From positions 1 to 33,173 of the IMG/VR virus record IMGVR_UViG_3300025759_000369: DNA of 33,173 bases. One strand, given 5' to 3'. Below, one piece after another: positions 1 to 33,173 of the stretch. A model generated the notes under the pieces. The model made no database searches, was not told where the DNA came from, and saw nothing but the letters and a program-made list of their open reading frames with translations. The position numbers and the translations under genes are program-made. Position 1 is the stretch's first letter; each line of letters opens with the position of its first letter. Source of the stretch: a virus.

Positions 1-157
1 TGCTCAAGAAGAAGCAGAGTTAAACGCAGAGTTATCACGTATGGAAGGTGGTATGGCTGCTGCATCTGCTCGCGCTCAAGGCACAGCCTCATTGATAAGT
101 GGATTAGGTGACGCAGCTAAGTTTGGTTATGAAGCTGGTCTTATAGGTGGGGATTAA
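1..157 (+). CDS. Internal virion protein, gp14-like, C-terminal fragment (cut by contig start)
   Basis: The reading frame enters at base 2 and runs to TAA at 155-157, giving the last 51 residues, which end GLIGGD. It is the same protein tail as in the intact copy at 32634-33167, so it is a contig-end fragment and not a second gene. Rejoining the ends gives one 177-residue protein directly upstream of the 602-residue internal protein, two bases apart. The proposed role is a small internal or ejected virion protein in the position of T7 gp14. That rests on gene order and Ala-rich helical composition, not on a clear motif. Confidence 0.85.
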   Translation, partial: AQEEAELNAELSRMEGGMAAASARAQGTASLISGLGDAAKFGYEAGLIGGD

Positions 158-163
158 TAATGG
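1..163. repeat. Left copy of the contig-end overlap
   Basis: These 163 bases recur at 33011-33173 in the same orientation with 160 identities. The three differences (25 c/t, 34 a/g, 37 a/g) are all third-codon changes that leave Asn, Leu and Ser unchanged. The contig therefore closes to a circle of about 33,010 bp. A true replicated terminal repeat should be identical, so the mismatches suggest reads from two co-existing strains. Confidence 0.93.
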
Positions 164-1968
164 CATTACGAATACCAAAATACACATCGCAGCTTGCTCC
201 TACTTCAGATGCCCCTGGTAGATCTATAAGTGCAAGAATGTCTCCTAGCGCTGTTGCTCAAGCAGAGCTAGCTAAAAGCGCACCAGCTTCAGCGCTTATT
301 CAATCAGTCGGTGCATACGCTAAGATGCGTTACAATGCTGAACAAGAGTTGTTGTTAAATGAAGGACTTCTAGAAGCAGAAGAAGGTATACGCCAGGCAG
401 CGTATGATCTAGAGCGTGAAAAAAAATTAAGTAATGTTTTTGGTGGTGACAATATGTGGAAATCGCAAACAGAAGATTTGCGTACACAAGTGTTAGATAA
501 AATTGGAACTAACAGGTTCACACGCCAAAAGTTTATGGATCGTTTTGATCAAATGGAACTTACTAGTAGGTTTCAATTAAAAGACGTTATTGACACTAAG
601 ATAGAAGCAGCGGCGCAAGCTAGTCTTGCACGTAGACAAGAAAATATAGTAACAGAGCTTTCGCAAGTTGGTTTTAATAACTCAGGTGCAATGATTGATT
701 CATACAATCAATTAGTTAGCGGCATTCAAAGTGATATATCTACAGGTGTTAAACAACAAAGATATAGCGAAACTGGTGCAACAATAGCTACATCAAAAAT
801 GAAAATTGATATAGCTAAAAATGTTGTAAGTGCTTACGTGTCTACAACGCCAAGTTTTGCTTTAGGTTTACTAGAAGCTTTAGAAGTTCAAGATTTATTA
901 AATGCTGGAATGGAAGTTGATGTTGAGGACAGGCCAAATGTTCCTGGTGGATCTTATGCGTTACACACACTGCAAAACATACCAAGAGATGAAGCGCTTA
1001 ATATAATTAAAGATTCATTAACTGAGGCTGCTGCTTTTCAAAAAGTACGTGATGACGCGCAAGAAAAAAACGAAAAAGCAAATGAAGAATTGTTAAAATC
1101 ACAAAGTGCAGATCTTGATGAGTTAATGCTTACAATCGATCCTTTAAAAATATTTTCTTTAGAAGACGCGCAAACAGGAACTGAAGCAATTCTTGGAGCA
1201 GGTTTTGAATTTAATACAACAGATACAGGCAGAGTAAGTGGTGCTGAAATACTTACTCAATTAAGACAATGGGCTTTTGGAAATCTTGATGTAACAGAAC
1301 AAAAAAACAAATTTTATTTAGCAAGAATAAATGGTGCAGATTTACGTCCTACAATATCAAATCCAATGACAATGGAAATATTAGCAAAAAAAGAAATACT
1401 AGGAACTTTAACATTTAATGATGTTGATAATGCTAGCGCTGTTTTAACAACTAACGATCAATTGCGTTTTTTCTCAGCAGTTAGAAATAATCAAGATATT
1501 GGCGTAAATAAAGCTAAAAATAACATAAAAAATGCAATGAGATACGATGCTAACTTATTACAAAATATGGATAAAGACGCTGCTGCAAAAATAACTAATG
1601 AAATAAGTAACATATATAGGCAACTTGATACTGAGGTTGACACACGTAGGGCTGCTGGTGAACCTATGACACAACAAGAAGTTATTAATTTAGGTAATAA
1701 ATTAATTTCTGAAGCTCCAGGTATTAAAGATATACTTGATGAACAATACGAAAATTCAATTACAGATGCTACGTTTCAAAATTTATTTTCAGATATTATA
1801 ACGCAAGCCGAAACTTTTCCACAAGAACAGCGTCCAGCAGAAATAATAAAACTTATTGATAAAATGAATGAGCAAGAAAATGTTGCCGAAAATAAAAAAA
1901 ATGCGTCTAAGTCGTTACGTTTACAAATGTTAGATTTAAAGAAAAGATATGAGGGTCTAGCAAGATGA
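160..1968 (+). CDS. Internal virion protein (gp15-like position)
   Basis: 602 residues, almost entirely charged and helical with many Gln, Glu, Lys and Asn, and with no signal peptide or clear membrane segment. Residues 40-160 look like long amphipathic helices. The ATG follows the gp14-like stop by two bases with a GGTGGGG ribosome site. The 3' end overlaps the next gene by four bases (ATGA). In T7-type phages the genes after the tail tube encode internal core proteins (gp14, gp15, gp16) that are ejected into the host and form a channel across the envelope. This gene is in the gp15 place and has similar helical composition. Function is inferred from order; no enzyme motif was found. Codons are strongly A/T-ending. 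Confidence 0.6.
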   Translation: MALRIPKYTSQLAPTSDAPGRSISARMSPSAVAQAELAKSAPASALIQSVGAYAKMRYNAEQELLLNEGLLEAEEGIRQAAYDLEREKKLSNVFGGDNMWKSQTEDLRTQVLDKIGTNRFTRQKFMDRFDQMELTSRFQLKDVIDTKIEAAAQASLARRQENIVTELSQVGFNNSGAMIDSYNQLVSGIQSDISTGVKQQRYSETGATIATSKMKIDIAKNVVSAYVSTTPSFALGLLEALEVQDLLNAGMEVDVEDRPNVPGGSYALHTLQNIPRDEALNIIKDSLTEAAAFQKVRDDAQEKNEKANEELLKSQSADLDELMLTIDPLKIFSLEDAQTGTEAILGAGFEFNTTDTGRVSGAEILTQLRQWAFGNLDVTEQKNKFYLARINGADLRPTISNPMTMEILAKKEILGTLTFNDVDNASAVLTTNDQLRFFSAVRNNQDIGVNKAKNNIKNAMRYDANLLQNMDKDAAAKITNEISNIYRQLDTEVDTRRAAGEPMTQQEVINLGNKLISEAPGIKDILDEQYENSITDATFQNLFSDIITQAETFPQEQRPAEIIKLIDKMNEQENVAENKKNASKSLRLQMLDLKKRYEGLAR

Positions 1969-4355
1969 ACTTAGAATACTATAGCATTGATGAGGAGCTT
2001 GATAAGTACGAAGAAGCTGCAAGATTTAAAGGCGCAAATTTTCCCGACACGCCATCAATGGTTGACGGTACATCATTCAATGCATCTAAAAACGTAGAAG
2101 AAGTTTTTACAAAGATGCCTAATGGTGGTCACGTTAAAATTGCGGAGCGTGAAATAACACCGGAAGCAAAGATTATGCGGTACAACGCTGCGTTGCGTGA
2201 GCAAGGTATTACACCTACAGCAGATGATTTCTATGCTGCTGGTTTTGACGATGAGCAAATAAAATCTGCTGGTTTTTTAGATATAGAAAGTACAAGTGGT
2301 GGACGTACAGAGCCCCTAAGTGAATATGAAAAAATGTTTGTTGAAAGACAAGGTGGTGAAGTTTATGACCCACCAGAAATAACATTTGGTCAAAAAGCTG
2401 CTGACTTAGCTGCATCTACAGGCAGAGTTGTTGCCGGTGGTATTCAAGACACAGTGGCAGGTCTTGCTGGAACTGCTGATGATATAGGTGAAGCGTTACC
2501 AAGTCTTGGTTATTTTTACATGGGGCCAGACGGTTTAGAATATTCTCGTGAAAAAAAAGAAGGGCATTTGCGAGCGGATAAAGCTTTTGAAAATGGGTTG
2601 GCAAATCTTGGTGTTAAAGTTCCAGAAGGTGATGGTCCTATAGAATCTTTAGCAAGAGGCTTAATGCAATTTGCTGCTGGTATGTCAATCGCTCCGGTTA
2701 AAGGCGTAAATTTTCTAAGCATGATGTTAAGAGGTGGGTTTGCCGATGCGCTGTTAGATCCAGAAGAAGGTAATATTTCAACACTAGCTAGAGAATATGG
2801 TTTTGATAATGCAATACTGGAGTTTTTAGATAGTAAGGTAGACGAAGAGGCATCGGCTTTAGAACGATTAGGCGCTAGAGTTACTAACACTTTTGAGGGT
2901 ATTTTAGCTGGTGGTGTTATTGATGGTCTTATAAAAACATTAGGTTTTGGTCTTAAAAAAGTAAAAGGAGACAAAAGTTTAGTTGAGTATCTCCGTGGAA
3001 AATTTGGTGTTGTAAAAGACAGATTAAATCAACCTGGAGAAATGCCACCAGTAGGTAGTCTTGGTGGTAATATGTTTGTAACTAATAAAACAAGTGCAGA
3101 CGATGGTTTCCCAGGCAGAATATCAACAAGACTTCCAACAGCTAAAGCATCGACTGAAGATGCAATGACAGGCGATTTAATTGTTGGTTTAGATGAAATG
3201 AAATCAGACCCAGCACTTTATGAGTTTAATGTTAACATAACTAAAGATTATCCAAATATGCTAAGTGTTCCTAATGAAACTGTTGATGAAACAGCAGAGC
3301 GATTTATAGAACACGCTAAAGATAATTTACTTTATTTACATGATAAAGTACCTGAGACAACAAGGGCTCGCAGCCAAAAATGGTATGATGGTGCAAGAGC
3401 TATAACAGACTCTTGGTCACAAGAATACGGAATTTCAGATACATCTATTGCCGGTGCTTTAGCTGCTTTATCTCCGCAAAAAGATTGGTATCAAAATGTA
3501 AGTTTAGCGCAACGTGTTCTTGACGTAGCTATAAAACAAAAAGATTTTAAATTTGCTAATGAAATGGAACAAACGTTTAGATCTTTACCGTCATTAAATA
3601 AACCTAAGTACGAACCATTATTAAATCTTATAAAAGGTAAATCTTATTCAGAAATAGTTGATGAAGATCCAGCAGTGCAAGCAACATTAAGAGGTTTGTT
3701 TGTAAGGTTATACGATCAGACTTATAATAAACCAGATTATCGTATTGTAGGCCCAGAAGGTGATTTTCTAGACGTTGCTACAAATGCAGATGGTTCGCCA
3801 AGTAAAACAGCTTGGGGTTCGTTAAATGAAATTGGCAAAGCCGTTGCGTCTATTGATGCAAACGGAGATGTTAAAACTATTTCTAAATTAATGGGTGAAC
3901 GTCATAAAGTTAGAAATTTCTATAATAATATATACAGTCCTAATGCTTTATTCGGTGATGTAACTATAGATACTCACGCTGTTGCTGGTGCTTTGTTACG
4001 TCCGTTATCAGGTAACTCTTTAGAGGTAGATCATAATTTTAAAAATATGAGTGTTAAAGGCAGAGGCACTACCAAAGGTTCTACTGTATCAGGCATATCA
4101 GGCAATTATGGTTTATATGCAGAGGCGTATAGACGCGCTGCTGCTGAACGTGGTATACTACCTAGACAAATGCAATCAATTACATGGGAAGCGGTTCGAG
4201 GTTTATTTACTGATAAGTTTAAACAAAGTGCAAAAAATGTGGCAGATATTGACGCTATATGGCAAAGATATAAAAACGGTGAAATTGATTTAAATCAAAC
4301 AAGGAGTTTAGTGGATGAAAGAGCCGGTGGAATTAACCCCCCAACTTGGGAATAA
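1965..4355 (+). CDS. Large internal virion protein with HhH-GPD-like C-terminal domain
   Basis: 796 residues. Residues 140-180 form a Gly/Ala-rich amphipathic segment (AASTGRVVAGGIQD) and residues 230-330 contain mildly hydrophobic helices, as expected of ejected virion proteins that meet a membrane. Residues about 434-750 form a separate domain with the motifs AALSPQKDWYQN (500-511), GERHKVRNFYNNIY (644-657), GDVTIDTHAV (664-673) and LPRQMQSITWEAVRGLF (732-748). The V-T-I-D-T-H segment after a Lys-containing helix recalls the catalytic Asp region (VDTHV) of HhH-GPD DNA glycosylases. I also recall this motif set from uncharacterised phage structural proteins. It sits between two other internal proteins and overlaps the next small gene by 41 bases. 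Virion location is inferred from order; enzymatic activity is speculative. Confidence 0.6.
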   Translation: MNLEYYSIDEELDKYEEAARFKGANFPDTPSMVDGTSFNASKNVEEVFTKMPNGGHVKIAEREITPEAKIMRYNAALREQGITPTADDFYAAGFDDEQIKSAGFLDIESTSGGRTEPLSEYEKMFVERQGGEVYDPPEITFGQKAADLAASTGRVVAGGIQDTVAGLAGTADDIGEALPSLGYFYMGPDGLEYSREKKEGHLRADKAFENGLANLGVKVPEGDGPIESLARGLMQFAAGMSIAPVKGVNFLSMMLRGGFADALLDPEEGNISTLAREYGFDNAILEFLDSKVDEEASALERLGARVTNTFEGILAGGVIDGLIKTLGFGLKKVKGDKSLVEYLRGKFGVVKDRLNQPGEMPPVGSLGGNMFVTNKTSADDGFPGRISTRLPTAKASTEDAMTGDLIVGLDEMKSDPALYEFNVNITKDYPNMLSVPNETVDETAERFIEHAKDNLLYLHDKVPETTRARSQKWYDGARAITDSWSQEYGISDTSIAGALAALSPQKDWYQNVSLAQRVLDVAIKQKDFKFANEMEQTFRSLPSLNKPKYEPLLNLIKGKSYSEIVDEDPAVQATLRGLFVRLYDQTYNKPDYRIVGPEGDFLDVATNADGSPSKTAWGSLNEIGKAVASIDANGDVKTISKLMGERHKVRNFYNNIYSPNALFGDVTIDTHAVAGALLRPLSGNSLEVDHNFKNMSVKGRGTTKGSTVSGISGNYGLYAEAYRRAAAERGILPRQMQSITWEAVRGLFTDKFKQSAKNVADIDAIWQRYKNGEIDLNQTRSLVDERAGGINPPTWE

Positions 4356-4497
4356 TGACGGTGTGTTAACTCTTATGAAAAGATTTAATTTGCCTATTAC
4401 ACGAGAACAATACATAGAGCTAGCATTTCTTGGAGATAAACCCAAGCTTGGCGCAGAAGAAGAAGCAAGTCTTCCAGAGCAATTTCAATTAAAGTGA
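4315..4497 (+). CDS. Small hypothetical protein overlapping the internal protein gene
   Basis: 60 residues, acidic and soluble, with a compact pattern (LTLMKRFNLPITREQYIEL) and no membrane segment. An AAGGAG ribosome site lies eight bases before the ATG, inside the end of the upstream gene, and the frames overlap by 41 bases. The stop is six bases before the next large internal protein gene. The good ribosome site and natural amino-acid pattern argue that it is real. It may be a chaperone or linker for the neighbouring internal proteins, but nothing shows this directly. Confidence 0.72.
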   Translation: MKEPVELTPQLGNNDGVLTLMKRFNLPITREQYIELAFLGDKPKLGAEEEASLPEQFQLK

Positions 4498-4503
4498 TTT
4501 AGT

Positions 4504-7500
4504 ATGGCGATTGATCCAACACAAATAGCAGAACAACAAGAGCAGCAAGAACGCATTACTGCTGTTGGAGCCCCGACTGAATTTGCTAAAGGCCCAGAGC
4601 GAGAAGGTGATGTAGAAATTGCAGGGTTTGGTAGAGACTTAATGAAAAGCATTATGTCAGAATTTAATAAACCGCCGCCGCCAGTAGAAAATATAATAAA
4701 AACGCCGCAAGAAGCACCATTGCTTGATGAGACTGTTGACCCAGAGCAATTAAAAAAAGACAAAGCTGCTGAAACTTTATCTCCAGAGGGTTTTGAAGAA
4801 TTTGAAAAACGTGGTTTTACTGCAAAGCCAACTGAAACAGCAGAAGCAGTTCGTGTTGCTAAAGAAGCTATTGATGAAGTTAGGGCAGCAGATTTAGATC
4901 CTGTTAATGAAATAAATAAACAAACTGATAAACCGGAATATAATAAAGTAATTGAAAACGCTAACAAGGCAATAGAAGGAGAAGTGCCTGAAGTTTCTCC
5001 ATTAGAAGAAGTTGTGCTTCCTAATATTGAAGTAGAAGCAAAATCTATAGCAGAAGGTGGCGATTTTAATTTAGAAAATATGAAAACATCAGACGATGTT
5101 GGTAAACTTATTACTGCTGTTTCTGAGGTTAGTAAGTTAGAGATAAGTCAAGCTAAACGATTTAAAATACCAAACAATGTTACAAAAGAAAATGCGGCTG
5201 CACTTTTAGCTGACGAGCTTGGATTTACTGAAAGATTTTTAAATAGACGTATTGAAGACGGTTTATTGTTAGGTGAAGAGCTTGTTGCTGCGCGTGAAAT
5301 TTTTGTTGTGCAGGGTGAAAAAATTATGAACCTTGCAGACAAAATAAATACCGGTGTTTCTACATCTAGTGAAAAATTAGAATTTCGTAGACAGTTAGCA
5401 ATCTATCATGGTTTTCATATGCATCTTAAAGGGTTTCAAACAGAAACTGCTAGGGCATTACAATCATTTGGAATAGAAGTAGGTGGTGAAGATGGGGCTC
5501 TAGCTTTAGCCGGTAGAGCGCGAGAAGCATTAGAGCAGCTAGGTGGTGGTGAAGGAATTACTGATGACATAGCAAAAGCAGCAGCTAGTGTTGTGCAAGA
5601 AAAAGGTTTTAAGGGTCTTAACAGATTTATCAATAAAGTTGTTTTTGCAAAAACACGCGCTGCTATAGCAGAAGCTTATATGGCAGGTTTGTTAACGTCA
5701 CCGGCTACAAATTTTAAAAACATAATTTCTAACGCTTTGTGGATGACGTATCAATTACCAACAGAAACACTTGCAGGTATTTACGGTACAGGTATTAGAA
5801 GTGTTCGCCAGGCAAGAGGTTTGCCAATAGACCCAGAGCAAGTGTATATAGAAGATACAGCGTTACGTGTTAAGGGTTGGCTTGATAGTTTTGGTGATGC
5901 TTTAAAAGTAGCGTCTATAGCATTTAAATCAGAGAAACCGTCTATAAAAGCAAGAGCAGAAATAGAAGATTACTCAACAGGTTTTAGACTTGCAGATGAA
6001 ACACCATTGTCAGGGCCAATAAATTTTATATTTAAAGGCGTAAGGTTGCCATTTAGAGCGTTACTATTTGGCGATGAGTTTTTTAAAACAATTTCACAAC
6101 GTGGTGAATTGTATGTGCAATCGAATAGAGCGTACAGAAAAGCGTTGTATGAAGGTAAAGATGTTACAGAAGCGATGGATGAAGCAGGTATGGTTTTGCT
6201 TGATCCAGACTCAGTAGCAAAAGAATTAGACCAAACAGCTAAATATAATACATTGCAAGATGATACAGAAATTTTTGGTTTAGATATTAGCGCTCCTGGT
6301 ATGGCTATTCAAAAATTAAGTTTAGGACCAATACCATTTGGTCAATGGTTAATGCCATTTGTAAAAACACCAACAAGTGCTGTTATAAAGTCATTGGAAA
6401 TGTCAGGTATAAACCCACAAGTTTACAAAGATATGCTTACAGGAACTCCAGCGCAACAACAAAAAGCTATGGCAAAAGTTTCAATGGCTGGGGCTTCTTT
6501 CTTTTATGTTCAAAACAAAGTTGCTGAAGGTAGAATGACAGGTGCAATGCCTATGGACAAAGTTGCTAGAGAAGCATTACCACCAGGATGGCAACCGTAC
6601 AGTTTTGTTTTTAAGGGCGAAGGATGGCCCGAAGGTGTAGATAAATTGTATAATGATATGGGCATACCTAATGGCCCATTGATGTATGTATCTTATTCTG
6701 GGTGGGAACCTGTTGGCGGTGTATTAGCTTTTATGACAACAGCTAATGAGGCAGTATACGGCAACGATGTACAGGGTACAGGCGCAAGAGCATTGGCTGC
6801 TGTTGGATCTATTGCAAAATACTATGCTGAGTTGCCAATGCTTCAAGGACTATCAGACATAAGCACAATATTAGATAATGACAGCTTTGCTGATATGTTT
6901 CGTGATGCACCTCATTTGTTTAGAGGGCCAATAGAAGGATCAACTATTGGTGGTTTTCCAAATGTTTGGGCAGCAGCGCAACGTATGGGTTTCAGAGTTG
7001 GAGATCCAACAGTACGCAATCCATATGGTGATTTTGATTATTATACTATGGAAGATGTTACGCAAACAAACCCTGACGGTACATTTAAATATCTGCATCC
7101 AAACGGTACAGATCCAGATTATAGGCTTGTAGGCAGAGCAAAACTTGGTATTGCTGTGAGAGGTGGTCAACCTCATATAGCAGAAGAAATGTCTATGTTG
7201 CTTGACAAAATAAAATCTATGCGAGCAAAAGATAGTTTTTTTCAAGAGGAAGAAGATTACAATGCTGTTAAGCGTGACACACTTGGTAGGGCTTATGGTT
7301 CAGAAGATGTTAGTTTTGCAACGAATCCATATATGGCTCTATGGAATAATTTTACTGGCATCCGTATGCGTCCAGCGGAAAAACCAACAAATGTTGAAAT
7401 TGAATTGATGCGATTACATGGAAGCAATAATGCTTGGGCTCTATCAAATCCTAAAAGTTACAATGGGATGAAGTTAAGTTTTCGAGCGCAAATGGATTTA

Positions 7501-7845
7501 GTTAATGAAGCTAAGAATATACAAAGAGATAACATTCCTGGTTTAGGTGGTATGGTTACTTTTCAAGAAGCATTAGAAAATTTAACAACTAGAACAAACA
7601 CACGCCAAGGCCGGTTGTATTCAGATGATATGAGAAAAGCTGGCGAAAGTGATTTAAGCATGGATGCTAAACGGTTTTATTTAATTAAAGATTTAGAAAA
7701 GAAATTTTACGATAAAGCATGGCGAGTTTTAATGACAGATCCAAGCTATCAATCTATTCCATACTATGCTAAACTACGGCAAGCTTTTGATGATAGAGAG
7801 GCAGCTAGCAACAAAATTAAAGAAAAAGGTATGTTACCAAGATGA
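4504..7845 (+). CDS. Very large internal virion protein (gp16-like position)
   Basis: 1113 residues, the largest product. Residues 1-180 are acidic, rich in Glu, Pro and Ala, and probably flexible. Residues about 380-700 alternate charged helices with hydrophobic patches, including MAGLLTSPATNFKN at about 393 and GPIPFGQWLMPFVKTP in the following 250 residues. The C-terminal third is mixed alpha/beta. No lysozyme or transglycosylase motif of the T7 gp16 type was recognised. Position after two other internal proteins and before the fibre adaptor matches the last ejected protein of T7-type phages. Its stop overlaps the fibre gene by four bases (ATGA). Structural or ejection role by context; molecular function unknown. 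Confidence 0.62.
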   Translation: MAIDPTQIAEQQEQQERITAVGAPTEFAKGPEREGDVEIAGFGRDLMKSIMSEFNKPPPPVENIIKTPQEAPLLDETVDPEQLKKDKAAETLSPEGFEEFEKRGFTAKPTETAEAVRVAKEAIDEVRAADLDPVNEINKQTDKPEYNKVIENANKAIEGEVPEVSPLEEVVLPNIEVEAKSIAEGGDFNLENMKTSDDVGKLITAVSEVSKLEISQAKRFKIPNNVTKENAAALLADELGFTERFLNRRIEDGLLLGEELVAAREIFVVQGEKIMNLADKINTGVSTSSEKLEFRRQLAIYHGFHMHLKGFQTETARALQSFGIEVGGEDGALALAGRAREALEQLGGGEGITDDIAKAAASVVQEKGFKGLNRFINKVVFAKTRAAIAEAYMAGLLTSPATNFKNIISNALWMTYQLPTETLAGIYGTGIRSVRQARGLPIDPEQVYIEDTALRVKGWLDSFGDALKVASIAFKSEKPSIKARAEIEDYSTGFRLADETPLSGPINFIFKGVRLPFRALLFGDEFFKTISQRGELYVQSNRAYRKALYEGKDVTEAMDEAGMVLLDPDSVAKELDQTAKYNTLQDDTEIFGLDISAPGMAIQKLSLGPIPFGQWLMPFVKTPTSAVIKSLEMSGINPQVYKDMLTGTPAQQQKAMAKVSMAGASFFYVQNKVAEGRMTGAMPMDKVAREALPPGWQPYSFVFKGEGWPEGVDKLYNDMGIPNGPLMYVSYSGWEPVGGVLAFMTTANEAVYGNDVQGTGARALAAVGSIAKYYAELPMLQGLSDISTILDNDSFADMFRDAPHLFRGPIEGSTIGGFPNVWAAAQRMGFRVGDPTVRNPYGDFDYYTMEDVTQTNPDGTFKYLHPNGTDPDYRLVGRAKLGIAVRGGQPHIAEEMSMLLDKIKSMRAKDSFFQEEEDYNAVKRDTLGRAYGSEDVSFATNPYMALWNNFTGIRMRPAEKPTNVEIELMRLHGSNNAWALSNPKSYNGMKLSFRAQMDLVNEAKNIQRDNIPGLGGMVTFQEALENLTTRTNTRQGRLYSDDMRKAGESDLSMDAKRFYLIKDLEKKFYDKAWRVLMTDPSYQSIPYYAKLRQAFDDREAASNKIKEKGMLPR

Positions 7846-8798
7846 CAGTTAGTAGCGCAACAAACAAAGTAAGCTATAACGGCAATGGCTCAACAACAGT
7901 TTTTGCTTATGGCTTTAAGATTTTTGATCAGGATGATCTTACTGTTATTTTACGTAATGCAAGTGGTGGTGAGACTACGCAAAGCATTTCTACAAACTAC
8001 ACTGTAAGCGGTGTAGGTAGTGCTAGTGGTGGTAATGTTACTATGGGTACTGCGCCAGCTAGTGGTGAAAGTTTAACAATTATTCGTGAGCAGCCTTTAA
8101 CGCAAGGCTTAGACCTTGTTGCTAACGATCCATTCCCTGCTGCAAGTTTTGAAGATCAATTAGATAAACTGACGTTTATGGTGCAACAGCATCAGGAAGA
8201 ATTAAACAGGTCTGTTAAAGGTTCTAAGACAACCACAATTACAGATCCTACATTTACTGAGGATGCTACAGCCAGGGCAAACAAAGTCTTTGCTTTTGAT
8301 GCATCAGGTAACATTGATATTACGCAAGAGATCGGCGTTTATAAAGGTAACTGGGCAGCTGGTACAACTTACGCTGTGCGTGACCTGGTAAAGGATACAA
8401 GCACTAATAACATCTTTATCGCTATAACCGCTCATACATCTAGCGGATCTCAGCCACTTACAACAAACACAGATAGCGCTAAGTGGGCAGTTATAGTAGA
8501 CGCTGCGGCGGCAACGACATCAGCAAATGCTGCGGCCTCAAGTGCAACTGCAAGCGCAAATAGTGCAACTGCATCGGCGTCCAGTGCGTCAACTTCAACT
8601 ACAAAAGCATCAGAGTCAGCTGCATCAGCGGCAACAAGTAGCACAAAAGCTTCGGAATCGGCTGCATCGGCTGCGGCTGCATTAACAAGTCAGAATGCTG
8701 CGGCAACTTCAGCAACTGCTGCCGCGTCATCTGCATCATCAGCGGCGGCTGCTGGAGAAACCGCTGCGACAAGTTTAGCCATTGCTCTAGGAGGGTAA
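7842..8798 (+). CDS. Tail fibre / adaptor protein, T7 gp17-like N-terminus
   Basis: 318 residues. Residues 1-130 match the T7 tail-fibre N-terminal domain pattern: VSYNGNGSTTVFAYGFKIF, then TQGLDLVANDPFPAASFEDQLDKLT, which docks fibres to the tail. Residues about 155-210 resemble a carbohydrate-binding module found in chitinases and fibres (YKGNWAAGTTYAVRDLV, then a WAV strand). The last 100 residues are an Ala/Ser/Thr-rich low-complexity tract with repeated SAASAATSS, probably a trimeric coiled stalk. It lacks a receptor-binding tip, so it probably acts as an adaptor onto which the separate fibre proteins downstream are mounted. The start is fixed by the ATGA overlap with the upstream gene. 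Confidence 0.85.
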   Translation: MTVSSATNKVSYNGNGSTTVFAYGFKIFDQDDLTVILRNASGGETTQSISTNYTVSGVGSASGGNVTMGTAPASGESLTIIREQPLTQGLDLVANDPFPAASFEDQLDKLTFMVQQHQEELNRSVKGSKTTTITDPTFTEDATARANKVFAFDASGNIDITQEIGVYKGNWAAGTTYAVRDLVKDTSTNNIFIAITAHTSSGSQPLTTNTDSAKWAVIVDAAAATTSANAAASSATASANSATASASSASTSTTKASESAASAATSSTKASESAASAAAALTSQNAAATSATAAASSASSAAAAGETAATSLAIALGG

Positions 8799-8804
8799 TA
8801 TAAC

Positions 8805-9158
8805 ATGCCAAATGCATTTAAAGTAATCACCAGGGATGTTTGTCCAGCTTCGAGTGGAACGCCCGAAACGCTGTACACAGTGCAAACTGGATCAACGCTG
8901 GTCGTTCTAGGTTTGACATTAAGTAATGTTCATAACGCCCAAGTCACTGCATCTGTCACGATAGTCAGTACAACAACGCAAACATCACAAACGCAAAACA
9001 CAACGGCGCATATTATTAAGGATGCAGCGATACCAGCTGGGTCAACGCTATCTGTGCTAGATGGAAAAATTGTTTTGAACGTGGGTGACATCGTTAAGAT
9101 CGATTGTTCGGTAGCAGATAAGATAAGCGCTACAATGAGTTATATGGAGCAGACATAG
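8805..9158 (+). CDS. Small beta-rich virion protein, probably fibre or tail associated
   Basis: 117 residues, rich in Thr, Val and Ser with alternating beta pattern (TLYTVQTGSTLVVLGLTLSN; later VLDGKIVLNVGDIVKI). No signal peptide or membrane segment. An AGGAGGGT ribosome site lies upstream, overlapping the end of the previous gene. It sits between the fibre adaptor and the long fibre gene, three bases from the latter. The pattern resembles small beta-sandwich structural proteins found next to phage fibres. Virion association is inferred; no binding site or enzyme motif is visible. Confidence 0.65.
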   Translation: MPNAFKVITRDVCPASSGTPETLYTVQTGSTLVVLGLTLSNVHNAQVTASVTIVSTTTQTSQTQNTTAHIIKDAAIPAGSTLSVLDGKIVLNVGDIVKIDCSVADKISATMSYMEQT

Positions 9159-9160
9159 AG

Positions 9161-11032
9161 ATGGGTGGATATATTGGCGCAACCGCAGTAGGTTTAGTAA
9201 CAACAGCAGCTGATGTTCAAGGTGACATCACAAGCACTGACACTACACCAGAAGTTATTCTAAAGAATACTACTGAAACAGACGCAGATGGTAGTCGTGA
9301 TGGTAAGATTACTTTTAAAGGCGAGCAGTCTGGTGGAGAAGAAAGCGTATTAGCGCAAATACAATCTAGCCATGACGGTACATCAGACGATGAAAAAGGC
9401 GATTTGATATTCAAAACTAATGACGGCTCTGATGGTGCTAGTCCTACTGAGCGTGTCAGGATTGACTCAAACGGTTCTATTCTTACATCAACACTTGGCA
9501 CAGATAACGTACACTTAGGTGAAGGTGCAGGAGCAGCTATAGTTTCTGGTGGTAATAATAATGTTGCTATTGGTAAGGATGCTTTAGCCTCTAATACAAC
9601 AGCAGATAATAGTACAGCCGTTGGTTTTGAAGCTGGCACAAATAGCACTGGAGCGCAGAATACTTTCTTGGGTAGACAAACAGGAAAAGGTTTAACATCA
9701 GGAACAGAAAGTGTCTTTATTGGAAACGGTGCAGGTCGTGATGGCACTTCAACAGGTTCTTATAACATTGGTATCGGGAGTGTATCTTTAAATGCTCTTA
9801 CTTCAGGTAGCAATAACATTGCTACGGGTCGTGATGCTTTAGGTGCAAACACTACAGGTGATAATAACGTTGCTGTTGGGTATCAGTCTTTAGATGCTAA
9901 CACTACAGCAGACAACAATACAGCCATCGGAACTAGTGCGCTAGGTGCTAATACCACAGCAGCAGATAACGTTGCAGTTGGAGCCAGTACATTACAAGCT
10001 AATACTACTGGCGGTCCAAATACTGGGGTAGGTAAAGGTGCTTTAGCAAGCAATACTACTGGTGGTAGTAATACTGGTATAGGTCAAGAGGCATTAGTTA
10101 ATGTCACAACATCAAGCTACAACACAGGATGCGGAGGTGCCGCAGGATATACTAACACAACATCATCAAATAATACCTACTTAGGTTTTGCAGCAGGGTA
10201 TCTTTCAACAGGTGAAAAAAATACATTTGTTGGAGCTAGAAATGGCTCACATGGTTGTGGTCAAACCATGACAACAGGTTCTAAGAATACTATTTTAGGT
10301 GGATTTGATGGCAACCAAGATAGTGTTGATATAAGAACTGTAGATAGTAATATTATACTTTCTGATGGGGATGGTAATGTTCAGTATTGGCATAGAGGCG
10401 CAGATAACACAACTGTTTTAGCAGGTGCACACGCAGGTAATGCTTGGACAACTGACTCAGGTTTTCGTATTCACGGAAATGGAGCTACATCACAATGGGC
10501 TTCATTAACAAATGAGTCTACTACTGCAACAGATGAAACTATGATTATCCATAGGAAAGCTGCTGTAAGTAATGGTGAAACTATACAGTTTTATCGTGCT
10601 GGTAGTGCTGTTGGGTCAATAACAGTTAGTTCAGGTTCAACATCATTTAATACTTCTTCAGACTATAGATTAAAAGAAAATGTTTCAAACATAACAGGTG
10701 CGACAGAAAGACTAAAACAACTTCAACCTAAAAAATTTAGTTGGATTGAAGATGAAATAGACACTGCTGATAATGAAGGTTTTATTGCTCACGAAATTCA
10801 AGAGGTTGTTCCAAAAGTTGTTGTTGGTGCAAAAGATGGTACAAGAGAAGGTAAAGATGGAACAACTATTCCGCACTACCAACAGATAGATTTATCCAAA
10901 CTAGTACCATTGCTCACTGCTGCACTGCAAGAAGCGATAGCAAAGATTGAAACACTAGAAGCACAGAACACAACACAAGCAACACAAATAGCTGACCTCA
11001 TTACGAGAGTAACGGCACTGGAGGCAGAGTAA
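9161..11032 (+). CDS. Tail fibre with head-type repeats and S74 self-cleaving chaperone
   Basis: 623 residues. Residues 1-32 (MGGYIGATAVG) resemble the start of the next fibre. Residues 33-105 hold a module shared with that gene (GEQSGGE, then KGDLIF.TNDGSDG). Residues about 134-360 carry thirteen or so repeats of mostly 17 residues with NxAxGxxAL...NTT, like the beta-roll heads of trimeric autotransporter adhesins. From residue 500 the sequence SDYRLKENVS opens a peptidase S74 intramolecular chaperone domain with GFIAHEIQEVVP and a final coiled coil. Such domains assist trimer folding and then cut themselves off before the Ser. It is likely a receptor-binding trimeric fibre. The stop overlaps the next start by one base (TAATG). 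Confidence 0.88.
   Translation: MGGYIGATAVGLVTTAADVQGDITSTDTTPEVILKNTTETDADGSRDGKITFKGEQSGGEESVLAQIQSSHDGTSDDEKGDLIFKTNDGSDGASPTERVRIDSNGSILTSTLGTDNVHLGEGAGAAIVSGGNNNVAIGKDALASNTTADNSTAVGFEAGTNSTGAQNTFLGRQTGKGLTSGTESVFIGNGAGRDGTSTGSYNIGIGSVSLNALTSGSNNIATGRDALGANTTGDNNVAVGYQSLDANTTADNNTAIGTSALGANTTAADNVAVGASTLQANTTGGPNTGVGKGALASNTTGGSNTGIGQEALVNVTTSSYNTGCGGAAGYTNTTSSNNTYLGFAAGYLSTGEKNTFVGARNGSHGCGQTMTTGSKNTILGGFDGNQDSVDIRTVDSNIILSDGDGNVQYWHRGADNTTVLAGAHAGNAWTTDSGFRIHGNGATSQWASLTNESTTATDETMIIHRKAAVSNGETIQFYRAGSAVGSITVSSGSTSFNTSSDYRLKENVSNITGATERLKQLQPKKFSWIEDEIDTADNEGFIAHEIQEVVPKVVVGAKDGTREGKDGTTIPHYQQIDLSKLVPLLTAALQEAIAKIETLEAQNTTQATQIADLITRVTALEAE
9560..10240 (+). repeat. Coding tandem repeats, about 51 nt (17 residues) each
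   Basis: Within the fibre gene, degenerate units such as NVAVGYQSLDANTTADN and NTGVGKGALASNTTGGS follow one another with period 17 residues (some 16 or 18). The DNA units have diverged, so selection appears to act on the protein. This is a beta-roll array, not a CRISPR array. Unit number is a natural route to change fibre length. Confidence 0.85.
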
Positions 11033-12375
11033 TGGCTGGATATTTAGGAGCTTCACCTGTTCCGCAAAGTATACTTAAAAAAGAATCTAAAACGCTTACG
11101 GCTAATCAGACAACCGTAAACACGAGCGGCTATACACATGGTGGATCTATATCTGTAACTCTCAATGGTGTTCTACTCGAAGGGGCTGGCGTTGACTACA
11201 CAGCCACAAATGGTAGCGACATTGTGCTTACGGCTGGAGCAACTGCTGGCGACATTTTACATTTTCAAGCATTCAATGAGTTTACTTTAGTTGGTCAAGA
11301 ATTAACAACTCCAACAATAAATGATGCCACACTAAAGAGTAATGTCACGCTTAAGAATGACACACACGAAGATTCAGACGGTGGTCGAGCTTCTAAAATT
11401 ATTTATCAGGGTGAGCAATCGGGTGGTGAGATTAGCACACTGGCTGAGATACAAGCCAGCCATGATTTGGCGGCAGACGACCAAAAAGGCGATTTGATTT
11501 TTAGAACTAACGATGGGTCAGATGGTACGAGTCCTACTGAGGCTTTGAGAATTGACTCAGCACAAACTGTAGGCATTGGTACAGCAGCACCCAGTCCAAC
11601 AGGACTTGCAATAGTAACAGGTGGTGGAGCAAAAGGTGTAATGCTTACCAGAAATGATGCTTCAGGAAACCCAACAAGTGGTCAAGGGTTTGGCAGTTTT
11701 GGTTTTAAAGGGATTATGGATGGGTCAAACTCAATGGCGGCTGCTGAAGCATCTATTGAAGCTATAGCATCTGAAAACCATTCTGGTAGTACAGCAGGAA
11801 CAGATTTGGCTTTTTATACTAAACCTTCAGGTACAGGTCCGGGTTCAGGTCCAACAGAACGGTGGAGAATTACAAGTACAGGAAATTTAAAAGCTGCAAC
11901 TAGTGGCCTTGGTATCGACTTTGCCGCTACCAGTGATGCAAATGGAACGGCTGCTAGTGAACTGTTTGACGACTATGAGCGTGGCTCATGGAGTCCTGCT
12001 ATTGTTGATTTAGGTGGTAATGCGGCAACTATGGCAACTGCAAATGGAAAATATACTAAGATTGGTTCTCAAGTTATTGCTAATTTTGGATGCACCATTT
12101 CAAGCAAAGGAAGTATGACAGGTTCTTATGTCTTTATTTCTGGTATACCTTATAATCATACTGGTTCAAATGCAGGAACGGGAATTATTAACAGATACGC
12201 TAATTTGTCTACTGCTGCTAGTAGTATAGCATTAGAAATAGGTGGTGGAATAGCTTCTGCAGCATGGTTTACTAGAGTAACTGGTACAAGCGGAACTGCT
12301 GATGGTTACTTAGCTCCCTCTGAAATAAATAGTAACTTTTTTATACAAGGCACTTTAATTTATACAGTAAACTAA
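11032..12375 (+). CDS. Tail fibre protein with shared module and distinct tip
   Basis: 447 residues. The N-terminus MAGYLGASPVPQSILKKES is a start recalled from many marine phage fibres. Residues 20-95 are a beta-rich domain (GSISVTLNGVLLEGAGVDY). Residues 106-175 repeat the module of the preceding fibre (YQGEQSGGE, KGDLIFRTNDGSDGTSPTE). The C-terminal region from about residue 310 (ELFDDYERGSWSPAIVDLG) is a jelly-roll-like tip with many Gly and Ser and no S74 domain. The gene follows its neighbour by TAATG overlap, so both fibres are probably made together. Receptor binding is inferred from type and position. Confidence 0.82.
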   Translation: MAGYLGASPVPQSILKKESKTLTANQTTVNTSGYTHGGSISVTLNGVLLEGAGVDYTATNGSDIVLTAGATAGDILHFQAFNEFTLVGQELTTPTINDATLKSNVTLKNDTHEDSDGGRASKIIYQGEQSGGEISTLAEIQASHDLAADDQKGDLIFRTNDGSDGTSPTEALRIDSAQTVGIGTAAPSPTGLAIVTGGGAKGVMLTRNDASGNPTSGQGFGSFGFKGIMDGSNSMAAAEASIEAIASENHSGSTAGTDLAFYTKPSGTGPGSGPTERWRITSTGNLKAATSGLGIDFAATSDANGTAASELFDDYERGSWSPAIVDLGGNAATMATANGKYTKIGSQVIANFGCTISSKGSMTGSYVFISGIPYNHTGSNAGTGIINRYANLSTAASSIALEIGGGIASAAWFTRVTGTSGTADGYLAPSEINSNFFIQGTLIYTVN

Positions 12376-12377
12376 TA

Positions 12378-12396
12378 CCCCATCTGGAGGATGGGT
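12378..12396 (+). other. Short hairpin between fibre gene and next gene
   Basis: CCCATC (12379-12384) and GATGGG (12390-12395) can form a six-base stem with a five-base loop immediately after the fibre stop. No T run follows, so it is not a convincing terminator. It could protect mRNA ends or space translation of the next gene, whose AAGGAGA ribosome site lies 20-30 bases further on. Confidence 0.35.
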
Positions 12397-12425
12397 AGTC
12401 AGTCCAAAGCCAAAAGGAGATAAAA

Positions 12426-12680
12426 GTGGCACTAAGTGAAGAAACAGTACAAGACAAAATCGAGGTAGTCGGTGAGTTTAAGCACGTACAAGTGCGAACA
12501 GCTACCGTTATTAAGAAAGATGGTGTTGAGATTAGCCGTTCATTTCACCGTCATGTCGTAGCACCAGATGCAGATACGTCAGGCGAAAGCGATGATGTAA
12601 AAGCTATTGCTGCACAAGTACATACTGATGCAATCAAGACAGCTTATGCTGCACACCTTGCAGCTAACGCACCAGAGTAA
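12426..12680 (+). CDS. Small conserved phage protein, probably tail associated
   Basis: 84 residues from a GTG start with an AAAGGAGA ribosome site seven to ten bases upstream. The core DKIEVVGEFKHVQVRTATV, then ISRSFHRHVVAPD resembles small proteins recalled from marine phages of several groups that lie beside fibre genes (IQVREATI...LSRSYHRHVL pattern). The C-terminus is an Ala-rich helix. No membrane segment or catalytic motif. It sits between two fibre genes, so a fibre-assembly or minor structural role is possible. The family is recognised only by pattern and its function is not known to me. Confidence 0.72.
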   Translation: MALSEETVQDKIEVVGEFKHVQVRTATVIKKDGVEISRSFHRHVVAPDADTSGESDDVKAIAAQVHTDAIKTAYAAHLAANAPE

Positions 12681-12690
12681 GGATTAGACA

Positions 12691-13806
12691 ATGAGTTTAG
12701 CTAGAGACATAGCAGACCTATCATCAGTATCAGCTAGGCTCGATACGCTTGGTGGTAGTGAAGGTGCGCTGAGTAACAGGAGTGTCATAATTAACGGTGC
12801 AATGATGTTATCTCAACGCCAGACCTCATCATCTAATGTTGGCAATCAATATGTTTTGGACAGGTTTGCGGTATATAAGCAAAACACTGGAAGCACATAT
12901 ACTTGCTCACAAAACTCTGTAACAGACTTAGCAGGTTTTAATAACTCGTTAAAAATGGATTGTACAACGGCAGATACTTCTCTTGCATCTAATGAACAAG
13001 TTTACGTTTCTTATAAAGCTGAAGGTCAAGACTTGCAAAGGTTCCAAAAAGGACACGCTACAGCTTTAGGTTTTACATTATCTTTCTATGTCAAAACAAA
13101 TAAAACTGGTCTTTATACTGTATCAATGTTTGACAGAGACAATACTAGAAAAGTTAATGGTTCTTATACTGTAGCTGATACAAACTGGAACAGATACACT
13201 ATTAATTTTCCTGCGGATACAACAGGTAAATTTGATGATGATAATGCTAGTTCTTTAGAAATATTCTTTAATTTAGTGGCAGGGTCAGACACAAATACTG
13301 GAACTTTATACACTACTTGGCAAGCATCTGTGGATGCAGGAAGCGCAACTGGTCAGGTAAACTTTGCAGATAGCACATCTAACGATTGGGAAATTACTGG
13401 AATACAACTAGAAACTGGAAGTGGAGCCGCCACGGACTTCGAGCATAGAAGCTATGGGGATGAGCTTTTACGGTGTCAAAGGTATTGTATTGACCTGACC
13501 CCAGATTCTGGAACTTCACCCTATTTTCCAGGCACTGGTGCTTGTGCTAATACCACTGTTGCCGTTACTCATATGGCGTTTCCAGTGCAAATGAGAGCGA
13601 CACCATCACTTAGTTTTTCTTCAGCAGGTGATTATAGAATTTACAATGGTAGTACACATACTGTTACTGCGATTGGAATAAATGGAATGAGTCCTGTTGG
13701 TGGTGGTGTTAACTTTTCTGTTACTAGTAGCATGGGGACTGCTCAAGCGGTTGGTGTATACGCAGCAAGTACTGGAATAAGAAGTTTAGTTGTAGCGGAG
13801 TTATAG
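12691..13806 (+). CDS. Tail fibre / carbohydrate-binding receptor protein
   Basis: 371 residues. Residues 1-25 (MSLARDIADLSSVSARLDTL) form a short coiled start. Residues 27-45 (NRSVIINGAMMLSQRQ) are a common phage fibre junction. Residues about 55-245 form a beta-sandwich like carbohydrate-binding modules (GFTLSFYVKTNKTGLYTVS; WEITGIQLETGSGAATDFEHR). The stretch RSYGDELLRCQRYC at about 253 is typical of fibre tips in marine phages, and the rest is a beta-rich tip. Probably a third adhesin that widens host recognition. It starts 10 bases after the previous gene with AAGGATT upstream. Confidence 0.82.
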   Translation: MSLARDIADLSSVSARLDTLGGSEGALSNRSVIINGAMMLSQRQTSSSNVGNQYVLDRFAVYKQNTGSTYTCSQNSVTDLAGFNNSLKMDCTTADTSLASNEQVYVSYKAEGQDLQRFQKGHATALGFTLSFYVKTNKTGLYTVSMFDRDNTRKVNGSYTVADTNWNRYTINFPADTTGKFDDDNASSLEIFFNLVAGSDTNTGTLYTTWQASVDAGSATGQVNFADSTSNDWEITGIQLETGSGAATDFEHRSYGDELLRCQRYCIDLTPDSGTSPYFPGTGACANTTVAVTHMAFPVQMRATPSLSFSSAGDYRIYNGSTHTVTAIGINGMSPVGGGVNFSVTSSMGTAQAVGVYAASTGIRSLVVAEL

Positions 13807-13808
13807 GT

Positions 13809-13988
13809 ATGAATATTATTAGTGCAAAATACATAGCGGATTTAAGAACAGGCGAAAATTCTTGTATCAATATTGTTTTAGGTGACGATAAGTTAATGTC
13901 AGTACCCCTTGACCCAGACAATACTGACTACGCAGCCATACTTGAGTGGGCAAAAGAAGATTCTAACGAGATAGCCGCTGCTGACTGA
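13809..13988 (+). CDS. Small acidic hypothetical protein
   Basis: 59 residues, MNIISAKYIADLR then SVPLDPDNTDYAAILEWAKE. It begins two bases after the fibre stop and ends in TGATG, sharing bases with the next start, which supports translation. The pattern VPLDPDNTDYAAILEW recalls small phage proteins found next to fibre genes. It is soluble and acidic. Possibly a fibre-associated chaperone; nothing more can be said. Confidence 0.7.
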   Translation: MNIISAKYIADLRTGENSCINIVLGDDKLMSVPLDPDNTDYAAILEWAKEDSNEIAAAD

Positions 13989-14179
13989 TGGACAAACGAA
14001 CAGTATCATCAGCGCATGAAAGGATTGATCAGCTACAGCTACAAGTGGTTGAGATCAAGACTGAGATGAAGATCCAGTTCAAGGATCTGTATAACAGGAT
14101 GAAACGGCTGGAAGCTCTTATGATTGGCATTGGTGGTGCAAGTTTAATCTTGCTTCTACGCATGACGTTTATGGGGTGA
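13988..14179 (+). CDS. Small coiled-coil membrane protein, lysis region (XhlA-like layout)
   Basis: 63 residues. Residues 8-42 form a charged heptad helix (HERIDQLQLQVVEIK) and residues 44-60 are one C-terminal membrane segment (LMIGIGGASLILLLRMTF). This layout, coil then membrane anchor, is that of haemolysin XhlA-type proteins and some phage holin accessories. It opens the group of membrane proteins that ends in holin and endolysin. It is coupled to the upstream gene by TGATG. The lysis role is inferred from layout and position. Confidence 0.68.
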   Translation: MDKRTVSSAHERIDQLQLQVVEIKTEMKIQFKDLYNRMKRLEALMIGIGGASLILLLRMTFMG

Positions 14180-14183
14180 TGAT

Positions 14184-14576
14184 GTGGATAAACTTCCCAA
14201 GGTAAACATAGCAGTCATTGGGGTAATATGCTCTAGCTTGGGTGGCATGGTTTGGTACGCTAGTGAGCAAGCCTCTATAATATCTAACTTAGAAGCAACT
14301 GTGTCTGTGCTTAATGCTGAAAGCAATACGACTGACAAGGTTAATATGGTCAGAGATATTGAACAGAACAAAATGAATATAGAAGAAATGGTTGAGATTA
14401 TTGCTGAGTTTTATGAAGACATGGAAGATAGTGACAATGACATCTGGCAAGATATTGACATGATCAATGAGGATATGGGTGGCATGGCTAGTCATATGAT
14501 GGAGATCATTAAGCTTCAGTCTCGCATTGCCATACTAGAAAAGACAGTAGAGTTTACGCGTAACGATGGGATGTAG
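14184..14576 (+). CDS. N-anchored coiled-coil protein, spanin-like candidate
   Basis: 130 residues from GTG, four bases after the previous stop. Residues 8-26 are a membrane segment (VNIAVIGVICSSLGGMVWY). The remainder is acidic and helical with Met and Ile at regular intervals (VRDIEQNKMNIEEMVEII), suggesting a long periplasmic coiled coil. Inner-membrane spanins have this plan, and it lies in the lysis region, but no matching outer-membrane lipoprotein was identified. An ATG in another frame at 14182 is not used because it gives no comparable protein. Confidence 0.6.
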   Translation: MDKLPKVNIAVIGVICSSLGGMVWYASEQASIISNLEATVSVLNAESNTTDKVNMVRDIEQNKMNIEEMVEIIAEFYEDMEDSDNDIWQDIDMINEDMGGMASHMMEIIKLQSRIAILEKTVEFTRNDGM

Positions 14577-14578
14577 TC

Positions 14579-15037
14579 ATGGTCGATCCCATCACAATAT
14601 TATCTGGAATAAAGTTAGGTCTCAGCACAGGCCGAAGCGTAGCTGCATTAAGCAAAGAGATAGGAAAATTCTTTGACGCAACTGACCACGCTAAGAAAAC
14701 GCTACAGAAAAAAGGTATATCAGGCAAAAGCACCAATGCTACGGCGCTGGATCGCTGGGCTAAAGTTCGCCAAGCAGCGGAAGCTGAAGCAGAACTCCAA
14801 GAATGGATAACCCAAACCTATGGCAGATCAAAATGGCTCGAACTCCTTCGCATAAGGAAAGAAGTTTTATTAGAAAAGCGTGAGGCAGAGGCTCAGGCGA
14901 GGCGTGAGGCTATAGAACGTCAAGAGTTAGCCATTACCCTAGCTGGTATCTTTTTCTTACTCACAGCCTCTGCTATTGGTGCAACTGCTTACCTTCATCA
15001 CATGGGATGGATAGATTTCTGGGATTATTTTAAATGA
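14579..15037 (+). CDS. Membrane protein with long charged helix, lysis region
   Basis: 152 residues. The N-terminus (ITILSGIKLGLSTGRSVAALS) is amphipathic. Residues 50-118 are strongly charged and helical, rich in Glu, Arg and Ala (RKEVLLEKREAEAQARRE). Residues 122-143 form one C-terminal membrane segment (AITLAGIFFLLTASAIGAT). It starts two bases after the upstream stop and overlaps the next small gene by ATGA. It may support membrane lysis or tail-membrane contact. No family was recognised. Confidence 0.65.
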   Translation: MVDPITILSGIKLGLSTGRSVAALSKEIGKFFDATDHAKKTLQKKGISGKSTNATALDRWAKVRQAAEAEAELQEWITQTYGRSKWLELLRIRKEVLLEKREAEAQARREAIERQELAITLAGIFFLLTASAIGATAYLHHMGWIDFWDYFK

Positions 15038-15207
15038 TTTATGTTTTGGTTTTTCTACATTTTATCAGTACAGATCGATTATATTATTATCAGATCGGAA
15101 CTTATTCGGATAAAAATCAATGCCTACAAGAAGCAGAAAAGGCAAAAATAATGGTAACCCATCACTCGATGAAGGTAAGCTGCCTGACGATCAACGCCCA
15201 ACAATAG
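15034..15207 (+). CDS. Tiny two-cysteine protein with hydrophobic N-terminus
   Basis: 57 residues. It begins with the hydrophobic MIYVLVFLHFIS, a weak signal or membrane anchor, followed by YYYQIGTYSDKNQC and a helix ending VSCLTINAQQ. Cysteines at 30 and 50 could form a disulfide outside the cytoplasm. The start is coupled to the preceding gene by ATGA. The same plan (Cys 30 and Cys 51, hydrophobic start) occurs in the unrelated-position gene at 17404-17610. Its 3' half overlaps the next frame by 88 bases. The residue pattern looks selected, so I regard it as real. Confidence 0.6.
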   Translation: MIYVLVFLHFISTDRLYYYQIGTYSDKNQCLQEAEKAKIMVTHHSMKVSCLTINAQQ

Positions 15208-15320
15208 TAGATCACGGAAAGAAGTTTGCAGCATATGATAAAAATGGTAGACTTATAATATTAGGATACGATCGAAAGATAGTTGAGGAATACGCAAATG
15301 ACAGAGTTCGACAAAGCTGA
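15120..15320 (+). CDS. Small basic hypothetical protein in overlapping frame
   Basis: 66 residues: a basic start (MPTRSRKGKNN) and a compact end (FAAYDKNGRLIILGYDRKIVEEY) that looks like a small beta-hairpin plus helix. The ribosome site is weak. It overlaps the two-cysteine gene at its 5' end and the EF-hand gene by 23 bases at its 3' end. The C-terminal half has the regularity of a real protein, while the N-terminal half is less certain. Function unknown. Confidence 0.5.
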   Translation: MPTRSRKGKNNGNPSLDEGKLPDDQRPTIVDHGKKFAAYDKNGRLIILGYDRKIVEEYANDRVRQS

Positions 15321-15645
15321 CACAAACGGAGATGGGGTCATACAGCCTGACGAGTGGGAGAAGCTACGCCTGGAAGAAAGGCGCTTGGAGATAAACGACA
15401 GAGATTTAAAGCGCGATGCGGAACGTAGATACACAGGCTTCGCATTAGCAGGGATGTTGATCTATCCATTTATAATTTTGTTAGCCAGTGTTCTTGGATT
15501 TGATAAAGCAGCTACTTTAATCACAGACATAGCATCAGTTTATGTTATTGCAGCTAGTGGGGTCGTGGCCGCATTTATGGGCTTCAATGCTTACTCTGCA
15601 AAATCAGATAAGAAAACATCCATAAGCATGGAGGGTGAGAAATGA
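15298..15645 (+). CDS. EF-hand membrane protein in the lysis region
   Basis: 115 residues, starting at ATG 15298 with GAGGA eight bases upstream; a longer TTG-initiated reading is less likely. Residues 8-19 are a canonical EF-hand calcium loop (DTNGDGVIQPDE, with D8, N10, D12 and E19). Residues 20-45 form a charged helix (EERRLEINDRDLKRDAERR). Residues 47-66 and 74-96 are two membrane segments. The stop overlaps the holin by four bases. A calcium-sensing or calcium-stabilised accessory to the holin is a reasonable guess. The motif is seen directly; binding is not shown. Confidence 0.75.
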   Translation: MTEFDKADTNGDGVIQPDEWEKLRLEERRLEINDRDLKRDAERRYTGFALAGMLIYPFIILLASVLGFDKAATLITDIASVYVIAASGVVAAFMGFNAYSAKSDKKTSISMEGEK

Positions 15646-16019
15646 TAGATAAACTTATAGGGCCAGTAAGTGGTTTACTTGGCAAGGTTATAAAAGATAA
15701 AGACCAGGCTGCACAGTTAGCACATGAGATTGCAACGATGGGTGAGAAACACGCCCAGGAACAAGTCATGGCGCAGCTGGAAATATTAAAGATGGATGCT
15801 CAAGGCAACTGGTTTCAATCGTCCTGGCGTCCACTTATCGGCTGGATCGGGGGCATATCCCTGGGCATAAACTACATGGTAGCTCCCATCGCAATGGGTT
15901 TTGGTTTCAGTATACCTCAAGCTGATATGTCAGTGATGATGCCATTACTGTTAGGTATGCTTGGTATGGGTGGAATGAGATCGTTCGATAAGCTCAACAA
16001 AACGGATAGTAAAAAATGA
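15642..16019 (+). CDS. Holin, 3TM type
   Basis: 125 residues. The motif NWFQSSWRPLIGWIGGISL (residues 56-74) is the hallmark of the Holin_3TMs family, which forms lethal holes in the inner membrane and releases endolysin. The N-terminal half is a charged amphipathic helix with Gln and Glu, and two or three hydrophobic segments follow (at about 67-85, 88-93 and 98-112). It overlaps the upstream EF-hand gene and the downstream endolysin gene by four bases each, so the three are probably translated together. Confidence 0.85.
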   Translation: MIDKLIGPVSGLLGKVIKDKDQAAQLAHEIATMGEKHAQEQVMAQLEILKMDAQGNWFQSSWRPLIGWIGGISLGINYMVAPIAMGFGFSIPQADMSVMMPLLLGMLGMGGMRSFDKLNKTDSKK

Positions 16020-16639
16020 GTGACGCATTAAAAATATTACAAGCTAAGTGTGGTGTAAAAGATGATGGATCGTTTGGCCCTAACACAGCTAGAGCTATAG
16101 CGAAGCATTATGAGCTATCTGACAAGCGTGGGGCGCATCTCCTGGGCCAAGCGCACCATGAGAGTGGTGGTTTTAAGCGCACGAAAGAGGGCTTATACTA
16201 CAGTACTCCAGAAAGATTAATGGCTGTGTGGCCTAGCCGGTTTAAATCTGTAGAGGATGCAATGCCTTACGCAAAAAACCCAGAGGCATTAGCTAACAAT
16301 GTTTATTCCGATCGCATGGGTAATGGTGACGAGGCTTCTGGAGATGGTTTTGCATTTGCAGGTAAGGGGTTCATCCAGCTAACAGGGCGCTCTAACTATA
16401 GATCATTTAGTAGTGATATGCGTTTACCTGATGTAATGAAGCACCCAGCTTTTGTTGAAACTGAGTATGCTTTTGAGTCGGCTCTGTGGTTTTTTAGGTC
16501 TAACAACTTGTTCAGCATATGTGACAAGGGCGTTGATGATGATACAATCAAAGCTGTAACCAAGCGTGTTAATGGTGGTACGCATGGTTTGAAAGATCGT
16601 ATAGAACAAACTAAAAAGATTTACGAGTGGCTTAGTTAA
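16016..16639 (+). CDS. Endolysin, glycoside hydrolase family 19
   Basis: 207 residues. Residues 10-32 resemble a reduced peptidoglycan-binding repeat (CGVKDDGSFGPNTARAI). The catalytic domain has AQAHHESGGF (E49) and TKEGLYYS (E58), matching the paired glutamates of GH19, then GKGFIQLTGRSNY and VNGGTHGLKDR. GH19 phage enzymes cut the glycan backbone of peptidoglycan. No signal peptide, so release depends on the upstream holin. Last gene of the coupled lysis group. Function strongly supported by motif order. Confidence 0.93.
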   Translation: MSDALKILQAKCGVKDDGSFGPNTARAIAKHYELSDKRGAHLLGQAHHESGGFKRTKEGLYYSTPERLMAVWPSRFKSVEDAMPYAKNPEALANNVYSDRMGNGDEASGDGFAFAGKGFIQLTGRSNYRSFSSDMRLPDVMKHPAFVETEYAFESALWFFRSNNLFSICDKGVDDDTIKAVTKRVNGGTHGLKDRIEQTKKIYEWLS

Positions 16640-16674
16640 AGCTACATTATGAGTTAACAGATTAGGAGATAGTT

Positions 16675-16854
16675 ATGCCACATGGTAAGAAGCACGGCCT
16701 TTATGAGAATATCCGGTTAAAGAAACAGAGAATAGCAGGGGGCTCTGGAGAAAAGATGCGTAAGGTAGGATCACCTGGTGCGCCTACTGCAAAGAATTTT
16801 AAAGACGCTGCAAAGACTGCAAAGAAAAAACCTAAGTCCATGATGAGCAGGTAA
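16675..16854 (+). CDS. Tiny Lys-rich protein 1
   Basis: 59 residues, MPHGKKHGLYENIRLKKQR, ending KKKPKSMMSR; about a quarter Lys or Arg. An AGGAGA ribosome site lies six bases upstream, so it is expressed. The C-terminal K-K-x-x-S-M-M pattern recurs in other tiny genes of this genome. Small basic proteins starting with His/Tyr-Gly-Lys-Lys are recalled from many marine phages near structural genes. They may bind DNA or another virion part; this is a guess. Confidence 0.72.
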   Translation: MPHGKKHGLYENIRLKKQRIAGGSGEKMRKVGSPGAPTAKNFKDAAKTAKKKPKSMMSR

Positions 16855-16857
16855 GGC

Positions 16858-17070
16858 ATGAGCAGATCACCAGAAAGAACAGGTAGCAGCGGTAGACGCG
16901 CAGCGTTCTTGCAACGCATGGGTAACATGCCTGGGCCAACTAAAGATAAGAAAGGTAGAGATACGCCGTTGTTAAAAGCTCTTAAAGATTGGGGTGCATC
17001 TTCTAAGCAAGAAGCCGTGCGTAAAGGTAAACGCATATCAATGATTAACAAAAACAAAAAACAAGGATAG
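16858..17070 (+). CDS. Tiny Lys/Arg-rich protein 2
   Basis: 70 residues, three bases after the preceding gene. MSRSPERTGSSGRRAAFLQR opens it, a central PGPTKDKKGRDTPLLKALKDW may form a short helix, and it ends GKRISMINKNKKQG. Strongly basic, no membrane segment. The Lys-rich S-M-I-N ending resembles its neighbours. Possibly a DNA-compacting or virion accessory protein; no family was recognised. Confidence 0.68.
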   Translation: MSRSPERTGSSGRRAAFLQRMGNMPGPTKDKKGRDTPLLKALKDWGASSKQEAVRKGKRISMINKNKKQG

Positions 17071-17074
17071 TTTT

Positions 17075-17131
17075 ATGCACAAGAAAAAAGGTAAAAAGAA
17101 ATCCATAATGAATGGTGGGTACGGTAAGTAA
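17075..17131 (+). CDS. 18-residue Lys-rich micropeptide
   Basis: MHKKKGKKKSIMNGGYGK, with AAGGA upstream and TAATG coupling to the next gene. Eight of 18 residues are Lys. The KKKSIMN core matches the ends of the two genes before it and of 25705-25905. Its length makes it uncertain on its own; the shared motif, ribosome site and coupling support translation. Confidence 0.5.
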   Translation: MHKKKGKKKSIMNGGYGK

Positions 17132-17403
17132 TGCCTGAGCAAATGAGCCTGTTGATGAAACGGTTCGATAAAGCTAACGATGAGTTTGACGAGAAGTTTC
17201 CTAGGTTTGGGGAGCGCGTTACTGACGGACAAATGCAAGACCAGTATGGTTTGTCTAAGACAGCATCTAAGTTAGTTAGAACAGCTATCAACACACGCAA
17301 TGAGATACGTGACGAACGCACAAAAAAAGATCCGGAATATAAAAGACTTAACTCTTTAATAAACCGGTACACTGATATTCTTGGTAAGATACAAAATCCC
17401 TAG
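17131..17403 (+). CDS. Helical hypothetical protein, last gene of the rightward late block
   Basis: 90 residues, charged and helical throughout (LMKRFDKANDEFDEKF; LVRTAINTRNEIRDERTK), no membrane segment or Cys. It shares its first base with the preceding stop. It ends exactly where the opposing gene ends, with no terminator between. Possibly a small structural or regulatory helix bundle; no family was recognised. Confidence 0.72.
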   Translation: MPEQMSLLMKRFDKANDEFDEKFPRFGERVTDGQMQDQYGLSKTASKLVRTAINTRNEIRDERTKKDPEYKRLNSLINRYTDILGKIQNP

Positions 17404-17610
17404 TTACCAAGGTCTAGTTTTTGGTTTTACAATTTTGCTAGGTATGTGTGACACTTCACAGTAACCAGCTTCTCCATTTATCCGGTCATAGATTGTGTCA
17501 GTGTTTAGCAATACGTTCCAGCAATCATCTTCACTAGCAAACAATATCTTTGCTTCTAACGGCTGACCGCCTATGACGTACACGATAGTGAGCATGGTAA
17601 AGAACTCCAT
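17404..17610 (-). CDS. Small two-cysteine protein, hydrophobic N-terminus
   Basis: 68 residues. Residues 1-14 (MEFFTMLTIVYVIG) are hydrophobic. SEDDCWNVL (Cys 30) and GYCEVSHIP (Cys 51) could be joined by a disulfide. TAGGTGG precedes the ATG. It is the last gene of the leftward operon, and its stop abuts the stop of the convergent gene. Exported or membrane-bound small phage proteins of this type are common but unassigned. It resembles the product at 15034-15207 in plan. Confidence 0.7.
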   Translation of the reverse strand: MEFFTMLTIVYVIGGQPLEAKILFASEDDCWNVLLNTDTIYDRINGEAGYCEVSHIPSKIVKPKTRPW

Positions 17611-17618
17611 GCCGCCAC

Positions 17619-17735
17619 CTATATAAATGGCATTGCAACCCAGTACAGGATTACAATAGTCCAGATAACAAACACAAACATATCGAAAAGATCTCTAGCT
17701 GTTATGTGTTTCAGTGCCTCAATTATTTCTTCCAT
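17619..17735 (-). CDS. 38-residue single-span membrane protein
   Basis: An ATG preceded by AGGAG nine bases upstream opens MEEIIEALKHITARDLF, an amphipathic charged helix, followed by a hydrophobic span (MFVFVIWTIVILYWVAM) to the stop. It ends eight bases before the next gene of the leftward operon. The good ribosome site and clean membrane plan support a real small gene. It may be an early inner-membrane factor (for example superinfection exclusion), which is only a guess. Confidence 0.62.
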   Translation of the reverse strand: MEEIIEALKHITARDLFDMFVFVIWTIVILYWVAMPFI

Positions 17736-17782
17736 TTCTTAGTTCTCCTATTGATATACTTTTTATTTTATTATTAGTTGTC

Positions 17783-17843
17783 GTGGGGCAGGGCGGCATT
17801 CTATCCCAGTCTAGCCGATCTATACCTGTAGACCCTGCCTCAC
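17783..17843. other. Structured intergenic element with 11-bp outer stem
   Basis: GTGGGGCAGGG (17783-17793) pairs with CCCTGCCTCAC (17833-17843) over 11 bases with one G-T wobble. Inside are two smaller stems: CGGC (17794-17797) with GCCG (17814-17817), and TCTA (17819-17822) with TAGA (17829-17832). Together they give a three-way junction. No T run follows on either strand, so it is not a standard terminator. It lies just after the HTH gene in the leftward operon. It could stabilise mRNA or be a small RNA or recombination site. Confidence 0.5.
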
Positions 17844-17846
17844 CAA

Positions 17847-18158
17847 TTAGTTACTGCACGTATTGTACGTGCGTTCCCAAGGTGCAGTAGATAACGAAAC
17901 ATCTGTCCTGTAGTTTTTATACTTAACAGGATTTTTGTTTACTCTTGTTAATCCCTCGCTTTTTGTTCTTTGGAAACCAACACCAAAGTCATACGCCATT
18001 TTTCGTAAGCTTCTTTTTTCTATGCCAATTACGTTACTAGCTTCTGCTATTGTCATATGCTTATGATCTAGCAACAACTGCTTAAGCTCGTTGTTATGCC
18101 TACGCCGCATTTCTGCGTACAATTTTAAGTAACGCTTGTTTGTATTATCGTTTGTCAT
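17847..18158 (-). CDS. Helix-turn-helix protein
   Basis: 103 residues from ATG 18158, overlapping the upstream stop by 14 bases; a longer reading to 18257 lies wholly in the upstream gene and is rejected. Residues 1-28 are basic and helical (NKRYLKLYAEMRRRHNNELK). Residues 34-60 give a helix-turn-helix (MTIAEASNVIGIEKRSLRKMAYDFG). The rest is basic and polar. Likely a DNA-binding regulator of the early operons. Translation is probably coupled because the ribosome site is weak. Confidence 0.7.
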   Translation of the reverse strand: MTNDNTNKRYLKLYAEMRRRHNNELKQLLLDHKHMTIAEASNVIGIEKRSLRKMAYDFGVGFQRTKSEGLTRVNKNPVKYKNYRTDVSLSTAPWERTYNTCSN

Positions 18159-18546
18159 AGCCAGGTGGAACCGGTGGAAAAGGTGGAGTTGATTGCGGCG
18201 CATAAGACTGTTGCGGCATTGGCGGTGGAGCATACTGCTGCTGAGGTGCAGGTGCATACTGTTGCGTTTCCTGTTTAGGTTTGTTGGGAAACAGCGGAGC
18301 CCTACCTATTTTAGGAAAGTTCTTGTAGTCATCGCCTACCTTTACTTCATATAAACAATAGATAGATATATCATTATCTAATACTAATTGTTTGATCTGT
18401 TCCATAACTGCAAGCTTTTGAGGGTTATCGTTATCCTCTTTGCGTGTGCTTAACCAGCCAGTAATCCTCATGTTGACCGGTCTACCCTGATCCATAAATC
18501 CGTCTAGGGTAAAATTGTTGTTACCAAATGTAGGTGAATTGCTCAT
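18145..18546 (-). CDS. Hypothetical protein of the recombination operon, Pro/Gln-rich tail
   Basis: 133 residues. Residues 1-90 form a compact domain (FTLDGFMDQGRPVNMRITGW; ISIYCLYEVKVGDD). Residues 91-133 are a disordered Pro/Gln/Tyr tail (YAPAPQQQYAPPPMPQQ). The ATGA overlap with the annealing protein and the domain-plus-disordered-tail plan recall single-stranded DNA-binding proteins, but the acidic tip typical of SSB is missing and no OB-fold motif is certain. It probably works with the exonuclease and annealing pair. Confidence 0.65.
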   Translation of the reverse strand: MSNSPTFGNNNFTLDGFMDQGRPVNMRITGWLSTRKEDNDNPQKLAVMEQIKQLVLDNDISIYCLYEVKVGDDYKNFPKIGRAPLFPNKPKQETQQYAPAPQQQYAPPPMPQQSYAPQSTPPFPPVPPGYDKR

Positions 18547-19178
18547 TGTACTTGCTTCTCCTTGTTTTCATAGTACTCGGTTAATTCTTTAAATAAGTCA
18601 GGAAACTGATGCTTCAGTGTATCCATCGCTTCGTCAGGCAAGTTATCATTAACCTTATATAACTCACGCATACTTGCGGCTGTGTCTATCATAGCCTTAC
18701 AGCCGTTAACATACTCTCGCCATTGCTTGTGTATATCAACTACGTTTTGTTGTTGTACTGGCTGCTCTTGTTCTCGTTGGGTAATCACCTGGTCATTGTG
18801 CTGCGCTACATCTATCTCAAAGCTTGATGCGTAGCTGCCACCATGTAAGCCTAGTGAACTTAAAGCCCTACCAATTGCACTTGTTTCTCCATTTTCTATT
18901 GCAGAGGTGCGGTTAACATTTGATGAGCCCCTAATTTCTTCAGCTAATCCAGAGCCTATAACAGCGCCGGTCTTATCTATTACCTTAGCCTGGACAACCA
19001 CACGCTGCCCATCATCAACAACAATACTTGTATCGATGCCTAAGTCAGTACCAAATGCTTTACGAAAAGCTTCTACACGTACAAAAACTTCTGTATATTT
19101 TTTACCGCCACGCTGCGTAACACCGTGTGATCTGTTAAGGTTATTAACCTCAGACATTGCATTAATTAATTCTTTCAT
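18543..19178 (-). CDS. Single-strand annealing protein, ERF/Rad52-like
   Basis: 211 residues. Residues 20-110 contain YTEVFVRVEAFRKAFG, VVVQAKVID and the conserved TSAIENGETSAIGRALSSL. The latter pattern is typical of a widespread phage annealing-protein group related to ERF/Rad52. The C-terminal third is charged and helical. Such proteins pair complementary single strands and support recombination-dependent replication. A GGGAG ribosome site precedes the ATG, which overlaps the exonuclease stop (ATGA). Pairing with an exonuclease in one operon strongly supports the role; the exact family is uncertain. Confidence 0.68.
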   Translation of the reverse strand: MKELINAMSEVNNLNRSHGVTQRGGKKYTEVFVRVEAFRKAFGTDLGIDTSIVVDDGQRVVVQAKVIDKTGAVIGSGLAEEIRGSSNVNRTSAIENGETSAIGRALSSLGLHGGSYASSFEIDVAQHNDQVITQREQEQPVQQQNVVDIHKQWREYVNGCKAMIDTAASMRELYKVNDNLPDEAMDTLKHQFPDLFKELTEYYENKEKQVQ

Positions 19179-20164
19179 TTCTTACTCCCAAATAGTTGTT
19201 TAGCTTTTATCAATATATCTGGGTTGAGATCTCGCCATACAAAACTCTCGGCAAACTGTGGGTCTGTTAACGATAGTAGCTCTGGCAAATCATCTGCAAC
19301 CTGCATTAGTTTTTCTCTACGTTTACAGGCTTGCACAATGTTATCTAAAGCAAACTGAAGCTCATCAATCGTAGGCTCCAGTATTACATAGCCAAGTCGA
19401 TTTGCATACACAATTTTAGGTATGATTTTAGACAAGTGCCAGTAACCGGCAATCTGCATAAGATGCGGTGCTTTTATTTTCTTAGGCAAAGAGTTTGCTC
19501 TAGGGCTATCTGTATCAGCAGCCTGATCCCATTGTGTCTTTAGTTCTACACGGCCCTCACCATAGTCTGGCTTACCAAAGTAAGGTAGCTGACAGTGCGG
19601 TATGTGACCAAACAGATCTATCTCACCTATTATCCTGTTAGAGCCCTGCATGGCCTCTCTCACGCCTTGTGCTGCGTTGTCACACACCAAAGAGAACTCT
19701 GACTGTACAAGGTCACCCTTCTTACTACGCTTACCCTCAGCATCATAATAGATCCTCTCTCGGTGTGCGATGATAAGATTATCTTTGTCAGCGTCACGCC
19801 AGTGACCACCCTGGTAACCTTGCAAAAGGTTTATTGCATCACCCATAGCTTCATTAGGTGACGCATCATCCACTAGTAACCGGTCAGCATACACTTGTGC
19901 AGCGCGTCCAGATACCATGTTTGGATTATCTTTGTACTGCGATAATCCCAGGCAGTCTTTGTAATGCCCAGAATCACGCAATATCTTTCTAGCTTCTTGT
20001 TCATCGTAAAGAGGGTGTTCCCATCCATTAAGTATTTGCCACGCTTTATTGTGCTGCACACGCAAGTAAGCCTTATCAAAAAACGTCCATGCATCTGGCG
20101 TTGATGGATTACTGTGATGCTTATAATTGAACCTGTCGGCCCATCCTGTTTTCTTCAATCCCAT
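19175..20164 (-). CDS. PD-(D/E)XK exonuclease (lambda Exo / Cas4-like)
   Basis: 329 residues from ATG 20164, chosen because AAGGG lies seven bases upstream. An earlier ATG at 20197 has no ribosome site and would cover the proposed promoter. NMVSGRAAQ (82-90), D200 in GKPDYGEG, E207-L-K209 in RVELKTQW and Q237 in LMQIAGYW follow the D, ExK, Q order of PD-(D/E)XK exonucleases. Such enzymes resect double-stranded ends to make single strands for the annealing protein next door. First gene of the leftward operon. Confidence 0.82.
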   Translation of the reverse strand: MGLKKTGWADRFNYKHHSNPSTPDAWTFFDKAYLRVQHNKAWQILNGWEHPLYDEQEARKILRDSGHYKDCLGLSQYKDNPNMVSGRAAQVYADRLLVDDASPNEAMGDAINLLQGYQGGHWRDADKDNLIIAHRERIYYDAEGKRSKKGDLVQSEFSLVCDNAAQGVREAMQGSNRIIGEIDLFGHIPHCQLPYFGKPDYGEGRVELKTQWDQAADTDSPRANSLPKKIKAPHLMQIAGYWHLSKIIPKIVYANRLGYVILEPTIDELQFALDNIVQACKRREKLMQVADDLPELLSLTDPQFAESFVWRDLNPDILIKAKQLFGSKK

Positions 20165-20174
20165 ATCTATACCC

Positions 20175-20202
20175 TTGACATATTGTGTCACGAACATATG
20201 CT
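20175..20202 (+). promoter_or_regulatory. Candidate early rightward promoter
   Basis: TTGACA (20175-20180, a perfect -35) is followed after 16 bases by TATGCT (20197-20202, four of six matches to the -10). Transcription would begin at about 20209, 23 bases before the HTH gene, which has AAGGAGA at 20219-20225. A weaker leftward pair (TTGCAA, then TATGTT) lies on the opposite strand in the same gap. The divergent arrangement suits an early control region. Confidence 0.5.
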
Positions 20203-20231
20203 AAGGATAATTTTTTGCAAGGAGAAATTTT

Positions 20232-20435
20232 ATGAAACTTGAAGAATGGCGCAAAGAAAAGGGTTACAGCTACCCTCAGCTAGCGCAAAGATTAGATGCC
20301 AAGCATGGCACTGTCGTGCGGCGTTGGTGTTTAAGTAAAGATCATAAAGATTACAAGATACCATCAACTAAGTATATGTTAATTATACAAGAAACTACGA
20401 TGGGCGCTGTAACACCTAACGATTTTTATAGGTGA
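20232..20435 (+). CDS. Small HTH regulator (Cro/repressor type)
   Basis: 67 residues. Residues 10-34 have the helix-turn-helix pattern of XRE/Cro proteins (YSYPQLAQRLDAKHGTVVRR). It is first in the rightward early set, right at the divergent promoter region, with an AAGGAGA ribosome site. It likely represses or times the early promoters. No partner repressor gene or integrase is present, so a lysogeny switch is not implied. Confidence 0.75.
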   Translation: MKLEEWRKEKGYSYPQLAQRLDAKHGTVVRRWCLSKDHKDYKIPSTKYMLIIQETTMGAVTPNDFYR

Positions 20436-20438
20436 TTT

Positions 20439-20768
20439 ATGGGTGGCAAGGCGAGTAGAGATAAGGGTGCAGCGTTTGAGCGCGAGATTGTAAACTGGCA
20501 TCGAGAAAAAAATGTAGAGGCAGAACGCATACCCTTGTCAGGAAGTGTCAAGGGTTCGTTTGCAGGTGACTTAATTATAGGACCAGAGAAAGCGTTGCTT
20601 GCAGAATGTAAGAGAAGGGCCAGGGCGTGGCAAGATTTGTATGATGCCCTGGACCAGGATGGCAGCGATATGTTGTTTATCAGAAAAGACAGGGAGCGCA
20701 CGTTGGTTGTGTTACCATTAGAAACATATGAAGCATTTTTGGAGTGGATTGGATGGATGAAGAAATGA
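20439..20768 (+). CDS. Hjc-like nuclease / Holliday-junction resolvase candidate
   Basis: 109 residues. SRDKGAAFEREIV (E14/E16), RIPLSGSVKGSFAGDLIIG (D44) and LLAECKRRA (E56-C-K58) follow the E, D, ExK order and the R-x-P-x-S-G loop of archaeal Hjc-type resolvases. Such enzymes cut branched DNA before packaging. It follows the HTH gene by three bases and overlaps the next gene by 16. Fits the recombination theme of the leftward operon. Confidence 0.75.
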   Translation: MGGKASRDKGAAFEREIVNWHREKNVEAERIPLSGSVKGSFAGDLIIGPEKALLAECKRRARAWQDLYDALDQDGSDMLFIRKDRERTLVVLPLETYEAFLEWIGWMKK

Positions 20769-20956
20769 AACAGGCATTGCGTGATTTGGATGAAGGAACC
20801 AAACAAAAATTGCGCGATGCAGGTATTGAGCCTGACTTTGATAAGTTTGAGAAAGATCTTACTTACCATGCGTTGCGACTTATGTGGCTTACAAATGATT
20901 CAAAAGAATTAGAAAAACGTTTCAAAGAAATTAACAAAAAAGATAAGGAGAACTAA
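20753..20956 (+). CDS. Small charged helical protein
   Basis: 67 residues from ATG 20753, preceded by GGAG eight bases upstream in the resolvase gene. Almost entirely charged helix (MKQALRDLDEGTKQKLRDAG; ELEKRFKEINKKDKE). It overlaps the resolvase by 16 bases and ends one base before the winged-helix gene. Function unknown; perhaps a resolvase partner. Confidence 0.65.
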   Translation: MDEEMKQALRDLDEGTKQKLRDAGIEPDFDKFEKDLTYHALRLMWLTNDSKELEKRFKEINKKDKEN

Positions 20957-20957
20957 T

Positions 20958-21245
20958 ATGCCATATACACAAGAAGGTGTTGGATACCAGAAAACAGATA
21001 CTAGTCGTGCAGCAGCACGTAGCAATTACCCAGGCAAGCTAAGTGCGCGTGACCGTGTGTTGCAGTTGTTGCAGAAAATGCAGTTGTCTTTAACGTCACA
21101 TGAGATTGCTGACGTACTGCAAATACCGGAGGTTACGGTGCGTCCAAGGCTGTCGGAGTTGCGTAACGATGACAAGATTGTTGACAGTGGTCAGCGTGGA
21201 CAAACGCCCTGGGGCAAGAAGTGTATCAAGTGGAGATCTGCATGA
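20958..21245 (+). CDS. Winged-helix DNA-binding protein
   Basis: 95 residues with AAGGAGA upstream. The pattern DTSRAAA near the start, then LSLTSHEIADVLQIPEVTVRPRLSELRND (residues 47-75) and IVDSGQRGQTPWGKK is a well-known small phage winged-helix family of unclear role, perhaps regulators of early genes. It is coupled to the next gene by ATGA. Confidence 0.78.
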   Translation: MPYTQEGVGYQKTDTSRAAARSNYPGKLSARDRVLQLLQKMQLSLTSHEIADVLQIPEVTVRPRLSELRNDDKIVDSGQRGQTPWGKKCIKWRSA

Positions 21246-21466
21246 GTAGAATAAGCTTTGATGATTCAGATTTGATTATTATAAGATTAGCTTTTGTTTG
21301 GGCTCTTTTAAAGATTGAAGACATTCAAGAGACAAGTGAAAGGTTTGAGTTAAAATCTGAGGAATTAGATTTGCATCACAGAAATATGAAACTTAAATTA
21401 CAAAGTTTTATTGATCGTTTAGACAATTTGGAAAAAAAGAAAGAAGTTTCGGAGATATTTAAATGA
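21242..21466 (+). CDS. Small coiled-coil hypothetical protein
   Basis: 74 residues from ATG 21242 (GGAG seven bases upstream; ATGA overlap with the previous stop). A longer in-frame reading from 21221 is less likely. Residues 10-28 are moderately hydrophobic (LIIIRLAFVWALLKIED), then a long heptad helix (FELKSEELDLHHRNMK) to the end. More AT-rich than its neighbours. No family was recognised. Confidence 0.62.
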   Translation: MSRISFDDSDLIIIRLAFVWALLKIEDIQETSERFELKSEELDLHHRNMKLKLQSFIDRLDNLEKKKEVSEIFK

Positions 21467-21699
21467 GGTACGGTGGTTTAGAAGTCAAAGGCAATGAAGC
21501 AAACTTTGTGTTTTACAGCCCAGACGGACAAAGGTTTTATGAACCTGCAAAGAAATGCCCTGATTGCGATGCAAGCGGTCAGGTGCTAGGCGAGAAAGCT
21601 ACCGTAGACTATGTCAATGGTGGCTCACTTGTTGAAGTTGTAGCAACATGCCTGGAGTGTGAAGGTTTAGGTTTTGTTGTCGATGACAGTGATGAGTAA
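21463..21699 (+). CDS. Zinc-ribbon protein, DnaJ-type cysteine pattern
   Basis: 78 residues. CPDCDASGQV (first CxxC, followed by x-x-x-G) and ATCLECEGLGFV (second CxxCxGxG) match half of a DnaJ-type zinc finger and would hold one zinc. The N-terminal part (ANFVFYSPDGQRFYEP) is beta-like. The ATGA overlap couples it to the upstream gene. Likely a small nucleic-acid or protein adaptor; target unknown. Confidence 0.72.
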   Translation: MRYGGLEVKGNEANFVFYSPDGQRFYEPAKKCPDCDASGQVLGEKATVDYVNGGSLVEVVATCLECEGLGFVVDDSDE

Positions 21700-21940
21700 G
21701 CATAGCCTAAAGTCAAAGCGTAGGCATCCAACTGCGCCGCGAGAACGCATAGAAGTCGGGCATATTACTTTTGAGTTGTGTCCGACAAATGCAACGTTTG
21801 CATTAATAGCTGGCAACGCAGTGCAGTCAAAAGATAGACGCCCATTGTTCTCTGGCATGATAGAACCCGAAATGGAAAAAGAACTACGCAGGGTAGCGTT
21901 TAGAATGAAGCATATTCTAAGCAATAAAAAAGGGGATTGA
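21692..21940 (+). CDS. Basic hypothetical protein
   Basis: 82 residues from ATG 21692, which overlaps the previous stop by eight bases; ATG 21683 is an alternative. Basic start (SKHSLKSKRRHPTAPRER), then a beta pattern (IEVGHITFELCPTNATFALI) and a basic helical end (LRRVAFRMKHILSNKKG). No strong ribosome site, so translation is probably coupled. No family was recognised. A nucleic-acid-binding role would suit the charge and neighbourhood. Confidence 0.62.
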   Translation: MSKHSLKSKRRHPTAPRERIEVGHITFELCPTNATFALIAGNAVQSKDRRPLFSGMIEPEMEKELRRVAFRMKHILSNKKGD

Positions 21941-21943
21941 CAA

Positions 21944-22315
21944 ATGCCACTAAAGAAGTACGCTAACGCGAGCCCACCAGGGCGAGATAGTAACTTACAA
22001 GTTACTACTACCAGTAACTACAGTAGTTACTGTAAAGAAACTAACAATAACTATATAACTAGTAATAACTACAAGATCTTACAGGAGACACTGACTCGGA
22101 TGTCACCGGCGTACAAGATGGGTAAGAAACGTAGGCAAGAAGATCCGTTGTCCTGGCGAATACAGAAAGTCAGTAGCAAGATGAGGCCAATGATGTCTGT
22201 AGATAAATTTTTAGAAGTTTCTAAAAGTATCGCAGTGGCTAGCCCAATGGAGCAGGTAGAGATTATACATCGATTAGAAATCTGGCTAGACAAGGTGCAT
22301 GGGATCAAGTTATAA
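21944..22315 (+). CDS. Hypothetical protein encoding repeat-bearing DNA; replication-initiator candidate
   Basis: 123 residues, AAGGGG upstream. Residues 14-45 are Ser/Thr/Asn/Tyr-rich and low in complexity (TTTSNYSSYC; KETNNNYITSNNY) because the DNA here carries inverted repeats. Residues 50-123 are basic and helical (YKMGKKRRQEDPLSWRIQKV; PMEQVEIIHRLEIWLDK). In lambda the origin lies inside the initiator gene O, as the repeats here lie inside a gene. No polymerase, primase or helicase gene exists, so an initiator recruiting host enzymes is plausible. This is inference only. Last gene before the early terminator. Confidence 0.6.
   Translation: MPLKKYANASPPGRDSNLQVTTTSNYSSYCKETNNNYITSNNYKILQETLTRMSPAYKMGKKRRQEDPLSWRIQKVSSKMRPMMSVDKFLEVSKSIAVASPMEQVEIIHRLEIWLDKVHGIKL
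21989..22031. repeat. Two tandem perfect inverted repeats (AGTAACT/AGTTACT)
   Basis: AGTAACT (21989-21995) and AGTTACT (22000-22006) form a perfect 7-bp inverted repeat with a four-base spacer. AGTAACT (22013-22019) and AGTTACT (22025-22031) form a second one with a five-base spacer. The centres are about 24-25 bases apart, roughly two helical turns. AT-rich DNA with further TAACTA words follows to about 22073. This layout suits protein-binding iterons or an operator. Confidence 0.72.
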
Positions 22316-22403
22316 CAAACTAGAAGTATGAGTTTCATCGCTTGTAAACTGCTCACATACTTCTCCTGATGGGCCGTAGTTCTCAGTCTGTCCGGTTAAC
22401 TGG

Positions 22404-22450
22404 CCCTTGCCTGGTTAGGTCACGCACTGCAACGGCGAGGGCGTTTTTTT
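22404..22450 (+). terminator. Rho-independent terminator after the early genes
   Basis: CCCTTGCC (22404-22411) pairs with GGCGAGGG (22434-22441), eight pairs with one wobble, and is followed by CG and seven T (22444-22450). It separates the early set from the terminase genes. The gap 22316-22462 also holds GGGCC/GGCCC and a CCGGTTAACTGG near-palindrome just upstream, so it may also include a packaging signal. Confidence 0.72.
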
Positions 22451-22462
22451 AAAGGAAGACAC

Positions 22463-22915
22463 ATGGGCAAAAGCAGAACAATTACTACACAAATAATGGA
22501 AAAGATTGTTGACCGATTAGCTCAAGGCGAAACACTTGTAGATATTACAAGCGATAACAACATGCCTACATACAGAGCAGTAACAAGAGCAGTCGCAGGT
22601 GATGATGACATGTTTGAGTTGTACAGGCGTGGACGCATACTACAGGCAGAGTTTTACAGCGATAGAATAAACAAGCTAGCAATGGAGCCCTTACCAGAAG
22701 ATGGTGATGTCAGGCATCTCAATGCAGAGGTCAATAGACGTAGACTAGAGATAGATACGCTGAAGTGGACAACAGCCAGGAACCAGCCGTTCGGTATACG
22801 TGACAAGAAAGAAGACCAGCCACAATCACAAGCGTTTACCATTAGCTGGCAAGGTGGAGATGTGGCAGTCAGTGCATTGGAAGAGGATGAACAAGACGTT
22901 GTGGTCAAGCATTAG
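22463..22915 (+). CDS. terS: Terminase small subunit (Sf6-type)
   Basis: 150 residues. Residues 8-45 form a helix-turn-helix (IMEKIVDRLAQGETLVDITS; MPTYRAVTRAV), then DDDMFELYRRGRILQAEFYS and a helical segment, as in Sf6 gp1-like small terminases that bind the packaging site and load the large subunit. The acidic C-terminus (EEDEQDVV) is likely to contact the large subunit. GGAAG precedes the ATG. Two small genes lie between it and the large subunit. Confidence 0.78.
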   Translation: MGKSRTITTQIMEKIVDRLAQGETLVDITSDNNMPTYRAVTRAVAGDDDMFELYRRGRILQAEFYSDRINKLAMEPLPEDGDVRHLNAEVNRRRLEIDTLKWTTARNQPFGIRDKKEDQPQSQAFTISWQGGDVAVSALEEDEQDVVVKH

Positions 22916-22917
22916 GC

Positions 22918-23091
22918 ATGGTGAGATGTGTGTGTAAGAGACATCCTGAGCGTCCGATCTACGCGCGTGAAATGCATACATTCATATGTTTGAATATGTA
23001 CAGTAAACCAAGCAGGTTTGAAACAAGGCAACCACTACATCTTGTGGTTTGCAAAAACTGCATAGCTCCCACAAATGCTAAGTCGTTGTAA
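22918..23091 (+). CDS. Small Cys-rich protein between terminase genes
   Basis: 57 residues, MVRCVCKRHPERPIYARE at the start and LHLVVCKNCIAP near the end. Cysteines 4, 6, 45 and 48 (plus C24, H9) could hold one zinc. It starts two bases after the small terminase stop with a weak ribosome site. Basic and short. A DNA-binding packaging accessory is possible; no family was recognised. Confidence 0.5.
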   Translation: MVRCVCKRHPERPIYAREMHTFICLNMYSKPSRFETRQPLHLVVCKNCIAPTNAKSL

Positions 23092-23106
23092 TGATTAAAC
23101 AATATT

Positions 23107-23152
23107 GCATAGTTAACATAATACTTATTATGCGAAATAGGATTTGCTATGC
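23107..23152. promoter_or_regulatory. Nested palindrome, operator-like
   Basis: CATAATA (23117-23123) and TATTATG (23126-23132) make a perfect 7-2-7 palindrome. It is enclosed by GCATAG (23107-23112) and CTATGC (23147-23152), which also pair. It lies in the gap 23092-23234 before the terminase large-subunit genes. It could bind a regulator or fold into a cruciform. No convincing promoter was found beside it. Confidence 0.5.
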
Positions 23153-23167
23153 GTTTTAAGCATACCA

Positions 23168-23182
23168 CCCCCCCCACCCCCC
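23168..23182. repeat. C8-A-C6 homopolymer tract
   Basis: Eight C, one A, then six C: a striking tract in an AT-leaning genome. The - strand reads G6-T-G8, which has G-quadruplex potential with the adjacent GTGG. It is non-coding on the + strand, between the Cys-rich gene and the 65-residue gene. Sequencing or assembly of such tracts is error-prone, so the exact length may vary. Confidence 0.75.
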
Positions 23183-23234
23183 GACATTTTTGCCGCCGTT
23201 TCTATACACGTAATATACCTGCGGAGCAGGGAGT

Positions 23235-23432
23235 GTGACCCACTCTGACTTAACACCTAACCAGCATGCTATGCTTGGACACCTTACAGAGCTACGTAGG
23301 GGCGTTGTGAGTAGCGAGAGTGCATCTGAGCAGTTAGAGTGTGCGGTATTGCTTTTGGACTTGTACGAGGCTATCTTGGAGAAGAACGGTATATTGATAT
23401 ACGAGGATCAGGATGAGGTATTGCAGCATTGA
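23235..23432 (+). CDS. Small acidic helical protein before terminase
   Basis: 65 residues from GTG 23235, with GGAG eight bases upstream. Helical and acidic (MLGHLTELRRGVVSSESA; LECAVLLLDLYEAILEK). The stop overlaps the terminase start by TTGA, so the two are coupled. It may be a packaging accessory or a regulator of terminase translation. No family was recognised. Confidence 0.65.
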   Translation: MTHSDLTPNQHAMLGHLTELRRGVVSSESASEQLECAVLLLDLYEAILEKNGILIYEDQDEVLQH

Positions 23433-24706
23433 CGCATATTGAGATACCGTATGAGCCTAGGCCGTTACAGATGTCTTTGCACAATGAGATGCAGTTAAAG
23501 CGGTGGGGTGTTGTTGTATGTCATCGTAGGTTTGGCAAGACTGTATGGGCTATTAATCATTTATTAAGGGATGCATTAGTTTCTGGTAAGACTACCCCCC
23601 GATATGCTTATATGGCCCCCACCTATCGCCAGGCGAAGAATGTAGCTTGGGATTATATAAAACATTTTGCTGGTGGTATACCGAATGTAAAGTTTCACGA
23701 AACTGAATTGCGGTGTGACTTACCTACTGGGGCTAGGATTAGCTTACTCGGTGCAGAAAACCCTGATAGTTTACGTGGTATATATTTGGATGGATGTGTC
23801 ATGGATGAGGTTGCTGACATGCCTGAGAATGTATTTCCAGAAGTGTTACGCCCTGCATTATCTGATCGTAAAGGGTTTTGTATATTTGTGGGTACGCCTA
23901 AAGGTCACAATGCTTTCTATGATTATTATGAGCAAGCTTCTTCAAGTGAGGATTGGTTGAGTGCGGTGTATAAGGCTAGTGAGACTGGTTTGTTGGATAA
24001 CGAAGAGTTGGAAGCTGCCAGGGGTATGATGACCCATGATCAGTATCAACAGGAGTTTGAGTGTAGTTGGAATGCAAATGTGCCAGGTGCTATTTATGGC
24101 AAGGAGTTAGAAGAGGCCACGACTGGGGGCAGGGTATCTAATGTTCCTTATGATCCAGCGCACAAGGTAGACACCTGGTGGGATCTTGGGATTGGTGACT
24201 CGACATCGATTTGGTATACCCAGACGGTTGGCAGGGCTGTGCATGTTATAGATTATTATGAAAATAGAAATCAGGGGTTGCCGCATTACTGTCAGATTCT
24301 TAACTCAAAGAATTATTTATATGGTACGCATAACGCGCCGCACGATATAGAGGTGCGTGAATTGGGTAGTGGTAAGAGCCGAAGGGAAGTAGCCTGGGAT
24401 CTAGGGTTAAATTTTAGGGTGGTTCCCAAGCTTCCTATAGAGGATGGGATACATGCCGCGCAAATGTTGATACCTAGGTTGTGGTTTGATCGTGAGAAGT
24501 GCAAGCAGGGTTTAGAGTGTTTGCGCCAGTATCATAGGTCTTATAATGATAGGACAAGATCATTTAGGGCTAATCCGGTGCATGATTGGTCTTCTCATGC
24601 GGCTGATGCGTTTAGGTATTTTGCTGTAGGTCTTAGGGAAAGTGGGCCAACAATGAGGGCTCCACAGATGCAAGCAATGTCAGACTATGATCCGTTCGCA
24701 GCTTAA
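23429..24706 (+). CDS. terL: Terminase large subunit
   Basis: 425 residues from TTG 23429. The start is supported because the adenine-binding RPLQ (11-14) must be included and the next ATG (23471) would remove it. CHRRFGKT (31-38) is Walker A, GCVMDE (122-127) is Walker B, and GTPKG (155-159) is the coupling motif. The nuclease half has WWDLGIGD (D252), HDIEVR (D306) and SSHAADAFR (D393), matching the RNase-H-like triad. It packages DNA into the procapsid and cuts it. Codons favour T and G endings more than the internal-protein genes. Confidence 0.93.
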   Translation: MTHIEIPYEPRPLQMSLHNEMQLKRWGVVVCHRRFGKTVWAINHLLRDALVSGKTTPRYAYMAPTYRQAKNVAWDYIKHFAGGIPNVKFHETELRCDLPTGARISLLGAENPDSLRGIYLDGCVMDEVADMPENVFPEVLRPALSDRKGFCIFVGTPKGHNAFYDYYEQASSSEDWLSAVYKASETGLLDNEELEAARGMMTHDQYQQEFECSWNANVPGAIYGKELEEATTGGRVSNVPYDPAHKVDTWWDLGIGDSTSIWYTQTVGRAVHVIDYYENRNQGLPHYCQILNSKNYLYGTHNAPHDIEVRELGSGKSRREVAWDLGLNFRVVPKLPIEDGIHAAQMLIPRLWFDREKCKQGLECLRQYHRSYNDRTRSFRANPVHDWSSHAADAFRYFAVGLRESGPTMRAPQMQAMSDYDPFAA

Positions 24707-25154
24707 ATATAAGATTGCCAGGTATACTGACGCTGCTGAGGTAACAGAAGTTTGTGCAATGTTTCAGGCGGAAAGCTGGCAAAAATTTGCAACATTTGAT
24801 TTTGATAGAATGCAACAATGGATAGAAGAAAGAATTGATACAGATGACAGTGATATTTTTACTGCATGGGATAATGATTTATTAGTTGGATGTCTTGTAG
24901 GAATGGCCTATTACTACCCATATTCAAAAACACTAGTCGCCGGTGATTATATCTGGTATGTTATCCCTGAGTATCGAGGCGGCATGGTAGGGGTGCGGTT
25001 GATGAAGATGTTTGAAGAATGGGCGCGAGGCGTTGGTGCGGTTAATATTTGTACTGGGGCAACATCTGGCATAAATAGTGAAAGGGGCGCGTTACTATTG
25101 CAGCGCCTGGGTTATAGTCCGGTAGGACTTTCTATGCAGAAGGATTTAATATAA
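24687..25154 (+). CDS. GNAT-family N-acetyltransferase
   Basis: 155 residues. YVIPEYRGGMVGVRLMKMFE (residues 91-110) is motif A, with R-G-G-M-V-G as the acetyl-CoA pyrophosphate loop. The N-terminal part (EVTEVCAMFQAESWQKF) and the end (LLLQRLGYSPVGLSMQKDL) fit GNAT folds. It overlaps the terminase gene by 20 bases and the next gene by one. Substrate unknown: it may modify a virion protein, a host protein or a nucleoside. Its place in the packaging operon is unusual. Confidence 0.82.
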   Translation: MIRSQLKYKIARYTDAAEVTEVCAMFQAESWQKFATFDFDRMQQWIEERIDTDDSDIFTAWDNDLLVGCLVGMAYYYPYSKTLVAGDYIWYVIPEYRGGMVGVRLMKMFEEWARGVGAVNICTGATSGINSERGALLLQRLGYSPVGLSMQKDLI

Positions 25155-25708
25155 TGGGTGGTTTTTGTAGTGGGCCAACGCCAAGTCAGCAACAAGACAT
25201 AGACACTGGAAAATTTTCTGGTTCTTCAGCGCCAAAAAATTCAGCGCTTGATGATATACAAATGGATTTAGGTATGAAACCTAAAAACCAAGCATACTTT
25301 CGTGATTTAGAAGATCGGCAAAAAAGATCTCAAGAAGCTATGGATAATCTTGGAAAAGATATTTTTGGCAGACCTGCTTCTGATGATAGTCCGGCTCCAG
25401 CGGCTACGCCAACACCAGAAATACCGCCTGTAGCTGAAGCACCAGAAGTTCCGGAAGCGCCAGGAATGGTAACTGGTGAAGTGCAAGCTCCTATTAAAGA
25501 AGATGAAGAAACCGGTGTTGGCACTGCTGCTAGTGGGGAAGCTGAAGCTGCACAAATTGAAGCAGAAGCAGGTGGAGAAGCTGAAAAGAAAGTTGCAGGT
25601 ACAGCAAAAACAAGTAGGCGCAGTACAGTAAAAACAACGGCTCAAGGATTGTTAGCAGAAGCACCCACACGTAAAAGAAGATCTCTTATGGGTAAAATGA
25701 TTGCATGA
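25154..25708 (+). CDS. Hypothetical protein of the head operon, Ala/Glu/Pro-rich
   Basis: 184 residues. Polar start (GGFCSGPTPSQQQDIDTGKF), a disordered Pro/Glu/Ala centre (EIPPVAEAPEVPEAPGMV), an Ala/Glu helix (SGEAEAAQIEAEAGGEAEKK) and a basic tail (TRKRRSLMGKMIA). It lies between the acetyltransferase and the connector with overlaps on both sides. Probably a minor head or assembly protein. A possible acetylation target by position only. Confidence 0.62.
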   Translation: MGGFCSGPTPSQQQDIDTGKFSGSSAPKNSALDDIQMDLGMKPKNQAYFRDLEDRQKRSQEAMDNLGKDIFGRPASDDSPAPAATPTPEIPPVAEAPEVPEAPGMVTGEVQAPIKEDEETGVGTAASGEAEAAQIEAEAGGEAEKKVAGTAKTSRRSTVKTTAQGLLAEAPTRKRRSLMGKMIA

Positions 25709-25905
25709 TGTACGGCAAAAAGAATATCGCCGGTGAAATGGGGGCTCGCGCATCTCAACCAGCAAAGCGCCGCGCTGACATGACTGTTGATCCATTAGAA
25801 AGATTAAACCAAAAAATGGCTGGGCGCACACATGGTGGTTTAGCTATGGGTAAAGATAAAAAAAAGAAAAATCCTTCTTTAATGAATAGTATTGGAATGA
25901 TGTAA
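25705..25905 (+). CDS. Tiny Lys-rich protein before the connector
   Basis: 66 residues, MMYGKKNIAGEMGARASQ, ending KDKKKKNPSLMNSIGMM. Basic, no membrane segment. Overlaps upstream (ATGA) and downstream (TAATG) genes. The Lys-rich ending with S-L-M-N matches the tiny proteins at 16675-17131. Possibly a small head component binding DNA; inference only. Confidence 0.7.
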   Translation: MMYGKKNIAGEMGARASQPAKRRADMTVDPLERLNQKMAGRTHGGLAMGKDKKKKNPSLMNSIGMM

Positions 25906-27506
25906 TGGTACAAGTAAATCCGCTTATTGCACAGTTAGACCGTAGGTTTAAGACGTTACAGACGCAAAGATCTAATTGGGAAAAGCATTGGCAAGAGCTT
26001 GCGGATTATATGTTACCGCGAAAAGCAGACATCACAAAGAAGAGAACCCAAGGGGATAAGCGAACTGAGTTAATTTATGACGGTACAGCCGTACACGCTG
26101 TAGAATTACTTTCGTCCTCTTTGCATGGTATGCTCACTTCTCCTAGCTCCCCTTGGTTCTCGATGCGATACCGTGATCCAGGATTACAAAATGATGACAT
26201 GGCTAATGAGTGGTTAGAGCTATGCATGGATCAAATGTATAAAGCTTTTAACAGATCAAATTTTCAACAAGAAATACACGAGTTATATTATGACCTAGTT
26301 GTTTTTGGTACGGCTGCTTTAATGGTTGAAGGTGACAAGGATGGCATTAGGTTTTCTGCGCGTCACATTGCAGAGATAACTGTAGCTGAAGACGCGAATG
26401 GCCTTGTTGATACAGTGTATAGAAAATTTAAAATGAGCGCTCGTGCAGCAGCACAAAGGTTTGGCGAAGATAAATTACCGCAACAAATGTCTAAAGACAT
26501 AAAAAATGATCCCCACAAAGAACATGAGATTGTACACGTTGTATTTCCAAGAGGTGAGTCAAAAACAAAACTAGCTAAAGGTAAACCTATTGCATCTGTT
26601 TATTACCACGCTGATTCAAAGTCTATGTTGTCAGAAAGTGGTTTTGATGATTTTCCGTTTATGGTTCCACGTTTTGTTAAAGACAGTGTAAGTACTTACG
26701 GTAGATCTCCAGCTATGAATGCGCTGCCTGATGTTAAGATGGTTAACAAAATGTCTGAGACAACAATACGTGCTGCTCAAAAACAGATTGACCCACCGCT
26801 AATGGTTCCGGATGATGGTTTTGTATTACCGGTAAGAACAACGCCAGGCGCACTAAACTTTTTTCGTACAGGCACAAGAGACAGGCTAGAGCCGTTGCAA
26901 ATCGGCGCTAACAATCCGTTAGGTTTAAACATGGAAGAGCAAAGGCGCAATGCAATACGCCAGGCTTTTTATGTTGATCAGTTGCTTATGTCACAAGGCC
27001 CAGCCATGACTGCGACTGAGGTGTTGCAACGTAATGAGGAAAAAATGAGGCTTCTCGGACCTGTCTTAGGCAGGTTGCAATCAGAACTGTTGCAGCCTCT
27101 AATCTCTCGGTCTTTTGCGTTGCTGCTCCGGAATGGCCTCCTCCCTGCTGCTCCGGAGCAACTACAAGGTCAAGACATCGACATTGAGTATGTGTCACCA
27201 TTGGCAAAAGCGCAAAAACTTACAGACCTTCAGTCTATGCTCAGAGGGTTTGAGGTTATGATGCAGGTAGCAGAAATAGCTCCAGTTATGGATTATTTAG
27301 ATAGTGATAAGCTTGTTCAGTACTTAGTTGAGGTAACAGGTTTACCTGCGCGTGTTATTAGAAGTGATGAAGAAGTAGCGAAAATGCGTAGACAGCAAGC
27401 GCAAGTTGCTGAACAACAAGCCGCAATGCAGCAACAAATGATGCAAGCAGAACAGGCTAATCAAGTTGCGCCATTAGTTAAGGCAGTAGGTGGTTTAGAG
27501 CAGTGA
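25905..27506 (+). CDS. Portal / head-tail connector (T7 gp8-like)
   Basis: 533 residues. The N-terminus (RFKTLQTQRSNWEKHWQELA, DYMLPRK) and LSSSLHGMLTSPSSPWFSM are typical of the podovirus head-tail connecting protein family. MTATEVLQRNEEKMRLLGPVLGRLQSE near residue 365-390 is the conserved helical segment. The C-terminus is a Gln-rich coil (QVAEQQAAMQQQMMQ). It forms the ring at one capsid vertex through which DNA enters. It overlaps the next gene by four bases. Confidence 0.92.
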   Translation: MVQVNPLIAQLDRRFKTLQTQRSNWEKHWQELADYMLPRKADITKKRTQGDKRTELIYDGTAVHAVELLSSSLHGMLTSPSSPWFSMRYRDPGLQNDDMANEWLELCMDQMYKAFNRSNFQQEIHELYYDLVVFGTAALMVEGDKDGIRFSARHIAEITVAEDANGLVDTVYRKFKMSARAAAQRFGEDKLPQQMSKDIKNDPHKEHEIVHVVFPRGESKTKLAKGKPIASVYYHADSKSMLSESGFDDFPFMVPRFVKDSVSTYGRSPAMNALPDVKMVNKMSETTIRAAQKQIDPPLMVPDDGFVLPVRTTPGALNFFRTGTRDRLEPLQIGANNPLGLNMEEQRRNAIRQAFYVDQLLMSQGPAMTATEVLQRNEEKMRLLGPVLGRLQSELLQPLISRSFALLLRNGLLPAAPEQLQGQDIDIEYVSPLAKAQKLTDLQSMLRGFEVMMQVAEIAPVMDYLDSDKLVQYLVEVTGLPARVIRSDEEVAKMRRQQAQVAEQQAAMQQQMMQAEQANQVAPLVKAVGGLEQ

Positions 27507-27712
27507 AGCAATTAGAAGAATTAAAATTATCTTATCGCCGCACGTTTAATACAGATGACGGTGAAAAAGTATTAAAAGATCTCAAATCAAGGTTTGGTTA
27601 TGAGACAACGACATTTTCGGGCAACCCACATGAAAGTGCATTTAACGAGGGCCAGCGAGCAACAGTGTTGTTAATTGTCCGAATGCTGGCTGAAGGGAAG
27701 GAACCGCAATGA
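27503..27712 (+). CDS. Bbp19-like small head protein
   Basis: 69 residues: SYRRTFNTDDGEKVLKDLKS, then FNEGQRATVLLIVRML. The Y-R-R-x-F-x-T-x-x-G-x-x-V-L-x-D-L start and E-G-x-R-x-x-V-L-x-I-x-x-x-L end match the Bbp19 family, found between portal and scaffold in podoviruses. Function is not established. ATGA overlaps on both sides. Confidence 0.8.
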   Translation: MKQLEELKLSYRRTFNTDDGEKVLKDLKSRFGYETTTFSGNPHESAFNEGQRATVLLIVRMLAEGKEPQ

Positions 27713-28509
27713 GCGAAGAGGCAATCCAAGATACAGGATCTCAAGAAGGTGCAGTAGCAGATGCAGCACCGGTTAGTTTTTTAGAAACACTAGACGAGCA
27801 ATACCGAAACGAACCAATGTTTAGACACATAACAAGCGCAAACGATATGGCAAAAGGTTACGTGAGTGCGCAACGTATGATAGGTGCAAACAAAGTTGCT
27901 ATACCTGGTAGTTCGGCAACTGCTGACGATTGGCGAGAAGTATATACACGGCTTGGGGCTCCGACAGAAGCTAATCAGTATGATCTTGGTAAGGATATTC
28001 CGTTAGAAGATTCATACGTTAACTCGTTTAGAGAGCATGCTTTAAATGCTGGTCTTAATGGTCAACAAGCAAATGTAATGATGGATTTTGTTAAATCTGC
28101 TGTAACAAATATGAATGACAATTTTTCTCAAGGCACAGAGGAAGCGCAGTATTCTGCTGAACAAGAATTAAGACAAGAATACGGTCAAGCTTTTGAGCAA
28201 AGATTACAGGTTGCACAATTAGCTGCAAATCAGTTATTAGGCGGCACGGAAATTTTTGATGAAATAAAACTTGCAGATGGGCGAATGTTGGGCGATCATC
28301 CAGATATAATACGGATGTTTTCTAACCTTGCTACGCAAATTGGAGAGGATAATATTGAGGGTACACCTACGGAAATGATTATGACACCAGAGGAAGCAAA
28401 CAGACAACTTGCTGACATCACTAGACTTGATGGCCCATATGGTGATAGAATGCACCCACAACACGATGAGTACGTGCAAACAGCGTTACGACTTCGTGAT
28501 TTCTTATAG
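27709..28509 (+). CDS. Capsid scaffold / assembly protein candidate
   Basis: 266 residues, acidic and helical. The start is flexible (SEEAIQDTGSQEGAVADAAP), then ANDMAKGYVSAQRMIGANKV and DDWREVYTRLGAPTEANQYD, a pattern seen in podovirus scaffold or capsid assembly proteins. The C-terminal part is helical (LTPEEANRQL-like segment; YVQTALRLRDFL). Position between portal and capsid fits. No protease motif was seen. Confidence 0.78.
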   Translation: MSEEAIQDTGSQEGAVADAAPVSFLETLDEQYRNEPMFRHITSANDMAKGYVSAQRMIGANKVAIPGSSATADDWREVYTRLGAPTEANQYDLGKDIPLEDSYVNSFREHALNAGLNGQQANVMMDFVKSAVTNMNDNFSQGTEEAQYSAEQELRQEYGQAFEQRLQVAQLAANQLLGGTEIFDEIKLADGRMLGDHPDIIRMFSNLATQIGEDNIEGTPTEMIMTPEEANRQLADITRLDGPYGDRMHPQHDEYVQTALRLRDFL

Positions 28510-28637
28510 TGGATAACCGAAAGGCCCACTAGTAAGCTTGTAGTCAAGCGGAGTAGCTACCCTAAGTAGCAGCAAGGCCTCGCAAGAGACAACCAAGCGC
28601 ATAAATCTTTAACTGAAACAAAAGTAGGAGAGACAAC
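28510..28637 (+). promoter_or_regulatory. Structured leader before the capsid gene
   Basis: A 128-base gap, long for this genome. It contains the hairpin GCTTG-TAGT-CAAGC (28536-28549), the 8-base palindrome GTAGCTAC (28553-28560) and several CCTAAGTAG-like words, then GTAGGAGAG before the capsid ATG. A clear promoter was not identified. The leader probably raises or stabilises capsid mRNA, as the capsid is made in the largest amounts. Confidence 0.5.
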
Positions 28638-29495
28638 ATGTCTACCCAAATTACTACAGCTTTTGTCAACCAGTTTAGCGCTAATGTCCAAATGCTATCG
28701 CAGCAGATGGGTTCTTTGCTGCGTAATGCAGTAGATACAGAAAGCGTTAATGGTGAGAAAGCTTTCTTTGACCAAGTAGGACAAGCTGCTGCTGTTCTAC
28801 GCACAAGTAGGCATCAGGATACGCCTTTAGTTGAAACCCCACATACCAGGCGAATGGTGACAATGTCGGACTATGAGTACGCTGACTTGATCGATGATAG
28901 CGATAAAGTACGTTTGCTAGTAGATCCAACATCTACTTATAGCCGTGCAGCCGCTGCTGCTATGGGTCGAGCAATGGATGATGTTATCATCACTGCTGCT
29001 TTAGGTTCATCGCAAACAGGTAAAGACGGTTCAACAACAACAGCGTTACCTGCTGGACAAAAGATTGCTCATGGTTCTGCTGGTTTGACTATTGCTAAAC
29101 TAGTATCTGCTAAAGAGTTACTAGATTCAGCAAGTGTTGATCCATCTATTCCACGGCACATTATTGTTTCACCAAAGCAGATTTCTGATCTGTTGAACAA
29201 TACAACCGTGACTTCAGCCGACTTCAATACTGTTAAGGCTTTGGCTCAAGGTGAAATTAATTCATTTGTTGGATTTAACTTCATCGTAAGTAATCGTTTG
29301 ACCGATGACGGCACAAGCCGCCAGGTTATCGCGTTTGCCCAAGACGGTCTGAAGCTTGCTGTTGGCAAAGAGCCAGCCGCACGTATTGATGAACGTGCTG
29401 ACAAGTCATACTCAACTCAAGTCTATTACTGCCAGACTATTGGTTCTACCCGTATGGAAGAATCTAAAGTGGTAGAAATAGCTTGTAACGAATAA
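28638..29495 (+). CDS. Major capsid protein
   Basis: 285 residues. TAFVNQFSANVQMLSQQMGS near the start, ESVNGEKAFFDQVGQ, RRMVTMSDYEYADLIDDSDK (residues 71-90) and SRAAAAAMGRAMDDVIITAAL match a widespread capsid family (Phage_capsid_2 type, HK97 fold). It has a strong AGGAGAG ribosome site after a long leader. It is followed by the small beta protein and then a strong terminator, which isolates the capsid transcript. Sure of role, less so of family. Confidence 0.88.
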   Translation: MSTQITTAFVNQFSANVQMLSQQMGSLLRNAVDTESVNGEKAFFDQVGQAAAVLRTSRHQDTPLVETPHTRRMVTMSDYEYADLIDDSDKVRLLVDPTSTYSRAAAAAMGRAMDDVIITAALGSSQTGKDGSTTTALPAGQKIAHGSAGLTIAKLVSAKELLDSASVDPSIPRHIIVSPKQISDLLNNTTVTSADFNTVKALAQGEINSFVGFNFIVSNRLTDDGTSRQVIAFAQDGLKLAVGKEPAARIDERADKSYSTQVYYCQTIGSTRMEESKVVEIACNE

Positions 29496-29507
29496 GGAGA
29501 TTGACTA

Positions 29508-29969
29508 ATGGCTACTGTTTATTCAACACAACGCACTAACACACGCGCTACTCCAGCCGTGATGAACAAGGCGAATGAGCTAGGCGGCAGGGTCCGTGTT
29601 GCTCATGGTACTTACGAAGCATCTTCTTTAGCATCTGGTGATGTTATTGAGATGTTTATTTTACCAGATGGCGCAAGATTGCTTGAAGGGTCACTAGCAC
29701 ATGATGCTATGGGTTCATCAACAACCTTGTCAGTTGGTTACGCAGCGCACACTAATGCTGCTGGAACCGCTGTTGTCGCTGCTGCTGCTGCATACAAAGC
29801 TGCTGCTGCATCAACATCTGCTCAGAAAGTGGACATCCTTGCTACCTTGGCTCTTGGATCAGGTACAGAGACAGACACTAATGAAGACGGTGTTGCTGTT
29901 ACCGCAACTATGGGCGGTGCTGCTGGTACAGGTACTATCGAAGTAACTATCAAGTATGTAGTTGACTAA
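29508..29969 (+). CDS. Small head protein, decoration candidate
   Basis: 153 residues, beta-rich and Ala/Thr-rich (VRVAHGTYEASSLASGDVIEM; LLEGSLAHDAMGSSTTLSVG; GTIEVTIKYVVD). It lies 12 bases after the capsid gene with AAGGAGA upstream. Co-transcribed with capsid and ended by the same terminator, so it is probably abundant. Its outward loops (AAAAYKAAAASTSAQ) suit a capsid surface protein. The role is inferred from order and composition. Confidence 0.72.
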   Translation: MATVYSTQRTNTRATPAVMNKANELGGRVRVAHGTYEASSLASGDVIEMFILPDGARLLEGSLAHDAMGSSTTLSVGYAAHTNAAGTAVVAAAAAYKAAAASTSAQKVDILATLALGSGTETDTNEDGVAVTATMGGAAGTGTIEVTIKYVVD

Positions 29970-29976
29970 TTAGGTT

Positions 29977-30001
29977 GGGGCGGTTCGCCGCCCCTTCTTT
30001 T
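29977..30001 (+). terminator. Strong terminator with TTCG tetraloop after capsid genes
   Basis: GGGGCGG (29977-29983), loop TTCG (29984-29987), CCGCCCC (29988-29994) form a seven-base G/C stem, followed by TTCTTTT. This is a textbook rho-independent terminator. It limits read-through into tail genes and protects the capsid mRNA 3' end. Confidence 0.92.
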
Positions 30002-30016
30002 ACAGGATAGGTTAAA

Positions 30017-30622
30017 ATGGCGAGTACAGTTGATATTGCAAACTTTGCGCTTAACAATCTAGGCGCTTCTAACATCACCTCATTAGATGAAAACAGTAAA
30101 GCGGCGCGTGTTGTTAATCAAAGATACGAATCGGTTAGGGATACTGTTTTTAGGGCTCACCCTTGGAACTGTCTAACAAATAGGGCAAGTCTAGCTCAAG
30201 AGACAACAGCACCAGCATATGGTTATGCATTTCAATATTCATTACCAACAGATCCTTTTTGCTTGCGTGTGTTAGAATTTAGCAACGGCTCTCTTTCATA
30301 TCCGCAAGACAACATAACAAATAATTCTGGTGGCCCAGTGTTTGTAATAGAGGGCCGCAAGCTTCTTACTGATGAAGGTAGCGCTCAAATTAAATATATT
30401 GGGCGTGTAACAGACACACAACTTTACGATGCTAGTTTAATAGAAGCGTTAGCTGCTAGGTTATCTGCTGAGATATGCTACGCTATTACAGGTTCTACTA
30501 GTATGGTTCAGATACAAACATCATTGTATGAAGGTAAAATTACTGAAGCACGATTTAACGATGCAACAGAGGGTGCAACGCAACGCCTAGAGGCAAGTGA
30601 TTTTATTGAAAGCAGGTTCTAA
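30017..30622 (+). CDS. Tail tubular protein A (T7 gp11-like)
   Basis: 201 residues. The pattern VDIANFALNNLGASNITSLDE at the start, NQRYESVRDTVFRAHPWNC and the C-terminal helix (ARFNDATEGATQRLEASDF) match the podovirus gp11 family that docks below the connector and links to the nozzle. AGGATAGG lies upstream. TAATG overlap couples it to the next gene. Confidence 0.9.
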   Translation: MASTVDIANFALNNLGASNITSLDENSKAARVVNQRYESVRDTVFRAHPWNCLTNRASLAQETTAPAYGYAFQYSLPTDPFCLRVLEFSNGSLSYPQDNITNNSGGPVFVIEGRKLLTDEGSAQIKYIGRVTDTQLYDASLIEALAARLSAEICYAITGSTSMVQIQTSLYEGKITEARFNDATEGATQRLEASDFIESRF

Positions 30623-32625
30623 TGGCACGTTCTGCACCAGCGTTTAGTTCTTTTACAGCAGGTGAAATAAGCCCAAAGTTAGAGGGCCGTACCAATATAG
30701 AAAAGTATCGTGAAGGATTATCAGACCTTACAAACATGGTTGTTATGCCTCATGGCGGTGTAACACGTAGACCAGGCACAGAATACCTTGGAGAAATAAA
30801 AAGCAGTTCTGTTAAAACAAGGTTGATACCGTTTCAATTTAAAACGGCTGATACTTACATTTTAGAGTTTGGTGAACAGATTATGCGTGTGTTTCGTAAT
30901 GATCTGCAAGTTCTTACTAGCTCTGCAAAAACAATTACCGCTATTACTAAAGCTAATCCAGGCGTTTTAACTAGTAACAGCCACGGATTTAGCAATGGCG
31001 ATGAGATCTTTATCGATAGCGTTGGTGGTATGACAGAGCTAAATGGACGTAACTATCGGGTAGCAAACTCAACAACAAACACGTTTACGCTTGTAGATTT
31101 ATTTGGCAGCGCAATTAACACAACAAGTTTTACAACATTTACATCTGGGGGAACTGCAACAGAAATTTTTGAGGTTGCAACGCCATACACAGAAGCGCAG
31201 TTGTTTGATGTTCGTTTTGCACAATCGGCTGATACTATGTTTATAGTTCATCCAAGCCATCCAGTTAAAACGCTAACGCGAACAGATCATAATGCTTGGA
31301 CGTTTGCATCTCTAAGCATAAATGAAAATAGCACTCCAACACTTACAAGTACAAATAATTATCCTAGCGTTGTTTCTTTTTTTGAACAGCGTTTAGTTTT
31401 TGGTAATACAAACAATAATCCGCAAACATTGTGGTTTAGTAAAAACGGAGACTACGACAACTTTGCTACAGGTACTGGAGACAATGATGCTCTTATCTAT
31501 ACCATTGCTTCAAACCAGGTAAACGCGATACGTTTTTTATCAGCTACTAGAGTTTTAACTGTTGGCACTTCTGGTGGTGAATATGTTTTAACATCAACGA
31601 ATGATGGACCGGTTACACCTACAACAACACTTATTCGTAAATACTCTAATTACGGTACAGCAGAAATAGAACCGGTACAGGTTGCTGACGTTACTTTGTT
31701 TGCCCAACGCGGCAAAAGAAAAATACGAGAGTTTAAATTTGTTGGTGACGTTAATACTGGCGGCTATTCAGCGCCTGACATGACTATCTTAGCAGAGCAT
31801 GTGACAGAGGGCGGTCTAGTGCAAATGGCTTTTCAGCAAGAGCCTGACAGCGTTGTGTGGTGTATTAGGGCTGATGGTACGCTTTTAGGTTTAACGTATC
31901 GCCGTGAAGAAGAGGTTGTTGCCTGGCACAAACACATTATTGGTGGTGCTTTTAGTAGCGGTCAGGCAGTTGTAGAAAGCATTGCTACTTTACCTACAGA
32001 CACCGGTGAAGATGAATTATATATGATTGTTAAAAGAACAATTAATAGTGTTACAAAACGATATGTAGAAAAACTAAAGTTATTTGATTTTGGCGATAGT
32101 ACAACAGGTGCATTTTTTGTAGATAGTGGATTGTCTTATAGTGGCGGTTCAGTAAATAGTCTTTCTGGTTTGTATCATTTAGAAGGTGAAACATTACAAG
32201 TATTAGGAAATGGTGCATCGCATCCAAGCAAAACTGTTAGTGCTGGTACTGTTGCTTTAGACTACGCATCAACATCAGCCGCTGTTGGATATGGATTTGA
32301 TAGCAATATGCAAACATTACGCATTGAATCAGGGTCTGTAGACGGTATTAGCCAGGGTAAGCCTAAGCGTGTCCACGGCATAACAGTAAGATTTTTTGAA
32401 ACTGTTGGTGCAGAAGTTGGCAATGACAGTGGCGAAGTAGACAGAATATTTTTTAGAGATAGTTCTATGGATATGGATACCGCTGTTCCTATGTTTACTG
32501 GTGACAAGGATATAGAGTTTCCAGGTGGATTTGATGACGATGATCGTGTATTTATAAAACAAGGTCAGCCTTTACCAATGACCGTTCTTGCGTTCTACCC
32601 ACGCATGAATACATTTGATAAGTGA
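30622..32625 (+). CDS. Tail tubular protein B / nozzle (T7 gp12-like) with inserted FCCH-like domain
   Basis: 667 residues. FSSFTAGEISPKLEGRTNI, EKYREGLSDLTNMVVMPHGG and RRPGTEYLG at the start are typical of gp12-type nozzle proteins, and WFSKNGDYDNFATGTGDNDA with the GGEYVLTS strand supports this. Residues about 103-183 (LTSNSHGFSNGDEIFIDSVG; LNGRNYRVANSTTNTFTLVD) look like an FCCH domain, first named in ubiquitin-activating enzymes and recalled from phage tail proteins, inserted into the nozzle. It may add a side platform to the tail. It ends eight bases before the gp14-like gene. Confidence 0.9.
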   Translation: MARSAPAFSSFTAGEISPKLEGRTNIEKYREGLSDLTNMVVMPHGGVTRRPGTEYLGEIKSSSVKTRLIPFQFKTADTYILEFGEQIMRVFRNDLQVLTSSAKTITAITKANPGVLTSNSHGFSNGDEIFIDSVGGMTELNGRNYRVANSTTNTFTLVDLFGSAINTTSFTTFTSGGTATEIFEVATPYTEAQLFDVRFAQSADTMFIVHPSHPVKTLTRTDHNAWTFASLSINENSTPTLTSTNNYPSVVSFFEQRLVFGNTNNNPQTLWFSKNGDYDNFATGTGDNDALIYTIASNQVNAIRFLSATRVLTVGTSGGEYVLTSTNDGPVTPTTTLIRKYSNYGTAEIEPVQVADVTLFAQRGKRKIREFKFVGDVNTGGYSAPDMTILAEHVTEGGLVQMAFQQEPDSVVWCIRADGTLLGLTYRREEEVVAWHKHIIGGAFSSGQAVVESIATLPTDTGEDELYMIVKRTINSVTKRYVEKLKLFDFGDSTTGAFFVDSGLSYSGGSVNSLSGLYHLEGETLQVLGNGASHPSKTVSAGTVALDYASTSAAVGYGFDSNMQTLRIESGSVDGISQGKPKRVHGITVRFFETVGAEVGNDSGEVDRIFFRDSSMDMDTAVPMFTGDKDIEFPGGFDDDDRVFIKQGQPLPMTVLAFYPRMNTFDK

Positions 32626-32633
32626 GTTAAGTA

Positions 32634-33167
32634 ATGTGTAATCCTTTAACGCTTATATCAACCGGAATGCAAGTTGTTGGCGGTATTCAAAGTAAAAAAG
32701 CAGGTGATAGAGCAGCCGCTGCTGCACTACGTGCTGGTGAATTTAACGCAAAAATTATTGAACGTGACATTGATTTACTTGAACGACAAAGAGGAATTGT
32801 AAATTCAAATTATCTTGTTGAACAAGAAAGAACAGCAATAGCATTTGAAAGAGATGTTCAAGGTTCAGCAAAAGCAGGTTTTGGTTATGCTGGATTTGAT
32901 ATGAGCCAAGGTACACCTATGTCAGTTCTAAGGCAAAATGCTCGTGAGTTTGATTACGAAACAAAAATCCGTGAGTTCAATAATAAAATAACAAACATGC
33001 AGATTACAGATGCTCAAGAAGAAGCAGAGTTAAATGCAGAGTTGTCGCGTATGGAAGGTGGTATGGCTGCTGCATCTGCTCGCGCTCAAGGCACAGCCTC
33101 ATTGATAAGTGGATTAGGTGACGCAGCTAAGTTTGGTTATGAAGCTGGTCTTATAGGTGGGGATTAA
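32634..33167 (+). CDS. Internal virion protein, gp14-like (intact copy)
   Basis: 177 residues. Start MCNPLTLISTGMQVVGGIQS, a short hydrophobic segment, then charged helices (IKERDIDLLERQRG-like region; FEYDTKIREF-like region) and an Ala/Gly end. The pattern M-C-N-P and SQGTPMSVLRQNARE resembles small internal or ejected podovirus proteins that follow the nozzle gene. Its last 51 codons are the same as the fragment at 1-157, so the gene spans the contig join. TTAAGT lies upstream; the ribosome site is weak. Confidence 0.75.
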   Translation: MCNPLTLISTGMQVVGGIQSKKAGDRAAAAALRAGEFNAKIIERDIDLLERQRGIVNSNYLVEQERTAIAFERDVQGSAKAGFGYAGFDMSQGTPMSVLRQNAREFDYETKIREFNNKITNMQITDAQEEAELNAELSRMEGGMAAASARAQGTASLISGLGDAAKFGYEAGLIGGD

Positions 33168-33173
33168 TAATGG
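33011..33173. repeat. Right copy of the contig-end overlap
   Basis: Matches 1-163 with differences at 33035, 33044 and 33047, all silent. It covers the end of the gp14-like gene and the start codon of the following internal protein gene. It supports closing the genome to a circle or a circularly permuted molecule. Confidence 0.93.

Follow-up and report, generated by a model that had tools for sequence, protein, structure and literature searches.

The window, a stretch of 33,173 nucleotides from an uncultured marine phage, contains a small gene of 123 codons at 21944-22315 on the plus strand, and the element considered here, whose parts are given on that strand too, sits within the coding DNA of that gene. 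The gene lies between the early rightward genes and the terminase genes, with the TerS gene, which matches the Sf6-type small subunit, at 22463-22915. Relatives were taken from viral contigs, and 79 distinct gene sequences were compared, 71 of them with a start codon. As the reading frame is conserved in these relatives, open throughout and with insertions and deletions that preserve it, we regard 21944-22315 as a real gene, and the idea that translation begins only at the invariant Met53 was dropped, since the frame and the start codon are kept in all lineages. Every copy combines a short 5' end (YANA...) with a low-complexity middle that varies and a C-terminal domain that is conserved. Among the isolate phages searched there was no DNA match to the window and no protein match for its member of the family or for that of L098, and the GTDB genomes searched gave no match either; a search of 17-24 kb against Rfam matched no family. 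The upstream neighbours, between a 78-aa gene and 21944, differ between phages even where their copies of the gene are nearly identical, which places the gene at an exchange point. Downstream, at 22402-22451 and upstream of terS in the relatives, a terminator-like hairpin with a T-run directly precedes terS in every lineage and is itself preceded by a conserved CTCAACTRGC-like leader, an arrangement that suggests late-gene control by antitermination.

Two inverted repeats of AGTAACT/AGTTACT, already seen in the first-pass annotation, are present at 21989-22006 and 22013-22031, the only such pairs in the window (two found, against none in 100 dinucleotide shuffles of the window), and their centres, put at about 24-25 bp apart, are separated by 24.5 bp. 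The arms are longer than was then stated: dyad 1 (21988-22007; core TAACT-N4-AGTTA; TAGTAACTT-AC-AAGTTACTA) has 9-bp arms and dyad 2 (22012-22032; core TAACT-N5-AGTTA; CAGTAACTAC-A-GTAGTTACTG) has 10-bp arms, and the pattern TAACT-N3-5-AGTTA occurs in the window only at this locus. The AT-rich DNA with further TAACT words that was said to follow the dyads is also there, extending to about 22080, and its A+T content makes 22033-22080 a candidate unwinding region; the array as a whole (21989-22090) is 71% A+T compared with 59% for the genome, placing it in the top 3% of 100-nt windows, and the arrays of relatives range from 58 to 80%. Nine palindromes with arms of at least 6 were observed against 0.31 expected under phage codon usage, with 0 of 2000 reaching as many. 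That the DNA itself and not just the peptide is selected, as had been suggested, is supported by this codon-usage control (p = 0.001 for the inverted words in the window) and by the other lineages, where repeated 6-mers exceed synonymous permutation in all eight tested (p <= 0.0065), while the stricter control of permuting the gene's own synonymous codons gives p = 0.06-0.09 for the window alone. A change of sign in GC skew, expected near 22.0 kb, is absent: skew is positive across 20-25 kb and tracks gene direction, and it was therefore discarded as an origin marker. Near the array there is no perfect match to a DnaA box, only matches with one mismatch.

The repeats are real, but the element is larger than these two repeats and includes a promoter-like block, a hairpin and the AT-rich array in the first third of the gene. 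The conserved cassette boundary GGGRTTGACRRATG opens with a ribosome-binding-site-like GGGG (21932-21935) kept in all lineages, and all lineages have GGGRTTGACRR ahead of the start codon despite unrelated DNA farther upstream. Overlapping the gene start, a sigma70-type promoter-like block, TTGACA-16 nt-TACGCT (21937-21964), is conserved in all lineages and runs into the near-invariant block TACGCTAACGCGA (21959-21971), in which codons 6-9 across 70 genes read only TAC GCT (or TCT) AAC GCG (or GAG); no synonym of TAC GCT AAC GCG is used in these genes, whereas in the C-terminal domain the codons for conserved residues mostly differ between genes. The promoter pattern has only one other match in the window, at 20175-20202 in the early rightward promoter region, and such matches are neither rarer nor commoner than chance, so that the case for a promoter is made by conservation. 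At 20175-20202 and in the relatives, a dyad TGACA-N5-TGTCA conserved across lineages overlaps the TTGACA of the early promoter region and is likely the operator for the adjacent 67-aa HTH protein.

Directly after the near-invariant block, at 21972-21983, lies the hairpin GCCC-acca-GGGC, in which 99.1% of cells are paired and all four pairs have changed on both sides among 27 distinct heads, with a covariation score reached by 0 of 500 shuffles. Versions of the stem among these heads include GCCC/GGGC, GGCC/GGCC, GGTC/GACC, GGGT/ACCC, CGCC/GGCG, CCCC/GGGG and GCCT/AGGC, and the encoded residues change along with the stem (SPPG, RPTG, RSTD, RVTT, TPPG, SLPR). The promoter block and the hairpin are thus under constraint at the DNA level. 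A transcript starting about 7 nt past the second hexamer would carry the hairpin at its 5' end.

Between the conserved ends of the gene, which are kept in the 79 distinct relatives, the array alternates among three unrelated word sets, namely TAACT/AGTTA (the window lineage, L098, L128 and L132), CASTG (CAGTG/CACTG words; L018, L079, L112 and L144) and GAGC-type words (L094, L040 and L097), and each set is enriched about 10-100-fold in the array over other sequence. Copy number changes in frame between relatives, the units being multiples of three, and multiple iteron-like units with such in-frame variation and phage-specific sequence are one mark of an intragenic origin of the lambda O type. 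The half-sites are kept in relatives only in part: within the window lineage the TAACT/AGTTA cores are retained in all members with variable flanking bases, including L010 with changes in both arms of dyad 1, while the other lineages use other word sets. The type of array is not congruent with the tree of the C-terminal domain, as TAACT arrays are found inside a CASTG clade and vice versa, and among the early genes tested none encodes a protein that tracks it; a 95-aa winged-helix protein, for example, shows 99% identity between phages whose arrays differ. The array may accordingly be bound by another phage protein or by a host protein.

The gene product is a candidate small initiator or replisome-recruiting protein. 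Residues 1-36 are predicted to be disordered (AlphaFold2 pLDDT below 50), and residues 40-119 (22061-22300) are predicted to fold into a C-terminal domain of five helices (pLDDT about 83-95). The 123-residue product matches no Pfam or PHROG family, and a structure search gave no PDB match, and so no solved structural relative, the only hit being a viral predicted structure, A0A516LVE7 (probability 1.00, E 2.8e-3). The hope that structure prediction might reveal a DNA-binding fold was disappointed in that no known one was found, and a profile comparison with O-like proteins was not significant (P = 0.08-0.16); neither an N-terminal winged-helix domain nor an O-family sequence was thus detected by Pfam, PHROG, fold or profile comparison.

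Among the relatives found through TerS, eleven contigs encode a 715-730-aa AAA_25 protein that resembles RepA-type primase-helicases, and none of the eleven has an intact array gene. Of 17 long contigs, 12 carry the array gene, three the AAA_25 protein and none both, the remaining two being truncated contigs with neither; these counts derive from metagenomic contigs that are possibly fragments and include close kin. Contigs with the array gene have no AAA_25, no DnaB_C above cut-off and no DNA_pol_A, and the AAA_25 primase-helicase is absent from the window, so that the earlier statement that this genome has no recognisable polymerase or helicase stands at the Pfam level. Phages with closely related terminase hence have either the array gene or a primase-helicase with its own iterons, and never both intact. 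The iterons of the AAA_25 phages lie directly 3' of the primase-helicase gene (CCACACTT in L054, CCACAGTT in L057, CCACACCT in L104 and the CCTCACTT type in L078). L078 has an AAA_25 replicon and, farther on, what is left of the 3' part of the array gene (L078:2795-2923), truncated and frameshifted and with promoter block, hairpin and array all gone, and this remnant together with the phage's own iterons is what the swapping of one replicon for another would leave. The module, with its dense lineage-specific repeats, is in other words replaced by a primase-helicase replicon. The AAA_25 replicons of L054 and L057 resemble it in their early-region location in phages whose terminase is closely related and in having lineage-specific iterons with hairpins, but they encode their own primase-helicase and their array is intergenic, downstream of that gene.

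Two further observations were made on these replicons. The same remnant of the array gene occurs in L084 (L084:629-755), a phage that likely has a primase-helicase replicon as well, and at L054:4146-4310 and L057:4107-4265 there are arrays of iterons and hairpins in which the unit changes in concert between the phages.

The nearest isolates are HTVC010P-type pelagiphages, whose TerL is 55-57% identical. These isolates carry, at the equivalent position opposite the nuclease and annealing genes, a 228-aa gene annotated 'putative transcriptional regulator', which matches PHROG families of O-like replication initiation proteins and is among the last of the early rightward genes. The middle of this gene contains direct repeats, spaced 22 bp apart, whose sequence varies with the phage, with GATAGCCGTT in Greip, HTVC100P, 024P and 035P, GATAGCCAC in HTVC010P, GATAGCTCA in HTVC204P, GGGTATTAAAGAACAC in HTVC034P and TGTATAWAAAAGATCA in Skadi-4, and these repeats are a candidate origin for the HTVC010P-type pelagiphages. 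O-like genes were located at L179:2607-3290, at L186:801-1487 (HTVC010P, KC465898 31592-32278) and in L180-L188, annotated as transcriptional regulator or hypothetical. In the cultured relatives, then, the equivalent place is held by an O-like initiator gene that contains iterons. The isolate genes (HTVC010P, Greip, Skadi and others) share with the window gene the corresponding genome place, intragenic repeats and a repeat sequence specific to the phage, but differ in their length of about 228 aa, their winged-helix domain and the 22-bp direct repeats in mid-gene, and at the protein level the two families have only a short P-x-Y-K motif in common. Skadi has been described as a phage without DNA polymerase, helicases and primases that has a lambda-like helicase loader (PMC10504331).

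Taken together, we consider it probable that the repeats belong to a replication origin of the phage, located within the gene that encodes its cognate small replication protein. The origin first proposed for this locus gains from the covariation of the hairpin, the lineage-specific arrays, the exclusion of the primase-helicase and the O-like gene at the corresponding place in isolates, and it loses the GC skew and the DNA-binding fold that had been expected of it. From the exclusion and the position we infer that the gene is a replication gene, and from the features of the locus we infer origin activity, transcription, a binding protein and a recruiting role for the product, which could work together in the following way. 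A protein dimer would bind the array of short dyads (TAACT-N4/5-AGTTA in the window phage) beside AT-rich DNA; the promoter-like block would give rise to a transcript starting at the hairpin, and this transcription would help to open the DNA or would supply a primer; and the gene product, the folded part of which is the C-terminal helical domain, would help to recruit the helicase, primase and polymerase of the host, since the phage encodes none.

The layout resembles that of lambda O, although a recognisable DNA-binding domain is absent and membership in the lambda O family is not claimed. Lambdoid origins lie in the middle of O and consist of iterons and AT-rich DNA, with four iterons in lambda and six in Stx phages (PMC7466680), and lambda replication depends on transcription (PMC3985674). 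Shared with them are repeated sites and AT-rich DNA inside a gene and in-frame variation of copy number, as well as, if our reading of the window is right, the role of that gene in replication, protein binding at the repeats, transcription through or near the origin and reliance on host replication enzymes. By contrast, the window gene has 123 and not about 300 codons, its repeats begin 15 codons from the start and are short dyads as opposed to 18-19-bp iterons, its protein is without the N-terminal winged-helix domain, a promoter-like block and a covarying hairpin of its own stand ahead of the array, and changes of array type are not tied to the remainder of the gene. A possible but doubtful version is an origin started by transcription, in which a promoter in the first codons gives rise to a hairpin-led RNA that opens or primes replication through the array; a 123-residue protein without a DNA-binding domain would then suffice, array specificity would come from another phage or host protein, and array and gene body would be separate, exchangeable parts.

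An operator, the main alternative in the first-pass annotation, has been weakened and now appears unlikely. Here the block would fire a transcript, the dyads would bind a repressor or activator dimer, and replacement by a primase-helicase would be incidental or result from loss of a regulated early operon. The promoter-like block directly upstream of the dyads recalls phage operators and late promoters such as lambda OR and pR', the dyad geometry fits a dimeric regulator, and arrays vary between lineages as repressor specificities do. However, the window dyads are not repeated at other phage promoters; the early promoter at 20175 lacks them and has a different conserved dyad, and no early regulator gene tracks the type of array, the winged-helix protein included. 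In addition, an array of 6-14 words that lies in coding DNA and varies in copy number is more origin-like. Every lineage has a separate leader with a terminator immediately ahead of terS, which suggests that late control is exerted there and weakens the idea of a late promoter at the array, and in most lineages the dyads are away from terS.

A structured RNA or single-stranded DNA element, for example a 5' leader with a stabilising or regulatory effect on an RNA, or a priming signal, is in our judgement decidedly unlikely as an explanation of the locus. The hairpin pairs covary without retention of sequence, which is the signature of pairing and not of protein recognition, and in several lineages the folding of regions that start at the hairpin is stronger than that of dinucleotide shuffles (z about -4). 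Against protein-preserving synonymous permutations, however, only about half of the lineages show significant folding, and the window does not (p = 0.40), whereas the repeated words are significant in nearly all; no Rfam family was matched, and the origin model can itself include such an element, which is then no rival to it.

Very improbable is a packaging site (pac or cos) recognised by the terminase small subunit, whose gene follows closely downstream. Phages commonly have repeated terminase sites close to terS, and the window array lies about 450 bp before terS, but the phages L052-L061, with TerS 76-78% identical, have the primase-helicase replicon and no intact array gene, and other lineages have the array 2-3 kb away from terS and behind leftward genes. 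It is scarcely credible that the stretch is only a low-complexity Ser/Asn/Tyr linker, its DNA repeats following from repeated peptides, for although the frame is always kept, the units are multiples of three and the stretch is predicted to be disordered, the repeats exceed synonymous permutations in eight other lineages, the residues at the hairpin change so as to preserve pairing, and the synonymous sites of codons 6-9 are frozen.

Phages of the HTVC010P type are among the most abundant viruses of the ocean, yet they have no DNA polymerase, helicase or primase, and our searches of the open literature found no paper that joins HTVC010P with iterons and none that describes an origin for such phages. 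The start sites proposed here belong to three interchangeable replicons, with the origin placed inside a mini-initiator gene in the window, inside an O-like gene in the isolates, or beside a primase-helicase gene. Each of these replicons is short enough to be cloned, so that the start of replication in such phages becomes directly testable, and an origin inside the gene, if true, would explain how replication starts in phages without DNA-copying enzymes.
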